The notes beneath the pieces are model-generated. The model saw nothing but the letters and a program-made list of their open reading frames with translations, was not told the DNA's origin and searched no databases. The position numbers were made by a program, and so were the translations under genes. Source: Clostridium sp. Marseille-Q2269 (lineage in GTDB: Bacteria; Bacillota; Clostridia; Clostridiales; Clostridiaceae). From it: a DNA stretch of 64,000 nucleotides. Positions 1 to 64,000 of this stretch are shown in pieces. Within the stretch, counting starts at the first letter, position 1. Every line of letters starts with the position of its first letter. The DNA lies in NCBI RefSeq assembly GCF_943736985.1, contig NZ_CALSFS010000012.1:62001-126000 (forward strand), written 5' to 3'.

Positions 1-1281
1 ACATTAGGATGTAGAGTAAATGTATATGAGACAGAAGCTATGACAGAAAAATTCACAAAGCAAGGATATGAAGTGGTGGATTTTAATGAAGTAGCTGATG
101 TATATGTAATAAATACTTGTACAGTGACTAATATGGGTGATAAAAAATCAAGACAGATGATAAGCAGGGGAAGAAGACAAAATCCTAAAGCCATAATTGC
201 AGTAGTAGGTTGTTATTCTCAAATAGCTTCAGAAGAAGTATCTAAAATAGAAGGGGTAGATGTAGTCTTAGGTACTAGAAATAAAGGAGAAATAGTTTAC
301 TGGGTAAATAGAGCAATGGAAGAAAAAACTCAAGTAATAGAAGTCAAAGACGTTCTTAAAAATAAAGAATTTGAAGAATTAAATATAGAAGAATACAGAG
401 ATAAGACAAGAGCTTTTCTAAAAATACAAGATGGATGTAATAGATTTTGTTCTTATTGCCTGATACCTTTTGCAAGAGGAGCAGTGTGCAGTAAAAACCC
501 AGAAAAAGTTATAGAAGAGGCTAAAAAACTTTCTAAACATGGATTTAAAGAAATAATTTTATCTGGTATAGATATAGCCTCTTATGGCTTTGATTTAAAA
601 GGAGAATACAATTTAACAACTATACTAGAACAGATAGATAAAATAGATGATATTGAAAGAATAAGAATAGGTTCCATAGACCCAACATTTTTTACAGAAG
701 AAGAAATAAAAAGAATAGGTAAACTAAAAAAATTCTGCCCGCATTTTCATTTATCCCTTCAGAGTGGATGTAATGAAACATTAAAAAGAATGAATAGAAA
801 ATATACTATAGAGCAGTATAAAGAGATAGTATATAATTTGAGAAAAAATATACAAGATGTTTCTATAACAACAGATATAATAGTAGGGTTTCCAGGAGAA
901 ACAGAAGAGGAATTTAATAAAACTTATGAATTTTTAAAGGATATAAAATTATCTAAAATGCATGTGTTTAAATTTAGTCCAAGAACAGGTACAAGAGCAG
1001 AAAAGATGGAGCAGCAAATAGATGGCAATATAAAAGAAGAGAGAAGTAATAAAATAATAAATTTGGATAGAATTCTTGAAAAAGAATTTATGAACAAATT
1101 TATAGAAAGAGAAATGCCAGTATTATATGAAAAGGAAACTAAAGATGAAGGTATTTTTGAAGGGTATACTCCTAACTATATAAAAATATATGCAATAAGT
1201 TTAAATGATATTACTGGAGATATAATAAATACATCATTGAAAGAAGTATCAAAGGATTTTATTAAGGGAGAAATTTATTAG
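1..1281 (+). CDS. mtaB: tRNA t6A37 methylthiotransferase MtaB (5' end cut by window)
   Basis: Radical-SAM methylthiotransferase that converts t6A to ms2t6A at position 37 of tRNAs reading ANN codons. The reading frame is open from base 1 (T-L-G-C-R-V-N...), so the true start lies a few codons outside the window and the ATG at 40 is internal. Visible order: N-terminal UPF0004 domain with cysteines in TLGCRVN, INTCTVT and VVGCYS (cluster ligands), central radical-SAM motif CNRFCSYC (CxxxCxxC), C-terminal TRAM-like tail. The short GCRVN-type N terminus and the lack of a MiaB-like long N extension favour MtaB over MiaB or RimO. It is followed 56 bp later by the HIT gene on the same strand. Confidence 0.93.
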   Translation, partial: TLGCRVNVYETEAMTEKFTKQGYEVVDFNEVADVYVINTCTVTNMGDKKSRQMISRGRRQNPKAIIAVVGCYSQIASEEVSKIEGVDVVLGTRNKGEIVYWVNRAMEEKTQVIEVKDVLKNKEFEELNIEEYRDKTRAFLKIQDGCNRFCSYCLIPFARGAVCSKNPEKVIEEAKKLSKHGFKEIILSGIDIASYGFDLKGEYNLTTILEQIDKIDDIERIRIGSIDPTFFTEEEIKRIGKLKKFCPHFHLSLQSGCNETLKRMNRKYTIEQYKEIVYNLRKNIQDVSITTDIIVGFPGETEEEFNKTYEFLKDIKLSKMHVFKFSPRTGTRAEKMEQQIDGNIKEERSNKIINLDRILEKEFMNKFIEREMPVLYEKETKDEGIFEGYTPNYIKIYAISLNDITGDIINTSLKEVSKDFIKGEIY

Positions 1282-1337
1282 AGTAGAAGGATTTTTAATA
1301 TATTTATTGAATATTTCACTTAGCAGGAGGTGATATA

Positions 1338-1682
1338 ATGAAAAATTGTATTTTTTGTAAAATATTAAAGGGAGAAATACCAAGCTCTAAAGTGTATGAA
1401 GATGAAATAGTATATGCTTTTAATGATATAGATCCAGTTGCGCCACATCATATTCTTATAATACCTAAAGAACATATAAGTTCTTTGAATGATCTAACAG
1501 AAGAAAACAGTAAAGTTATAAGCCATATATTCATGGTAGCTAAAAAGTTAGCTAAGGATCTTAATATATCAGAACAAGGTTATAGAATAGTTTCTAACTG
1601 TGGAGAGTCAGCAGGACAAACTGTTTTTCATATACATTTTCATTTGATAGCAGGAAGAAATTTGAAGTGGCCTCCAGGCTAA
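1338..1682 (+). CDS. HIT family nucleotide-binding hydrolase
   Basis: Small (114 aa) histidine-triad protein of the HINT branch, which hydrolyses nucleoside phosphoramidates or related adenylylated substrates in the cytoplasm. The N terminus CIFCKILKGEIPSS is typical of HINT proteins and carries a CxxC zinc-type pair; the catalytic triad is seen in VFHIHFHLIAGR (HxHxH). Length is full for the family. An AGGAGG ribosome site sits about 7 bp before the ATG. It probably shares a transcript with mtaB, since no terminator is visible between them. The physiological substrate cannot be told from sequence. Confidence 0.93.
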   Translation: MKNCIFCKILKGEIPSSKVYEDEIVYAFNDIDPVAPHHILIIPKEHISSLNDLTEENSKVISHIFMVAKKLAKDLNISEQGYRIVSNCGESAGQTVFHIHFHLIAGRNLKWPPG

Positions 1683-1712
1683 AAAACTTATTAAAGTCCA
1701 TATATTAAGTTG

Positions 1713-1742
1713 TTGACAGTTTCCCAAAATATGTTGTATAAT
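1713..1742 (+). promoter_or_regulatory. Sigma-A promoter for rpsU-yqeY
   Basis: TTGACA at 1713-1718 and TATAAT at 1737-1742, 18 bp apart, both perfect consensus hexamers, placed about 75 bp before rpsU. Promoter call from consensus only. Confidence 0.75.
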
Positions 1743-1817
1743 AGCTAGTGTGTTATTTAGCCCGCAATTAACTGCTTTGTTTTTACTAAATTGAACTAGC
1801 GGAGGGAGGGAGAAAAC

Positions 1818-1994
1818 ATGTCAGAAATAAAAGTTGGAGAAAATGAATCATTAGAAAACGCACTAAGAAGATTTAAGAAAAAATGTGCAAGAGCTGGTGT
1901 TTTATCTGAAGTAAGAAAAAGAGAACACTACGAAAAACCAAGTGTAAAGAAAAAAAAGAAATCTGAAGCTGCAAGAAAGAGAAAATTCAAGTAG
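1818..1994 (+). CDS. rpsU: 30S ribosomal protein S21
   Basis: 58-residue basic protein of the small ribosomal subunit, which helps 16S rRNA base-pair with the mRNA Shine-Dalgarno sequence. The product begins [20 protein letters not shown] and continues with the S21 signature region [22 protein letters not shown], ending in a Lys/Arg-rich tail. The start is set by an unusually strong GGAGGGAGGG ribosome site at 1801-1810. It is followed 43 bp later by yqeY, the usual clostridial and Bacillus order. Confidence 0.97.
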
Positions 1995-2037
1995 TCATAA
2001 ATTAATAGATTTCTTTGAAAGAGGGTATTATACAATA

Positions 2038-2484
2038 ATGTCTCTTAAGGAAACACTACAAGACCATTGGAAACAAGCCTTAAAAGCTAAAGAAAAAGAA
2101 AAAGCTAGTACTATAAGTATGGTTAAAGCTGCAATTCTTTTAGCAGAAAAAAATTCAGGGAAAACGCTTGAAGATTCAGAAATAATTGATATTTTATCCA
2201 AAGAGATAAAACAACGCAAAGAAGCTTTAGAAGACTTCAAGAAGGGAAACAGACAAGACTTAATAGATTCAACTAATTTTGAAATAGAAGTTTTGCTAAA
2301 ATACCTTCCTCAGCAGTTGACAGAAGAGGAAATTACAGAAATTATTGAAAAAGCAGTTAATGAAACTGGTGCAAATAGCATGAAACATATGAAAAATGTC
2401 ATGAGTATAGTTATCCCTAAGACTAAAGGTAAAGCAGATGGTAAACTTGTAAGTGAAAAAGTAAAAAATATATTGAGTAAATAG
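2038..2484 (+). CDS. yqeY: GatB/YqeY domain protein
   Basis: 148-aa YqeY-family protein. The fold matches the C-terminal tRNA-binding-like domain of GatB amidotransferase, but the stand-alone protein has no firmly established reaction. Visible family features: N-terminal SLKETLQDHWKQALKAKEK, the central LPQQLTEEEI segment and C-terminal GKADGKLVSEKVK. Full length. It is co-transcribed with rpsU and closed by an intrinsic terminator directly after the stop codon. Confidence 0.93.
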   Translation: MSLKETLQDHWKQALKAKEKEKASTISMVKAAILLAEKNSGKTLEDSEIIDILSKEIKQRKEALEDFKKGNRQDLIDSTNFEIEVLLKYLPQQLTEEEITEIIEKAVNETGANSMKHMKNVMSIVIPKTKGKADGKLVSEKVKNILSK

Positions 2485-2485
2485 T

Positions 2486-2514
2486 AAAAGCTGAGTAAAA
2501 CTCAGCTTTTTATA
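2486..2514 (+). terminator. Intrinsic terminator after yqeY
   Basis: Perfect stem AAAAGCTGAGT / ACTCAGCTTTT with a short A-rich loop, running directly into a T-rich tail. Confidence 0.85.
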
Positions 2515-2550
2515 TTTGTATATATAAAATCATATTTGTCATTTATTAAA

Positions 2551-2589
2551 AAATGCTTTCATAAATTAATATGAAAGTATTTTTTTTAT
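2551..2589 (+). terminator. Second hairpin with T-tract before yqfC
   Basis: Stem 2551-2562 pairs with 2571-2582 (one G-U), 8-nt loop, followed by a run of T. It lies 12 bp before the yqfC start and overlaps where its leader must be, so it may be a second terminator for rpsU-yqeY or an attenuating hairpin for the yqf operon. Confidence 0.6.
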
Positions 2590-2601
2590 TTGAGGTGAAA
2601 A

Positions 2602-2898
2602 ATGGGTAAAAAATTTTATAATGCAAAAGAAACTGTAGCAGATAAGTTAGATTTACCGAGAGATATAATTTTAAATCAACCAAAGATAACAGTTACTGGT
2701 AATGAAGAAATAGCTATAGAAAATCATAGAGGAGTAGTTGTTTTTGAAGAAAAAGTGGTAAAGATTAATTCTGGAGCTGGATTGATATCTATTTATGGTA
2801 AAGATTTTGAAATATTATTTATGGGGGGAAGTACTATTACTCTAGGAGGAAAATTTAAATCTATAGAATATGAAGGGTCTGAAGTAGATGAAATTTGA
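2602..2898 (+). CDS. yqfC: Sporulation protein YqfC
   Basis: 98-aa protein of the YabP/YqfC family, made in the mother cell in Bacillus under sigma-E; YabP and YqfC type proteins are linked to spore coat and cortex formation. Visible: a conserved PRDIILNQPKITVTGN segment near the N terminus and a beta-rich remainder ending in ISIYGKDFEILFMGGSTITLGGKF. It overlaps yqfD by 11 bp, so translation is coupled. Molecular function unknown. Confidence 0.92.
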   Translation: MGKKFYNAKETVADKLDLPRDIILNQPKITVTGNEEIAIENHRGVVVFEEKVVKINSGAGLISIYGKDFEILFMGGSTITLGGKFKSIEYEGSEVDEI

Positions 2899-4048
2899 TA
2901 AATACAGAAGTGCTATCATAACTATAGAAATTCAATCTATGATACCAGAGAGATTTATTAACCTCTTATGGAGAAATGGTGTTAAAGTTAAAAATGTAGT
3001 TAAAAAAAATGTAACTACATTTGTTTTAGATATAAACTTAAGAGATTATGTTGTTATGGAGGATATAGCTAATAGAACAGGAACAAAGGTGAAAATAGTT
3101 AAAAGAAAGGGAATTTCTTTTTTGGTTTTATTTCTAAAAAGAAGATTTTCATTGGTGATAGGTATATTTATTTTTTCTTTTATAATATACTTTATGTCAA
3201 CATTTATATGGAATATAGATATAACGTCAACTAATGGTATAACACCTTATGAAATAAGACAACAATTAAAAAAATATGGTGTAAAGCCTGGAATAAATAA
3301 AAGTAATATAGATGTTTATAAACTAGAGGAAAAATTAGTTAAAGATATAGATAATATAATGTGGGTAAAAGCTAGAATTGAAGGGGGCAGACTGGTAATA
3401 AAAGCTGAAGAAAGGCAATCACCTCCAAATATAATAGAAGAGGATGAGCCATGTGATTTAGTTGCAAAAAAAGATGGTGAAGTACAAAGGGTATATACTA
3501 CTTCTGGAAGTGCTATAGTACAAAATGGAGACATAGTAAAAAAAGGAGATATTTTGATTAAGGGAGAACAAGGAAAAGAAGAAGAAACTTATGAAGTTCA
3601 TTCAGCAGGAAAAGTATTTGCCAGAACATTTTATGAAAAAATTGAGACTATAAATACCTATAGAATAAAAAGAAAAAGAACGGGTAAAAAAATAGATAGG
3701 ACATATATTAATTTTAAAGGTAAAAAACTATATTTGAAAAAAACTATAAATAAATTTAAAAAATATGATAGAATAGAGAATAATAAGTTATTTATGGGAA
3801 AGGAAACTTTATATGAAGTAAAAGAAGCAAGAGAAGATATTGATGTGAAAAAAGCTGTAGATAAAGAATGTGAAAAAATATATAAGAATATAACCAAGAA
3901 CTTAGATAAATCTGTTAAAATCATAGATAAAATTACGGATTATTCTCCAGAGGGAGATGTCTGTAAGATTAGAATGTTGATTATAGCGGAAGAAGATATA
4001 GCTGTTCCACAAAAAATAGAAGTTACAGATAAAGAAGAAGACAGCTAA
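2888..4048 (+). CDS. yqfD: Sporulation protein YqfD
   Basis: 386-aa membrane protein of the YqfD family (stage IV sporulation group), normally expressed in the mother cell. It has an N-terminal soluble domain, one strong membrane segment around residues 84-108 (FSLVIGIFIFSFIIYFMSTF) and a large C-terminal extracytoplasmic domain with a POTRA-like DITSTNGITPYEIRQQLKKYG stretch. Starts inside the end of yqfC. In Bacillus phoH follows; here the next gene is pgpH, only 22 bp away, so phoH is not at its usual place. Confidence 0.92.
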   Translation: MKFDKYRSAIITIEIQSMIPERFINLLWRNGVKVKNVVKKNVTTFVLDINLRDYVVMEDIANRTGTKVKIVKRKGISFLVLFLKRRFSLVIGIFIFSFIIYFMSTFIWNIDITSTNGITPYEIRQQLKKYGVKPGINKSNIDVYKLEEKLVKDIDNIMWVKARIEGGRLVIKAEERQSPPNIIEEDEPCDLVAKKDGEVQRVYTTSGSAIVQNGDIVKKGDILIKGEQGKEEETYEVHSAGKVFARTFYEKIETINTYRIKRKRTGKKIDRTYINFKGKKLYLKKTINKFKKYDRIENNKLFMGKETLYEVKEAREDIDVKKAVDKECEKIYKNITKNLDKSVKIIDKITDYSPEGDVCKIRMLIIAEEDIAVPQKIEVTDKEEDS

Positions 4049-4070
4049 AATAAAGGTGGTATTATAGTAT

Positions 4071-6155
4071 ATGAAAAAGATTACCATGGAAAAAATAAAA
4101 AATGACGATAAACTAAAGAGAGGATTAGTTTTTTTTATTACATTTTTATTTATGTATGTGGTACTTATAACATCATTTGTTACAAAAAAATATGATTTAA
4201 AAGAGGGCGATATAGCTAAAGTTGATATAAAAGCTCCAAGGGAAATAAAAGATGAAGTGTCTACTAAAGCTAGGTTACAGCAGGCTTTAGATTCAGTGCC
4301 TATACAATATAGTAAGAGAACAGAAGTTAAAACTGAAGTTTTAAGTGAAATAAATAATTTTTTTTCACAAGTAGACTCTTTAAAAGATAAAAAAATAGAG
4401 GAAAAACAAAAGATTCAACAATTAGACCAGAACGGTAAAATAAATATATCAGAAAGAGAACTAATTGAGATATTAAATCTAGATAAAGCACAACTTAAAT
4501 CGTTGCAGGATGTTCTTATTAAAGCAATATCAGATTTATATGAAAATGTAAATATAAGTGATGATTCACAAAAGGATAATGCCCAAGATATAAAAAAGGC
4601 ACAGGAATATATTTATGTGAAAGTGAAAAATTCTAAGTTGTCTAATTCTAAACAACTTGCAGTAAGTATAGCCTATTCAGAAATAAAGCCTAACTTTTAT
4701 TATGATAAAGATAAGACAGAGGAGTTAAAGAAAGATACTTTAAAAAATACTCCACCAGTTATGATAAAAAAAGATCAAACAATAGTTAAAGAAGGAGAGC
4801 CAGTATCTAAATATCAATTAGATTTATTAAAGGATATAGGGTTGTTAAATAATAATAATAATTTTGAATGGTATATATTTATAGGATTAGCTGTTTTAAT
4901 AGTATTAGTGCTTTTCATACAGTATGGATATATATATAAATACTACAATGAAGAATTTAATAAATTAAATAGTTTGATATTAATAAGTTTAAATAATTGC
5001 ATAGCTATATTATTAGCTAGGAGTATGTATACAATATCCCCATTTTTAATACCATTAGCATCTATACCTATGATATTAACTTTGTTATTAAATCATAAGA
5101 TATCCTTATTTACCAGTCTTGTAAACTGTATTTTAATAGCGGTAGCAGTTAATTTTGAAGTAGAGATTATTTTAATAGCTATAATGAGTGCTGTTTTAGG
5201 ATCTACTATATTAAGGAAGATGCAAGAGAGAAATGATATATTGTATTCTGCATCTTATATAGCTATTATAAATGTGATTCTTGTTTTTTCATCAGGTTTT
5301 CTTTTAAGTAATAGCGTTATAGATGTAAGTAAAAAAGCTCTATTTACCCTTATAGGAGGGGTTCTTTCAGCTATACTAACAATAGGACTTCTTCCTCTAT
5401 TTGAAAATTTATTTGGTATAGTTACTACTATTAAGCTTTTAGAGCTTTCAAATCCTAACAATCCATTACTTAAAAAGTTATTATTAGAAGCTCCAGGAAC
5501 TTATCATCACAGTATATTGGTAGGAAATTTAGCTGAAGTTGGTGCTGAAGTTGTAAATGGGAATCCAGTATTGGCCAGGGTATCTGCTTATTATCATGAT
5601 ATAGGAAAGACTAAAAGACCATATTTTTTCAAAGAAAATCAAATAGGAAAAGAAAACCCTCATGATAAAATATCTCCTAACTTAAGTACTTTAATAATTA
5701 CATCCCATGTAAAGGATGGATTAGAGTTAGCTAAAGAATATAAGATACCTGAAGTTATACAGGATGTTATACAACAACATCATGGTACATCTTTAGTAAA
5801 ATATTTTTATATAACTATGAAAAATAATAGTGAAAGACCTGAAGATGTAAATGAGGAGGATTTTAGGTATCAAGGACCTATACCAAGAAGTAAAGAAGCC
5901 GCTATAATAATGCTAGCAGATAGTGTAGAAGCGGCAGTAAGATCTATAAATGAACCTACTAAAGGTAAAATGGAGGAAATGGTGAATAAAATAATAAAGG
6001 CAAGATTGGATGAAGGTCAGCTAGATGATTGTGATCTTACTTTAAAAGAAATAGGCTTAATAAGAAATGCCTTTTTAAAGGTGCTTATAAGTATATACCA
6101 TCAAAGAATAGAATATCCAGAAGATAAATGGATGAAAGATAGGAGGACCAAATGA
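4071..6155 (+). CDS. pgpH: 7TM-HD phosphodiesterase PgpH (YqfF family)
   Basis: 694-aa integral membrane cyclic-di-AMP phosphodiesterase. Order: a TM helix at about residues 18-36, a long extracytoplasmic 7TMR-HD domain to about 260, a bundle of seven membrane helices to about 470, then a cytoplasmic HD domain. Catalytic metal ligands are seen in [21 protein letters not shown] (the HD pair) and the later QHHGTS and LADSVEAA motifs. In Listeria PgpH hydrolyses c-di-AMP to pApA. The last codons overlap ybeY by 4 bp (ATGA). Function assigned from family. Confidence 0.93.
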
Positions 6156-6652
6156 TATATTTAGATAATAGACAGGATAAGATAAACATAGATGAAGAGT
6201 TTCAAAATAAAATAAAAGAAATAATAGATTATGCTCTAAAAGAGGAAAAGGTAAATATAAATTATGAAATAAGTGTTGTGTTTATAGACAATAATAATAT
6301 AAAAGAAATAAATAAAGATTACAGAAATATAGATAAAGTAACAGATGTATTATCCTTTCCTATGTTAGATTATGAAGAAGGAAAAGTATTTAAAGATTTA
6401 TATGTAGATTATGAATTTGATGAAAGTGACCTAGATGAAGGAAAGTTAGTTCTAGGAGACATAGCACTTTCGCTAGAGAGAGCAGAAGAGCAAAGTAGAG
6501 AATTTGGTCATAGCTTTCTAAGAGAGGCTTGTTATTTAACCATACATTCAGTATTGCATCTTTTAGGATATGACCATATTAAAGAAGATGAAAAAGTTGT
6601 AATGAGACAAAGAGAAGAGGAAATATTAAAAAACTTTAATTTGGGAAGGTAA
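6152..6652 (+). CDS. ybeY: Endoribonuclease YbeY
   Basis: 166-aa zinc-dependent single-strand RNase for 16S rRNA 3'-end maturation and ribosome quality control. The metal site is complete: [13 protein letters not shown] gives the HxxxHxxxxxH signature. The conserved N-terminal VLSFPM and [10 protein letters not shown] segments are also present. Start overlaps the pgpH stop by 4 bp, indicating coupled translation. Confidence 0.96.
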
Positions 6653-6692
6653 AGATTTATTTCTTTTAACCTGTAAAGGATGGTGTGTAGCC

Positions 6693-7391
6693 ATGAAAGT
6701 AAATAAACTTTTGGATAGCTTCAATTATGCTATAGATGGAATAATACATGCAGTTAGAACCCAGAGGAATATGAGAATACATATGCTTTCTGCTCTTTTG
6801 GTTTTAACTGCCTGTTTTTTCTATGATTTATCAAAGATAGAATTAGTAGTAGTATGCATAACCATTACTTTAGTTATTTTTGCAGAACTTATGAATACTG
6901 CTATAGAATTTGCTATAGATGCTACTACAAATTATTATCATCCATTAGCTAAAGTTTCTAAAAATGTAGCAGCTGGAGCAGTCTTATTGACAGCTATAAA
7001 TGCAATAGTAGTTGGATATATTATATTTTGGGATAAATTAAAATATATGAATTTCGTATTAATAACTAAAATAAAAAACTCCAATCCTTATGCTATATTT
7101 ATCATATTAGCTATAGTTTGTATAGTTACAGTAGTGGTGAAAGCTATATATGGAGAAGGAACTCCCTTAAAAGGAGGAATGCCTAGTGGACATAGTACCA
7201 TGGCATTTTCTATAGCTACAATAATAGCTCTTATAACTAAAGAATTTCCTGTAGTTATGCTAAGTTATTTTTTAGCTTTCATAGTAGCTCAAAGCAGAGT
7301 AGATTCAGAAGTTCATTCTATATTAGAGGTAATAGTAGGAGCTTTATTTGGAACATTATTCACTACTTTGCTGTATAGAATATTTGGATAG
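6693..7391 (+). CDS. dgkA: Diacylglycerol/undecaprenol kinase fused to PAP2 phosphatase
   Basis: 232-aa two-domain membrane protein. Residues 1 to about 115 are a DgkA-type lipid kinase (FNYAIDGIIHAVRTQRNMRIH and the signature ELMNTAIEFAIDAT); in Gram-positives this family phosphorylates mainly undecaprenol. Residues about 130-232 are a PAP2 phosphatase: the motifs KGGMPSGHSTMAFS and SRVDSEVHSILEVIVGA match the PSGH and SRxxxxxHxxxD-like active-site motifs, with E where the last Asp is usual. Kinase and phosphatase in one chain suggest turnover of the C55 lipid carrier. It sits in the usual ybeY-dgkA-cdd-era order. Confidence 0.9.
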   Translation: MKVNKLLDSFNYAIDGIIHAVRTQRNMRIHMLSALLVLTACFFYDLSKIELVVVCITITLVIFAELMNTAIEFAIDATTNYYHPLAKVSKNVAAGAVLLTAINAIVVGYIIFWDKLKYMNFVLITKIKNSNPYAIFIILAIVCIVTVVVKAIYGEGTPLKGGMPSGHSTMAFSIATIIALITKEFPVVMLSYFLAFIVAQSRVDSEVHSILEVIVGALFGTLFTTLLYRIFG

Positions 7392-7392
7392 T

Positions 7393-7420
7393 TGAAATGA
7401 TGTAAAATAATGTTATAATT
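7393..7420 (+). promoter_or_regulatory. Promoter before cdd-era
   Basis: TTGAAA (7393-7398), 16-bp spacer, TATAAT (7415-7420). It overlaps the end of dgkA and lies about 55 bp before cdd. Confidence 0.6.
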
Positions 7421-7474
7421 TATTTACACTATAATTTGTAGAGTAAATAGTTTATCCAAACGGGAGGATTTATA

Positions 7475-7873
7475 ATGAAATATGACGAAATTATAACAAA
7501 AGCAATAGAAGCACGAGAAAATGCTTATGTTCCTTATTCAAAATTTAAAGTAGGAGCAGCTCTATTAACAGAAGATGATACTATATATACAGGATGTAAT
7601 ATAGAAAATGCATCCTATGGTGCTACAAATTGTGCAGAAAGAACAGCTATATTTAAGGCTATATCAGAAGGTTATAAAAAGATAAAAGCCATTGCAGTGG
7701 TGGGAAGTTTTGAAGAATATACCTATCCTTGTGGAATATGTAGGCAGGTTATAAGTGAATTTGCAGATGGAAATATAGACATAATAATAGTAAAAGATAA
7801 AAATAATTATGAAATAAAGAAACTAGATGAAATTTTACCAGGAGCCTTTACTAAAAAGGATTTAATAAAATAG
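7475..7873 (+). CDS. cdd: Cytidine deaminase
   Basis: 132-aa homotetrameric zinc enzyme converting cytidine and deoxycytidine to the uridines in pyrimidine salvage. Catalytic motifs: CAERTAIFKAISEG (C-A-E, zinc ligand plus catalytic Glu) and PCGICRQVISEF (CxxC zinc ligands). Substrate contacts in VPYSKFKVGAALLT and GCNIENASYG are intact. A GGGAGG ribosome site precedes the ATG. Followed by era 15 bp downstream. Confidence 0.97.
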   Translation: MKYDEIITKAIEARENAYVPYSKFKVGAALLTEDDTIYTGCNIENASYGATNCAERTAIFKAISEGYKKIKAIAVVGSFEEYTYPCGICRQVISEFADGNIDIIIVKDKNNYEIKKLDEILPGAFTKKDLIK

Positions 7874-7888
7874 ACGAGGAGATAAAAC

Positions 7889-8779
7889 ATGTTTAAATCA
7901 GGATTTGTAACTATAGTAGGAAGACCAAATGTAGGAAAATCAACGTTGTTAAATGCCATAATGAAAGAGAAACTTTCCATAGTTTCATGTAGACCACAAA
8001 CCACAAGAAATAATATACAAACCATATTAACAGAGGATAATTATCAACTTGTATTTGTTGATACACCAGGAATACACAAACCTAAACATAAATTAGGAGA
8101 ATATATGGTAAAATCAGCATCAGATGCTATGAAAGATGTGGATTTAGTACTTTTTTTAATAAATCCAGATGAAAAACCTGGCAGGGGAGATTTATTTATA
8201 ATAGAACAATTAAAAGAAGTAAAAGTACCGGTATTTTTAGTTTTAAATAAAATAGATGAAAATTCACAAGAAAAAGTAGCAGAAACTTTAAAAACATATT
8301 CAGAACTTATGGAGTTTCAAGAAATAATACCTATATCTGCTCTAAAAGGAAAAAATGTTGATTTACTTAAAGAATTAATGTTCAAATATATACCAGAGGG
8401 ACCACAATATTATCCTGAAGATATGATAATAGATCAAAATGAGAGGTTTATAGTGGCAGAGATAGTAAGGGAAAAAGCTTTAAGACTTTTATCAGAAGAA
8501 GTGCCTCATGGTATAGCTGTAGAAATACTTCAAATGAAGAAAAATGAAAAAGGCACTTATCATATAGAGGGTAATATATTATGTGAAAAAAATTCTCACA
8601 AACCTATAATTATAGGTAAGAATGGTAGTAAGTTAAAAAAGATATCTCAACATGCAAGACAAGATATAGAAGCTTTTCTTCAAAGTAAAGTATATATAAG
8701 ACTTTGGGTTAAAGTAAAAGAAGAGTGGAGAGATAACCAAAGTTTATTAAAAGAATTAGGTTATAAAAAGATGAAATAA
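7889..8779 (+). CDS. era: GTPase Era
   Basis: 296-aa essential GTPase that binds the 3' end of 16S rRNA and assists 30S assembly. G motifs: GRPNVGKST (G1), DTPGIHKP (G3), NKID (G4) and SALKG (G5). The C-terminal KH domain carries [13 protein letters not shown], its RNA-binding GxxG loop. Full length. Close spacing with cdd upstream and recO downstream (21 bp) indicates one operon. Confidence 0.97.
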
Positions 8780-8800
8780 ATAATATAGGGAGTTGATTTT

Positions 8801-9544
8801 CTGTCACTATATAAAACTAGAGCTGTAGTAATAAAAACTCAAGAATTCAAAGAAGCAGATAAATTAGTTTGGTTATATACAGAAAAGTTAGGTAAAATAA
8901 CTGCTATAGCAAAAGGTGCTAAAAAAAACAGAAGTAAATATTTATCTAATACCTCACCTTTCTGCTATGGAGAATATGTATTATATAAAGGGAAAAGCTT
9001 ATTTAATTTATCAGAAGTCCAGTTAATAGATTCATTTCAGGACTTTTTAAGAGATTTAGATACATTAACTTATGGATCTTATTTTTGTGAACTAATAGAT
9101 ATATGTACAGAAGAAAAAGAAAGTAATAGAGAATTATTTCAAGAATTCGTTAAAAGTCTATTTTTAATGAAAAATAAAGTAATAGATTTAGATATTTTAG
9201 CAAGGGCTTTTGAAATGAAAATTTTAAAACATACTGGATATGCTTTTAATTTTAATCATTGTTTGGAGTGTGGGAGAAAGATAGAAACTTCTAATTACAT
9301 AAGTCTGCAAAGTTTAGGTGGAATATGTAATTATTGTAATAAGATAAATGGTATATCTGTAACCTATGCTACTTATAATATATTAAAATATATATATAAA
9401 ACTTCGTTGGAAGAACTTTACAGGCTTTCTATTGATGCAAAAACTAAAAAAGACATATATAAAATTTTAAGTACTATAATAAGTGAGAGCTATTTGAAGA
9501 AACCTAAAAGTCTCCAAATATTAAATTATATAAAGGAGGAATAA
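8801..9544 (+). CDS. recO: DNA repair protein RecO, CTG start
   Basis: 247-aa recombination mediator that loads RecA together with RecR. No ATG or GTG fits the N terminus: the frame gives L-S-L-Y-K-T-R-A-V-V-I-K-T, matching the RecO family start MSLYKT..., so CTG at 8801 is taken, with GGGAG at 8788-8792 as ribosome site. The first in-frame ATG (9167) would delete the whole OB-fold. Visible: N-terminal OB-fold (TRAVVIKTQEFKEADKLVWLYTEKLGK), helical middle, and a four-cysteine zinc finger (CLECGRK and ICNYC). The family function is well established; the CTG start is an inference. Confidence 0.9.
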   Translation: MSLYKTRAVVIKTQEFKEADKLVWLYTEKLGKITAIAKGAKKNRSKYLSNTSPFCYGEYVLYKGKSLFNLSEVQLIDSFQDFLRDLDTLTYGSYFCELIDICTEEKESNRELFQEFVKSLFLMKNKVIDLDILARAFEMKILKHTGYAFNFNHCLECGRKIETSNYISLQSLGGICNYCNKINGISVTYATYNILKYIYKTSLEELYRLSIDAKTKKDIYKILSTIISESYLKKPKSLQILNYIKEE

Positions 9545-9546
9545 AA

Positions 9547-10158
9547 ATGGAAATAACATTAGAAAAAATTGATATTGTAAGAGAAAGGACAGGAGCAACT
9601 TATACAGAAGCTAAAGAGGCTTTAGAGGCTTGTGAGGGTAATGTAGTAGATGCTTTAGTATACATGGAAAATAAAGAGAAAGAGCAGAAAGAAGATTTTT
9701 ATACTACAAAAGATGAATTAATAAAATGGATAAAAGAGACTATAAGAAAAGGTAATGTTACTAGAATAAGAGTAAAAAAAGAAGAAAAAGTTATAGTGGA
9801 TATACCAGTAAATGCAGGTTTAGCGGCTACAGCTGCAGCAGCCATTATTTGGGCGCCTATACTATTAGCAGCTTTGGCAGCAGCTATAGTAACTAAAGTA
9901 ACCATAGAAATAACAAAAGAAGATGGCAGCGTAGAAGTGATCAATAAAATAATAAAAAGTACAGCTGAAGATGTAAAAGACAAAGTAAATGAAACTACTT
10001 GTGATATAAAAGAAAAGTTTTCTAATAAGTTTGATAATGAATCAGATGAAAAAGAAAACAATTTCTATAGTTATACAGTTAATTTTGAAGAAACAGCAGA
10101 TGAAGAATGTGATAAATGTAAAAAAGAAGATTCTGCAGAAAATAAAAAACAAGAATAA
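9547..10158 (+). CDS. DUF4342 protein with UBA-like N-terminal domain
   Basis: 203-aa protein starting 2 bp after recO, so the two are co-translated. Residues 1-45 (RERTGATYTEAKEALEACEGNVVDAL) look like the UBA/EF-Ts type three-helix domain. Residues about 57-135 form the DUF4342 module: a short amphipathic part, KGNVTRIRVKKEEKVIVDIPVNAG and an Ala-rich hydrophobic stretch around residues 92-118 (AATAAAAIIWAPILLAALAA), probably membrane-associated. The C-terminal third is charged and ends with a cysteine pair (CDKCKK). Molecular role unknown. Confidence 0.8.
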   Translation: MEITLEKIDIVRERTGATYTEAKEALEACEGNVVDALVYMENKEKEQKEDFYTTKDELIKWIKETIRKGNVTRIRVKKEEKVIVDIPVNAGLAATAAAAIIWAPILLAALAAAIVTKVTIEITKEDGSVEVINKIIKSTAEDVKDKVNETTCDIKEKFSNKFDNESDEKENNFYSYTVNFEETADEECDKCKKEDSAENKKQE

Positions 10159-10206
10159 TATAATAATTACTAGCTAATTATAAGGGTGTAAATTTATAAT
10201 GAAATG

Positions 10207-10274
10207 AAAAACACCTTGTTAAACAATAGATTTTAATTGTATCTATAAAATTTATATTGTTACAAGGTGTTTTA
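10207..10274 (+). terminator. Long hairpin terminator after recO/DUF4342
   Basis: Left arm 10207-10227 pairs with 10255-10274 (AAAACACCTTGT against ACAAGGTGTTTT, one bulge) with a 27-nt loop and a T-rich end. Near-symmetric, so it could act in both directions. Confidence 0.75.
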
Positions 10275-10659
10275 TAAATTTTCAAGTGGGACACAAAGTG
10301 ATGTGGTAGTTACAAAAATGACCAGCAGTATTTTATAAATAATAAATTAAAGTGTAGCATAATATATTAAAAATAGTATTAATTATTGGTTATATATATA
10401 ATAAAGTAGCATATAAATCTAAAAGTTACATATTATAAAAATAATTATAATAAAAAATTATAACAAATTCCTCTGTAAAATAAAAAAATATAAGAAATAA
10501 AGTAATATTGAGAAAGCATTAATAAGCATAACATAAATTTAAATAACTTAGCACAAATAATTAAAAGTGATATACTATTTAAACTAAATTGATGATATAA
10601 TATATATAGTTTAGTTTTATAATTTAAATGTTTAAAATCTATTTAATTTTAGGAAGAGG
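10275..10659. other. AT-rich spacer with candidate ccpN operator
   Basis: No credible coding sequence. The only structured part is near the 3' end: AAACTAAA at 10581-10588 and TTTAGTTT at 10610-10617 form an inverted repeat around a TATAAT at 10596-10601, a plausible operator-promoter for the gene at 10660. The rest is low-complexity AT sequence. Confidence 0.5.
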
Positions 10660-11301
10660 GTGAAGGCAATTAAACTATCTGAAAGACAAGAACAAATAGT
10701 GGAACTAGTAAAAAAGAATGAGCCTATAACTAGTGAGAATTTAGCAGGATGTTTAGGAGTTACAAGAGCAGCCTTAAGACCAGACTTAGCAATATTAACT
10801 ATGATAGGTATATTAGAGGCTAAACCAAAGGTAGGATATATATATTCTCATAAGCCTTCATATAGTTTGTTACAGGACTATATAAATGATATAAAGGTTA
10901 AGGATATAATGTCTAAGCCTGTAATGGTAAATGAAAATACTACAGTATATGATTCTATACTGCATTTATTTTTAAACGATGTAGGAACATTATTTGTGCA
11001 TAATGAAGAAATATTAGTTGGGGCAGTATCAAGAAAAGATTTCCTTAAAGTTGCTATGGGTGGTACTGATATGCATAACGTACCTATAGGAATTATAATG
11101 ACAAGAATGCCCAATATAGTATGTGTGAATAAAGAAGACTCTGCTTATTATGCTGCACAAAAGATAATAGAACATGAAGTAGATAGTTTACCTGTAATAG
11201 AAAAGACAATAAAAAATAATACTGAAGAATTTAAAATTATAGGAAAAGTATCAAAAACTAATATTACAAAATTATTTGTGAAGGTTGGAGAGAGTGTTTA
11301 A
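10660..11301 (+). CDS. ccpN: CcpN-family HTH/CBS transcriptional repressor
   Basis: 213-aa regulator of the YqzB/CcpN family. In Bacillus CcpN represses gluconeogenic genes and senses nucleotides through CBS domains. An N-terminal winged HTH (about residues 1-60: LSERQEQIVELVKKNEPITSENLAGCLGVTRAALRPDL) is followed by two CBS repeats (about 75-210: VKDIMSKPVMVNENTTVYDS and IMTRMPNIVCVNKEDSAYYA). GTG start at 10660 with AGGAAGAGG directly upstream. It is next to ppdK, whose product makes phosphoenolpyruvate from pyruvate, so local control of that gene is likely. Target assignment is an inference. Confidence 0.85.
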   Translation: MKAIKLSERQEQIVELVKKNEPITSENLAGCLGVTRAALRPDLAILTMIGILEAKPKVGYIYSHKPSYSLLQDYINDIKVKDIMSKPVMVNENTTVYDSILHLFLNDVGTLFVHNEEILVGAVSRKDFLKVAMGGTDMHNVPIGIIMTRMPNIVCVNKEDSAYYAAQKIIEHEVDSLPVIEKTIKNNTEEFKIIGKVSKTNITKLFVKVGESV

Positions 11302-11377
11302 AGTAAAAGTTTTAACCAGATAATTACTTATCTAAATATATAAATCACAAAGAAATTTTACAGAGGGGATGTTTATT

Positions 11378-14011
11378 ATGGAAAATAACAAGTATGTTTA
11401 TCTTTTTAGCCAAGGAAATGCATCAATGAGAGAATTGTTAGGGGGAAAGGGAGCTAATTTAGCAGAAATGACTAATTTAGGAATTCCAGTTCCTACAGGA
11501 TTTACAGTAACTACAGAGGCTTGCATAAAATATTATAAAGATGGTAAAAAATTAACACAAGAAATAATAAAGCAAATAACAGATTCTATGGAAGAATTAG
11601 AAAAGAAAACTAATAAGAAATTTGGCAGTGAAGAAAATCCTCTACTAGTTTCAGTAAGATCAGGAGCTAGAGTTTCTATGCCAGGAATGATGGATACTAT
11701 ATTAAATCTAGGATTAAATGATAAAACAGTAGAATCTTTGAGTAGACTTACAAACAATGCAAGATTTGCTTATGACTCATATAGAAGATTTATTCAAATG
11801 TTCTCAGATGTAGTTATGGGTATAGATAAAAGAGATTTTGAAGATGTATTAGATGAAATGAAGGATAAGAAACAAGTTAAATATGATACAGATTTATCAT
11901 CAAAAGATTTGAAAGAAATTGTAAGTAAGTTTAAACAAATATATAAAAAAGAATTAGGAACAGATTTTCCACAAGAACCTAAAGAACAACTATTAGCAGC
12001 AATTACAGCAGTATTTGGTTCATGGGATAACCCAAGAGCTATAATATACAGAAGATTGAATAATATACCAGGAGATTGGGGAACAGCTGTAAATGTACAA
12101 TCAATGGTATTTGGAAATATGGGAGAAACATCAGGAACAGGAGTGGCTTTTACAAGAAACCCTGCTAATGGAGAAAATAAAATATTTGGAGAATATCTAA
12201 TAAATGCTCAAGGTGAAGACGTTGTAGCAGGAATTAGAACACCTCAACCTATAGCAAAATTAAAAGAAGATTTACCACAATGCTATGAAGAGTTTGTGAC
12301 TATTGCTATAAAGCTTGAAAAGCATTACAAAGATATGCAAGATATGGAATTCACTATAGAACAAGGTAAATTATATTTTCTTCAAACTAGAAATGGTAAA
12401 AGGACTGCTCAATCTGCATTAAAAATAGCTGTAGATTTAGTAGAAGAAGGAACATTACAAAAAGAAGAAGCTTTGTTAAAAGTAGATCCAAAACAATTAG
12501 ATACATTGTTACACCCTAATTTTGATGAAAAAGAATTAAAAGCTGCACAAGTTATAGCTAATGGGCTTCCAGCATCTCCAGGGGCTGCTTGTGGTAGAAT
12601 TTATTTTACAGCTGAAGAAGCTAAAATGCATCATGAGAAAGGTGAAAAGGTAATATTAGTAAGACTTGAAACATCCCCAGAAGATATAGAAGGAATGATA
12701 GCAGCAGAAGGAATATTAACAGCAAGAGGTGGAATGACATCTCATGCAGCGGTAGTTGCTAGAGGTATGGGAACATGCTGTGTAGCAGGTTGTTCTGAAA
12801 TATCTATAAATGAAAAAGAAAAATATTTCCACGCTGCAGGAAAAACTTATAAAGAAGGCGATTATATATCTCTAGATGGAAGTACAGGAAGAGTTTATGG
12901 ACAGTGCATAAAGACTGTGGCTCCAGAGATAAGCGGATACTTTGGAACATTCATGGAATGGGCAGATAAAGTAAGAATATTAAAAGTTAGAACTAATGCA
13001 GATGCTCCAAGAGATGCAGCTCAAGCAGTTACATTTGGTGCAGAAGGAATAGGTCTTTGTAGAACAGAGCATATGTTCTTCCAAGAAGAAAGAATACCAG
13101 CTGTTAGAGAAATGATACTTGCAAATACGGAATCTCAAAGAAGGAAAGCGCTAGGTAAATTATTACCAATGCAGAGGGAAGACTTTGTAGGAATATATGA
13201 AGCCATGGGAGAGAGACCAGTGACTGTAAGATTACTAGACCCACCATTGCATGAATTTTTACCAAAAGATGATGAAGATATAAAAGACTTATCAAAAGAA
13301 ATGGAAGTGAGCTTTGAAGATTTAAAAAGCACCGTAGCATCATTGCATGAATTTAATCCAATGATGGGTCACAGAGGATGCCGTTTGGCTGTATCTTACC
13401 CAGAAATAGCAGAAATGCAGACCACAGCCATAATAGAAGCGGCTATAGAGATTGTAAGAAATAAAGGAATAAACATTAAGCCGGAAATAATGATACCATT
13501 AATAGGGGAAATAAAAGAAATGGCTTATGTAAAATCTATAGTTGTAGAAACAGCTAATAAGGTATTACAAAGAGAAAAAATAGATATGGAATATCAAGTT
13601 GGAACAATGATAGAAATTCCAAGAGCTGCTCTTACAGCAGATGAAATAGCTAAAGAAGCAGAATTCTTCTCCTTTGGAACCAATGATTTAACACAAATGA
13701 CATTTGGATTTTCAAGAGATGATGCGGGTAAATTCTTAAATTCATATTATGATAAAAAAATATATGAATTTGATCCATTCCAAAGAATAGATCAAACTGG
13801 TGTAGGAAAGCTAGTAGAAATGGCAGTGAAATTAGGAAAGCAACAAAGACCAGATATAAAATTAGGAATATGTGGAGAACATGGAGGAGATCCTTCATCT
13901 ATAGAATTCTGTCATAATGTAGGATTAAATTATGTATCTTGTTCACCATTTAGAGTACCAGTAGCAAGATTAGCTGCAGCACAAGCACAAATAAAAAATC
14001 CAAGAAAGTAG
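11378..14011 (+). CDS. ppdK: Pyruvate, phosphate dikinase
   Basis: 877-aa enzyme interconverting pyruvate + ATP + Pi with phosphoenolpyruvate + AMP + PPi. The ATG at 11378 is chosen because the alternative at 11369 lies inside the GAGGGG ribosome site; the product then begins MENNKYVYLFSQGNASMREL. Order: N-terminal ATP-grasp domain to about 340, phosphohistidine swivelling domain with GGMTSHAAVVARGMG (catalytic His and regulatory Thr region), and C-terminal PEP/pyruvate barrel with GTNDLTQMTFGFSRDD and the catalytic Cys loop GICGEHGGDP. Full length. No PDRP regulatory kinase gene is adjacent; the CcpN-like gene upstream is the likely regulator. Confidence 0.97.
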   Translation: MENNKYVYLFSQGNASMRELLGGKGANLAEMTNLGIPVPTGFTVTTEACIKYYKDGKKLTQEIIKQITDSMEELEKKTNKKFGSEENPLLVSVRSGARVSMPGMMDTILNLGLNDKTVESLSRLTNNARFAYDSYRRFIQMFSDVVMGIDKRDFEDVLDEMKDKKQVKYDTDLSSKDLKEIVSKFKQIYKKELGTDFPQEPKEQLLAAITAVFGSWDNPRAIIYRRLNNIPGDWGTAVNVQSMVFGNMGETSGTGVAFTRNPANGENKIFGEYLINAQGEDVVAGIRTPQPIAKLKEDLPQCYEEFVTIAIKLEKHYKDMQDMEFTIEQGKLYFLQTRNGKRTAQSALKIAVDLVEEGTLQKEEALLKVDPKQLDTLLHPNFDEKELKAAQVIANGLPASPGAACGRIYFTAEEAKMHHEKGEKVILVRLETSPEDIEGMIAAEGILTARGGMTSHAAVVARGMGTCCVAGCSEISINEKEKYFHAAGKTYKEGDYISLDGSTGRVYGQCIKTVAPEISGYFGTFMEWADKVRILKVRTNADAPRDAAQAVTFGAEGIGLCRTEHMFFQEERIPAVREMILANTESQRRKALGKLLPMQREDFVGIYEAMGERPVTVRLLDPPLHEFLPKDDEDIKDLSKEMEVSFEDLKSTVASLHEFNPMMGHRGCRLAVSYPEIAEMQTTAIIEAAIEIVRNKGINIKPEIMIPLIGEIKEMAYVKSIVVETANKVLQREKIDMEYQVGTMIEIPRAALTADEIAKEAEFFSFGTNDLTQMTFGFSRDDAGKFLNSYYDKKIYEFDPFQRIDQTGVGKLVEMAVKLGKQQRPDIKLGICGEHGGDPSSIEFCHNVGLNYVSCSPFRVPVARLAAAQAQIKNPRK

Positions 14012-14073
14012 TTTTATTTTATAAGATGGATTAAAAATCATAAATCAAATACAAATATATAAATAAATTTTAT

Positions 14074-14195
14074 TAGTTCTTAATCTGGCTTTAAAATTTT
14101 TAAATTTCTCATGTAGGTGAGTAACTAAGAGTTAACAGATATATTTTCTCTCTTAGACATAAAATTTTAATACAGTCAGATTAAGAACTTTTTTA
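14074..14195. other. Long structured hairpin between convergent genes
   Basis: Nested inverted repeats: 14074-14086 with 14177-14189 (13 bp perfect, AGTTCTTAATCTG type), 14091-14100 with 14161-14170 (10 bp perfect), ATGT 14111-14114 with ACAT 14157-14160, and CTAAGAG 14125-14131 with CTCTTAG 14150-14156. The plus strand ends in six T. It lies between ppdK (+) and the CotS-like gene (-). At least a terminator for ppdK; size and nesting are more than a terminator needs. Confidence 0.65.
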
Positions 14196-14252
14196 AAGTG
14201 AATTAGTCTATAAAATATATTATTCATCTTAATAGTATGAATCCAAATTGTT

Positions 14253-15329
14253 TTATTTTTTACAAGTCAAACTTTTATTGAATTTGGATTCTATGTGTTT
14301 ACCAAATAAATATACAAATTCACTTTGATTATCAATATCCTCAACAGAACTTTTTAAGATTTTTTGAAAAGATTTTTTATTACACTTGTTTATATTTTTA
14401 TAATAATCTCTAGATATTTTCCAAAACTTTTGAGGAAAAGATAAGTAGCTCAATATATACCTGTATTCATCTAAATTTAAAGGGATAAATTTGTCATAGG
14501 ATTCTAATATTTCAATTGCTAAGTTAGCATCCCAGTTTGTATTTTTTCTCCTTAGGAGCCTTCTTAAAAAATAACCTATATCATGAACCCTATAGTCTAT
14601 AGCACATTTATCAAAATCTATAACCCATATATTATCATTTGGAGAGAGAATGATGTTTTTATTAACATAATCTAAATGACATAAACATCTGTGTAGATTA
14701 TTATTATTTATACTATGAGATATATCTACAGAAGTTTTTGCTAACATTATGTTTTTTTCAAAATGTTTAAGAAAAAAATCAGAGAATTTATCTTTTTCTT
14801 TAAAGGCATAATTAGAACATTTTAAAAGATGAAAAAAATGTTTTTCATGGGATCTATAGATGCTATCACTCTTTTCTTTAACTTTACTACCTTTTATGGG
14901 AACAAATTTTTCTACACTAACATGCATTTTCCCTAAATTTTCTATGGAATAGACAATATGTTCTTTTTTATCATAATCACATTTTTCGCCTTCAATCCAA
15001 GGAGTAAGTATAAAAAACATATTCTTATAATTTACAAATCTATTTCCATCGGAAGCAGGCAGAATTCTTGGGACTTTGATTTCATTTCGATAAAACCATT
15101 CTACAGCAGAATAAACAAACAATAAATTAGGCTCATCATAATATACTTTTTTTAGGCAATAAGAACTATTACCATAAGTAACTTTATAAACAGCTCTTTG
15201 CTTTTCTGTATTTTTAAATTTGATTTGACAAATGTTTGCAGTTTGCAAGTTATATTTGGGAAGAACGTATTTTTTTACGTTTTCTTCAGATAATAAGCTT
15301 ATATCAAATGACTTAGACTCATAAGCCAT
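14253..15329 (-). CDS. CotS-family spore coat protein
   Basis: 358-aa protein of the CotS/YtaA/YutH family, a kinase-like (APH fold) group found in spore coats. Visible: a VYKVTYGNSSYCLKKVYYD segment in the position of the nucleotide-binding Lys strand, LTPWIEGEKC hinge, HLDYVNKNIILS in place of the catalytic loop (HxDxxxxN) and VIDFDKCAIDYRVHDIGYFLRR as the metal-binding DFD-type motif. These residues suggest a possibly active sugar or polysaccharide kinase fold, but activity is not established. It is the only minus-strand gene in this half of the window, between ppdK and dgt. A GGAGTG ribosome site precedes the ATG. Confidence 0.82.
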   Translation of the reverse strand: MAYESKSFDISLLSEENVKKYVLPKYNLQTANICQIKFKNTEKQRAVYKVTYGNSSYCLKKVYYDEPNLLFVYSAVEWFYRNEIKVPRILPASDGNRFVNYKNMFFILTPWIEGEKCDYDKKEHIVYSIENLGKMHVSVEKFVPIKGSKVKEKSDSIYRSHEKHFFHLLKCSNYAFKEKDKFSDFFLKHFEKNIMLAKTSVDISHSINNNNLHRCLCHLDYVNKNIILSPNDNIWVIDFDKCAIDYRVHDIGYFLRRLLRRKNTNWDANLAIEILESYDKFIPLNLDEYRYILSYLSFPQKFWKISRDYYKNINKCNKKSFQKILKSSVEDIDNQSEFVYLFGKHIESKFNKSLTCKK

Positions 15330-15473
15330 AGAAACACTCCTTAAAAAATATTTTCTTTTATAATGATATTAATTAAAATCATTTATTATAACGGATTCCT
15401 AAAAAAAGGAGTTCTTAATTTAATATAGAATTAATAACACAAAAACATTTTATTGTTAGGATGATAATATATT

Positions 15474-16502
15474 ATGAATATAAGAGAAACAATTGAAAAA
15501 AAAGAACAATTAATATTAAATGAAAAGGCATGTCTTTCTACAAATTCTAGGGGACGAGAAAGACCAGAAGAGCAAGACCATATAAGAACAGTGTTTATGA
15601 TAGATAGAGATAGGATTATTCACAGTAAATCCTTTAGAAGATTAAAGCATAAGACTCAAGTATATATAATAACTTCTGGAGATCATTACAGAACTAGGCT
15701 TACTCACACTTTAGAGGTGGCACAGATTGCAAAAACAATAGGAAAGGGCATAGGACTTAATGAAGATTTAATAGAGGCAATAGCTCTAGGTCATGACATA
15801 GGGCATGTAGCCTTTGCTCATAATGGAGAAGAAGTGTTAAATGAGTTATTATCTAATGGATTTAGACATAATGAAAATAGTGTAAGAGTCCTTAAAAAAA
15901 TTGAAAATGAAGGTAGAGGATTAAATTTGACTAAGGAAGTATTAGATGGTATATTGCACCACAGTGGCTTTTCTAGAAACTCTCCTAAGGCCTATACATT
16001 AGAAGGCCAGATAGTTAAATATAGTGATAAGATTGCCTATGTAAATCATGATATAGATGATTCTATAAGAGCAGGACTTTTACTTCAAAGTGATATACCT
16101 AATGAGTTACTATACTGTCTTGGAAATACCCATGGAAGAAGGATCGATACTTTAGTTAAGGATTGTATAAAAAACACATTAAATAATATAAAAAAAGGAA
16201 TTATAGAAGTATCACTAAGTGATGAAAAACAAAAAGCTTTATATGAACTTAGAAAATATTTATTTCAGAAAATATATAATGGTGACATATTAAAAGTAGA
16301 AAGGGACAAAGCTAAATTTGTACTAAAACAAGTTTGCCATTATTTTGTTAAAAATCCTGAAAAAATGCCGAAACTTTATAGAAGAATAATAGAAGAAGAA
16401 GGGTTATATATAGGAGTAGCAGATTATATATCAGGAATGAGTGATGATTACTGTTTATATGTTTTTAATAATATATATGTACCTAAAGTAGTTATATATT
16501 AA
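15474..16502 (+). CDS. dgt: dGTPase-like HD-domain dNTP triphosphohydrolase
   Basis: 342-aa HD-superfamily enzyme that removes triphosphate from deoxynucleoside triphosphates. Motifs: [19 protein letters not shown] at the N terminus, [17 protein letters not shown] (first His), [16 protein letters not shown] (HD pair) and [16 protein letters not shown] (downstream Asp). This is the short Dgt-like class (EC 3.1.5.-), not the enterobacterial type. It precedes dnaG-rpoD, a common clostridial order. Confidence 0.92.
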
Positions 16503-16783
16503 AAAAGTATGAATTGGGTATAATATTTAATGTAAAAAAAGTAAAATTTATAAATTAATGAAATAAAAAGTAATGATATATAACTAAAAAATAAAAATTA
16601 CTGAAATTTGAAGGAAATTTAGCATTTATAAAGAATATATTATAGTGAGTTTATAACGAAAGTTTAAAAATATTCGAAAACCTAGAAGGAAATATAAAGT
16701 TTTTGTCGAATATATTATTTTTGCCTACGTATTTTTAAAATAATATATTCATAAAATATTAAAGAGTAAGGTGGGAGTAGTCA

Positions 16784-18556
16784 TTGATATCGGAAGATGT
16801 CGTCCAAAAGGTAATAGAGCTAAACGATATTGTAGATGTTATATCAGGGGACATAAAGCTTAAAAACAGTGGAAGGAACTATTTTGGGTTATGTCCTTTT
16901 CATCATGAAAAAACACCTTCCTTTAGTGTATCGCAGGATAAGCAGATATATAAATGTTTTGGATGTGGAGAAGCAGGAAATGTTGTAACTTATGTAATGA
17001 AGACTAAAAATATTGCCTTTCCTGAGGCAATAAAAATTTTAGCAGAAAGAGCAAATATAGATATACAGGAAGATAAAAAAGAAAATAGAAATAATCCTAA
17101 AGATAAAATCTATAGAATAAACATAGATGCAGCTAGGTATTTTTTTAATAATCTCATAAAGAATAAAAAACCTATAAATTACTTTTTAAATAGGGGTGTT
17201 ACAAAAGAAATAATTAAAAGGTTTGGTATAGGATATTCTAAAGATAGTTGGGATGGTCTTTTAAGGCATCTAAAGTCAATGGGATATACTGAACTAGATA
17301 TGCTATCTGGAGGTCTTATTATAAAAAGTAAGAAAGGATCTTATTATGATAGATTTAGAAACAGAGTTATGTTTCCAGTCTTTGATTATAGAGGAAAAGT
17401 AATAGGGTTCGGCGGAAGAGTACTGGATAATTCTAAACCTAAATATTTGAATTCACCAGAAACTATGATATTTAAAAAAGGTATAAATTTATATGGTTTA
17501 AATTATGCAATAAAAGAAAATAAAGATAGAGTATTAATAATCGTAGAAGGATATATGGATTGTATAACATTACATCAATATAGCATAAAAAATTCTGTAG
17601 CATCTCTAGGAACAGCTCTAACTACAAATCAAGCTAGACTTTTAAAACGATATGCAGATAAAGTCATAATATCTTATGACGCAGATACAGCAGGACAATT
17701 AGCTACAATGAGAGGTTTAGAAATACTAAAGGATGTAGGGCTTAACGTAGAAATACTAACTGTACCAGATGGAAAAGATCCAGATGAATTTGTAAAGGCA
17801 CATGGAAAAGAAGCCTATTTAAAATTAGTAAAGGAAGCACTACCTCTTATAGAGTATAAAATAAAAATTAGCAAGCAGGACCTAAATATTAGGGATAAAA
17901 GGCAAGCTATAAGATATGTAGATAGATATATAAAAATTATAAAAGATTTAGATCCTGTGGAAAAAGATATGTACATAAGAAGGCTATCAGAAGAAACTAA
18001 TATAGAAATTCAGACTTTATATGACCAATTTAATAAAAAAAATCAAGATTCTAGGAAAAATGAAAGAAAAATGAATATATTAGAAGCTTTTGGACAAAAA
18101 TTGTATCTAGAACCAGCTTATATACGAGCTGAAAGATTTATCCTCCAATTAATGTTTAATGATTACAACATTTATGAGTATATAAAAAATAATATAAATG
18201 AGCAGGATATAATAGAGGATACTCATAAGACAATATATAAATATATAAGGGATACTTTAGAAGACTCAAATATAGAAAACAAAAAATTACATATAGAAAC
18301 TTTATGTAATAAAAACGTAGAAACATCTAAAGAATGGGTAAATATATTAAATACCAATTTTATTTATAAACAAGAGGAAAGTAGTAAATTTATAGATGAT
18401 GTTATTTTAAATATTAAAAAATATAAATTGGAAAAATATAAAGAAGATTTACTTAAAAAGATTAAAGAGTATGATACACAAGGAAATTTAGATGAAACTA
18501 TAAAAATGAGCCAAGAACTCATAAAAGTACAGAAAACCCTAAGTGCCATGAAATAA
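16784..18556 (+). CDS. dnaG: DNA primase, TTG start
   Basis: 590-aa primase making RNA primers at the replication fork. Zinc-binding domain with C37, H40, C58 and C61 in LCPFHHEKTPSFSV and YKCFGCGEAGNVV; RNA polymerase core with Toprim EGYMD (VEGYMDCITLHQYSIKN) and DADTAGQLA; helical C-terminal helicase-binding region from about 440. The frame has no suitable ATG upstream of the conserved residues, so TTG at 16784 preceded by AAGGTGGGAG is used. It is followed 24 bp later by rpoD (macromolecular synthesis operon). Confidence 0.96.
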   Translation: MISEDVVQKVIELNDIVDVISGDIKLKNSGRNYFGLCPFHHEKTPSFSVSQDKQIYKCFGCGEAGNVVTYVMKTKNIAFPEAIKILAERANIDIQEDKKENRNNPKDKIYRINIDAARYFFNNLIKNKKPINYFLNRGVTKEIIKRFGIGYSKDSWDGLLRHLKSMGYTELDMLSGGLIIKSKKGSYYDRFRNRVMFPVFDYRGKVIGFGGRVLDNSKPKYLNSPETMIFKKGINLYGLNYAIKENKDRVLIIVEGYMDCITLHQYSIKNSVASLGTALTTNQARLLKRYADKVIISYDADTAGQLATMRGLEILKDVGLNVEILTVPDGKDPDEFVKAHGKEAYLKLVKEALPLIEYKIKISKQDLNIRDKRQAIRYVDRYIKIIKDLDPVEKDMYIRRLSEETNIEIQTLYDQFNKKNQDSRKNERKMNILEAFGQKLYLEPAYIRAERFILQLMFNDYNIYEYIKNNINEQDIIEDTHKTIYKYIRDTLEDSNIENKKLHIETLCNKNVETSKEWVNILNTNFIYKQEESSKFIDDVILNIKKYKLEKYKEDLLKKIKEYDTQGNLDETIKMSQELIKVQKTLSAMK

Positions 18557-18580
18557 TGGCGAAAGGAGGCTACACTTATA

Positions 18581-19666
18581 ATGAAAGAAAAGAAGAATAA
18601 TGCTAAAGATAAAAATGAAAAAATGAAATTAGTGAGACGCTTAATAGATAAAGGTAAAAAAGGTGGATCATTAAGTTATAAAGAAATTATGGACGAATTA
18701 GAAGAAATAGATTTAAGTCCAGAGCAAATAGAGAAGATATATGATGTATTAGAATCTATGGGTGTGGAAGTTACAGGTGACATGAATGATATAGACGTAA
18801 AGGAAGAAGATATTGATTTATCAGTTCCAGAAGGTATTGCTATAGATGATCCTGTGAGAATGTATTTAAAAGAAATAGGTAAAGTAGCATTATTAACTTC
18901 AGAAGAAGAAATAGAATTAGCCCAAAAAATAGAAGCAGGAAATATGGTTGCTAAGAAAAAACTAGCAGAAGCTAATCTAAGACTTGTTGTAAGTATTGCA
19001 AAAAGATATGTGGGAAGAGGAATGCTATTCTTAGATCTTATACAAGAAGGAAATTTAGGACTAATAAAAGCCGTAGAAAAGTTTGATTATAGAAAAGGCT
19101 ATAAATTTAGTACCTATGCTACTTGGTGGATAAGGCAGGCTATTACAAGAGCAATAGCAGATCAAGCAAGAACTATAAGAATACCAGTGCATATGGTAGA
19201 AACTATAAACAAACTTATAAGGGTATCAAGACAGTTGTTGCAGGAATTAGGAAGAGAACCACAACCAGAAGAAGTAGCTAAAATTATGGAAATGCCTGTA
19301 GATAAGGTGAGAGAAATAATGAAGATAGCTCAAGAGCCAGTATCATTAGAAACTCCAATTGGTGAAGAAGAAGATAGCCATTTAGGAGATTTTATACCAG
19401 ATGATGAAGCACCAGCACCAGCAGAAGCAGCAGCGTTTACCATGTTAAAAGAGCAACTTATTAATGTACTTGATACATTAACACCAAGAGAAGAGAAAGT
19501 ATTAAGATTAAGATTTGGTTTAGATGATGGAAGAGCTAGAACCTTAGAGGAAGTAGGAAAAGAATTCAATGTAACAAGAGAGAGAATAAGACAAATAGAA
19601 GCTAAAGCTCTAAGAAAATTAAGACATCCAAGTAGAAGCAAAAAGTTAAAAGATTATTTAGATTAA
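18581..19666 (+). CDS. rpoD: RNA polymerase sigma-70 factor (housekeeping sigma A)
   Basis: 361-aa primary sigma factor. Region 1.1-like N terminus (residues 14-70), region 1.2/2.1 [21 protein letters not shown], region 2.3-2.4 [17 protein letters not shown] that melts and reads the -10 element, region 3 [21 protein letters not shown] and region 4.2 [20 protein letters not shown] that reads the -35. Length and all regions are normal for clostridial SigA. GGAGG site before the ATG; terminator directly after. Confidence 0.98.
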
Positions 19667-19667
19667 T

Positions 19668-19693
19668 GCACCAATATAAGGTGCTTTTTTTTT
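19668..19693 (+). terminator. rpoD terminator
   Basis: GCACC (19668-19672) pairs with GGTGC (19680-19684), 7-nt loop, followed by nine T residues. Confidence 0.85.
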
Positions 19694-19738
19694 CTTACTT
19701 ATAATGATATAATGTTCATGTTAAGGTAGGTGATAACT

Positions 19739-20626
19739 GTGAAAAAATTTAAGCCTATGAGTGGATCAGGATTAATTTCTGTAGCAACTACTACTATACT
19801 GTATAATATAGCAGTAATTTTAATAATGTTTTTAGTTAATTCTTATGAAATAATGGAGCTGTTAAAAATTTGTTTAATAGGATTGGATATATATTTTATT
19901 TACTATATATTAATGTATTCTACAGTTTCTTATTCTTTAGATAAAGAGAATATGTATATAAACAGTATATTTGGTCTAAAGAAAGTTGTAATACCCATTA
20001 AAGAAATACAATATTATAAGAAACAATCTGGATATATAAAGAGTATGAGAATATCGGGTTTTAGTAAATATTATTATGCTATAGGTAGAAATATAATAGA
20101 TAAATTAGGTAATACTTATATGTATGTAACATCTAATAAAAGCATATTATATTTAAAAACAGAAAAAATAAACTATGGAATATCTCCTCAGGATATTGAA
20201 GAATTTGAATCAATATTAAAGCAATCAAGAATAGAACAGGGAGATTGGAATTTTAAATTAAATAAAAATACTAATATATTTAAAGATAAGAGATATTTTA
20301 CACCTTTCATAATTGTGACCATTATGGTGTTAATAATAACCTTAACCCCTATAATACTTTATTTGTATAATCTCTTACCAAGCAAGATGCCTCTTGTATT
20401 TGATGCTAAATTTAATCCAGTAGGCTTTGGTGAAGGTAAACAATTTGCTTTTAAACAAATGATGTATGGGGCATTAAATATGGTTATATTATTTTGTATG
20501 TATTATGTATCATATTTCTATTCAAAATATGATAAGGACTATGCCTATAAATTTTTATATATATCATTGTTTTTTTCAACAATATTTTTAATATTTCAAA
20601 TAAGAATACTACATGTATTTTTATAA
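19739..20626 (+). CDS. Membrane protein with PH-like (bPH2) domain
   Basis: 295-aa protein, not assigned to a named gene. Two membrane helices at the N terminus (SVATTTILYNIAVILIMFLV and ICLIGLDIYFIYYILMYS) precede a domain SLDKENMYINSIFGLKKVVIPIKEIQYYKK resembling bacterial PH domains, and three further helices follow in the C-terminal third. GTG at 19739 is preferred over the GTG at 19730, which overlaps the AGGTAGG ribosome site. It has its own position between the rpoD terminator and trmK. Role unknown. Confidence 0.65.
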   Translation: MKKFKPMSGSGLISVATTTILYNIAVILIMFLVNSYEIMELLKICLIGLDIYFIYYILMYSTVSYSLDKENMYINSIFGLKKVVIPIKEIQYYKKQSGYIKSMRISGFSKYYYAIGRNIIDKLGNTYMYVTSNKSILYLKTEKINYGISPQDIEEFESILKQSRIEQGDWNFKLNKNTNIFKDKRYFTPFIIVTIMVLIITLTPIILYLYNLLPSKMPLVFDAKFNPVGFGEGKQFAFKQMMYGALNMVILFCMYYVSYFYSKYDKDYAYKFLYISLFFSTIFLIFQIRILHVFL

Positions 20627-20700
20627 TTTTATAACTTAAAACAATAGATGTAATTTTTATTATGATAAAAGATAAGTATGACATATAGTAGGAGTTAGAT

Positions 20701-21396
20701 ATGGAAATAAGCTTAAGATTAAAAGAAATAGCTAATATGGTAGATAGATGTGAATCAATAGTAGATGTTGGTACAGATCATGCATATATACCCATATATT
20801 TGATAAAGAATAACATTTGTAAAAACGCTATAGCTGGAGATATAAATAAAGGGCCTTTATTTAGAGCACAAAACAATATTGCCTTTCATAATTTGCAAGG
20901 TAAAATTCAGTGTAGATTAGGGCCAGGACTTACTAAAATATATCCTAAAGAAGTTAATGGTGCTATAATTGCAGGAATGGGCGGGCATCTTATAAAAGAT
21001 ATATTGGAGGAATCAAAGGAAGTTTTTAAAACCTTAGATTTTTTAGTGTTACAACCTGTGCAAAATCCAGAAGCTTTAAGGAAACATATATATAATAATG
21101 GATATAAAATATTAGAAGAATCGTTAGTGTTTGAAGACAATAGATTTTATGAAATAATAAAAATAAGATATGATAAAAATGTCAAGTCTATAGATCCTAT
21201 ATACTATGAGATAGGACAATATTTGATAAACAATAGACACCCATTGATAACTAAGTTTTTATGTAATAATATTGACAAATATAAAAAAATACTACAATAT
21301 ATAAAAGAAGACACAGATAGTTCAAAATTAAGAAAAGTAGAAATTAAGAAAAAAATATTTAAATTGGAGGAGCTTTTAAATGAATTTAAGTGTTAA
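20701..21396 (+). CDS. trmK: tRNA (adenine(22)-N1)-methyltransferase TrmK
   Basis: 231-aa SAM-dependent methyltransferase for m1A22 in tRNA (YqfN family). The Rossmann part shows SIVDVGTDHAYIPIYLIKN (SAM loop), AIAGDINKGPLFRAQNNI and the motif IIAGMGGHLIKDIL plus LVLQPVQNPEALRKHI, all typical for TrmK. The C terminus is a coiled-coil-like helical tail, also family-typical. Overlaps the next gene by 17 bp, as in Bacillus where yqfN-yqfO follow sigA. Confidence 0.93.
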   Translation: MEISLRLKEIANMVDRCESIVDVGTDHAYIPIYLIKNNICKNAIAGDINKGPLFRAQNNIAFHNLQGKIQCRLGPGLTKIYPKEVNGAIIAGMGGHLIKDILEESKEVFKTLDFLVLQPVQNPEALRKHIYNNGYKILEESLVFEDNRFYEIIKIRYDKNVKSIDPIYYEIGQYLINNRHPLITKFLCNNIDKYKKILQYIKEDTDSSKLRKVEIKKKIFKLEELLNEFKC

Positions 21397-22183
21397 AAAC
21401 ATAGAAAATGAAATAGAAAAATATGCTCCTTTATATTTAAAGGAAAGTTATGACAATGTAGGTCTTATGATAGGTGATCATAAAGCTACTGTAAATAGAA
21501 TATTGGTTGCCCTAGATTGTACTTTAGATGTAATAAAAGAAGCTAAGGAAAAAGGATGCAATTTAATAGTTACACATCATCCTTTATTATTTAAGAAGCC
21601 CTCTTCTATAACTACAGATACTTTATTAGGTAAAAAAATAATAGAGCTAATAAAAAATAATATAAATTTGTATTCTAGTCATACAAATTTAGACTCTACA
21701 GAAAATGGTTTTAATGAAATAGTAGCACAGCTTTTAAATTTAGAGAATATAGAGGTTATAGATCCTAGTACTTATAATAATAAGGCAGGCATAGGACGAA
21801 TAGGGCACTTAAAAGAATCTATGACTTTAGAGAAATTATGTGAATTTGTAAAGAAGGCTTTTAATATTTCTCTACTAAGATATTCAGGAGAAGATTCTTT
21901 GAAAATAAAAAAAGTTGCCATAATAAATGGTAGTGGTCAAGACTATTTTGGTAAAGCTAAAGCCTTAGGAGCAGACTGCGTAATAACAGGGGATACCACA
22001 TATCATTATGTAAGTGATTTAATGGAAGAAAAAATAGCAGTTATTGATGCAGGCCACTTTCATACAGAATGGCCAGCTTTGCAATGTTTTTATGAATGGT
22101 TAAAAAATAGAATAGAAAACATGGGCTTTAAAAATGATGTTCTTTTAGCTGAGAACAATTTTTCGCCCTACAAATATAAATAG
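21380..22183 (+). CDS. Nif3-like dinuclear metal protein (YqfO short form)
   Basis: 267-aa member of the Nif3/GTP cyclohydrolase 1 type 2 family, toroidal hexamers with a two-metal site. Metal ligands are seen in NLIVTHHPLLFKKP (HH), SSHTNLDST (H..D) and DAGHFHTEWPA (H..E). The Bacillus YqfO middle insert is absent, giving the short form. Enzymatic activity in bacteria is not settled. Translation coupled to trmK by overlap. Confidence 0.93.
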   Translation: MNLSVKNIENEIEKYAPLYLKESYDNVGLMIGDHKATVNRILVALDCTLDVIKEAKEKGCNLIVTHHPLLFKKPSSITTDTLLGKKIIELIKNNINLYSSHTNLDSTENGFNEIVAQLLNLENIEVIDPSTYNNKAGIGRIGHLKESMTLEKLCEFVKKAFNISLLRYSGEDSLKIKKVAIINGSGQDYFGKAKALGADCVITGDTTYHYVSDLMEEKIAVIDAGHFHTEWPALQCFYEWLKNRIENMGFKNDVLLAENNFSPYKYK

Positions 22184-22218
22184 AAATGAGTTTTATTCAC
22201 TCGTTTCTATTTTTTTAT
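22181..22218 (+). terminator. Terminator after trmK-Nif3
   Basis: TAGAAATGAG pairs with CTCGTTTCTA (one G-U), 9-nt loop, then a T-rich tail. Confidence 0.8.
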
Positions 22219-22310
22219 ATATCAATAACATAGAGTTAAAACTTATTAGGTATAATATAAGGAGGTATTTCTTTAAAATTAAAAATTGTATTTTAAAGGA
22301 GAAGAAAATT

Positions 22311-23039
22311 ATGAAAAATTTAAATTTACTAATTCAGCTTCAAAATTTATATATTCAATTAGAAAATAGTAATAAAGTACTAAAGGATGGTTCAGATATA
22401 TATTTTTTAAAAAAATTAAAAGACGAGTTTGAAGAAAATAAGAAAGCATATAAATCTAAAGAAGAACAACTAGAAAATATAAAGAGAGAATATAAAGAAA
22501 TAAGTTTAAAGATAAAAAAAGAAAATAAAAATATAGATGAAAAAGAATATACTCTATATAATGAAACAAAAAATAACATAAAATTAATACAAAGATTAGA
22601 ATCAGATATAGAAAAGAGTAAGAGTAGAATAAAATATTTAGAGAACTTAGGAATAGAATTAATAGAAAAAGATGAAAAAATAAGTACAGAAAAAGAATCT
22701 TTAAGAGAAGAACTAAAAATAATAAAAGTAAATTTTGATGAGTATAAAAAAACAAGTAGTGAAAAAATAAATAAAGCTAAAACTGAAATAGATTCTTGTG
22801 AAAGGTCAATAAAAAGTCTAAGAGATAGTATTGAAAGAAATGCACTACAAGAATTTGATAAAATGAGAAAAGTTAAAAAAATAGCTATAGTACCTGTAGA
22901 AAATGGAGTATGTACGGGTTGTAGGGTCAGGGTTTCCAGTGTGATTTTAGATAAAATAAGGAAACAAGAAAATGTAGTTTATTGTAATAATTGTGGAAGA
23001 ATGATTTATAATTCAGATTCAAAGAAATCAAGTAAATAA
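22311..23039 (+). CDS. Coiled-coil C4-type zinc-ribbon protein
   Basis: 242-aa protein of the CT398/zf-RING_7 family, often placed beside Nif3 genes. Residues about 1-185 are a long charged coiled coil rich in Glu/Lys; the C-terminal 50 residues are a four-cysteine ribbon (VCTGCRVRV and VVYCNNCGRM). RNA or DNA binding is suggested for the family but not proven. It directly precedes rnpB. Confidence 0.88.
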   Translation: MKNLNLLIQLQNLYIQLENSNKVLKDGSDIYFLKKLKDEFEENKKAYKSKEEQLENIKREYKEISLKIKKENKNIDEKEYTLYNETKNNIKLIQRLESDIEKSKSRIKYLENLGIELIEKDEKISTEKESLREELKIIKVNFDEYKKTSSEKINKAKTEIDSCERSIKSLRDSIERNALQEFDKMRKVKKIAIVPVENGVCTGCRVRVSSVILDKIRKQENVVYCNNCGRMIYNSDSKKSSK

Positions 23040-23094
23040 AAAAATAAATTTTATAAAAATAAATTTGATTTTTATTTATAGCTGTGATATTATA

Positions 23095-23465
23095 GTACTT
23101 GCGAGTAAACCAGACAATCGCTGCCGTATGCCGTACCGCGTACGGGAGAGGAAAGTCCGAGCTCCATAGGGCAGGGTGCTGGGTAATACCCAGTGGAGGC
23201 GACTCTAAGGAAAGTGCAACAGAAATATACCGCCAGATTTATCTGGTAAGGATGGAAAGGCGAGGTAAGAGCTCACCAGCGTATAGGTGATTATACGGCT
23301 ATGTAAACCCCATCTGGAGCAAGATCGAATAGGAGAGCAGAGAACTTTGATTCTCAGGGGTAGCCCGTCCCGCTCTCGGGTAGTATCGCTGGAGCCTATT
23401 GGTAACAATGGGCCTAGATAGATGATTGTCTAATACAGAACTCGGCTTATAGGTTTAGTCGTACC
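23095..23465 (+). ncRNA. rnpB: RNase P RNA (class A)
   Basis: Catalytic RNA of ribonuclease P, which trims tRNA 5' ends. Seen directly: CAGACAATCGCTGC near the 5' end, the universal GAGAGGAAAGTCCGAGCT block, AAGGAAAGTGCAACAGAAATATACCGCC, and the 3' ACAGAACTCGGCTTAT element. Helix P1 is formed by CGAGTAAACC near 23102 with GGTTTAGTCG near 23452. Local GC content is far above the surroundings, as expected for a structured RNA. Ends are set from P1 and may be off by a few bases. Confidence 0.96.
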
Positions 23466-23470
23466 ATTGA

Positions 23471-23500
23471 AAACACTAGGTTTTATGCCTGGTGTTTTTT
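23471..23500 (+). terminator. rnpB terminator
   Basis: AACACTAGG pairs with CCTGGTGTT (one G-U) with a 6-nt loop, followed by a T run. Confidence 0.85.
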
Positions 23501-23591
23501 AGTAAAAAATTATAATTCAAAAGAAAGAGATTTTTAAACTATATTTTATGAGGTACATAATAGCAGAAAATTATTGATGGAGGAAGTTATT

Positions 23592-23771
23592 ATGAGTAGT
23601 TCAATTAAAGAAATTATTATAAAATTTGTTTTCGTGCTTTTGGTTCTTTTTATCGTAGGGCATTTTATAAAATCATTAGAGCTTAATATTCTTAAATCAT
23701 TAGCAATATCTTTTAGTATAACATTAATTGATTTTATAGTATACGTAATAAAAAAATCTAAAAAAAAGTAA
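23592..23771 (+). CDS. Small two-helix membrane protein, unknown
   Basis: 59-aa product MSSSIKEIIIKFVFVLLVLF... with two hydrophobic helices (about residues 8-24 and 34-53) and a Lys-rich tail KKSKKK. The ATG at 23592 is chosen because a GGAGGA ribosome site lies 8 bp before it; the frame also has TTG and ATG codons further up inside that site. Not recognised; it could be a small membrane regulator. Codon use matches its neighbours. It sits alone between rnpB and the structured spacer. Confidence 0.6.
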   Translation: MSSSIKEIIIKFVFVLLVLFIVGHFIKSLELNILKSLAISFSITLIDFIVYVIKKSKKK

Positions 23772-24085
23772 AATACTTTTATATTAAGGTGCATGATTAA
23801 AATAATTCTACTGAAGGTATAAATTAAGTAACTATCCTTGTGCGTGCTATGTTAATAGCGTGTTCAAGGCGATCACAGCTGTCTAGTATTTTATAGAGAT
23901 ATGACAGTGGAGTAGATATAAAAATAATAATTTAGAAGGAGTAGGAACTTTTTTCTGCTATATTTAATATTATATTTTTAATGTCATAAATTATTTTTAG
24001 AATTGTAATGGTGTAGTAAATAATTAAATAAAAGTTATATAATCTGAATATTATAAAAAATCACAATAAAAATAATCAAAATATA
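23772..24085. other. Non-coding spacer with possible structured RNA
   Basis: No credible ORF. A GC-richer island at about 23830-23930 has CCTTG/CAAGG at 23836-23873 closing an inner GCTA/TAGC stem, followed by CTGTC/GACAG. Most of the remainder is plain AT sequence. It does not match a riboswitch class that I can recognise. Confidence 0.35.
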
Positions 24086-24146
24086 TTGACAATATTTAAA
24101 TTGTAATATATTATTAATATAACAACTGGTAATAACCTCATTACCA
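24086..24146 (+). promoter_or_regulatory. Candidate promoter and GntR-type operator of the GalNAc operon
   Basis: TTGACA at 24086-24091 with a TATATT at 24107-24112 (15 bp, tight) and then a perfect inverted repeat TGGTAAT-6 nt-ATTACCA at 24127-24146, placed just downstream of the predicted transcription start. The position suits a repressor operator; the linked GntR/UTRA regulator at 31456 is the natural candidate ligand-responsive protein. Confidence 0.45.
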
Positions 24147-24213
24147 AATTAGATTAATAAATAAGTTGAAAAAGTATTTAATAGTTATAACATAAATTTA
24201 GAAGGCATATATT

Positions 24214-24237
24214 TATACTGGTACTTACATCAGTATA
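24214..24237. promoter_or_regulatory. Second inverted repeat before agaS
   Basis: TATACTG (24214-24220) and CAGTATA (24231-24237), a perfect 7-10-7 dyad in the agaS 5' untranslated region. It could be a second operator or a small RNA hairpin. Confidence 0.35.
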
Positions 24238-24293
24238 ACATATAAAGAGATAATTACATCAGCATGATGAATAAGATACAGGAAGGTGAAAAT

Positions 24294-25472
24294 ATGTCTA
24301 AAATTTTTAACATTGAAGAACAGACATTAAAAGATTTAGGGGGGATCAATACAGCCAGGGAAATATATCAACAACCTGAGGTTTGGATGGAAACATTAGA
24401 AATAATAAAAAATAATAGAGAAAGAATATCAAATTATATAGGTAAACGATTAGAAAACAAGGATTTAAGAATAATTTTAACAGGAGCTGGAACTTCAGCT
24501 TTTGTTGGAGAAGTGGCAGCACCTTATTTAGCAAGACTTTTAGGAAAAAGAGTAGAAGCAATTCATACAACAGATATTGTTAGTAATCCGGAAGATTATT
24601 TAGAAAAGGAAATACCAACCATATTAGTATCTTTTGCTCGCTCAGGTAATAGTCCAGAAAGTGTAGCTACCTATAATTTAGGAGAAAATTTAATAGATGA
24701 CGTAGGACAACTTGTTATTACTTGTAATAAGGAAGGGGCATTAGCTAAAAAGGCCGAAGAGGATGATAAAAATCTTGTTATTTTAATGCCAGAAAAATCT
24801 GATGATAAAGGGTTTGCTATGACAAGCAGTTTCACATCAATGTTATTGACTACAATAACTGTATTTGATATGGACAACTTAGATAAAAATATTGAAACTA
24901 TGAAGTATGTAGCCAACGATGCTTCAAAAATACTTAGTGAAGCATCAAAAGATATTTTCAATCTTGTTAAATTAAATTACGATAGGGTAATTTACTTAGG
25001 TTCATCTTCTCTTAAAGGACTGGCCAGAGAATCAGCTTTAAAAGGATTGGAACTTACAAGCGGAAAAGTTATAACATCATATGATTCAGTTTTAGCATTT
25101 AGACACGGTCCTAAATCAATAATAAATGATAAAACATTAGTGTTTATGTTTATGTCAAATGACGAGCATGCAAGGAAATATGAAGTAGATTTATTAAAAG
25201 AAATAAGTGGAGATAAAGGAAATCATAAAGTAATTTCTATAACATCAGAACGTGATAAAGAAGTGGAAGAGAATTCATATAAAATGTTTGTATTAAGTGA
25301 GGAATGTAAGAATGTAAAGGAAGTTTATTTAGCATTAGATTATATACTATATGCTCAAATGTTTGCATTCTTATATTCAAAGGAACTTGGAATTAGCCCT
25401 GATAACCCAAGACCAGATGGAACTGTAAATAGAGTTGTTAAAGGTGTAATTATTCATGAATATAATAAATAA
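24294..25472 (+). CDS. agaS: AgaS-type SIS-domain sugar-phosphate deaminase/isomerase
   Basis: 392-aa double-SIS protein. AgaS proteins convert galactosamine-6-phosphate to tagatose-6-phosphate with release of ammonia. Sugar-phosphate contacts: LTGAGTSAFVGEVAAPYL and SFARSGNSPESVATYNL in the first SIS domain, YLGSSSLKGLARESALKGLELTSG cut here as LGSSSLKGLARESALKG in the second, plus FRHGPKSII. The ATG at 24294 with AGGAAGGTG upstream is preferred to an earlier in-frame ATG. It heads a seven-gene run with GalNAc-family PTS genes, which fixes the substrate as galactosamine rather than glucosamine (inference). Confidence 0.88.
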   Translation: MSKIFNIEEQTLKDLGGINTAREIYQQPEVWMETLEIIKNNRERISNYIGKRLENKDLRIILTGAGTSAFVGEVAAPYLARLLGKRVEAIHTTDIVSNPEDYLEKEIPTILVSFARSGNSPESVATYNLGENLIDDVGQLVITCNKEGALAKKAEEDDKNLVILMPEKSDDKGFAMTSSFTSMLLTTITVFDMDNLDKNIETMKYVANDASKILSEASKDIFNLVKLNYDRVIYLGSSSLKGLARESALKGLELTSGKVITSYDSVLAFRHGPKSIINDKTLVFMFMSNDEHARKYEVDLLKEISGDKGNHKVISITSERDKEVEENSYKMFVLSEECKNVKEVYLALDYILYAQMFAFLYSKELGISPDNPRPDGTVNRVVKGVIIHEYNK

Positions 25473-25486
25473 TATTAAATTAACAT

Positions 25487-25520
25487 CATTGATTTCTTGG
25501 AAATAGTCAAGAAATCAATG
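25487..25520 (+). other. Perfect stem-loop between agaS and the PTS IIB gene
   Basis: CATTGATTTCTTG (25487-25499) and CAAGAAATCAATG (25508-25520) form a 13-bp perfect stem with an 8-nt loop, with no T-tract after it. More likely an mRNA processing or stability element, or partial terminator, than a full stop. Confidence 0.6.
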
Positions 25521-25564
25521 ATAAGAAATAGATAATTATTTAAATGGTTAGGGAGGAATGTATT

Positions 25565-26041
25565 ATGGCAAATATTTTAATGACAAGAATTGATAACAGA
25601 TTAGTACATGGGCAAGTAGGCGTAACTTGGGTAAATTATTTAGGAGCTAACTTGATTGTTGTTGCAAATGATGAAGTTTCTACTGATGAAATCAGACAAA
25701 ATTTGATGGATATGGTTGTACCAGATGTTATAGGAACAAGATATTTTTCAATACAAAAAACTATAGATGTTATTAATATGGCAGCAGAAGATCAGCTAAT
25801 ATTTATGGTTTGTGAAACACCACAAGATGTTTTAAGGCTTGTAGAAGGTGGAGTTCCTATAAGTAAAGTTAATATAGGAAATATGCATTTTAGTGAAGGA
25901 AAAGAGCAAATATCTAGTACAGTTTCAATTGATGAAGAGGATAAGAAAGCTTTAAGGAAATTACATGATTTAGGTGTAGAACTAGAAATAAGAAGAGTTC
26001 CAGATGAAAAGATTGAAGTAGATATATTAAAATTTATATAA
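25565..26041 (+). CDS. PTS EIIB, mannose/sorbose/N-acetylgalactosamine family
   Basis: 158-aa cytoplasmic phosphocarrier that passes phosphate from EIIA to the incoming sugar. The family start MANILMTRIDNRLVHGQVGVTW holds the phosphorylated His (LVHGQ). The ATG at 25565 is used because it follows GGGAGG and matches the family N terminus. Followed by IIC and IID, in the order B-C-D-A. Specificity for GalNAc/galactosamine is taken from agaS, nagA and the tagatose enzymes in the same run. Confidence 0.92.
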   Translation: MANILMTRIDNRLVHGQVGVTWVNYLGANLIVVANDEVSTDEIRQNLMDMVVPDVIGTRYFSIQKTIDVINMAAEDQLIFMVCETPQDVLRLVEGGVPISKVNIGNMHFSEGKEQISSTVSIDEEDKKALRKLHDLGVELEIRRVPDEKIEVDILKFI

Positions 26042-26129
26042 ATTTTAATATATCTAAACGTTAATAATGTTTTTTATATGAACTATAAAAATATAATAAT
26101 AAAAAGTGTATAAAGGAGGAAACAAGCAA

Positions 26130-26912
26130 ATGTTAATTCAAGCACTATTAATTGGTCTTCTGGCTGGTATACTTGGAATAGAACAATTTAACTTCTTATT
26201 TCACTTCCATAGACCTATTTTCTCAGGAATACTTGTAGGTCTTATATTAGGGGATGTTCAATCAGGTATTATAGCTGGTGCAACATTTGAATTATTCTGG
26301 GCTGGAATGGTTCCTTTAGCTGGAGCTCAGCCACCAAATGTAGTTATAGGAGGAATTATAGGTACAGCATTTGCAATAATAACTAAGCAGAGTGCAGAAG
26401 TTTCATTAGGAATTGCCCTTCCATTTGCTTTGGCTGTACAAGCAGCAATAACATTTTTATTTACCCTTTTCTCAGGATTTATGAAAAAAGCAGACAAATG
26501 TGCAGAAGATGCTGATGTAAATGGAATTAATAAAGTGAATTATGTAGCACTAATAGCATTATTTGGTTTTAACTTTATAATTGCATTTCTACCTATATAT
26601 TTAGGTGCAGATTCAGCAAAAGCCCTTGTAGATGTATTAAATTCAACTACTGCCGGAAAAGTAATAATTGGTGGTTTAGGAGTAGCTGGTGGAATTATGC
26701 CAGCAGTAGGTTTTGCTACTTTACTTAAAATAATGCTTAAAAAACAATATGTAGCGTTTTTAATAATTGGGTTCATGCTTTCAGCATATGGAAAATTGGA
26801 TATACTGCCAATAGCCTTAATTGGTGGAGCAATAGCTGCATATGATTATTTCTTAAATGAGAAGAAAGGAAATACTACTAGTAAAAGGGAGGCGCCTTCA
26901 CATGGAATCTAA
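26130..26912 (+). CDS. PTS EIIC, mannose/sorbose/N-acetylgalactosamine family
   Basis: 260-aa integral membrane permease subunit that works with IID to translocate the sugar. Several hydrophobic helices; the signature GATFELFWAGMVPLAGAQPPN is the conserved EIIC-Man loop. Start at ATG 26130, 10 bp after AAGGAGG. It overlaps the next gene by 11 bp. Substrate inferred from context. Confidence 0.93.
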   Translation: MLIQALLIGLLAGILGIEQFNFLFHFHRPIFSGILVGLILGDVQSGIIAGATFELFWAGMVPLAGAQPPNVVIGGIIGTAFAIITKQSAEVSLGIALPFALAVQAAITFLFTLFSGFMKKADKCAEDADVNGINKVNYVALIALFGFNFIIAFLPIYLGADSAKALVDVLNSTTAGKVIIGGLGVAGGIMPAVGFATLLKIMLKKQYVAFLIIGFMLSAYGKLDILPIALIGGAIAAYDYFLNEKKGNTTSKREAPSHGI

Positions 26913-27723
26913 TGTAAATGGTTACGAAAATCCAAAACCAGAAAAAGTTATAACTAAGAAAGATTTAAATAGAATGGCATGGCGTTCAATGTTCTTACAG
27001 GCATCATTTAATTATGAAAGAATGCAAGCTTGTGGGTGGCTATATGGCATACTGCCAGGACTAAAAAAGATACACACAAATAAAAAAGATTTATCAGATT
27101 CAATGAAAGACCATCTGGAGTTTTTTAACACTCATCCATTTTTAGTAACTTTCATTATGGGTATAGTCCTTGCTATGGAAGAAAATAAGGCAGATAGAAA
27201 TACAATAAGAAATATAAAAGTTGCTACTATGGGACCACTAGGGGGAATTGGAGATGCATTATTTTGGCTTACGCTACTTCCAATATGTGTTGGAATCGGA
27301 GCATCCTTTGGTAAAGCAGGAAGTGCTTTTGGAGCAGTAATATTCTTAGTGCTATTTAATGTAGTTCACTTAGGTTTAAGATTTGGATTGATGCATTATG
27401 GATATAATACAGGTGTAAAGGCTATATCACAGCTAAAAGAAGGTACAAAGAAAATATCTAGAGCAGCATCAATACTTGGTATAACAGTTTTAGGTGCATT
27501 AATATCTTCATATATCAAATTAGAAACAACAGCTGTAATTACTGCAGGTAAAGCAAAAGTTGCATTGCAAAAAGATGTTTTAGATAAAGTTTTAATACAC
27601 TTATTACCTCTTTTATATGCATTATTAATGTATAGATTAGTTAAAAAGGGTTGGTCACCACTTAGACTAGTTTTATTGACTGTTGTTGTAGGCATAGTGG
27701 GTAGATTATTTAACATATTATAA
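26902..27723 (+). CDS. PTS EIID, mannose/sorbose/N-acetylgalactosamine family
   Basis: 273-aa membrane subunit unique to mannose-family PTS. Signature elements: WRSMFLQASFNYERMQACGW near the N terminus and VATMGPLGGIGDALFWLTLLP in the middle, then C-terminal helices. ATG 26902 follows GGGAGG within the end of the IIC gene, so translation is coupled. Confidence 0.94.
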   Translation: MESNVNGYENPKPEKVITKKDLNRMAWRSMFLQASFNYERMQACGWLYGILPGLKKIHTNKKDLSDSMKDHLEFFNTHPFLVTFIMGIVLAMEENKADRNTIRNIKVATMGPLGGIGDALFWLTLLPICVGIGASFGKAGSAFGAVIFLVLFNVVHLGLRFGLMHYGYNTGVKAISQLKEGTKKISRAASILGITVLGALISSYIKLETTAVITAGKAKVALQKDVLDKVLIHLLPLLYALLMYRLVKKGWSPLRLVLLTVVVGIVGRLFNIL

Positions 27724-27779
27724 TAATTGATTCATATTCTTAAACTTTGAAGTTAGCATAAAAAGAAAGGGTGAACAAA

Positions 27780-28202
27780 ATGATAGGAATAATAGTCAGT
27801 GGTCATGGGAATTTTGCTACAGGGCTTACAAGTTCTTTAGAACTTATAGCAGGTAAGCAAAGAGATTTAATTGCTGTAGATTTTACTATAGAAGATACAA
27901 CAGATACTTTAAAAGAAAAAATGGAGAATGCCATGGATGAGTTAAAACATTGTGAAGGATTAGTAGTTCTCACTGATATAATCGGAGGTTCCCCTTTTAA
28001 CACAGCAGTTCTGTTAGGTATGTGTAAAGAAAATGTTACAGTTATTTCTGGAACTAATCTAGGCATGATTTTAGAAGGAGCTTTATGTAGAGAAGGATTA
28101 ACAATGGAAGAACTTAAAGATACCTTGATTAATTCTGGAAAAGAGGCTGTAAAGATTTATGAAAATAAAAAGAAAAAACAAAATTCTTGTAGTGGAATTT
28201 AA
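27780..28202 (+). CDS. PTS EIIA, mannose family
   Basis: 140-aa cytoplasmic EIIA. The N terminus MIGIIVSGHGNFATGL carries the phosphorylated His10; GLVVLTDIIGGSPFNTAVLL is the family signature. A separate EIIA, not fused to IIB, is typical of the aga-type systems. Position after IID and 57 bp spacing fit one operon. Confidence 0.93.
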   Translation: MIGIIVSGHGNFATGLTSSLELIAGKQRDLIAVDFTIEDTTDTLKEKMENAMDELKHCEGLVVLTDIIGGSPFNTAVLLGMCKENVTVISGTNLGMILEGALCREGLTMEELKDTLINSGKEAVKIYENKKKKQNSCSGI

Positions 28203-28220
28203 AATTGGAGATGAATAAAT

Positions 28221-29378
28221 TTGAAATTAGGTATAAAAGTTAAAAAAGCTTATTTAGAAGATAGAATTTTAGAAAATGCGTTGTTAATAATTGAAGATGG
28301 TTTAATAAAATCAATTTTAAATTTAAAAGATGAAAAAAATATTAAATTAGATCGAGTTTTAGATATGAAAAATTACAATTTAATGCCAGGATTGATAGAT
28401 ACACATATTCACGGTGGGGCTAGTTTTGATACTATGGATGGAACGTTTCAATCTATTAATGAAATATCAAAGTATTTATCAACTAGAGGAGTAACATCAT
28501 TTGTTCCTACCACAGTAACAGATGATATCTCAAATATAAAAAATGCTGTAGATAATGTAAAGGAATGTATAGAGAAAGTTGAGGGTGCTGAAGTATTGGG
28601 ATCTTATGTGGAAGGTCCATATTTAACTAAAGAGCATAAGGGAGCACATCCAGAAAATTTATTAAAACATATAGATATGGATGAAATAAAAGAAATATTG
28701 GAAGTTGGAGAAGGAACAGTAAAAACCATTACAATTGCTCCAGAAAAAGAAAATTCAATAGAATCTATAAAATATATTACAGATAGAGGGGTAAATGTAT
28801 CTATGGGACATACTAGCTCAGATTATGATAGAGCTATAGAAGCAATAGATGCAGGTGCTAAAATAGCAGTGCATATTTATAATGGTATGAAAGGATTAAA
28901 ACACAGAGAGCCAGCTTTGATAGGGGCTGCATTAACAAGAGATGATGTATATTGTGAGCTTATAGCTGATATGATTCATATACATCCAGCAGCTATAGAT
29001 ATAGTAATAAGATGTAAGGGAAAAGACAAAGTAGTGTTAATTAGTGATGCTATGAGAGCTGGTGGACTAGAAGATGGAGAATATATGCTTGGAACATTGA
29101 AAGTTATAGTGAAAAATGGAGTTGCAAGAACTGAAAGTGGTTCTTTGGCAGGTAGTACAACTAATTTAATGTATTCCATAAAAAATATAATAAAAAATGT
29201 TTCAGTTACAGATATAGATGCTATAAATATGGCTTCATTGAATCCTGCAAGACTCTTAAAAATTGATAAAGAAATAGGAAGCATTAAAGAAGGCAAAAAA
29301 GCAAATTTAGTAGTTGTGGATGATAATTTTAATATAATAAAAACATTTATAAATGGGAAGATCGTATACGAAGTTTAA
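28221..29378 (+). CDS. nagA: N-acetylgalactosamine/glucosamine-6-phosphate deacetylase, TTG start
   Basis: 385-aa amidohydrolase removing acetate from N-acetylhexosamine-6-phosphate. Metal ligands: DTHIHGGASFDTMDG, VEGPYL (Glu), MGHTSSDYD (His), AVHIYNGMKG (His) and LISDAMRAGG (catalytic Asp). TTG start at 28221 after TTGGAGATG. In this operon the product feeds AgaS, so it is probably the GalNAc-6-P enzyme (AgaA role), though activity on GlcNAc-6-P is equally possible by sequence. Confidence 0.92.
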   Translation: MKLGIKVKKAYLEDRILENALLIIEDGLIKSILNLKDEKNIKLDRVLDMKNYNLMPGLIDTHIHGGASFDTMDGTFQSINEISKYLSTRGVTSFVPTTVTDDISNIKNAVDNVKECIEKVEGAEVLGSYVEGPYLTKEHKGAHPENLLKHIDMDEIKEILEVGEGTVKTITIAPEKENSIESIKYITDRGVNVSMGHTSSDYDRAIEAIDAGAKIAVHIYNGMKGLKHREPALIGAALTRDDVYCELIADMIHIHPAAIDIVIRCKGKDKVVLISDAMRAGGLEDGEYMLGTLKVIVKNGVARTESGSLAGSTTNLMYSIKNIIKNVSVTDIDAINMASLNPARLLKIDKEIGSIKEGKKANLVVVDDNFNIIKTFINGKIVYEV

Positions 29379-29426
29379 AAGAATAAAATGGGTAAAGTAA
29401 ATTTAATAAAAAACATAATGATGTAA

Positions 29427-31246
<1,820 letters not shown>

Positions 31247-31455
31247 TATAAAATTTTGTTGTGGTTAATGTTTAATTGTAGGATTAATTTTTGATAAAGG
31301 GGATGTGTTATTTTGTATATCTTCTTTATTTTTGTTCAAAATAGGTATAATTAATTGAAAATATATTATTGTACAATTATAATATATTATGATTGGTCAT
31401 AACAACACTACAATATTTAAGAGCAAAAAAGAAAATATTATAAAGGAGAAGCAAT

Positions 31456-32187
31456 GTGAAACAAATAGACAAGACAAGTAGAATCCCGTTATATTTACAA
31501 CTTATGGATATATTGATAAGTAAAATTGAGAATTCTATGGAAAGGGGAGATAAATTACTTTCTGAAAGAGAAATCTGCGATAAGTATGATGTTAGCAGAT
31601 CAACTGTACGACAGGCTATAAGTGAATTGGAGAAAGATGGATATATATATAAAATTCATGGTAAAGGAACTTTTGTATCTGATAAAAAAGTTCATCAAGA
31701 TTTGATTCAATTCTATAGCTTCACTGATGAAATGAAAAAATTAGGGAAAGCACCTACTTCTAAATTGTTAGAATTTCAAATTATTAAAGCTAATATTACT
31801 TTAAGTAATAAAATGAATGTACCAGAAGAAGAATTGGTTTACCAATTCAAAAGACTGAGACTTGCGGATAATATACCTATGATTGTGGAAACCACATATA
31901 TTCCTTATGACAGATTTAAAGATATAACAAAGGAAAAATTAGAAAATAATCCGTTATATGATATATTAAGAAATGAACATGATTTAAAAATAGATATGGC
32001 AGAAGAAATATTTAGGCCTGTTTTAACTAGTAGTGATGAGGCTAAAATTTTGAAAATAGAAAAAGGAAGTCCCAGCTTAAAAATAGCAAGATATACTTAT
32101 GAAAAAAATAATATAATAGAATATACCGTAAGTATTGCTAGAGGAGATAAATTTAAGTATAGGGTTAAACTTGATAATATAAAATAG
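31456..32187 (+). CDS. GntR/HutC-family regulator with UTRA domain
   Basis: 243-aa sugar-phosphate-responsive repressor. N-terminal winged HTH (about 5-70: SRIPLYLQLMDILISKIENS, LSEREICDKYDVSRSTVRQAISELEKDGYIYKIHGKGTFV) and C-terminal UTRA ligand domain (about 90-240). This HutC/NagR branch binds phosphorylated amino sugars. GTG start at 31456 with AAAGGAGAA upstream; an ATG 2 bases earlier is followed directly by a stop. It follows the catabolic run after a 209-bp gap with its own leader, and probably controls it and itself. Confidence 0.9.
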   Translation: MKQIDKTSRIPLYLQLMDILISKIENSMERGDKLLSEREICDKYDVSRSTVRQAISELEKDGYIYKIHGKGTFVSDKKVHQDLIQFYSFTDEMKKLGKAPTSKLLEFQIIKANITLSNKMNVPEEELVYQFKRLRLADNIPMIVETTYIPYDRFKDITKEKLENNPLYDILRNEHDLKIDMAEEIFRPVLTSSDEAKILKIEKGSPSLKIARYTYEKNNIIEYTVSIARGDKFKYRVKLDNIK

Positions 32188-32700
32188 TATATAATTGCTA
32201 TATTATAAACAGCTAAAATATAATTAAAGACTAGAAAATTTTTCTCATCCATTTTGTTTTATATTTAAAAGTTAAAATAATATATATTCAGAAGTATGTT
32301 TATAAGGATCTAAAGAATATTATAGTAGAAATAATTATGCAGTTAATTATTAGAAAATTTAATATAGAATAATTGCAACTTAAGAACTATTTATGTTAGT
32401 AAGGGATTTTATTTTAGTTATAAGTTTTGTCTTAGAAAAATATTTGATATTTTTCTAATAAGAAGATTGCAAATCTTAATATATATAACATCAAAAGAGT
32501 GATAAATAATTATAAAAAAGTACCTATGAATTAAATTTTTAGGTACTTTTTATTATAATTATAATAAAAAAATATAATTAAATTTAAGTATAATGATAAA
32601 CCCCAAAATATAAGATAGTATAACGTATTCATAAAATTAAAAATCTTGTTAATTAGTATTTAGAATTTAGTGAAATTAGGAAATATTAATGAAATTTTTA
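32188..32700. other. AT-rich spacer between sugar and aromatic operons
   Basis: No credible coding sequence. It contains an 11-bp perfect stem (32432-32442 with 32448-32458, TTAGAAAAATA type) and the terminator at 32515. Nothing else recognisable. Confidence 0.5.
32515..32551 (+). terminator. Intrinsic terminator upstream of the aro operon
   Basis: AAAAAGTACCTA pairs with TAGGTACTTTTT, 14-nt loop, T-rich end. Confidence 0.75.
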
Positions 32701-32728
32701 TTGACATTAGTTTTTTTTCTGTTACAAT
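32701..32728 (+). promoter_or_regulatory. Sigma-A promoter of the aro operon
   Basis: TTGACA (32701-32706), 16-bp spacer, TACAAT (32723-32728). It lies 145 bp before the leader ORF and about 410 bp before aroF, implying a long leader RNA. Confidence 0.7.
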
Positions 32729-32872
32729 AGATTAAAAATAGTTAACAAACTTGAACAATAATTAGTAGATAAATATTTAAGTTTATATTTATGGAAATTT
32801 AAATGTTATAGTATTTTATTTAAAAGTATTCAATTTACACTAAATAGATTAGTTTTATGTTGGAGGAATATT

Positions 32873-33043
32873 ATGGAATCAATAATTAGAAAAGTTAATG
32901 TAGGACAAGTACAATTTAGAAACTTTTATTTTAGCTGGGGCTTTTATTTTAGCGCTAGTACTTTGTCTTACAAAAAAATATTTAAATACTTTTCTAATGA
33001 GAAAATTATAAATTTTAAAACCGATAAAATACTTATAGGTTAA
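32873..33043 (+). CDS. Aromatic-rich leader peptide of the aro operon
   Basis: 56-codon ORF not previously labelled, with a GGAGGA site 6 bp before the ATG. Codons 15-26 read F-R-N-F-Y-F-S-W-G-F-Y-F: eight of twelve are Phe, Tyr or Trp, and further Tyr/Phe occur at codons 33, 37, 39 and 40. The words ttt-tat-ttt-agc occur twice. The reading frame ends 25 bp before a terminator hairpin and 92 bp before aroF, the first enzyme of aromatic biosynthesis. This is the arrangement of a translation-controlled attenuator leader (as for pheA or trp leaders of enterics). No T-box motif is present in the leader. Function is an inference from codon content, position and RNA pairings; the peptide itself probably has no enzymatic role. 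Confidence 0.8.
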   Translation: MESIIRKVNVGQVQFRNFYFSWGFYFSASTLSYKKIFKYFSNEKIINFKTDKILIG

Positions 33044-33098
33044 TACTAAAGTAAATTTTGGTAAGTTAAGAGTCTCATTAAGAGGCTCTTTTTTTTAT
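32885..33098 (+). promoter_or_regulatory. Transcription attenuator of the aro operon
   Basis: Mutually exclusive RNA pairings: segment 1 (32885-32895, ATTAGAAAAGT) is perfectly complementary over 11 bp to segment 2 (32988-32998, ACTTTTCTAAT). Segment 2 continues to 33002 and its TAATGAGA (32995-33002) pairs over 8 bp with TCTCATTA (33073-33080). That target overlaps the 5' arm and loop of the terminator AGAGTCTC/GAGGCTCT (33069-33076 with 33082-33089, then eight T). A second weaker copy of segment 1 (TTAGAAA, 32916-32922) lies inside the control codons. Pairings are read directly; the regulatory sense is inferred. Confidence 0.7.
33069..33098 (+). terminator. Attenuator terminator before aroF
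   Basis: AGAGTCTC and GAGGCTCT (one G-U), 5-nt loop, followed by a run of eight T; the terminator arm of the leader described at 32885-33098. Confidence 0.85.
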
Positions 33099-33135
33099 TT
33101 TAAAATTATTAATAAAACAAAGGGAGATGTAGAAA

Positions 33136-34152
33136 ATGGTAGTAGTATTAGAAAACAATTTATTAAAAAGAGAATCAGAAAGTATCAAAAACAAGATAAG
33201 TAAATTAGGAAATATAGAGATTAGGGAGGTTCAAGGTGATAATTATACAATATTAGGTCTTATAGGTGATACCAGCAATTTAGATCAAAAAGAAATTAGT
33301 TGTATGACTGGGGTAGAAAAGGTTATGCATGTTCAAGAACCTTACAAGAAAGCTAATAGAATTTTTAACCCTAAAGATACTGTAATAGATATAAATGGTA
33401 ATAAAATAGGTGGAAAGAAATTATCTATTATAGCAGGACCGTGCTCTGTAGAAAATGAAAGTCAAATCGTAGAAATTGCCCAAAGTGTAAAATCAGCAGG
33501 AGCATCCTTTTTAAGAGGAGGAGCTTACAAACCAAGAACATCTCCATACAGTTTCCAAGGATTAGAGAGTGAAGGATTAGAACTATTAAAGATTGCAAGA
33601 AGACAAACTAACCTGCCTATAGTTACAGAAATTATGTCCCCTAATTTAGTAGAAAAATTTCAAGAAGATGTAGATATAATTCAAGTTGGAGCAAGAAATA
33701 TGCAAAATTTTGATTTGCTTAAAGAATTAGGTAAGACCAACAAACCAATACTTCTAAAAAGAGGACTAAGTGCCACTATAGAAGAACTTTTAATGTCTGC
33801 TGAATACATAATGGCAGGAGGCAATGAGAATGTAATACTTTGTGAAAGAGGAATTCGTACATTTGAAAAATACACTAGAAATACATTAGATTTAAGTGCA
33901 ATCCCTGCAATAAAGAAATTAAGTCATTTACCTATAATAGTGGATCCAAGTCATGCTGCTGGATTGTGGTGGATGGTAGAACCTTTAACTAAAGCTGCTG
34001 TAGCAGTTGGAGCCGATGGTATAATAGTAGAAGTTCATAATGATCCACAAAATGCTAAATGTGATGGAGCACAATCTATAAGACCAAAAAGATTTGAGAA
34101 ACTAATGAAAGATATAAAAGATATTGCACTTGCAGTTGGGAGAGAAGTATAA
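33136..34152 (+). CDS. aroF: 3-deoxy-7-phosphoheptulonate synthase (DAHP synthase)
   Basis: 338-aa type I-beta DAHP synthase, first step of the shikimate pathway (PEP + erythrose-4-P). Residues 1 to about 70 form a ferredoxin-like regulatory domain as in Thermotoga, which gives feedback sensing of Tyr/Phe. The barrel has IAGPCSVEN, LRGGAYKPRTSPYSFQG, TEIMSP, QVGARNMQNF, LKRGLSATIEE, CERGIRTFE and DPSHAAGLWWMV. First of nine contiguous aro genes; expression is probably set by the leader attenuator upstream. Confidence 0.96.
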   Translation: MVVVLENNLLKRESESIKNKISKLGNIEIREVQGDNYTILGLIGDTSNLDQKEISCMTGVEKVMHVQEPYKKANRIFNPKDTVIDINGNKIGGKKLSIIAGPCSVENESQIVEIAQSVKSAGASFLRGGAYKPRTSPYSFQGLESEGLELLKIARRQTNLPIVTEIMSPNLVEKFQEDVDIIQVGARNMQNFDLLKELGKTNKPILLKRGLSATIEELLMSAEYIMAGGNENVILCERGIRTFEKYTRNTLDLSAIPAIKKLSHLPIIVDPSHAAGLWWMVEPLTKAAVAVGADGIIVEVHNDPQNAKCDGAQSIRPKRFEKLMKDIKDIALAVGREV

Positions 34153-34153
34153 A

Positions 34154-34999
34154 ATGGATTTCTCGGATTTTAATGTATCTATTGTGGGTTTAGGGCTTAT
34201 AGGAGGATCTTTTGCTAAAGCTTTAAAAAAATGTGGTTTTAAAAATTTATGGGCTATAGATATAAATCAAGATAATTTAAAAAAAGCAGAAGAATTAAAT
34301 ATAATAGATAAAGGGTTTACAGAGTCAAGTATTCCTTTAAATAAATCTGACATTACAATAGTATGTTTATATCCTGAATTGGTAATAAATTTTATACAGG
34401 ATAATATAAAAGAATTCAAGAAAAACTCTATAATAACAGATGTTGCAGGGGTTAAATCTAATATAGTTCATGAGATTCAAAATCTAATTTCTGATGATAT
34501 AGATTTCATAGGAGGTCATCCAATAGCAGGAAAAGAAAGCAAGGGGTTTGAGATTTCCTCAGAAAAGATATTTGAAAATGCAGACTATATTTTAACCCCT
34601 ACATCACAAAATAAAACTGAGAATATTAAACTTCTAAAAGAGATTATTAGAGCAATTAAATTTAAGAAAATTATAGAAGTAACTGTGGAAGAACATGATG
34701 AAATGATAGCCTATGTAAGCCAATTGCCTCATATAATAGCTACTGTAATTATGAATAACGGCATGGTAGATAAAGAGAATATATGCATAGGGGGAAGTTT
34801 TAAAGATATCACAAGAGTTTCCAATGTTAATTCTGATTTATGGGTAGAACTTTTAATTAAAAATAGAAGTAATGTAATAAAACAGATAGAATATCTTAAA
34901 AGTCAATTAGGATCTATAGAAGAGTTATTAAAGTTAAAAAAATCTAATGAATTAAAAAGAATATTTGATAAAGGACGAGAGAAAAAAGAGAGGATATGA
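34154..34999 (+). CDS. tyrA: Prephenate dehydrogenase
   Basis: 281-aa NAD(P)-dependent enzyme of tyrosine synthesis (prephenate to 4-hydroxyphenylpyruvate). N-terminal Rossmann motif VSIVGLGLIGGSFAKALKKCG, active-site region GGHPIAGKESKGFE and the His/Arg-containing SQLPHIIATV and GGSFKDITRVSN. The ATG at 34154, 1 bp after the aroF stop, is chosen because it is followed directly by the Rossmann fold. No ACT domain at the C terminus, so no built-in Tyr feedback domain is visible. Confidence 0.93.
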   Translation: MDFSDFNVSIVGLGLIGGSFAKALKKCGFKNLWAIDINQDNLKKAEELNIIDKGFTESSIPLNKSDITIVCLYPELVINFIQDNIKEFKKNSIITDVAGVKSNIVHEIQNLISDDIDFIGGHPIAGKESKGFEISSEKIFENADYILTPTSQNKTENIKLLKEIIRAIKFKKIIEVTVEEHDEMIAYVSQLPHIIATVIMNNGMVDKENICIGGSFKDITRVSNVNSDLWVELLIKNRSNVIKQIEYLKSQLGSIEELLKLKKSNELKRIFDKGREKKERI

Positions 35000-35004
35000 T
35001 GTAG

Positions 35005-36075
35005 GTGAAAAGTTTAAGTATAAACTTGCCTGATACAAGCTATTCTATTTATATTAAAAAAGGTTTATTAGACGAAGTAGGATGTAAAATAAAAAAAATA
35101 TATACTGGACAAAAGATAGCAATAGTTACAGACGATAATGTATATAAATTATATGGTGATAAAATTAAGAATGTATTAGAAAAAAATAATTTCAATATAA
35201 AATTTATTGTCATAGAAAACGGAGAAAAAAGTAAATCAATAAGTGTACTTCAGGATATATATAACGGATTTTTAAATTTTAATCTTACAAGAAGTGATCT
35301 AATAATAACTTTTGGAGGTGGAGTTGTAGGTGATATAGGAGGATTTGCTGCAGCTACATTTTTAAGAGGAGTACCATTTATACAAATTCCTACCACATTA
35401 CTTTCTCAAATTGATAGTAGTATAGGAGGAAAAGTTGCAGTTAATTTAGGAAGAGGGAAAAATTTAATAGGCAACTTTTATCATCCTAAAGTTGTATTTA
35501 TAGATCCAGAAGTTTTAAAAACATTAGATAAGAGAGTTTTTAATGATGGATTAAGTGAATGTATAAAATATGGCTGTATAAAAGATGAGGGGCTTTTTTC
35601 AAAGCTTTTAAATTATGATTCTTACGAAGATCTTTATAAAAATATAGAATATATAATATATAGTTGTTGTAGTATAAAAAAAGAATTTGTGGAACATGAT
35701 GAAAAAGATACAGGTAAAAGAATGATTCTTAACTTTGGACATACTATAGGACATGCTATAGAACAATATTTTAGCTATGACGTATATACACATGGAGAAG
35801 CGGTGGCCATTGGTATGTATATAATAGTAAATAATTCTGAAATCATAGGTGAAACTAAGAAAGGTACAGCAAAAAAAATAAAAGAATTATTAATTAAATA
35901 TAATTTACCTTGGAATGTGGAAAAAATGGATATGAATGAAATTATAAAAACAATTAATTTAGATAAAAAGATAGATGGAAATAATATAAATTTGATTTTG
36001 ATTAAAAATATAGGAGAAAGTTTTATAAAGAAAATAAAAAAAGAACAAGCATCAAAATATATAATTGGATGTTAA
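35005..36075 (+). CDS. aroB: 3-dehydroquinate synthase, GTG start
   Basis: 356-aa NAD- and zinc-dependent enzyme turning DAHP into 3-dehydroquinate. NAD loop FGGGVVGDIGGFAAATFLRGV, substrate motif PTTLLSQIDSSIGGKVAVN, zinc ligands in LSECIKYG (Glu), NFGHTIGHAIE and THGEAVAIGM. GTG start 5 bp after tyrA. Followed by a 252-bp gap before aroA that has no terminator I can see. Confidence 0.96.
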   Translation: MKSLSINLPDTSYSIYIKKGLLDEVGCKIKKIYTGQKIAIVTDDNVYKLYGDKIKNVLEKNNFNIKFIVIENGEKSKSISVLQDIYNGFLNFNLTRSDLIITFGGGVVGDIGGFAAATFLRGVPFIQIPTTLLSQIDSSIGGKVAVNLGRGKNLIGNFYHPKVVFIDPEVLKTLDKRVFNDGLSECIKYGCIKDEGLFSKLLNYDSYEDLYKNIEYIIYSCCSIKKEFVEHDEKDTGKRMILNFGHTIGHAIEQYFSYDVYTHGEAVAIGMYIIVNNSEIIGETKKGTAKKIKELLIKYNLPWNVEKMDMNEIIKTINLDKKIDGNNINLILIKNIGESFIKKIKKEQASKYIIGC

Positions 36076-36327
36076 TTTAACTTCTTGTGTTAGTTAATAT
36101 TTTATATTGAAATTACTCTTTTTAAAGTTAAAGAATATCTAAATACAAAAATATTAATATAGTATTTTCAAGATTAAAGAAATTTAGTTAGCACAATAAG
36201 GTAAGTTATAAATAAGATGTGTTATTTAAATATAGATACTTTATTATAAAAGTTAATAATTATAGTTAGTAAAAAATTTTAATATAAAAAATTTATAATT
36301 AAAGATGGAAGAAAAGCGGGGAGATTT

Positions 36328-37620
36328 ATGAAAGATTTAAAAATAGAACCAAGCAACTTAAGCGGTAATATAAGCATACCTCCTTCCAAGAGCATGAGTC
36401 ATAGAGCTATAATTTGTGCTAGTTTAAGTGAAGGAACAACTAAGATAGAAAACATCATTTTTTCAAATGATATAATAGCTACGTGTGATGCTATGACATC
36501 ATTAGGGACAAATATAGAATGCTTGAAAAATCAAAGTGAAATTTATATACAAGGTAAAGAAAAATTGGAATTGATTAATGATGTAATTGATTGTAATGAA
36601 TCTGGTTCTACTATAAGATTTTTAATACCTATAGCATTGACTCAAAACAATAAGGTTACTTTTAAGGGAAAAGGAAAATTAGTAGAAAGACCATTGGATG
36701 TGTATTATAAAATTTTTGATGAGAAAGATATAGAGTACAAAAATGCAAATAATAAACTTCCATTAGAATTAAAAGGTCCATTAGTATCTGGAACTTATAA
36801 ATTAAGAGGTGATGTTAGCTCTCAATTTATAAGTGGATTACTATTTGCATTACCACTTTTACATGGAGATTCTAAAATAATAATAACAACTAACCTTGAA
36901 TCTAAAGGCTATGTAGACTTAACACTTCAGATGCTTAAGAGATTTAATATAGATATAGAAAATAAGAAGTACAAAGAATTTTATATAAAAGGTAATCAAA
37001 AATATTCCAGTATGAATTATAATGTTGAAGGTGATTTTTCACAAGCTGCTTTCTTTTTAGTGGCTGGTATATTAGGTGGAAATATAGTATGTTGTAATAT
37101 AAATATACATTCTGTTCAAGGTGATAAGAAAATATTAAAAATAATAGAAGATATGGGTGCAAATATAAAAGTAGAAAATGATAAAGTTAGAGTTTTAAAA
37201 TCTTGTACATATGGAATTGATATAGATGTATCACAGTGCCCAGATTTAGTTCCTATACTTTCTGTATTAGCAGCTTTAAGCAAAGGAAAAACTAGAATAA
37301 TAAATGCTAAAAGATTAAGAATAAAGGAATGTGATAGATTAAGAGCTATGGCTACAGAACTTAAAGTTCTTGGAGCAGAAATTGAAGAATTAGAGGACGG
37401 ATTAGTTATTACAGGAAAAGACATGTTAAAGGGTGGAATAGTAGATAGTTGGAATGATCATAGAATAGCTATGGCTTTAGCTATAGCTTCAATAAAATGT
37501 ACAGAGCCTGTTATAATAAAAAATACAGATGCAGTTAATAAATCTTATCCTGATTTTTGGGAAGATTTTAAAATGCTTGGAGGTAAAGTAAATGAGTGGA
37601 GTATGGGGAAAAAAAATTAA
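36328..37620 (+). CDS. aroA: EPSP synthase (3-phosphoshikimate 1-carboxyvinyltransferase)
   Basis: 430-aa two-lobed enzyme joining PEP and shikimate-3-phosphate. Conserved: SIPPSKSMSHRAIICASLSEG (Lys and Ser-rich loop), ESGSTIRFLIPI, RPLDVYY, DVSSQFISGLLFA, RIKECDRLRAMATELKVLGAE and SWNDHRIAMALAIAS. The GxxxS/R pattern corresponds to a normal enzyme; class assignment for inhibitor sensitivity is not attempted. GGGGAG ribosome site. Overlaps aroC by 29 bp. Confidence 0.96.
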   Translation: MKDLKIEPSNLSGNISIPPSKSMSHRAIICASLSEGTTKIENIIFSNDIIATCDAMTSLGTNIECLKNQSEIYIQGKEKLELINDVIDCNESGSTIRFLIPIALTQNNKVTFKGKGKLVERPLDVYYKIFDEKDIEYKNANNKLPLELKGPLVSGTYKLRGDVSSQFISGLLFALPLLHGDSKIIITTNLESKGYVDLTLQMLKRFNIDIENKKYKEFYIKGNQKYSSMNYNVEGDFSQAAFFLVAGILGGNIVCCNINIHSVQGDKKILKIIEDMGANIKVENDKVRVLKSCTYGIDIDVSQCPDLVPILSVLAALSKGKTRIINAKRLRIKECDRLRAMATELKVLGAEIEELEDGLVITGKDMLKGGIVDSWNDHRIAMALAIASIKCTEPVIIKNTDAVNKSYPDFWEDFKMLGGKVNEWSMGKKN

Positions 37621-38674
37621 TATATCCATTTTTGGAGAATCCCATGGAGAAGCAATTGGGATAGTAATGGACGGATTGCCTAGTGGATTAAAATTAGATT
37701 TAAATTATATAGATTATGAAATGAAAAGAAGGGCTCCAGGTAAGAACTCAATATCTACAGCTAGAAAAGAACAAGATAGGTTTGATATATTAAGTGGGTA
37801 TTTTGAAGAAAGAACCACAGGAACTCCTTTATGTGCCATTATAAAAAATAGTGATAAAAAATCTAAAGATTACTCAAAGATTAAAGAAGTAATGAGACCA
37901 GGACATGCAGATTTTACAGGTAATATTAAATATGAAGGATATAATGATTATAGAGGAGGAGGGCATTTTTCAGGTAGAATAACTGCGCCCCTAGTATTTG
38001 CAGGGGCAGTAGCAAAGCAAATATTAGAAAAAAAGGGTGTAGTTATAGGAAGCCACATAAAATCTATTAAATATATACAGGATACTAATTTTAATTTAAT
38101 TGATATAAAAGAAGAGCAACTTAAAGAACTAAGATTAGAAGAGTTTCCTACAATAGATAAAGATAAAAAGGAAGAGATGAAAGAAATAATTTTACAAGCA
38201 AAAGAAAGAGGAGATTCTGTGGGAGGAATAGTAGAGTGTGCTGCTATTAATTTAGATTCCGGATTAGGAAGTCCTTTCTTTGATTCTATAGAAAGTACCC
38301 TATCACATTTGTTATTTTCAATTCCAGCAATAAAGGGTGTGGAATTTGGAGCTGGATTTGATATAACTGAAATGCTTGGTTCAGAATCTAATGATGAATT
38401 TTATTATGAAGATAATAAGGTAAAGACTTATAGTAATAATAATGGAGGAATATTAGGTGGAATAACTAATGGAATGCCACTTGTTTTTAGATGTGCCATA
38501 AAGCCTACCCCATCTATATCGAAGACTCAAAGAACTATAGATATAAATAAAAAGGAAAATGTTATTTTAAATGTTACAGGAAGGCACGATCCTTGTATAG
38601 TTCAAAGAGCTGTGCCTGTAATAGAAGCAGTAACAGCTATTGCTCTATTAGATGTTTATTTAAATAAAAATTAA
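37592..38674 (+). CDS. aroC: Chorismate synthase
   Basis: 360-aa FMN-dependent enzyme that makes chorismate from EPSP. Signatures: FGESHGEAIGIVMDGLPSG at the N terminus, RPGHADFTGNIKYEGYNDY, RGGGHFSGRITA and the C-terminal TGRHDPCIVQRAVPVIEA. Starts inside the 3' end of aroA in another frame, so translation is coupled. Full length. Confidence 0.97.
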   Translation: MSGVWGKKINISIFGESHGEAIGIVMDGLPSGLKLDLNYIDYEMKRRAPGKNSISTARKEQDRFDILSGYFEERTTGTPLCAIIKNSDKKSKDYSKIKEVMRPGHADFTGNIKYEGYNDYRGGGHFSGRITAPLVFAGAVAKQILEKKGVVIGSHIKSIKYIQDTNFNLIDIKEEQLKELRLEEFPTIDKDKKEEMKEIILQAKERGDSVGGIVECAAINLDSGLGSPFFDSIESTLSHLLFSIPAIKGVEFGAGFDITEMLGSESNDEFYYEDNKVKTYSNNNGGILGGITNGMPLVFRCAIKPTPSISKTQRTIDINKKENVILNVTGRHDPCIVQRAVPVIEAVTAIALLDVYLNKN

Positions 38675-38689
38675 AAGTAGGTGTTCTTT

Positions 38690-39865
38690 ATGAATAAAAA
38701 TGAATTAAATCAGTTAAGAAATCAAATAGATGAAATAGATGAACAATTAATAAAATTATTTGAAAAAAGAATGAATATTGTGGTGGATGTAGCTAAATAT
38801 AAAAAAGAAAATAATATGCCTATATTTAATAGTGAAAGAGAAAAGGAAGTATTAAAAAAAAATGTAGATAGATTAAAAAATGAAAATTTTAAATTATATG
38901 CTGAAGAATTTTTTAAAGATACAATGTCTATAAGTAGAAAATATCAATCATACAAAATGTTTTGTGAAGATAATAAAAAAGAATCAAAAGAAAATTTATG
39001 TATGAGTAAAAATCACGAATTAATATTTAATGAAAATAATAAGATAGGATTTCAGGGTTTAAGGGGATCTTTTAGTGAACAGGCTTTGTTTGATTATTTT
39101 GGAGAAAATATAAATACAATTAACTTTGAAACCTTTGAAGATGTATTTATAAATTTAAAGAATAAAGTTGTAGATTATGCAATACTCCCTTTAGAAAATT
39201 CTTCTACTGGAGCTATAGTGGATGTATATGATTTGTTAAGAAAATATGAATTTTATATCATAGGAGAAAAATGTATAAAAGTAGAACACAATATTGTGGG
39301 AATAAAGGGGTCAAAATTAGAAAGTATAAAAGAAATATATTCTCATCCTCAAGCTTTTCAACAAAGTAGTAATTTTTTAAATAAATATTATAACAGAGCA
39401 AAATTAATACCATATTATAATACTGCCATAAGTGCAGAATTTATAAAAAATGAAGATGATATAAGTAAAGCTGCCATATCTAGCAAAAGAGCTTCACAAA
39501 TATATGGATTAGAAATATTAAAAGAAAATATAAATAATAATAATAATAATAATACTAGATTTATTATAATAGGAAGAGAATTAATTGATACTCCAAATAA
39601 CAATAAAATAAGTGTAGCCTTTTCTTTAGAGCATAAGGCAGGAACATTATATAACGTGCTAAGATATTTTTCAGATAACGATCTTAATATGTTAAAAATA
39701 GAATCTAGACCAACAGGAAATAAAAATTGGACTTATTTATTTTATATAGATTTTGAAGGAAATAATAAAAGTGGAAAAGTTAATAATGCATTAAATTTGA
39801 TAAAAGAAAACAGTGAATGTTTTAAAATCATGGGATCTTATATTAAAGATCAATCTTATGAATAA
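38690..39865 (+). CDS. pheA: Bifunctional chorismate mutase / prephenate dehydratase
   Basis: 391-aa P-protein. Chorismate mutase domain at about 1-90 (LRNQIDEIDEQLIKLFEKRM and the catalytic Arg/Lys pattern), prephenate dehydratase at about 120-295 (GLRGSFSEQALFDYF, LPLENSSTGAIVDVYDLL and the catalytic TRF), and ACT domain to the end with ESRPTGNKNWTY, the Phe-binding ESRP motif. Seven AAT codons (39533-39553) encode a run of Asn right before TRF. ATG at 38690 follows AAGTAGGTG; the earlier GTG overlaps this site. Confidence 0.95.
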   Translation: MNKNELNQLRNQIDEIDEQLIKLFEKRMNIVVDVAKYKKENNMPIFNSEREKEVLKKNVDRLKNENFKLYAEEFFKDTMSISRKYQSYKMFCEDNKKESKENLCMSKNHELIFNENNKIGFQGLRGSFSEQALFDYFGENINTINFETFEDVFINLKNKVVDYAILPLENSSTGAIVDVYDLLRKYEFYIIGEKCIKVEHNIVGIKGSKLESIKEIYSHPQAFQQSSNFLNKYYNRAKLIPYYNTAISAEFIKNEDDISKAAISSKRASQIYGLEILKENINNNNNNNTRFIIIGRELIDTPNNNKISVAFSLEHKAGTLYNVLRYFSDNDLNMLKIESRPTGNKNWTYLFYIDFEGNNKSGKVNNALNLIKENSECFKIMGSYIKDQSYE

Positions 39866-39883
39866 AAATTTGGAGGAATAAAT

Positions 39884-40693
39884 TTGTATATATACGGATT
39901 ACTAGGAGAAAAACTTGGACATAGTTTATCACCGCAAATACATAAATTAATATTTGAAAAATTGGGTGTTAATGGTGTCTATAATTTGTTTGAAGTAAAT
40001 AAAAAAAATCTTAAAGATGCAGTATGTGGAATTAAGGCATTAAACATGAAAGGCATAAATGTTACTATACCATATAAGATTGAAACTATGAAGTATATAG
40101 ATGAAATTTCTAAGGAAGCAAGTAAAATAGGAGCTATAAATACTATAGCTATAACAAATAATGAACTAATAGGATATAATACTGATTATTATGGATTTGG
40201 AATGATGCTAGAAAAATTTAATGTGGACATAAAAAATAAATCTATAGTAGTTTTAGGTAGTGGAGGAGCTTCTAAAGCTGTAGTTCAATATTTAAAAGAT
40301 AATGATTGTAGCAAAATCATAATTGCAAGTAGGAATATGAATGAAGCTAAATGTAAGTTTAAGGATTGTGATATAATTTCTTATAAACAATTAAATAATA
40401 TATGCAACTCTGAAATTATAATAAATTGTACACCCATAGGAATGTATCCTAATACAAATAAATCTACAGTTGAAGAAGATATATTAAATAAATTTAAAGT
40501 AAGCATAGATCTAATATACAATCCTTTAGAAACATTGTTTTTAAAAAAATCTAAATCTGTAGGGAATATCTGTATTAACGGATTATATATGTTAGTTGGT
40601 CAAGCAATAAAGTCAGAAGAATTGTGGAATAATATTAAAATTGATAAAAAAGTAATAGATGAAATTTATAGTGAATTAATAAAAATAATATAA
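39884..40693 (+). CDS. aroE: Shikimate dehydrogenase, TTG start
   Basis: 269-aa NADP-dependent reductase converting 3-dehydroshikimate to shikimate. YGLLGEKLGHSLSPQIHKLIF at the N terminus, substrate Lys/Asp in GINVTIPYKIETMKYID and NTDYYGFGMML, Rossmann loop VVLGSGGASKAVVQYL and C-terminal GLYMLVGQAIKSEELW. TTG start after GGAGGAA. Follows pheA with an 18-bp gap. Confidence 0.95.
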   Translation: MYIYGLLGEKLGHSLSPQIHKLIFEKLGVNGVYNLFEVNKKNLKDAVCGIKALNMKGINVTIPYKIETMKYIDEISKEASKIGAINTIAITNNELIGYNTDYYGFGMMLEKFNVDIKNKSIVVLGSGGASKAVVQYLKDNDCSKIIIASRNMNEAKCKFKDCDIISYKQLNNICNSEIIINCTPIGMYPNTNKSTVEEDILNKFKVSIDLIYNPLETLFLKKSKSVGNICINGLYMLVGQAIKSEELWNNIKIDKKVIDEIYSELIKII

Positions 40694-40727
40694 TAGATGA
40701 AATATTTAATTAGATTAGGTGATTTTA

Positions 40728-41216
40728 ATGAAAAAAAATATAGTATTGATAGGAATGCCAGGTTGTGGTAAGACTACCATAGGAAAAATTATAGCTAAAG
40801 AAACTGGGTTAAAGTTTTATGATGTAGATGAATATATAGAAATAACTACAAATGAATCCATTCTTAGTTTGTTTAAAAAAGGAGAAGAATATTTTAGAAA
40901 TATAGAAACTGAAGCAGTAAAACAAATATCTAAAAAAGAGAATATAATTATTTCTACTGGTGGAGGAGTAATAAAAAGAGAAGAAAATATAAGATATTTA
41001 AAAGAGAATGGGAAAATATTTTTTATAGATAGGCCTCTAAATAATATATTAAAGGATATAGATATTGAAGCTAGGCCTTTATTAAAAGATCAGAAAGCTA
41101 ATTTAATTAAATTATATAATGAGAGATATAAACTTTATAAAAAATATAGCCATTTTACAGTTACTAATGAAGAAAAATTGAGTTTAGTAGTGGATGCTAT
41201 TATGTCAAATTTATAA
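40728..41216 (+). CDS. aroK: Shikimate kinase
   Basis: 162-aa P-loop kinase phosphorylating shikimate. Walker A LIGMPGCGKTTIGK, shikimate contacts in FYDVDEYIE, FRNIETEAVKQI and STGGGVI, lid Arg in IEARPLLKD. The ATG at 40728 is selected; the GTG at 40719 lies in the AGGTG ribosome site. Genes aroE and aroK are adjacent as usual in clostridia. Confidence 0.95.
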   Translation: MKKNIVLIGMPGCGKTTIGKIIAKETGLKFYDVDEYIEITTNESILSLFKKGEEYFRNIETEAVKQISKKENIIISTGGGVIKREENIRYLKENGKIFFIDRPLNNILKDIDIEARPLLKDQKANLIKLYNERYKLYKKYSHFTVTNEEKLSLVVDAIMSNL

Positions 41217-41261
41217 AGTGTACAAGTGAAAGTCCTTATTATCTTTATGGAGGTGCTTTAG

Positions 41262-41687
41262 ATGAAAATTTTATTAATCAATGGTCCTAATTTAAATATG
41301 TTAGGCATAAGAGAAAAGAACATCTATGGAACTATGACCTATGATGAAATGTGTTCTTATCTTAACAAAAAAGCCAGTGAATTAGAAATAGATTTAAATA
41401 TTGTTCAAAGTAATATAGAAGGTGAAATAGTTACATATATACAATCTGCCTATGAAAAATATGATGGAATAATAATAAACCCAGCAGCGTATACCCATTA
41501 TAGTATAGCTATATATGATGCTTTAAAAGCTGTAAATATGAAAGCTATAGAAGTTCATCTTAGTAATATACATAAAAGAGAAGAGTATAGAAAAAAATCA
41601 GTAACAGCGGAGGCCTGTATAGGCCAGATATGCGGATTTGGTCCATTTGGATATGTTATGGCTATGAACGCAATAAAAGAATTATAA
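41262..41687 (+). CDS. aroQ: 3-dehydroquinate dehydratase, type II
   Basis: 141-aa dodecameric dehydratase forming 3-dehydroshikimate. LLINGPNLNMLGIREKNIYG (with catalytic Tyr of the lid), INPAAYTHYSIAIYDAL (catalytic His) and EVHLSNIHKREEYRKKS. Last gene of the aro run. No strong terminator is visible after it. Confidence 0.96.
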   Translation: MKILLINGPNLNMLGIREKNIYGTMTYDEMCSYLNKKASELEIDLNIVQSNIEGEIVTYIQSAYEKYDGIIINPAAYTHYSIAIYDALKAVNMKAIEVHLSNIHKREEYRKKSVTAEACIGQICGFGPFGYVMAMNAIKEL

Positions 41688-42004
41688 ACTTATAGAATTA
41701 ACATTTACATTATAATATATATCTATTTCTTAACCATAATAAATAGATTATTGGTATTATTAATAACATCTATATTTGAAGTGTATATTAAAGTTTGTAT
41801 GAAGATATAAATTTTAGGCTGCACTCTAAATAGGTGTTTTTTATTTTTTATAGAAATTATTTAAAAACAAAATACAGTATATTTATATAACATAATGTGT
41901 AGGTAAAATTATGAATTTGTAAACTAAAAAATTTCTCAAGAATATATTAAAAGTAAAAGCAATATTATATTAAAAGAAAAAATATATAAGAGGAGAGTGT
42001 TTTA
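41688..42004. other. AT-rich spacer after the aro operon
   Basis: No coding sequence. Only a weak hairpin-like GCACTCTAAATAGGTG followed by T-rich sequence at about 41821-41850, which may end the aro transcript. Nothing else recognisable. Confidence 0.4.
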
Positions 42005-42973
42005 GTGAACAAGTTAAAGAATAAAAAAGCTATTGTTTTAATTGCAATTATAATTGCACTAGTAATAAGTTTGGGCTTGTATAGATACAATAGAGTCCAA
42101 GCGTATAATAGAGTTATAGCTACAGCTAATAATTATATGGAGAAAGGAGAATATGATAGGGCTATAGAAGGATTTAAAGAATCCTTAAATTATAAAAAAG
42201 ACAAAGAAATAGATAAAAAAATAAAAGTAGCACGGGAACTTAAAAATAGTAGAAATGTATATGATGAGGCCATAAAATTATTAGAAAATAAAAAATATGA
42301 AGAAGCCTTGGATAAGTTAACTTCTATAGATGAAGATAAGGAAAAAGTATATGTTTTAGCAAAAGATAAGATAGATGAATGTATAAATGAACTAATAAAC
42401 TTAGCTAATGAAGACTTTAAAAAAGAAAATTATGAACAGGCTAATAAATATTTAAATATAGCTTTAAAATATGATAAAGAGAATAAAAAAGCAATAAATA
42501 TAAGAAACGATATAAAAAATAAAATAGAAGAAAAGAAGCATAATGAAGAAATAGACAGAAAACAACAACAAATAAATAATTTAAAAGAGAATAAAAAAGC
42601 TAATAAATATGAAAAGTATAGCAAATCTAATAAAGAAAAAAACAATAATAAAGAAAAAAACAATAATAAAGAAAATATAAATTCTAAGAATAATTATATC
42701 AGTGAAAATAAAGCTAGAGATCTTGTGGAATCTATAAAACCTTCTGATGTTACTTTAAATTATTTAGGAATTGATACAGTACCGTATTCTCACACAACTA
42801 CCCCTTATAAGGCATTCCCACAAGAACTTAAAAATAAAAAAGTTTACGTATTTGAAGGTATATATGGTAAAGGTGATGCCAGTTATGCAATAAGTCAATA
42901 TTATGTTGATTTTAGTGGCAGAGTTTATAAAGATACCTATCCAAGTAATCTTAAATGTATAAGAGTTAAATAA
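42005..42973 (+). CDS. Membrane-anchored TPR-like repeat protein, unknown
   Basis: 322-aa protein, GTG start. One N-terminal membrane helix (about residues 9-25, AIVLIAIIIALVISLGLY) acts as a signal anchor. Residues about 35-190 contain helical repeats of TPR type (YMEKGEYDRAIEGFKESLNY, ENKKYEEALDKL, NYEQANKYLNIALKYDKENK). A low-complexity Lys/Glu/Asn linker with a KEKNNN tandem repeat (about 210-225) leads to a C-terminal domain (about 232-322) of unknown type ending in YVDFSGRVYKDTYPSNLKCI. Probably extracytoplasmic. Function not recognised. Confidence 0.75.
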   Translation: MNKLKNKKAIVLIAIIIALVISLGLYRYNRVQAYNRVIATANNYMEKGEYDRAIEGFKESLNYKKDKEIDKKIKVARELKNSRNVYDEAIKLLENKKYEEALDKLTSIDEDKEKVYVLAKDKIDECINELINLANEDFKKENYEQANKYLNIALKYDKENKKAINIRNDIKNKIEEKKHNEEIDRKQQQINNLKENKKANKYEKYSKSNKEKNNNKEKNNNKENINSKNNYISENKARDLVESIKPSDVTLNYLGIDTVPYSHTTTPYKAFPQELKNKKVYVFEGIYGKGDASYAISQYYVDFSGRVYKDTYPSNLKCIRVK

Positions 42974-42995
42974 AATTAAAAAACCATTAATATTT

Positions 42996-43047
42996 AAAGG
43001 CCATGAATTTTGATATTATATTTTAAAATTCATGACCTTTATTTTTA
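42996..43047 (+). terminator. Terminator after the TPR-like gene
   Basis: AAAGGCCATGAATTTT (42996-43011) pairs with AAAATTCATGACCTTT (43025-43040) with one mismatch, then T-rich. Confidence 0.75.
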
Positions 43048-43144
43048 AGAAAATTTGTTAAGTGTAATTTTTTATTTCTATTAATATAGCAATTACACCA
43101 TAATAAAAAATATATAAAAAAGAAATAAAAATGAACAAGAAATA

Positions 43145-43231
43145 ATTGACAAATATGTGTTTGAAGTGGTAGGATAACATTAAAGAACAAAACAAAACAT
43201 AAAAAAACAAAACATAAAAAAACAGAACAAT
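43145..43231 (+). promoter_or_regulatory. Candidate promoter and DeoR-type operator of the galactose operon
   Basis: TTGACA at about 43146-43151 starts a leader that contains, at about 43185-43231, repeated A-rich words GAACAAAACAAAACAT and AAAACATAAAAAAAC (twice). The same vocabulary (AAAACAAAACAAAAC then GAACA) occurs before the deoR gene at 46689-46718. DeoR-family proteins typically bind such direct repeats. The -10 element is not clear. Confidence 0.4.
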
Positions 43232-43311
43232 ACAAATAAAATATAAAAATTTATTTATATTTTATAAAGCACAAATATTTAAGGTTATTTATATATTTGG
43301 AGGTGGGATTA

Positions 43312-43743
43312 ATGAAAGTAGCAATATGTAGTGATAAACACTCTGAAAATTTAAAAAATGTATTAGTTACTTATGTTAAAGAACTTGGACATAGTGTGGA
43401 AGTTATTCAACAAGGTGATGATCTAAAAAATTATCTTAATAATATTATTAAAGTATCAAAAAAAGCAGTAAAAGGTGATATAGATAGAGTAATATATTTA
43501 GATGAAGTTGGAGCTAGATCTTTTATGATATCTTCAAAGATAAAAGGTATGATAACAGCATGTATTAGTGATGAACATTCAGCAAAAATGACAAGAGAAC
43601 ATAATTCTTCTTTAGGATTAGCTTTAGGATCAGATCTTGTTGGAGAAACTTTGGCTAAGAATATAGTAAAAACTTTTATAGAAAAAAACTTTTCAGCAGG
43701 GAGGCATATGGTAAGGATAGATATGTTAAATAAAATGGCATAG
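43312..43743 (+). CDS. lacA: Galactose-6-phosphate isomerase subunit LacA
   Basis: 143-aa RpiB/LacA-family protein. It starts MKVAICSDKHSENLKNVL and shows the LacA-like ITACISDEHSAKMTREHNSS segment, but lacks the CGTG motif of the catalytic partner. With LacB it forms the heteromeric enzyme that turns galactose-6-P into tagatose-6-P. The ATG at 43312 follows GGAGGTGGG; an earlier in-frame TTG is disregarded. First gene of the cluster. Confidence 0.82.
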   Translation: MKVAICSDKHSENLKNVLVTYVKELGHSVEVIQQGDDLKNYLNNIIKVSKKAVKGDIDRVIYLDEVGARSFMISSKIKGMITACISDEHSAKMTREHNSSLGLALGSDLVGETLAKNIVKTFIEKNFSAGRHMVRIDMLNKMA

Positions 43744-43757
43744 AAAGGGTGAATAAA

Positions 43758-44270
43758 ATGAAAAGAATAGCAATAGGATGCGATCATATAGTAACAGATA
43801 TAAAAAATGAAGTTAGAGATTGGCTCATTTGTAAAAGCTATGATGTTGTTGATTTTGGAACTTATGATAAAGAACGAACCCACTTCCCTATATTTGGGAA
43901 ACGAGTGGGGGAAGCTGTAGCTAATGGAGAATTTGACTTTGGAGTAATTATGTGCGGTACAGGTGTTGGTATAACAAACTCTGCCAATAAAGTTAAAGGT
44001 GCTAGATGTATTTTGGCAAGAGATATTCATACAGCTAAAATTGCAAGAGAAAAATATGATGCTAATATAATAGGGGTAGGTGGAAGAATAACAGGTATAG
44101 GATTAATGGAAAATATAATAGAAGATTTTTTAAATACAAAATTTAATGATAGTGAAGAGAATAAAATAACTCGTGACTTTATAAATGGATTAATAAGTAA
44201 AGATGCTAATAAAGGTGAAATATTTGAAGATGAAAGGAAAAAATGGAAAGAGGGATATTACCATGATTAA
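43758..44270 (+). CDS. lacB: Galactose-6-phosphate isomerase subunit LacB
   Basis: 170-aa RpiB/LacB-family protein. IAIGCDHIVTDIKNEVRDWL at the N terminus, catalytic MCGTGVGITNSANKVKGARC, and HTAKIAREKYDANIIGVGGR. Length matches LacB (about 171 aa) rather than ribose-5-P isomerase B (about 150). Pairing with LacA supports the galactose-6-P role. It overlaps the PTS IIA gene by 8 bp. Confidence 0.85.
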   Translation: MKRIAIGCDHIVTDIKNEVRDWLICKSYDVVDFGTYDKERTHFPIFGKRVGEAVANGEFDFGVIMCGTGVGITNSANKVKGARCILARDIHTAKIAREKYDANIIGVGGRITGIGLMENIIEDFLNTKFNDSEENKITRDFINGLISKDANKGEIFEDERKKWKEGYYHD

Positions 44271-44742
44271 TGAAATTTCTAATTTGTTTAGAGAAGATTT
44301 AGTCTTTATAGAAGAAGCTGAAAGTAGTGAAGATATACTTTCTAAAGTGGGTAAAAAGCTAATAAAAAGAGGATTAGTTAGAAATAATTTTGTTGAAGAA
44401 ATAATAAAAAGAGAAGAAGAGTATCCAACGGGAATAGATTTAAATGTAGTTTATAGTAATCATAATATTCCTAATGTAGCAATACCTCATACAGAAACAG
44501 AGTATTGCAACACTAAAAATGTGATAGTAGTAAAATCAAAAAATAATATAAAATTTAAAAATATGATTTCTCCAGAAAAGGAGCTAAATGTTAGATTTTT
44601 ATTTATGATATTAAATAATGCAAAAGATTCTCAAACAAATATTTTAGCTAACATCATGGGCTTTATTACACAAATTAAAAATATTGAAAAACTTTGCAAT
44701 GCAGCTGATGAAAAAGAAATTTATAATGTAATATCTGGATAA
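44263..44742 (+). CDS. PTS EIIA, galactitol/fructose family (GatA-like)
   Basis: 159-aa EIIA with the phosphorylated His in NVAIPHTETEY. The ATG at 44263 follows GAGGGA and overlaps the lacB end. Together with the separate IIB and IIC it makes a Gat-type three-protein PTS. With LacAB present and no galactitol-1-P dehydrogenase in view, the substrate is more likely galactose than galactitol (inference; streptococci use Gat-type PTS for galactose). Confidence 0.87.
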   Translation: MINEISNLFREDLVFIEEAESSEDILSKVGKKLIKRGLVRNNFVEEIIKREEEYPTGIDLNVVYSNHNIPNVAIPHTETEYCNTKNVIVVKSKNNIKFKNMISPEKELNVRFLFMILNNAKDSQTNILANIMGFITQIKNIEKLCNAADEKEIYNVISG

Positions 44743-44826
44743 ACATTGAAAAGCTTAACATATAAATATTTATCTATAAAATGATTTTAATAAATAAAAA
44801 TTTTATTAAGTTGGGGGTAGAATATT

Positions 44827-45126
44827 ATGATAAAGATATTAGCAGCTTGTGGAGCGGGAATAAATTCAAGTCATCAAATAAAAACAGCCATAGAAGAAGA
44901 AATGGAAAATAGAGGTTATGAGGTGATAGCAGATACAGTAGTTATAAAAGATATAACGGAGGATATGTTAAATCAATATGATATTTTCACACCAATTTCA
45001 AAACCGGATTTTGGATTCCAAATAAAAATACCTGTAGTAGAAGCTGGTCCAATATTATACAGAATACCAGCCATGTCACAACCAGTATTTGATCAATTAG
45101 AAGAAATAATAAAAAGTTATAAATAA
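44827..45126 (+). CDS. PTS EIIB, galactitol family (GatB-like)
   Basis: 99-aa EIIB with the phosphorylated Cys in the P-loop ILAACGAGINSS. Full length for GatB-type proteins (about 94-100 aa). Between IIA and IIC genes in one operon, preceded by a GGGGG ribosome site. Confidence 0.9.
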   Translation: MIKILAACGAGINSSHQIKTAIEEEMENRGYEVIADTVVIKDITEDMLNQYDIFTPISKPDFGFQIKIPVVEAGPILYRIPAMSQPVFDQLEEIIKSYK

Positions 45127-45164
45127 TAAATTAAAGATAGAATGATAATAGGGGGATAAAAAAT

Positions 45165-46568
45165 ATGTCAGGTATAATTGATTTTGCCAATAGCATATTT
45201 CAACCTATAATAAACCTAGGGGCTCCACCAATGATGCTTATTGTTTTAACTATACTAGCAATGTGTATGAAAGTTAAGTTTACAAAGGCATTGGAAGGTG
45301 GTATAAAATTAGCTATAGCATTAACAGCAATGGGGGCTATTATAGGTATATTAACTGGAGCTTTTGCACCAGCACTACAAGGGTTTGTTAAATCAACAGG
45401 AATTCAATTGTCAGTAACAGATGTTGGATGGGCTCCACTTGCAACAATTACATGGGGGTCAATGTATACGTTGTATTTCTTACTGATATTAATAATAATA
45501 AATATAATAATGCTAGTGTTAAATAAAACGGATACTTTAGATGTGGATATATTTAATGTATGGCATTTAGCAATTATAGGATTAATAGTAATGTATTATT
45601 CAAATAACAATTTAGTATTAGCTACAGTATTAATTGTATTAATAGGTGTACTAAAATTCATAAATGCAGATTTAATGAAACCAACATTTAATGATTTATT
45701 AAATATGCCCAATACCAATCCAACAACAACAACGCATTTAAATTTTATGTTAAATCCAGTAATAATGTTATTTGATAAAATATTTGATAAGATTTTCCCT
45801 TTCATAGATAAATATGATTTTGATGCAGCTACATTAAATAAGAAAATAGGATTTTGGGGGAGTAAATTTGCTATAGGATTGTACTTGGGAATATTTGTTG
45901 GATTACTAGGGAAACAGCCCATAAAGGATATATTTAATTTAGCTTTTATAGGTGGAATGTGCTTAGAACTGTTTTCAAAAGTAGGAAGCTGGTTTATAGC
46001 AGCTGTTGAACCATTATCTCAAGGAATAACAAATTTTATGAGTAAGAAATTACAAGGAAGAACATTTAATATTGGTATAGATTGGCCATTTTTAGCTGCA
46101 AGAGCTGAAATGTGGGCAGCGGCTAATGTATTGGCACCAATAATGTTATTAATGGCTTTAATATTGCCAGGAAATAAAATACTTCCATTAGGTGGTATTA
46201 TAGCTATAGGATTAACTCCAGCTTTATTAGTAGTTACTCGTGGTAAAATATTAAGAATGATTATAATAGGAACATTAATGTTACCAGTATTTTTATGGTC
46301 AGGCACAGCAATATCCAATTTTGTTACTACTACAGCTAAGGCAGTGGGGGCATTCCCATCAGGTTTATCAAGTGCAGCTGCTATAACCCATTCAACTCTT
46401 GAAGGTCCTATAGAAAAGTTTATAGCTATAGCAGTGGGGAGAGCTGGTATAGGAAGAATACAAGATATATTGATAGCATTAGGTTCATTAGCTGTATATA
46501 TAGTATTATTTATATGGTATACAAAACAAATGAGAAAACGTAATGAAGAATACTTGAAGAATAATTAA
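45165..46568 (+). CDS. PTS EIIC, galactitol family (GatC-like)
   Basis: 467-aa integral membrane permease of the Gat/SgcC family. About eleven hydrophobic segments; conserved FNVWHLAIIGLIV, GIDWPFLAARAEMWAAAN and LALGG-type turns. Transports and phosphorylates the sugar together with the two genes upstream. Last gene before a hairpin and the deoR gene. Confidence 0.92.
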   Translation: MSGIIDFANSIFQPIINLGAPPMMLIVLTILAMCMKVKFTKALEGGIKLAIALTAMGAIIGILTGAFAPALQGFVKSTGIQLSVTDVGWAPLATITWGSMYTLYFLLILIIINIIMLVLNKTDTLDVDIFNVWHLAIIGLIVMYYSNNNLVLATVLIVLIGVLKFINADLMKPTFNDLLNMPNTNPTTTTHLNFMLNPVIMLFDKIFDKIFPFIDKYDFDAATLNKKIGFWGSKFAIGLYLGIFVGLLGKQPIKDIFNLAFIGGMCLELFSKVGSWFIAAVEPLSQGITNFMSKKLQGRTFNIGIDWPFLAARAEMWAAANVLAPIMLLMALILPGNKILPLGGIIAIGLTPALLVVTRGKILRMIIIGTLMLPVFLWSGTAISNFVTTTAKAVGAFPSGLSSAAAITHSTLEGPIEKFIAIAVGRAGIGRIQDILIALGSLAVYIVLFIWYTKQMRKRNEEYLKNN

Positions 46569-46592
46569 AATTTAATTATATTTTTTATAAAG

Positions 46593-46621
46593 AGGATATA
46601 ACCATTAAATGGATATATCCT
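46593..46621 (+). terminator. Weak hairpin after the PTS operon
   Basis: AGGATATA (46593-46600) pairs with TATATCCT (46614-46621), followed by only a short T run. May slow or end transcription before deoR. Confidence 0.4.
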
Positions 46622-46650
46622 TGTTTAACAAAATTATATAATAAAAATAT

Positions 46651-46718
46651 AAATGTTCATTGATTACATTCAATAACGATGATAAAATAAAAACAAAACA
46701 AAACAAAAACGAACATTT
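46651..46718. promoter_or_regulatory. Candidate DeoR-family operator before deoR
   Basis: AAATGTTC at 46651-46658 and its exact inverse GAACATTT at 46711-46718 flank the run AAAACAAAACAAAACAAAAA starting at about 46689. The ATGTTC/GAACAT half-sites resemble those of GlpR-type DeoR proteins. Likely autoregulatory. Confidence 0.4.
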
Positions 46719-46748
46719 CTTTTTAAATGAATTTGGAGGTATTATTTA

Positions 46749-47504
46749 GTGCTTAAAGAAGAAAGATTTCAAAAAATATTAGAATTAATACAGAGAGAAA
46801 ACATTATAAAGATATCAGATGTCACGAAACTATTAGATGTTACAGAAATGACTGTTAGAAGAGACCTGAAATATTTAGAAGGAAAGGGGCTTTTGATTAG
46901 AATACATGGAGGAGCTAAAAAGAAAACAGAAACACTTTTTAAAGAACTATCACATAATGAAAAAAGAAAAATACATGTGGAAGAAAAAAAATATATAGCA
47001 AAGTTAGCAGCAGATTTAATACATGAAAATGATATTGTATATGTAGGACCAGGAACTACTAATGAATATATATATGATTATATTAATGTATCATATGCAA
47101 AAATAATAACAAATTCCATGTCAATATTTTCAAAATTTAGAGATGATAAAAGATTTGAACTTATATTAGTAGGGGGAAGATTTCGTTCAAGAACTGATGT
47201 ATTTGTAGGCAATTTTACAAATGAAATACTTCACAAGATAAGAGTAAAGACAGCTTTTGTAGGAACAAATGGAATATATGAAAATAATATAACAACATCT
47301 AATGAAGAAGAAGGAGTTTGTCAAGGAATAATATTAAATAATTCATCAGAACGATATATCCTTTGTGATAGTAGTAAGATAAATAAAGAAGATTTCTATA
47401 GTTTTTATGATTTAAATGAAGTTACAGCTATTATTACAGATAATAAAATAAATGAAGCACTAAGAAATGAGTATGAAGATATAGTTAGGATAATAAATAA
47501 ATAA
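46749..47504 (+). CDS. DeoR-family sugar operon repressor, GTG start
   Basis: 251-aa repressor. N-terminal HTH (about 5-58: LIQRENIIKISDVTKLLDVTEMTVRRDLKYLEGKGLLIRIHGGA) and C-terminal DeoR sensor domain (about 75-235) with VYVGPGTTNEYIYDYI and AFVGTNGIYENN, which bind a sugar phosphate. The GTG at 46749 follows GGAGG. It lies between the LacAB/Gat PTS operon and a tagatose-bisphosphate aldolase and is their probable regulator (LacR-like role; effector likely tagatose-6-P). Confidence 0.9.
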   Translation: MLKEERFQKILELIQRENIIKISDVTKLLDVTEMTVRRDLKYLEGKGLLIRIHGGAKKKTETLFKELSHNEKRKIHVEEKKYIAKLAADLIHENDIVYVGPGTTNEYIYDYINVSYAKIITNSMSIFSKFRDDKRFELILVGGRFRSRTDVFVGNFTNEILHKIRVKTAFVGTNGIYENNITTSNEEEGVCQGIILNNSSERYILCDSSKINKEDFYSFYDLNEVTAIITDNKINEALRNEYEDIVRIINK

Positions 47505-47539
47505 TTTTTAGTTTAAATATGCATAAGGGATGTGGATAA

Positions 47540-48397
47540 ATGGTTAATCTAGTAACAACTAAAAAAATGTTATTAAAGGCACAAGAAGCCCATTACGCAG
47601 TACCAGCATTTAATATTCATAATTTAGAAACTATAAGAGTTGTTGTAGAAACAGCATCAGAAATGAGATCACCAGTTATAATAGCTGGTACTCCAGGTAC
47701 AATAAAGTATGCAGGTCCAGAATATTTAGTGAATATTTTGGAAACAGCAGCTAAAATAAATAATATTCCAATAGCTTTACATTTAGATCATTTTGAGGAT
47801 GTAGAAAAAATTAAAAGATATATAGATATAGGGTTTACTTCTGCAATGATAGATGCATCTAAAAAGTCTTATGAAGATAATATAAAAACAGTAAAAGAAG
47901 TTGTTAGTTATGCCAATGAAAGAGGGGCAGTAGTTGAAGCAGAACTTGGTAAGCTAGATGGACAAGAAGATGATCTAATAGTAGATAAAAAAGATGCAAT
48001 GTATACAAATCCACAGCAGGCAAAAGAATTTATAGAAAAAACGAGAATAGATTCCTTATCAGTAGCAATAGGAACAGCCCATGGTGTTTATAAAGGTAAT
48101 CCCAAATTAGATTATGATAGATTAAGAGACATAAGAAAAGAAGTGGAAGTTCCATTAGTATTACATGGAGCATCAGATGTTCCAGAGATGTCAGTTAAGA
48201 ACACAATAGAACTTGGAATATGTAAAGTAAATATAGCAACAGATTTAAAAATACCATTTGCAAATGCAGTAAAAGAGTATTTTAAAGAAAATCCAAATGC
48301 AAATGATCCAAGAAAATATATGACACCAGGGAAAGAAGCAATGAAAAGAATAGTAGAAGAAAAAATAAGAATGTGTGGAAGTGAGAATAAGGCATAA
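47540..48397 (+). CDS. Class II tagatose-1,6-bisphosphate aldolase (copy 2)
   Basis: 285-aa class II aldolase closely similar to the gene at 29472; the C-terminal stretch from ASDVP to GSENKA differs at only a few positions. Same active-site motifs ([55 protein letters not shown]). In this cluster it would finish the tagatose pathway for galactose. No kinase gene accompanies it. The pair looks like a duplication. Confidence 0.9.
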   Translation: MVNLVTTKKMLLKAQEAHYAVPAFNIHNLETIRVVVETASEMRSPVIIAGTPGTIKYAGPEYLVNILETAAKINNIPIALHLDHFEDVEKIKRYIDIGFTSAMIDASKKSYEDNIKTVKEVVSYANERGAVVEAELGKLDGQEDDLIVDKKDAMYTNPQQAKEFIEKTRIDSLSVAIGTAHGVYKGNPKLDYDRLRDIRKEVEVPLVLHGASDVPEMSVKNTIELGICKVNIATDLKIPFANAVKEYFKENPNANDPRKYMTPGKEAMKRIVEEKIRMCGSENKA

Positions 48398-48470
48398 TCA
48401 CTGTAGTAGATCTAAAAATTAATATTAAAAAATCATAATTAAGTATATGAATCTGAACTACATTAATAGA

Positions 48471-48509
48471 AGGTATCTTAAAATTAAATCTATTTTAAGG
48501 TACTTTTTT
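48471..48509 (+). terminator. Terminator after aldolase copy 2
   Basis: AGGTATCTTAAAAT pairs imperfectly with ATTTTAAGGTACT, 7-nt loop, then a T run. Confidence 0.65.
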
Positions 48510-48765
48510 AGTGTGCTCAGCATGTGTACAACTTGAAGATAAAAGTACGCTGAGGTTGACCATGGGTACCACTAACTGACAGCAAGAGTATACACAGTCA
48601 AATATGAAAATATGACAATATGAAAAGGGAATAATAAAATAATTATTTTTCTACTACTTGATTTATTTTCTTAATTTTAAAAGAATGAAAATTTTTATAT
48701 AGAAGTTTTATTAAGTTATAAATATAAATTATATAAATGAATTTATTAGATTAGGAGAAATAAAT
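48510..48765. other. Spacer with GC-richer structured island
   Basis: No ORF. At about 48515-48605 the sequence is visibly richer in G+C than its surroundings and has CTCAGC/GCTGAG and GTGTAC/GTAC-type complementary pieces. The remainder to the next gene is AT-rich with a weak promoter-like stretch. Not a riboswitch class that I recognise. Confidence 0.35.
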
Positions 48766-49503
48766 ATGGAAAAGACTAAAATTTTATCTCATAGAGGGGC
48801 TAGTGCTTATGCTCCAGAAAATACTATAGTAGCTTTTAAAAAAGCTATAGAAATGAATACTGATGGAATAGAATTGGATGTTCATTTGTCTAAAGATGGA
48901 CATATTATAGTAATGCATGATGAAAGAGTAGATAGAACTACAAATGGCAAAGGCGAAATAAAAGATCTTTTATTTCATGAATTAAAGGAACTAGATGCAG
49001 GTTCTTGGTTTAGTGAAAAATATAAAGATGAAAAGATACCTACTTTAGAATAAGTTTTAAAGTTAATAATACATATAAATATTTATTTAAATATAGAAAT
49101 AAAAGCAGGATATAGATATTACTCTAATATAGAGAAAAAAGTTATAGATATGATAGAAAAATATAAAATTATAGATAGAGTTATCATATCTTCTTTCCAT
49201 CATTATTCTTTAGTAAAAGTTAAAGAAATAAATCCCAATATAAAAACAGGAATGCTTTATGAAGCAGCCTTATATGAACCTTGGGAATATGCAAGGTATA
49301 TAAAAGTAGATGCAATTCATCCTAATTATATTACGCTTACAAAGGAATTTATAGATAAAGCTCATATCAATAGCTTGGAAATAAATCCGTATACAATAAA
49401 TGATGAGATAACTATGGAAAGATTAATAAAGAGTAAAATAACTAGTATTATAACTAATTATCCAGATAAAGCTTATAATATTATTTCAAAACTTAAATTA
49501 TAG
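48766..49503 (+). pseudogene. Glycerophosphodiester phosphodiesterase, interrupted by a nonsense codon
   Basis: A UgpQ/GlpQ-type gene of about 245 codons split by an in-frame TAA at 49051-49053. Before the stop: LSHRGASAYAPENTIVAFKKA, GIELDVHLSKDGHIIVMHDERVDRTTNG (catalytic His pair and metal-binding E..D), ending IPTLE. After it the same frame continues VLKLI..., LNIEIKAGY, VIISSFHHYSLVKVKEINP, AIHPNY and a normal C terminus. The expected sequence is IPTLEEVLKLI, so one GAA-to-TAA change explains the break and nothing else is missing. Both halves alone lack a complete barrel. Either a recent pseudogene or a sequencing error. Confidence 0.85.
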
Positions 49504-49831
49504 AATATAAAAAGTTATATTTACATAAATATTTAAATAATTAATATATTCATATATGTTCATTTGCAATAGAAAAGGATGCATTAGCTACAAGAAAAAT
49601 ATTTAATAGATTTAGGCTTAAAGTTTTAGTAGTGCTAATAACACTATAAAATTTTAAGTCTTATTGGTTTGTATAAAAATATTAAATTTATATTAATATG
49701 CATATTAGAATAAAATATATTTTTAAATCAGGTATTTAAAGTCATTAATATAGAAATACTAAAGTTTATAGGAAAGTTACAGAAATCTATATTTTAATAA
49801 ATCCCTTTATAAAAAAGAAAGGAGGTATTTC
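49504..49831. other. AT-rich spacer, possible decayed coding remnant
   Basis: No intact gene. The stretch at about 49565-49650 reads in one frame as AIEKDALATRKIFNRFRLKVL before a stop, which could be a decayed coding segment, but it is too short to identify. The rest is low-complexity AT sequence with a GGAGG site for the next gene at the end. Confidence 0.3.
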
Positions 49832-51991
49832 ATGAGAGGAAGTCTTAAAATTTATAAAAGAGATCTGCAGAATATAACAACAAATTGGGTAGCTATAGTT
49901 GTAATGCTAGGTCTTATGATATTACCTTCTTTATACGCTTGGTTTAATATAAAGTCTTCTTGGGATCCCTATTCTAATACAAAACTAATATCGGTGGCTG
50001 TAGTAAACAAAGATAAATCCGCTTCTTTTAATGGGGTTACTATTAATGTAGGAGAAGAACTTATAAATAAATTAAAAGCAAATGACAAAATAGGATGGAA
50101 ATTTGTTGATGAAAAGGAAGCTGAGAAGGGGATAAAGTATGGAAAATATTATGCTAGCGTAGTTATACCTGAAGATTTTTCATATAAAATATTATCTATA
50201 ACTAGAGACAAACAAGAAAAACCTACTCTGATTTATTCTGTAAATGAAAAAAGCAATGCAGTAGCTCCTAAAATAACAAGCAAAGGTGTTACAACAGTAC
50301 AAAATGAAGTTACAAAAACCTTTGTAAAAACAGTGAATGGTATTATATTTGATATATTTAATAATGTAGGTATAGAACTTGAAAAGGGAAAGCCAAAACT
50401 AAAAGATCTAATGAATATGATTTTTTATGTTAATGATAAAATACCTGAAATAAATGCTTCTATAGACAAATTAGAAAAAGGTGCTATAACATTAGAACAG
50501 TTTATAGAAAAAATAAATAAAGATATTCCATTAATAAAAAATACTATAGATAAAGCTCTAAATGCAGGAGATAAAACAAAATCATTTTTAACAAAGTCCA
50601 AAGAAGGAATAAATAATGTGGCTCCTTATATAAAAGAAGATTTGATTATAGCAAAAAAAATAAATAGTACGGCAGAAGTTTTAATGGAAGAAGGTATAAT
50701 ATTATCAGAAAAAAATTCTGCAGAAGCTAAAGAGAATCTATTAACTTCAAAAGATAAATTAAATAATGTAAAGGAAATTTTTAATAATATATTAGAATTA
50801 TTAGATACTATAAATAAAGATAAAAAAAATAATATAATAAATGATTTTCAAAATGATATTTTAAATTCTAAGGAAAGATTGGATGAAAAAATAGAAATTA
50901 TAGATAATATACTTTCGTCTATAGATAGAGGGGAAAAAATATCTAGGGATGTTATAAATATATTAAAGAGTAAACATAATAAGATAAATTCAGTGCTAGA
51001 AAATATTATAAAAGATTTTAATCCTAAAATAGTACCAGCTATAAATAATGTTCTTAATGATTTGATAGTTGTGGCAGATAATACTATACAGTTATTAAAA
51101 AATGCTAATTCAAACTTGCCAGAAGCTACAGATTTATTAGATAAAGGGTATGTTGGTGCAGAAAATGGAATAAAAGGTATAAAAGTTCTAAAATCTAATT
51201 TACCATCTATAGAAAAATCAATAGGCGAAGTTGCAAATAAGCTGAAAACTTTAGATGATGATAAAAGATTAAATGAAATAATAAAATTACTGAAAAATGA
51301 TGCAAAAACAGAAAGTGAATTTATATCAAATCCTATACAAATAAAAGAAAATAGAATATATCCTATTCCAAACTACGGATCAGCAATGGCTCCTTTTTTT
51401 ACTACATTATCACTCTGGGTTGGCGCCTTGATATTAGTTTCTATACTTTCAGTAGAGGTAAAAGATATAAAAGAAGTAAAAAAATTAGAAGTCTATGAAA
51501 AATACTTTGGAAGATATCTTACATTTGCCACTATAGCTATATTTCAAGCTATAATAGTGAGTTTAGGAGACATATTTTTATTAAAAGTATATGTATCGGA
51601 TAAACCAAAATTTATTTTATTTTCAATATTTATAAGCATAGTATTTTCTATGATAATATACACTCTAGTATCTGTTTTTGGTAATATAGGTAAGGCTTTA
51701 GGAGTAATATTATTAGTTCTTCAAATATCTTCTTCAGGAGGAACTTTTCCTATAGAAGTGACTCCTAGATTTTTTCAAATTATAAATCCAATGTTACCTT
51801 TCACATATGCTATATCAGGTATGAGAGAGACTGTAGGAGGGGTGATAGAAAGTATATTTGTAAGGGATATAGTAATCCTAATAATTTATTTTACAATATC
51901 TATACTTATAGCTTTGTTGTTAAAGAAGAAACTGGAAAGGATAAATAAAAGTTTCATAAAAAAGTTTAAAAAAAGTGGATTAGTAGAATAG
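49832..51991 (+). CDS. YhgE/Pip-family membrane protein
   Basis: 719-aa protein of the YhgE/Pip (phage infection protein) family, ABC-2 permease-like at both ends. One membrane helix at the N terminus (WVAIVVMLGLMILPSLYAWFN), then a large extracytoplasmic region (about 45-510) with a conserved ISVAVVNKDKSASFNG start and a long helical, coiled-coil-like middle, then five or six helices to the C terminus (ALILVSILSVEV, FSMIIYTLVSVFGN, SSSGGTFPIEVTPRFF, ILIIYFTISILIALLL). Proposed for export or secretion functions; the substrate is unknown. GGAGG site at 49821. Confidence 0.88.
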   Translation: MRGSLKIYKRDLQNITTNWVAIVVMLGLMILPSLYAWFNIKSSWDPYSNTKLISVAVVNKDKSASFNGVTINVGEELINKLKANDKIGWKFVDEKEAEKGIKYGKYYASVVIPEDFSYKILSITRDKQEKPTLIYSVNEKSNAVAPKITSKGVTTVQNEVTKTFVKTVNGIIFDIFNNVGIELEKGKPKLKDLMNMIFYVNDKIPEINASIDKLEKGAITLEQFIEKINKDIPLIKNTIDKALNAGDKTKSFLTKSKEGINNVAPYIKEDLIIAKKINSTAEVLMEEGIILSEKNSAEAKENLLTSKDKLNNVKEIFNNILELLDTINKDKKNNIINDFQNDILNSKERLDEKIEIIDNILSSIDRGEKISRDVINILKSKHNKINSVLENIIKDFNPKIVPAINNVLNDLIVVADNTIQLLKNANSNLPEATDLLDKGYVGAENGIKGIKVLKSNLPSIEKSIGEVANKLKTLDDDKRLNEIIKLLKNDAKTESEFISNPIQIKENRIYPIPNYGSAMAPFFTTLSLWVGALILVSILSVEVKDIKEVKKLEVYEKYFGRYLTFATIAIFQAIIVSLGDIFLLKVYVSDKPKFILFSIFISIVFSMIIYTLVSVFGNIGKALGVILLVLQISSSGGTFPIEVTPRFFQIINPMLPFTYAISGMRETVGGVIESIFVRDIVILIIYFTISILIALLLKKKLERINKSFIKKFKKSGLVE

Positions 51992-52114
51992 TAATTAGAG
52001 TATGTGATTTAAGTCACAGAATTATTGATGAAAAGACATTATTATATAAATATATACAACAAAATTTTGTTAAATTTTATTCTATAATTAAAATTAAAAG
52101 GAGAAACTTTTATC

Positions 52115-52459
52115 ATGAAAAAACAATTAATAAAAAACATAGATTTTGCAACACCAATAGAAATGGAATCTTTAGTAAATTATGAAGAGGGTACAGTTGT
52201 AAGTAGAACTTTAGCACAAGGAAAACCATTAAGTGTAACTTTATTTGCATTTGATAAAGGGGAAGAAATAAGTTCACATTCAGCTTCAGGAGATGCTATG
52301 GTTTATATACTAGATGGTGAAGCAGAAATAACTATAGGAGAAGAAAAATTTAATGTAAAAAAGGGAGAGACTATAGTAATGCCAGGTAATGTACCTCATG
52401 CATTATTGGCTACACAAAGATTTAAAATGCTGTTAACAGTAATATTTAGTTTACAATAA
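52115..52459 (+). CDS. Single-domain cupin protein
   Basis: 114-aa small cupin. First cupin motif SSHSASGDAMVYILDGEAEITIG and second GETIVMPGNVPHAL; metal-ligand His/Glu pattern is partly kept (H, D/E, H). Such proteins may bind a small ligand or act as simple isomerases or sensors. It stands alone between YhgE and a convergent spore gene pair. No specific function can be given. Confidence 0.85.
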   Translation: MKKQLIKNIDFATPIEMESLVNYEEGTVVSRTLAQGKPLSVTLFAFDKGEEISSHSASGDAMVYILDGEAEITIGEEKFNVKKGETIVMPGNVPHALLATQRFKMLLTVIFSLQ

Positions 52460-52531
52460 ACATCATTTAAAAAGTTATTTTCAAGATGGTATATTATAAA
52501 TATATAAAATTATAAGTTTTATTTTAAATTA

Positions 52532-52574
52532 AAAGCTATGAAATATAAGGATGATACCCTAACTTCATAGCTTT
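52532..52574. terminator. Hairpin between convergent cupin and gerQ
   Basis: AAAGCTATGAA pairs perfectly with TTCATAGCTTT, 21-nt loop, short T run. Symmetric; may end transcripts from both sides. Confidence 0.45.
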
Positions 52575-52679
52575 ATGCATTTATAGCAGTTAGTTAAGGT
52601 TTAATTTAATAAATGGATTAGTTTAGTAATGCTTTTTATTTAGAAAATAAATTTATTAATTAACTATATAAAATGCTAA

Positions 52680-53174
52680 TTAATCAAATATTGTTACAAA
52701 TTTTATAGAGTACATATCAGCCATAACTAAATGATTAGTATCCACTTCATTTATTAAAATATAACTTATTCCAACTCCTACTAATGTACCTTCTCTATCT
52801 ATTAGCAAATTTGTGCCTATTAAAAATTCTACTTTTACTCTTTTACCTATTTGAGTTTTTAGAAAGCCTTGGTTATATAATATATCATCTTGTACAGAAG
52901 GTACAAATTGTGTACCATTAGGAGTAGGTGCAGGAGTAGTAGGTAGATTTTGAGATTGATTAGTGTTCATAGGTGATCCACTCTCAGTATATATAGAATC
53001 TTCATTAGCTATGTTATCGTTACATCTATTCATCTCATTGTAATTTATGTTATCTGTAGAAGAAGTCATGTATGGGTTATACATTGGAGAATTACCACAA
53101 GCCATATAAGGCATAGGTCTCATATTTTGGCCATAACTATTATTTTCTAAATAAGGACAATCATCAATAAACAT
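52680..53174 (-). CDS. gerQ: GerQ-like spore coat protein
   Basis: 164-aa protein. The first 95 residues are Asn/Pro/Tyr/Met-rich low complexity, as in coat proteins (CPYLENNSYGQNMRPMPYMA, TTPAPTPNGTQ). The C-terminal 65 residues form the GerQ-type domain FLKTQIGKRVKVEFLIGTN, GTLVGVGISYILINEVDTN. In Bacillus GerQ anchors CwlJ in the coat and is cross-linked there. Here it lies 22 bp downstream of the CwlJ-like gene on the same strand, the Bacillus order, which supports the call. Confidence 0.78.
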   Translation of the reverse strand: MFIDDCPYLENNSYGQNMRPMPYMACGNSPMYNPYMTSSTDNINYNEMNRCNDNIANEDSIYTESGSPMNTNQSQNLPTTPAPTPNGTQFVPSVQDDILYNQGFLKTQIGKRVKVEFLIGTNLLIDREGTLVGVGISYILINEVDTNHLVMADMYSIKFVTIFD

Positions 53175-53196
53175 AAAATTCCTCCTAATTTATTTA

Positions 53197-53640
53197 TTAA
53201 GTTTGTGCATATAACTCAGTTGGATTATAAAAACAATGTTGAACAACTCTTACTTGAAAAGAGCCTACACCATTCGATGGAAAAATATTAGGACAAACGG
53301 GTCTAAAAGGATTAAAATACCAAAGTGAATATCCTATATTATATAATCTATTACCAGATAATGCCCAATCAGCAATATCATAGTGAATTTGTTCTGGTGG
53401 GCTGGCCCAAATAGTTTGAGGGTTTGCAACCCCTCTTAGCACATCTCTTACACAATCAAATTGACCGGGTTGATATATAATGTTTCTTATATCTCCTTGA
53501 CCAATCCTATGATATTCACCATATGGTACTCTAACTCTATTCATAACTACGGTAGCCACAGCCCGCATTCCATTGTCCCCTTCTCCACCGGCCTCACATT
53601 TTATAATTCTAGCTAATAATTCCCTATCGGAATATGCCAT
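53197..53640 (-). CDS. cwlJ: Spore cortex-lytic hydrolase CwlJ
   Basis: 147-aa single-domain hydrolase_2 (SleB/CwlJ) enzyme that degrades cortex peptidoglycan in germination. Catalytic Glu region RELLARIIKCEAGGEGDNGMRAVATVVMNRV, then YQPGQFDCV and WYFNPFRPVCPNIF. No signal peptide and no binding domain, which is the CwlJ rather than SleB layout. GGTG-type ribosome site. Made in the mother cell in related species; a sigma-E/K promoter was not resolved here. Confidence 0.9.
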   Translation of the reverse strand: MAYSDRELLARIIKCEAGGEGDNGMRAVATVVMNRVRVPYGEYHRIGQGDIRNIIYQPGQFDCVRDVLRGVANPQTIWASPPEQIHYDIADWALSGNRLYNIGYSLWYFNPFRPVCPNIFPSNGVGSFQVRVVQHCFYNPTELYAQT

Positions 53641-53841
53641 ATAAAATACACCTCATAAAAAGTCATTACAATATTAATTTATTCATAGTATAAGAAAAAG
53701 TACTAACTATTTTAAATTTTTATTTTAAATTTATATAGTTAAGCTATGTTTAATTACAGAAAAAAATTAGTTAAAAGGAATATTCCATATGTACATATTA
53801 TTAAATTGTTTTTTAATAGTGTAATAATATATTACATAAAA

Positions 53842-54519
53842 TTAATACAAAATTTCTTCTAAAGCTGGTAAGTTTTTTATTGTTATTATGTTTCGTTGAA
53901 AATCTATTAAATCATCATTTTTCATATTAACAAGTTCTCTTGATAAAGAAGGTCTTGGGATACCAAATATTTCAGCCAAAGTCTGTCTAGATATAGTTAA
54001 CTTTAAATTTAAGCTATTTTGTTTCTTATATTGCTCTATTAAAAAACTAGAAATTTTTTGGCGAATAGTTTCATAAGATAAATTTTTAACTTTTTTATTT
54101 AACATTAATATTTTATTAGATAAAAGCCCCATTAAATTATTTAAAATTACAGAATCTAAACTACAAAGTTTAATAATATCTTCTTTAAGTATAAACATAA
54201 CCTTACTTTTAGAAGAGGATACTATAGTAGAAGGATATTTATTCATAGAAGAGAATACAATAACTTCACCAAAAATATCTCCAGTGATTAATGGTGTAAT
54301 AGTAACGTTTTTCCCAGAAGAAAATAGTTTTTGTATTTCTATATTTCCATCTAATATAATACCTATACTAGAACAAGCATCACCTTCTATAGCGATTATT
54401 TCATTTTTTTCATAATCTTTTACTTTATAATTTATATTCTCAAGAATTTTTTCTATGAATTTTTCCTGAAAATTTTTAAATAATATACATTTGCTCAAAA
54501 TTGAAAAAATGTTATTCAT
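53842..54519 (-). CDS. Crp/Fnr-family transcriptional regulator
   Basis: 225-aa regulator. Cyclic-nucleotide-binding-like beta roll (about 15-130: KNEIIAIEGDACSSIGIILDGNIEIQKL, ITGDIFGEVIVFS) and C-terminal HTH (about 150-215: TISRQTLAEIFGIPRPSLSRELVNMKNDDLI). No N-terminal cysteine cluster, so not an FNR-type Fe-S sensor. It is divergent from the ferredoxin-like gene at 54626, with a dyad between them; it resembles the HcpR-type regulators of nitrosative stress genes in layout, but that is an inference. Confidence 0.88.
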   Translation of the reverse strand: MNNIFSILSKCILFKNFQEKFIEKILENINYKVKDYEKNEIIAIEGDACSSIGIILDGNIEIQKLFSSGKNVTITPLITGDIFGEVIVFSSMNKYPSTIVSSSKSKVMFILKEDIIKLCSLDSVILNNLMGLLSNKILMLNKKVKNLSYETIRQKISSFLIEQYKKQNSLNLKLTISRQTLAEIFGIPRPSLSRELVNMKNDDLIDFQRNIITIKNLPALEEILY

Positions 54520-54549
54520 AATAAATAAACCTCCATAAATTTTATAATG

Positions 54550-54563
54550 GTAACATTAGTTAC
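54550..54563. promoter_or_regulatory. Dyad operator between the Crp/Fnr and ferredoxin genes
   Basis: GTAAC (54550-54554), 4 nt, GTTAC (54559-54563), perfect 5-4-5 palindrome in the 106-bp divergent region. Spacing fits a Crp/Fnr dimer. Confidence 0.5.
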
Positions 54564-54625
54564 AGAATTATTTACATAATAATACTATAATAAATATAGA
54601 AAATCAATTAGGGGGTAATATAAAA

Positions 54626-55369
54626 ATGATTAGAAAGATAGTTAATATAGATAAAGAAAAATGTAATGGTTGTGGATTATGTGTAACAGCTTGTCATGAA
54701 GGAGCTATGGAGTTAATTGATGGTAAAGCAGTTTTGATTAGTGATGAATATTGTGACGGTTTAGGAGATTGTCTTCCAGAATGTCCTACAGGAGCCATAA
54801 AAATAGTAGAAAGAGAAGCTGTAGAATATAATGAAGAATTAGTAGAAAAGAGAATGGCTATAAAAAAATCTTTAGAGGAAAAAGAAGAGAAAATGCCATG
54901 TGGATGTCCTGGAACTATGGCTAAAGCTATTAAAAGACCAATTAAAAAGTCAAACTTAAAGATAGAACAAAAAGATTATAAAAATAATGAAAGAGCAAAT
55001 ATGGATTCAGAACTACAACAATGGCCTATTCAAATAAAATTAGTTAATACAAAAGCTCCATATTTACAAAATGCAGATCTATTAATAGCAGGGGACTGTA
55101 CTGCTTATGCTTATGGGGATTTCCATAAACAATTTATAAAAGATAGTATAACATTAATAGGATGTCCAAAATTAGATGATAATGAATACTACAAGGAAAA
55201 AATAGCAGAAATATTAGAAAACAATAACATAAAAAGTATAACTGTAGTGAGAATGGAAGTACCTTGCTGTGGTGGGATAGTAAATGCAGTTAAGAAAGCT
55301 ATGTTAAAATCAGAAACTATAGTACCATTTAATGAAGTAATAATAAGCACAGATGGAAGAATAAAATAA
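54626..55369 (+). CDS. Ferredoxin-like 4Fe-4S protein with extra cysteine motifs
   Basis: 247-aa iron-sulfur protein. N-terminal ferredoxin part: first cluster CNGCGLCVTACHEGA complete, second CDGLGDCLPECPTGA lacks one Cys of the classical CxxCxxCxxxC. A linker with CGCPGTM is followed by a C-terminal domain holding GDCTAYAY, GCPKLDD and VPCCGGIVNAV cysteines that could bind further metal. Often found near hybrid-cluster protein genes as an electron partner; no hcp is in this window. Probably controlled by the divergent Crp/Fnr regulator. Confidence 0.85.
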   Translation: MIRKIVNIDKEKCNGCGLCVTACHEGAMELIDGKAVLISDEYCDGLGDCLPECPTGAIKIVEREAVEYNEELVEKRMAIKKSLEEKEEKMPCGCPGTMAKAIKRPIKKSNLKIEQKDYKNNERANMDSELQQWPIQIKLVNTKAPYLQNADLLIAGDCTAYAYGDFHKQFIKDSITLIGCPKLDDNEYYKEKIAEILENNNIKSITVVRMEVPCCGGIVNAVKKAMLKSETIVPFNEVIISTDGRIK

Positions 55370-55460
55370 GAAAATTATAACTTTATTTAATATGGACATA
55401 TAGGGATTACTAGGATTTAAAGATACAGGTTATTTATTATAGTAAATATAGATAAAAATT

Positions 55461-55520
55461 AAATCTAAAAAAGATGATCACTGTTAAATACAGAAATCAT
55501 CTTTTTTAGATTTTATAATA
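55461..55520. terminator. Bidirectional terminator between the ferredoxin gene and trpP
   Basis: AAATCTAAAAAAGATGAT (55461-55478) and ATCATCTTTTTTAGATTT (55496-55513), 18 bp perfect, 17-nt loop, with A-rich left and T-rich right flanks, so it can stop both convergent transcripts. Confidence 0.85.
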
Positions 55521-55605
55521 TAAGTATAATTGTTTTAACGTTTAAAATTAAAAGCTATTAATTAAAAATTCAGCTTATTTAAAAATAAGTTATGATTCCA
55601 GTGAT

Positions 55606-56118
55606 TTAAATTGTCATTGAAGATCTTTTAAGGGCTGCATTTATTGAATTATATAGTATAACTGAGGCTATAGTATTTATTATGCATGCAGGCACTATAA
55701 CAGTTGTAACTAAAACCATAAATGGAGCTGGCAGAGAAACTAATAATAAAGCAGAACCTAGAAAAATGAAACCGCTTATAAAAGTTCCTATAATTGACAA
55801 TATAATCATTCTTAGCTGATTTTGTATCTTTCCATCTGTAATTTTGATTAATAGGAACATTATATTTGCTGTAAGTATTTTATCTATCAAGTTAGGAATT
55901 TGACCTGCAGGAAAAGTTGTGGTAGCAGCTGTTAAAATTCCTGATAAAATGCCAATTACTAGTGTGGTTTTATAATCTTTTGCTATTACTAAAGCTATAA
56001 ACATCATGGTCAATAAAAAATCTGGTTTCATTCCAAATAATAATGGAGGTGAAATTTGGTGTAATAATAAGCCTATGGCTAAAAGTAGTGAACATATTAT
56101 CATTTTTTTTAAGTTCAT
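55606..56118 (-). CDS. trpP: Tryptophan transporter TrpP
   Basis: 170-aa membrane protein of the TrpP (YhaG-like) family, about five helices (MIICSLLLAIGLLLHQ, FLLTMMFIALVIA, TTLVIGILSGILTAATTTFP, MIILSIIGTFISGFIFLGSA, LVTTVIVPACIINTIASVILY). The conserved FPAGQIPNLIDK loop is typical. A T-box with a Trp specifier lies upstream on the same strand, which independently supports tryptophan as substrate. GGGG ribosome site. Confidence 0.92.
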   Translation of the reverse strand: MNLKKMIICSLLLAIGLLLHQISPPLLFGMKPDFLLTMMFIALVIAKDYKTTLVIGILSGILTAATTTFPAGQIPNLIDKILTANIMFLLIKITDGKIQNQLRMIILSIIGTFISGFIFLGSALLLVSLPAPFMVLVTTVIVPACIINTIASVILYNSINAALKRSSMTI

Positions 56119-56309
56119 AGTAATATCCCCTTTCCAATATAAAAGATAGTTTGTTTTTAGATATAAATTAAATTTCCAACTATACCACTCAGTTCAAGCC
56201 ATAGTTACACCTCCTTTAATGTTTATTATAGATTTTTATTGTATAAATTTATAAAGTATAAGAGTTTAAAAACTAAATTAATAATAGATTAAAATTAATT
56301 TTTAAAAAT

Positions 56310-56590
56310 CAAAAAATCCTCTATCCTAATATTTATTAGGACGAAGATTATATTCGCGGTGCCACCTAATTTATGTTTAAACAATTAAAATTTAAACATA
56401 TCTCATTATTCAGGTACTAACATACCCTATCCTTTTTAACGGTAGGCTTCCGATAAATACTACTTTCTATAAAAGATTTCGCTTTATTTCTCTAAGGCCC
56501 ATTCACTAAGACTCCCATTGCTAAGATTCCACCATCCTTAGCTCTCTTTGAATATTTATCTTAGGTACTCTTCCTTATCAGTGAATTATA
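56310..56590 (-). promoter_or_regulatory. T-box riboswitch (tRNA-Trp) of trpP
   Basis: On the minus strand: stem I with AGAGAG and GGATGGTGGAA-type elements, a GAA-TGG-GCC specifier loop (TGG at 56501-56499, Trp codon), the antiterminator T-box AGGTGGCACCGCG (56367-56355) and then a terminator hairpin TCCTAAT/ATTAGGA with a T-tract ending near 56310. Uncharged tRNA-Trp would allow read-through into trpP. Promoter immediately upstream. Confidence 0.93.
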
Positions 56591-56606
56591 TTATTTATTT
56601 TTTAAA

Positions 56607-56635
56607 ATTATAACACAGTAAATTTTAAAAGTAAA
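56607..56635 (-). promoter_or_regulatory. Promoter of the T-box/trpP transcript
   Basis: Minus strand TTTACT (56635-56630), 17-bp spacer, TATAAT (56612-56607). Confidence 0.65.
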
Positions 56636-56667
56636 GTAATAAATTTAAAGTTATAATATAGAGAGGG

Positions 56668-56713
56668 TTGACAAAAAAATATATACTGTATATATTATAT
56701 ATATACAGTATAT
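56668..56713 (+). promoter_or_regulatory. Promoter and overlapping palindrome of the GntR operon
   Basis: TTGACA (56668-56673), 17 bp, TATATT (56691-56696). The -10 is embedded in a perfect inverted repeat ATATACTGTATATA (56681-56694) / TATATACAGTATAT (56700-56713). This is the expected site for the YtrA-like regulator that follows. Confidence 0.65.
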
Positions 56714-56737
56714 ACGATATGAGGTAAGGTGTTTATA

Positions 56738-57109
56738 ATGAAGATATTAATATCAAATGTTTCAGAGCAACCTATATATGAGCAAATCCTTTCCCAAATA
56801 AAATCTGCTATAATGCAGGAAGAATTAAAAGAAAATGAGTTACTTCCGTCTATAAGAAATTTGGCTAAAGAAGTTGGAGTGAGTGTTATAACAACAAAAA
56901 GAGCTTATGAGGAACTTGAGAAAGAAGGTTTTGTTGAAACAGTAAAGGGAAAAGGAACCTTTGTAGCTGCTCAAAATAAGGAGCTTTTAAAAGAAAAGAA
57001 AATAAAAATTATAGAAAAAAAATTGAATGAAGTTATAGAAGAAAGTAATTTATTAGGGATTTCATATGAGGAGATAGTGCAAATACTAAAAGTATTATAT
57101 TTTAATTAA
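56738..57109 (+). CDS. Short GntR-family regulator (YtrA subfamily)
   Basis: 123-aa regulator with a GntR HTH (about 10-75: EQPIYEQILSQIKSAIMQEEL, LPSIRNLAKEVGVSVITTKRAYEELEKEGFVETVKGKGTFV) and only a short helical tail, the YtrA type that usually heads ABC exporter operons responding to cell-envelope antibiotics. ATG at 56738 after GGTAAGGTG. Palindrome over its promoter suggests autorepression. The ABC genes follow after one membrane protein gene. Confidence 0.92.
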   Translation: MKILISNVSEQPIYEQILSQIKSAIMQEELKENELLPSIRNLAKEVGVSVITTKRAYEELEKEGFVETVKGKGTFVAAQNKELLKEKKIKIIEKKLNEVIEESNLLGISYEEIVQILKVLYFN

Positions 57110-57195
57110 AATTATATTTTACATATAAATTATGCATATTTATATTTATATTTATATTCTATGGAATTACAATTTGGAAGTAGGAGATGAAATAT

Positions 57196-57849
57196 ATGTC
57201 ACAATTAAAAGAAAAGTTAATTGAATCAACCATACATTCTATCATAATAATGATAATCTCATTATTAGCATCATTTTTTATCATTATAAATTTGTCAAAT
57301 GAATTATTCATGTGGATAGTATCTATGGTTGGAGTTCTATTTTTATTAAGTTATATGAAAAAGAAATATAAAAAAGAAGATCTAATTATATACAGTTGGG
57401 TATCATTAATATTTATAATTTTCATTGGAAACTTAGTTGGCAAAATTATTCCAGCATATAGTTTAATTTCGGCAGGTGCAACATTATCAGTAGTAGATAT
57501 TTTAAGTTTTACTAGATTTGGATCAAGAACTACAAATGCTAAGGTAATGGCTAATAAAAAATTGATGTGGAAATTGATAGTATATGGCAAATCATTTAAA
57601 AACAAAAATCCTGTACCAACCAGTGGATTTGGAGATTATATGTTTTATACTATGCTACTTTCAGGTATATATAAATTAAGTAATAGCTCTAAGATTTTAT
57701 TTTATGGTGTTGTATTAATATTTATAGGTTGTGCAATAAACTGGATTATAATTTGGAGCATATGCCATAAAAAGTGGTATAAAGGATTTCCTGCTACGGC
57801 TATACCATTTGTTTTAATTCTTATATTAATTCTTAAGATTATAAATTGA
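57196..57849 (+). CDS. Small membrane protein with presenilin-like GxGD motifs
   Basis: 217-aa protein, about seven hydrophobic helices. Not a named family to me, but three motifs occur in the order of GxGD intramembrane aspartyl proteases: D101 in TLSVVDILSF, G144-F-G-D147 in SGFGDYMFYTML and a PAL-like PATAIP at 199-204 in the last helix. Archaeal A22/presenilin-like proteins share this layout (YD or VD, GLGD, PALP). The loop between the two Asp helices is basic and polar. ATG 57196 follows GGAGATG; the earlier ATG lies inside the site. It is in the GntR/ABC operon. Protease activity is an inference. Confidence 0.65.
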   Translation: MSQLKEKLIESTIHSIIIMIISLLASFFIIINLSNELFMWIVSMVGVLFLLSYMKKKYKKEDLIIYSWVSLIFIIFIGNLVGKIIPAYSLISAGATLSVVDILSFTRFGSRTTNAKVMANKKLMWKLIVYGKSFKNKNPVPTSGFGDYMFYTMLLSGIYKLSNSSKILFYGVVLIFIGCAINWIIIWSICHKKWYKGFPATAIPFVLILILILKIIN

Positions 57850-57976
57850 GAGAGTATATAAAAATTATTATTATTTTTATTAGATATAAAATATATTTGT
57901 GTATGAAAAATGTATCATATATTATAAAAATTTGTGACATATGTTATAAATTTTTATAATAAAAGGGGGATTGTAT

Positions 57977-58826
57977 ATGGATAAAATATTAGAAATAAAT
58001 AATATAAAAAAAGAATATAATAAATTTTAGTTTAGACAGAGGATATATTATGGGATTTATAGGACCTAATGGAGCAGGAAAGAGCACTACTATAAAATTA
58101 ATTATGAATTTAATAAAAAAGGATTCTGGAGAAATAAAAATATTTGGAAAAGATAATATAGAATATGAAAAGGAGATAAAAGAAAAAATAGGTTTTGTAT
58201 ATGATGAAAATTATTTTTATGAGCATTTAAATATAGAAACCATGAAAAAAATAATAGCTCCTTTTTATAAAAATTGGGATAATCAAGTTTTTTATAAGTA
58301 TTTAAAAACTTTTGATCTAGATCCTAATAAGAAAATAAACAATCTTTCCAAAGGTATGAAAATGAAGTTTTCATTAGCTATAGCTCTTTCTCATAATGCA
58401 GAACTGATAATAATGGATGAGCCAACAGCTGGATTAGATCCTGTATTTAGAAGAGAAATTTTAGATATATTATATGACTTAATACAAGATGAAAATAAAA
58501 GCGTATTTTTTTCAACTCATATAACTACAGACTTAGAAAAGATAGCAGATTATATAACCTTTATAAATGAAGGGAAAATGGTTTTTTCAGAGAATAAGGA
58601 TGACATAATGGAAAAATATTCTTTAGTAAAGGGCGGATTAGACTTTTTAAATGAAGAAACCAAAAAATATTTCATAGGGATAAATAAAAATTCTTTTGGA
58701 TTTCAGGGGTTAACATCTTCACCTAATGTTATAAGAGAAATATCTAAAAAAGATGACATTATACTAGAAAGACCTACCTTGGAGGATATTATGGTTTACA
58801 CTGTAGGGGGGAACACTAAATGCTAA
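57977..58826 (+). pseudogene. ABC transporter ATP-binding protein, 5' frameshift
   Basis: A YtrB-like ATPase gene whose first 17 codons (57977-58030, MDKILEINNIKKEYNKF then TAG) are in a different frame from the rest. The main frame resumes with NFSLDRGYIMGFIGPNGAGKST. Compared with relatives, about eight residues around the first beta strands (KxYGxFxLNxISF) are lost, so a small deletion caused the shift. The remainder is intact: Walker A GPNGAGKST, signature LSKGMKMKFSLAIALS, Walker B LIIMDEPTAGLDP, H-loop STHIT. An internal ATG at 58050 with AGAGGA 8 bp upstream could yield a 258-aa protein lacking the first strands, so partial function is possible. Confidence 0.75.
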
Positions 58827-59434
58827 ATTTAATAAAAAAGGATTTAATGATTACCAAGTCTTATATGATGAAAGTTTTAGCTGGTATAATATTTTCTATA
58901 TTTATTTTTTACAATATTGATAAACAGAATATGTTTGTATATTGTATGTATGTATCAGTTTATATTATTATAACTACATCTTTTACTTATGGAGAAATAT
59001 CAAAAGAAGACTATATATTAAATTCTCTTCCAATTAAAAAAAATCAGGTGGTTTGGGCAAAATATATTTCGGTAATACTTTATTTTGCATTCACTTTAAT
59101 AGTTATTTATATAATAGCTTTTATAGCTTATATCCTTAATTTTAGAAATATAATTGGATTTCCAACTATAAAAACTGTAATTTACAGTTTAATTGTTATT
59201 TTGGTTAGTACGGGATTACAATTACCAATATATTTTAAGTTTGGTTATAATAGAGGAAGGATTATAGCCATGATTATATATTTTAGTATTTTTGCAGTTA
59301 TATATAAAAATAGTGAGTACAATATGGTAAATAGTAATATTGTTTATGAAACATTGGGAATACTAAGTATAATTTTATTTGTTATTTCTATTTTTTTGTC
59401 CATGAAAATATATAGCAGTAAAGAAATTATATAA
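58820..59434 (+). CDS. ABC-2 type transporter permease
   Basis: 204-aa membrane protein with six predicted helices and the ABC-2 start LIKKDLMITKSYMMKVLAG plus SFTYGEISKEDYILNSLPIKKNQVVWAKY, typical of ABC2_membrane permeases paired with YtrB-like ATPases. It overlaps the ATPase gene by 7 bp. If the ATPase is inactive, this permease is orphaned. Substrate unknown; peptide antibiotic export or resistance is usual for such operons. Confidence 0.85.
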   Translation: MLNLIKKDLMITKSYMMKVLAGIIFSIFIFYNIDKQNMFVYCMYVSVYIIITTSFTYGEISKEDYILNSLPIKKNQVVWAKYISVILYFAFTLIVIYIIAFIAYILNFRNIIGFPTIKTVIYSLIVILVSTGLQLPIYFKFGYNRGRIIAMIIYFSIFAVIYKNSEYNMVNSNIVYETLGILSIILFVISIFLSMKIYSSKEII

Positions 59435-59591
59435 TTATCAATTTAATTCATGACTATTTAATAGTATGAAAAATACACAGTGTTATTATAACAATAATGA
59501 TATTAAACTATTTATATGAATAATATCTTTGAATTTAAAAAAAATAAAAGTATATAATTAATAGTATATAGTAATTTTAGGAGAGATAGAT

Positions 59592-59873
59592 ATGATTGTA
59601 GGTACAGCTAAAATATATTTATACGCTAATTGGGTTCATTCTTTAAAAGAGAAAAGAATGACAGTAAAAAGTATAATTTTTAAAACAAAAAATAAATTTA
59701 ATGTATCCATAGCAGAAGTAGAAACACAGGATGTGCATCAAAGTATTGTTATAGGTATAGCATGTGTGAGCAACAGTACTAAACAAGCAGATAGTATAAT
59801 ACAAAATGTAGTAAACTATGTGGAAGGAAATACAGAGGCTATAGTTCAGAATATAGAGACTGAAATAATATAA
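59592..59873 (+). CDS. DUF503 (YlxP-like) protein
   Basis: 93-aa DUF503 protein: MIVGTAKIYLYANWVHSLKEKRMTVKSII and FNVSIAEVETQDVHQSIVIGIACVS fit the family. In Bacillus ylxP lies in the nusA-infB-rbfA region; here it stands alone before a TPP riboswitch. Molecular role not established (ribosome-associated in some reports). Confidence 0.88.
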   Translation: MIVGTAKIYLYANWVHSLKEKRMTVKSIIFKTKNKFNVSIAEVETQDVHQSIVIGIACVSNSTKQADSIIQNVVNYVEGNTEAIVQNIETEII

Positions 59874-59889
59874 GTAAATTTAATAAATC

Positions 59890-59918
59890 TTTACAAAGAA
59901 TTTTTCACAGTATATAAT
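59890..59918 (+). promoter_or_regulatory. Promoter of the first TPP riboswitch transcript
   Basis: TTTACA (59890-59895), 17 bp, TATAAT (59913-59918), about 30 bp before the riboswitch. Confidence 0.6.
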
Positions 59919-59944
59919 TAAGATATAAAATATAATAATTAATA

Positions 59945-60030
59945 ATAGCAGGGGTGCCATAAAGGCTGAGAGGAAGTTTTCCAACCCTTTGAACCTGATG
60001 TAATTAAGATTACCGTAGGGAGCAATTACA
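59945..60030 (+). promoter_or_regulatory. TPP riboswitch (THI element) 1
   Basis: Conserved blocks GGGGTGCC, GGCTGAGAGG, ACCCTTTGAACCTGATG and the GTAGGGAG end, in the right order and spacing. Binds thiamine pyrophosphate. A terminator hairpin 35 nt downstream makes it a transcriptional OFF switch. The controlled gene is the TatD-like hydrolase. Confidence 0.95.
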
Positions 60031-60063
60031 ATATATAACATATTAGTAATTTATGTATAGTAT

Positions 60064-60098
60064 GAAAAGCTTGCCTTCAGGTTAGCTTTTATTTTTTA
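60064..60098 (+). terminator. Expression-platform terminator of TPP riboswitch 1
   Basis: AAAAGCT-GCC pairs with GGT-AGCTTTT around a TTCA loop, one mismatch, followed by a T-rich run. Confidence 0.8.
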
Positions 60099-60129
60099 TT
60101 ATGATTTAATAACTTAGGGGGGAACGAAT

Positions 60130-60882
60130 ATGTATATAGATGCTCATACTCATTTATCAAATTATAAAGATAAAATAGTAGAAGCTTTAGAATGTATAAA
60201 CAAATATGGTATATACACATTAGATAATTCAATGTATTTAGAAGAATATAAGGAAAGTATTAAATTCCAAGATAAAAGCAAATATATTATAAGTTCTTTT
60301 GGAATACATCCTTCGAATGCGTATAAATACACTGATCAATTAGAATCATTAGATTATTTTATAGAAGAGAGTCCTATAATTGGAGAAGTTGGATTAGATT
60401 TTTATTGGGAAAAAGATAAAACAAAATATGAAAGTCAAATAAAAGTATTTAAATATTTCGTAGAAAAAGCTAAAAAACAAAATAAAATAATCAATGTTCA
60501 TACAAAAGGAGCTGAAAGAGAAATAATTGAAATATTAGATAGTTATAAAATAGAAAAAGCTATAATACATTGGTTTTCTGGAAAAGAAGAAGATTTAAGA
60601 GAAATGATAAAAAGAGGATATTATTTTACAATAAGTAGTGAAATCTTTTATTCTGAGTATATAAGACATATTTCCAAGGAAATTCCTATAAATAGATTGT
60701 TAACAGAAACAGATGGACCAGAATCAGAAAAATGGTTAAGTGGAAAATTTCCTATGCCAGATATAATTATAGATATACTATCTAAATTAGCTAAAGAAAG
60801 AAACTTATCAGAAGAAGAAATGAAATACATAATAGAAAATAATTTTAAGGATTTTGTATTGAAAGATATAAATAAATATTAG
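60130..60882 (+). CDS. TatD-family metal-dependent hydrolase, TPP-regulated
   Basis: 250-aa TIM-barrel hydrolase of the TatD/YjjV group. All metal ligands are present: DAHTHLS (HxH), GEVGLDFYW (Glu), NVHTKGAE (His), IIHWFSG (His) and TETDGPESEKW (Asp). TatD proteins have been called DNases, but this one sits under a TPP riboswitch and next to a thiamine uptake operon, so a role in thiamine or pyrimidine salvage is more likely (inference). GGGGGG ribosome site at 60118. Confidence 0.88.
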   Translation: MYIDAHTHLSNYKDKIVEALECINKYGIYTLDNSMYLEEYKESIKFQDKSKYIISSFGIHPSNAYKYTDQLESLDYFIEESPIIGEVGLDFYWEKDKTKYESQIKVFKYFVEKAKKQNKIINVHTKGAEREIIEILDSYKIEKAIIHWFSGKEEDLREMIKRGYYFTISSEIFYSEYIRHISKEIPINRLLTETDGPESEKWLSGKFPMPDIIIDILSKLAKERNLSEEEMKYIIENNFKDFVLKDINKY

Positions 60883-61026
60883 AATCAGTATTTGAGTCCA
60901 TTAATTTATATATTGGAATTATTTGATTTGAATTTATAGAAACTTTCAATACAACAATATTAAGTATTGCATTTGACAGCAATATTTAGATTATGTAACA
61001 TATATACTAAGATAATAATTTAATAA

Positions 61027-61115
61027 CACGGGGGAATTAATGTTTTTGATTGAGAGGAAACAATAGAGTTTCGACCCTTAGAACCTGAACTGGATAATGC
61101 CAGCGGAGGGAGTAT
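61027..61115 (+). promoter_or_regulatory. TPP riboswitch (THI element) 2
   Basis: Blocks CACGGGGG, GATTGAGAGG, ACCCTTAGAACCTGAACTGG, ATGCCAGCGGAGGGAG. Controls the thiamine-binding protein/thiX/thiY/thiZ run. A consensus TTGACA at 60973-60978 with TAACAT 17 bp later is the likely promoter. Confidence 0.95.
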
Positions 61116-61127
61116 TTAAGGTTAATT

Positions 61128-61162
61128 AACCCCTTATTCTCTCTAGAATAAGGGGTTTTTAA
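61128..61162 (+). terminator. Expression-platform terminator of TPP riboswitch 2
   Basis: AACCCCTTATTCT (61128-61140) pairs perfectly with AGAATAAGGGGTT (61145-61157), CTCT loop, then T run. Confidence 0.9.
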
Positions 61163-61228
61163 TATTTATATAAAATATAGTAAATCTATATATAAAAATC
61201 TTTAAATAAATTTAAAGGAGGAATAGAA

Positions 61229-61519
61229 ATGGCAAATGTAAATTTAAGCTTACAAGTATTGCCTGTAGTTAGAGAGGAAGAAATATACCCTGTTGTTGAT
61301 AAGGTTATAGAGCTTATAAAAAATTCTGGAGTCAAATATGAAGTTGGTCCTATGGAGACAACTATGGAAGGAGAACTAGATGTACTTTTAGATATTGTAA
61401 AAAAGGCTCAAGATATATGTGTTAACGAAGGTGCACAAAGAGTAGTTTCAGTTGTAAAAATAGATTATAAACCAGAAGGTGTGACAATGAATGAGAAAGT
61501 GTACAAATATAGGAAATAA
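61229..61519 (+). CDS. Thiamine-binding protein, MTH1187/YkoF-like
   Basis: 96-aa single-domain PF01910-type protein: LSLQVLPVVREEEIYPVVDKVIELIKNSGVKYEVGPMETTMEG. This family (MTH1187, half of YkoF) binds thiamine or its pyrimidine part. It is first in the operon behind TPP riboswitch 2 and overlaps thiX by 29 bp. Likely cytoplasmic carrier or sensor of the incoming precursor. Confidence 0.88.
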   Translation: MANVNLSLQVLPVVREEEIYPVVDKVIELIKNSGVKYEVGPMETTMEGELDVLLDIVKKAQDICVNEGAQRVVSVVKIDYKPEGVTMNEKVYKYRK

Positions 61520-62264
61520 AATAATACCTATTATATTTCAGATACTATTAATATTTATATGGCAAATTGTTATTGATAAAGGTAATATACCTAAATATAT
61601 ATTAGTATCTCCAAAGGATATAATAATAAGTTTATTTGATATAATTCCTAATATAAAAGAACATATATATATTACATTAAAAGAAGCAATGATAGGATTT
61701 TTTGTTTCAATAATATTCGCATTGTTAATAGCTGTATTAATGGATGGGGTAAAAATTATTAGAAAGTCCTTATATCCAATATTAGTTATATCTCAGACTA
61801 TTCCAATAATTGCAGTAGCTCCTTTATTTATAATGTGGTTTGGATTTGGTATCTTACCAAAGATTATAGTAGTAATATTGGTGTGCTTTTTTCCTATAGT
61901 TATAAGTCTTTTAGATGGATTAGATTCTGTAGATGAAGATACCATAAACTTATTGTATTCAATGGGAGCTAATAAGATTCAGATATTTAACCATGTGAAA
62001 TTTCCTGCATCCATGACTAATTTTTTTTCAGGACTTAGAATAGCAGCTACCTATAGCATAATGGGGGCTGTTATAGGAGAATGGTTAGGAGGAGACAAAG
62101 GCCTTGGAGTATACATGTTAAGGGTGAAACAGTCTTATGCTTTAGATAAAGTGTTTGCAGTAATATTAATTATAATAGTTTTAAGTATGAGTTTGTTTGG
62201 TTTACTATTCTTAATACAAAAGGTTGTAACTCCATGGAACACAGAAATGAAGAGTATAAAATAA
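61491..62264 (+). CDS. thiX: Thiamine-precursor ABC transporter permease ThiX
   Basis: 257-aa permease of the SsuC/TauC/ThiX type, about six helices, with the EAA loop LLYSMGANKIQIFNHVKFPASM that contacts the ATPase. The permease, substrate-binding lipoprotein and ATPase genes form one run under the TPP riboswitch, the ThiXYZ system for hydroxymethylpyrimidine or formyl-aminopyrimidine uptake. Confidence 0.9.
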   Translation: MRKCTNIGNKIIPIIFQILLIFIWQIVIDKGNIPKYILVSPKDIIISLFDIIPNIKEHIYITLKEAMIGFFVSIIFALLIAVLMDGVKIIRKSLYPILVISQTIPIIAVAPLFIMWFGFGILPKIIVVILVCFFPIVISLLDGLDSVDEDTINLLYSMGANKIQIFNHVKFPASMTNFFSGLRIAATYSIMGAVIGEWLGGDKGLGVYMLRVKQSYALDKVFAVILIIIVLSMSLFGLLFLIQKVVTPWNTEMKSIK

Positions 62265-62334
62265 AAATTTGTTTTAAATATATATCATATAAGTATTTAA
62301 AAAAGTTAAATTAAGTAAAAGAGAGGGAAAAATA

Positions 62335-63345
62335 ATGTTAAAGAAAAAAATTTCTATAGCACTTGCAGCTATTCTAAGTGTAGCACTTTTAGCAGGTTGT
62401 TCTCCTAAAGATACTGTTAAAAAAGAAGAAGGTAAAAAATTAAGAAAAGTGAAAGTTATATTAGATTGGGTACCAAATACTAACCATACAGGACTTTACG
62501 TAGCAAAAGATAAAGGTTACTATAAAGAAGAAGGGTTGGATGTGGAAATTATACAACCATCAGAAGGCGGAACTTCAAGTTTAATTGCATCTGGCAAAGG
62601 AGATTTTGGAGTAAGTTATCAAGAAGATGTTACATATGCTAAAACAGCTAAAAATCCATTACCAATAAAGGCTATAGCTACAATAATACAACATAATACA
62701 TCAGGGTTTGCAGCACCAAAGAGTAAAAACATAAAAACTCCAAAGGATTTTACTGGTAAATCTTATGGAGGATGGGGTTCACCATCTGAAAAGGCTATAT
62801 TAAAAGCTATTATGGCAAAAGATGGAGGGGATTTTTCTAAATTAAAAATGGTAGATATGGGATCAGAAGATTTTTTTGTCGCCACAAGAAAAAATATAGA
62901 TTTTGCATGGATATTTGAAGGTTGGACAGGAATAGAGGCTAGGCTTAAAAATATACCTTTAGATTTTATAGAACTTAGGAAGTTGAATAAAAACTTAGAT
63001 TACTATACTCCAGTAATAATAGCTAATGAAAATTCATTAAAGAAGGATCCAAATCTAGCTAAGAAGTTTATGAAAGCTACAACTAGAGGGTACGAATATT
63101 GTATAAGTAATCCAGAAGATAGTGCTAAAATTTTATTAAAAAATGCTCCGGAAATAGATGAAAAGTTAGCAATAGAAAGTCAAAAATATCTAAAAGATAA
63201 ATATAAAGATGATTCTAAAAGATGGGGAGAAATGAAGGAAGAAGTATGGAATAATTACACTAAGTTCCTTTTAGATAATAAGTTAATAGAAAAGAATATG
63301 AATGGGAAAGAAGCTTTTACAAATGAGTACTTGCCAGAAAAATAA
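62335..63345 (+). CDS. thiY: Thiamine-precursor ABC transporter substrate-binding lipoprotein ThiY
   Basis: 336-aa NMT1/THI5-like binding protein. Lipoprotein signal peptide ending LLAGC with Cys22. The ligand domain begins [24 protein letters not shown], the signature shared by ThiY and yeast THI5; [12 protein letters not shown] and [10 protein letters not shown] line the site. Preceded by GAGAGGG. Expected substrate is a thiamine pyrimidine precursor. Confidence 0.92.
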
Positions 63346-64000
63346 ATTAGAAGTTAAAAATATTAAAAAATATTTTGACAATAATATAGTTGTAAATAAT
63401 ATATCTATAAATGTAAAAGAAAAGGAATTTGTTAGTATATTAGGTCCTTCAGGATGTGGTAAAAGCACAATTTTTAATATTATTTCGGGTATTTTACCTT
63501 TGCAAGAAGGAAAAATACTAATTGATGGAGAAGATTATACAGGTAAGGTTGGAAGGGTAAGTTACATGCACCAAAAAGACTTACTACTTTCTTGGAAAAA
63601 AGTCATTGATAACGTAGCTTTACCTCTTATAATAAAAGGTAAAAGCAAGAATGAGGCTAGAGAGGAAGTAAAAAAGTATTTTCATACTTTTGGATTAGAT
63701 GGATTTGAATATAAGTATCCTTTTCAACTATCCGGTGGTATGAAACAAAGGGTGGCACTTTTGAGAACTTATATGTTCTCAAAGGATATTATGCTCTTAG
63801 ATGAGCCTTTTGGAGCATTAGATGCTATAACCAGATCAAAAATGCACCAATGGTTACTAAATGTAGCTAAAGAGCTAAATACAACTATATTATTTATAAC
63901 TCATGATATAGAGGAGGCAATATTTTTATCAGATAGAATTTATGTGTTATCTGATAAACCTGCCACACTAAAAGAAGAAATAGTTGTAAATTTACCTTCT
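63323..64000 (+). CDS. thiZ: Thiamine-precursor ABC transporter ATPase ThiZ (3' end cut by window)
   Basis: 226 codons visible to the window edge, starting 23 bp inside the end of thiY in another frame ([19 protein letters not shown]). Walker [15 protein letters not shown]-loop [10 protein letters not shown], signature [14 protein letters not shown], Walker [14 protein letters not shown]-loop ITHDIEEA. It powers ThiXY. The last 20-30 codons are probably outside the window. Confidence 0.93.

Follow-up and report, generated by a model that had tools for sequence, protein, structure and literature searches.

The operon for the shikimate pathway and for Phe and Tyr synthesis in Clostridium sp. 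Marseille-Q2269 is preceded by a short open reading frame rich in aromatic codons. The question that it raises is whether this frame is the sensor of a transcription attenuator and, if so, what it senses and in which direction it switches. We analysed the 64,000-nucleotide stretch of DNA that carries the locus, here called the window, together with related loci. The evidence favours a ribosome-mediated transcription attenuator that reads mainly charged tRNA-Phe and tRNA-Tyr, with Trp as an optional addition, a reading to which we assign a probability of about 0.87. The elements of the locus are as follows.

32701..32728, + strand: promoter-like site, TTGACA-16-TACAAT with TG before the -10 (11 of 12 matches)
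32860..32867, + strand: Shine-Dalgarno sequence TTGGAGGA (sequence; Shine-Dalgarno scores in relatives)
32873..33043, + strand: leader peptide open reading frame, 56 codons and TAA (translation, relatives, in-frame gap runs)
32915..32950, + strand: aromatic control codons 15-26, F R N F Y F S W G F Y F (translation, leader alignment)
33068..33098, + strand: intrinsic terminator, stem-loop 33068-33090 and T tract, segments 3:4 (terminator scan)
33136..34152, + strand: aroF, DAHP synthase, first gene after the leader (profile match)
34154..41687, + strand: remaining operon, tyrA, aroB, aroA, aroC, pheA, aroE, aroK, aroQ (profile match)

Profile matches bear out the view of the first-pass annotation that the genes behind the leader form the shikimate-Phe-Tyr pathway, in the order aroF-tyrA-aroB-aroA-aroC-pheA-aroE-aroK-aroQ. 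By profile, aroF encodes a DAHP synthase that carries a ferredoxin-like domain, and pheA combines chorismate mutase with prephenate dehydratase; the family matches of tyrA and aroK fall under the NCBIfam curated cut-offs. A promoter-like site with at least 10 of 12 matches is present in the upstream 220 nt of 80 of the 86 representative leaders used for comparison, with a mean best score of 11.2 observed and 8.8 in shuffled sequence.

The reading frame, its ribosome site and its translation (MESIIRKVNVGQVQFRNFYFSWGFYFSASTLSYKKIFKYFSNEKIINFKTDKILIG, followed by the stop codon) match the earlier description, as does the count of eight aromatic residues in the twelve codons 15-26. Start, ribosome site and stop of the short frame all precede the operon, and the frame carries a run of codons for amino acids that the operon makes. 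Aromatic richness as evidence standing alone was rejected, since the window is AT-rich and 14 of the 907 start codons of its 20-100 residue frames open frames that pack 8 or more aromatics into 12 codons; the leader is the sole member of these 14 on the + strand. No family in Pfam or NCBIfam matched the peptide.

The frame recurs in relatives. An AroF search of genome contigs gave 589 loci, of which the best 80 were used, two of them with less than 100 nt of upstream sequence. An aromatic-rich short frame lies upstream of aroF in most of these 80, and many of the frames share the pattern F-Y-F-S-W-G-F-Y-F-S-A-G-Y-F-x-C-x-K. At 50 of the best 80 of 589 loci a leader profile matched on the strand of aroF no more than 450 nt before the gene, a count that is partly circular because the window and 27 of those loci had gone into the profile. 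Genome searches found relatives of the peptide at several ranks. Around a Clostridium genome, 56 of 391 genomes of its class had one, with no more than 17 candidates per genome scored, and so did 149 of 225 of its order when a broader profile was used. The class of a Phascolarctobacterium genome gave 78 of 250, and the genus to which C. magnum belongs 7 of 7. Conservation of the peptide extends from Clostridium as far as Phascolarctobacterium and Sporomusa, and C. tyrobutyricum ATCC 25755 (L009) also has a leader. Four leader copies each occur in C. magnum and in one relative, and extra copies in these two (L087, L092, L121, L173, L176, L177) stand before shikimate-kinase-family genes, class-I DAHP synthases and aroE. 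At one locus (L041:1511-1648) a leader scoring 25 bits lies ∼1.35 kb upstream of aroF, before another or an inserted gene.

The association with aromatic genes also holds where the leader, and not aroF, was the means of finding the locus. The loci examined (L081-L179) are a fetched subset of the profile hits; after the weak hits L088-L091, the duplicate L178 and L167, which has no downstream frame, were set aside, 93 were left. As 22 of the 93, all with aroF first, have the DNA of a locus chosen through aroF, the association was counted on the other 71, all distinct. The first gene encodes an aromatic-pathway enzyme in 69 of these: an aroF-type DAHP synthase in 54, a member of the shikimate-kinase family in six, tyrA in three, a class-I DAHP synthase in two (L121, L173) and aroB, pheA, aroA and aroE in one each. 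In the other two (L111, L124) it encodes a sodium:solute symporter. These assignments are BLAST matches to the genes of the window, with ten non-aroF cases checked against NCBIfam or Pfam; the kinases of L169 and L176 have diverged and match the shikimate-kinase family weakly. A further 42 loci included one without a downstream frame, nine that repeat earlier DNA and 30 that are new and distinct, whose first genes are aroF (28), aroB (one) and an unassigned 81-residue frame (one), so that 29 of the 30 encode aromatic enzymes.

Two kinds of leader differ in their codon content. The single pheA-first leader (L127) has Phe and one Trp in its block and no Tyr, and the two symporter leaders (L111, L124) have only Tyr there and no Phe. 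This block content hints at tuning and, in the case of the symporters, at tyrosine transport.

The alignment of 39 clostridial leaders shows where the sequence is constrained as a reading frame. All 217 gap runs from the start codon to the end of the aromatic block are multiples of three; segment 2 has 35 such runs in 45 and the spacer 28 in 125, the gap runs in this alignment being shared by descent. Such conservation suggests that the leader is translated. Columns of the block remain aromatic, up to 99% at one column, while F and Y interchange. The mean leader carries 5.2 Phe, 4.7 Tyr and 0.8 Trp (125 leaders), and a Trp lies within the block in 84 of the 125. Phe and Tyr are therefore the main residues, and the sensing of three aromatic amino acids proposed for the window is not a rule of the family. 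The block is also constrained as nucleotides: its Ser codon is AGC in 234 of 267 cases, compared with 24% in aroF genes, and its Gly codon is GGC or GGT in 230 of 236, compared with 50%. These preferences (leader alignment columns 34-59) hold even in AT-rich genomes. The 3' end of the peptide is not conserved, the same nucleotides being read as SNE in some leaders and as LMS in others, and we conclude that the antiterminator strand, read in differing frames, is kept as RNA. The RNA elements are listed below.

32885..32912, + strand: segment 1, outer arm 32885-32895 and inner arm 32899-32912 (folding; conserved in kind)
32932..32957, + strand: block hairpin, in the window only TAGC 32932-32935 with GCTA 32954-32957 (RNAalifold on 39 sequences; frozen codons)
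32958..32998, + strand: segment 2, 3' arms of helix 1:2 at 32958-32972 and 32988-32998 (folding, pairing)
32995..33002, + strand: segment 2, antiterminator strand TAATGAGA, overlapping helix 1:2 by 4 nt (pairing)
33073..33080, + strand: segment 3, antiterminator partner TCTCATTA, in the terminator 5' arm and loop (pairing)

The terminator reported before aroF is confirmed at 33068-33098, where it is the only one in a scan of 32400-33200 (0.0 expected from shuffles), and an intrinsic terminator thus precedes the first structural gene. An unselected count finds a terminator behind 124 of 125 distinct leaders; the same scan is positive in 22% of shuffled regions. A count of 86 of 86 in the representatives was discarded as circular, because these were drawn from leaders with a terminator.

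The 8-bp antiterminator pairing of 32995-33002 with 33073-33080 is exact. Alone it is weak in the window, its score of 18 being non-significant beside shuffles with a mean of 13.5 and a maximum of 19 (n=50), and support for it comes from comparison with relatives. Over the 86 representatives helix 2:3 scores 17.8 with a leader's own terminator, compared with 14.7 with those of other loci and 13.8 with shuffled sequence. The fit to the leader's own partner was reached by none of 20,000 permutations with 86, 35 or 17 representatives, and again by none of 20,000 when terminators with CTCAT were left out (n=37, 21 and 10). Examples of the pair are TAATGAG/CTCATTA, CTTTGAGCCTG/CAGGTTCAAAG and GTATAATGGGCT/AGCCTGTTATAT. 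RNAalifold, unprompted, returned antiterminator 2:3 from the alignment of 39 sequences. Within these 39 clostridial leaders the antiterminator shows no covariation (88.2% of cells paired, the same as shuffled, with 303 of 500 shuffles as high), because its core hardly varies there, and the support for it comes from loci that are less closely related. In 12 of the 86 representatives helix 2:3 does not exceed its shuffled controls. Overall, an antiterminator helix exclusive of the terminator has been kept in evolution.

The competing 11-bp pairing of 32885-32895 with 32988-32998 is likewise exact, and the leader of the window folds better than 200 of 200 shuffles (z -3.46). A second 1:2 helix, absent from the first-pass annotation, joins 32899-32912 with 32958-32972 and begins just before the first aromatic codon. 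In relatives helix 1:2 pairs codons ∼3-10 with a stretch after the block that overlaps the antiterminator strand. Its mean score is 22.8 for a leader's own arms, compared with 16.5 for shuffled sequence and 16.9 with segment 1 of other loci. No permutation in 20,000 reached the own-partner fit with 86, 35 or 17 representatives, nor in the subsets without CTCAT at n=37 and 21; at n=10, 7 of 20,000 did so. The helix is no better than shuffled in eight of the 86. In the clostridial alignment of 39 the outer 1:2 helix is paired in 90% of cells and the inner one in 74%, with two-sided changes at all six of its pairs, and a structure of 1:2, block hairpin and terminator gathers 56 two-sided cells compared with 23.7 in shuffled alignments (0 of 500; 39 rows). 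A stronger helix 1:2 in leaders with a late stop was considered and rejected, the trend being weak (Spearman -0.20, p 0.06).

RNAalifold, again unprompted, also returned a hairpin inside the aromatic block, likewise absent from the first-pass annotation, with one pair compensated in two sequences; it is longer in relatives than in the window. Single-position covariation (c5/c21, p 0.04; c8/c18, p 0.43) was taken as no support, so that the case for the hairpin comes from the frozen codons and the RNAalifold consensus. It would explain why the Ser and Gly codons of the block are frozen. The conservation check proposed for this locus was carried out with a positive outcome: reading frame, aromatic codons and both pairings are kept in relatives, and the spacer drifts.

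The attenuator reading thus draws on a conserved frame and its aromatic codons, on mutually exclusive helices that covary across loci, on the terminators and on the gene association. We infer that tRNA charging is the signal, and with it the stall, the read-through and the size of the read-through. RNA polymerase would start near 32735 and transcribe the leader, on which a ribosome would begin the leader peptide. With charged tRNA-Phe and tRNA-Tyr plentiful, and charged tRNA-Trp where its codon is present, the ribosome would traverse the aromatic block and then either cover segment 2, in leaders with an early stop, or pass on and let 1:2 pair. Either way the antiterminator strand would be hidden, the terminator at 33068-33098 would form and transcription would stop before aroF. 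When these charged tRNAs are scarce, the ribosome would stall in the block, and the stalled or a queued ribosome would separate segment 1 from segment 2; segment 2 would then pair with segment 3, no terminator would form and the operon would be transcribed.

The direction of this switch was modelled by folding the 86 leaders up to segment 3, the decision point, with ribosomes as blocked footprints. With footprints only, the antiterminator has a mean probability of 0.23 on ribosome-free RNA. A ribosome at the start codon raises it to 0.71; a ribosome in the block gives 0.27 on its own and 0.50 when another is queued behind it, and a ribosome at the stop lowers it to 0.09. The earlier caution about the direction of the switch was therefore well placed, as one ribosome in the block hardly shifts the antiterminator. 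When helices are barred from spanning the ribosome, the family averages about 0.58-0.78 at every position as far as 22 codons beyond the block start; by 25 codons, where the ribosome reaches segment 2, the average has dropped to near zero. These family values point to read-through on starvation, and to termination when there is no translation. The window itself fits the folding model poorly. With footprints only it does not switch, the probability being 0.57 both for free RNA and for a stalled ribosome, 0.61 for a queue and 0.62 for a ribosome at the stop. With spanning barred it stays at 0-0.44, under the free value, for the first ten positions of the block, rises to 0.71-0.84 at the final two, holds about 0.8-0.94 as far as 22 codons from the block start and then drops to 0. 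These values put numbers on the earlier caution.

In these models the blocking of helix 1:2 by a stalled ribosome depends on the steric assumption or on a queued ribosome, and two readings of how segment 2 would be released remain: steric exclusion by one ribosome, or the masking of segment 1 by a second. Because the control codons come after segment 1, a single stalled ribosome could leave 1:2 closed, and a second ribosome queued behind it would cover segment 1 and let the antiterminator form. We regard such a queue-reading attenuator as a tentative proposal, with the odds against it. If it were true, the switch would sense ribosome traffic, needing both initiation and an aromatic stall, and the hairpin in the aromatic block would time RNA polymerase.

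In kind, this arrangement resembles known attenuators. The enterobacterial trpL and pheL are leader-peptide attenuators, and the control codons of trpL lie in segment 1. They likewise have runs of product codons in a translated leader, mutually exclusive terminator and antiterminator, and a biosynthetic operon behind. Here, by comparison, the block sits between segments 1 and 2, Phe codons are interspersed with Tyr codons, and the leader is longer. T-boxes bind tRNA directly and need no translation. T-box leaders (Rfam RF00230) also choose between terminator and antiterminator on tRNA charging, before amino acid genes. At Rfam gathering scores no family matched within the window leader or 18 relatives, and the claim that the leader lacks a T-box motif stands, no Rfam T-box covariance model having matched in the same 19 sequences. 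Elsewhere in the window two TPP riboswitches lie ∼1 kb apart (59940-60038 and 61020-61128, + strand), and a T-box is found before an aromatic transporter gene.

56334-56590, - strand: T-box leader, preceding the tryptophan transporter gene
55606-56118, - strand: TrpP-family (PF17099) tryptophan transporter gene (family match)

T-box and leader-peptide control of aromatic genes thus coexist within ∼23 kb. Among 20 aroF loci below the leader cut-off, a T-box lies within 400 nt upstream of aroF at two (L065, L069) and ∼2.3 kb upstream at one (L022), perhaps reflecting an exchange of control systems. The expectation that leader-peptide control of these genes would be unusual in Firmicutes, where T-boxes or TRAP are the norm, holds in part: T-boxes do coexist with the leader design, but that design is common in the sampled Clostridia and Negativicutes.

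Several published elements are similar. Stav et al. 2019 (PMC6429828) show two candidate uORFs of shikimate-metabolism genes, with Phe and Tyr noted, in a legend that gives neither sequence nor genome name; the passages covered mention no antiterminator. Clostridium novyi is among the five genomes of that study, so these uORFs may equal the present leader family, a likeness by description only. The uORFC-13-1 motif, as described by Brewer et al. 2021 (PMC8632094) from 24 sequences, is like the leader in being a uORF before aroF with a terminator behind and a Phe codon; compared by description, it differs in having 'at least one' Phe and in being reported only from Acholeplasma and environmental DNA. 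Our leader profile matched in 0 of 247 genomes from the class and 0 of 195 from the phylum of an Acholeplasmatales MAG, mostly small genomes that make a weak negative control and say nothing about Bacillus. A His leader peptide before hisS/hisZ in bacilli, as outlined by Naville and Gautheret 2010 (PMC2965389), is likewise leader-peptide control in place of a T-box in Firmicutes, with histidine codons and other genes. Within the passages covered (for example of PMC11109978, PMC2494555 and PMC1262725; most subscription papers lie outside this scope), the leader is undescribed beyond the mentions in PMC6429828 and PMC8632094.

Three other explanations have to be weighed. Nascent-chain arrest peptides such as TnaC, which senses Trp, suggest that the peptide itself might sense free Phe or Tyr in the ribosome, its stall acting on the terminator. 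The non-aromatic S-A-G and C-K conserved beside the aromatics, beyond what a plain codon counter needs, fit this idea. The conserved Ser and Gly of the block are, however, frozen as nucleotides (AGC, GGC/GGT) inside the block hairpin, F and Y interchange freely, and arrest on an excess amino acid would be expected to switch a biosynthetic operon the wrong way, which together make an arrest peptide improbable. A T-box or another small-molecule riboswitch, with the reading frame incidental, would be the usual Gram-positive control of such genes, and T-boxes do occur at three of the 20 scanned aroF loci noted above; given the strict frame conservation and the lack of an Rfam match in the window leader and 18 relatives, it is the least credible of the alternatives.

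Termination would itself yield a discrete RNA of ∼360 nt that carries a conserved frame, and a leader peptide that acts in trans is described for Sinorhizobium (PMC7298713). A conserved small protein or regulatory small RNA acting in trans, to which the attenuator pairings would be secondary, is nevertheless hardly more probable than such a riboswitch, and a shade less so than an arrest peptide, as the leader stands in cis before different aromatic genes, the terminator matches its own antiterminator strand and the 3' end of the peptide is unconserved. The evidence thus favours the attenuator that reads charged tRNA-Phe and tRNA-Tyr.

The leader family is new, well supported and widespread, of a kind, the leader-peptide attenuator, that is already known; the uORFs of PMC6429828 may possibly be the same. 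It provides a likely mechanism by which many Clostridia and Negativicutes would control the first step of the shikimate pathway, one that matched no Rfam family in the sequences examined, and it places leader-peptide attenuation, common in the sampled members of both groups, beside T-boxes. With this segment layout, the idea that ribosome queues drive an attenuator can be tested directly, and the leader can serve as a marker for aromatic regulons, including the two symporters with Tyr-only leaders.
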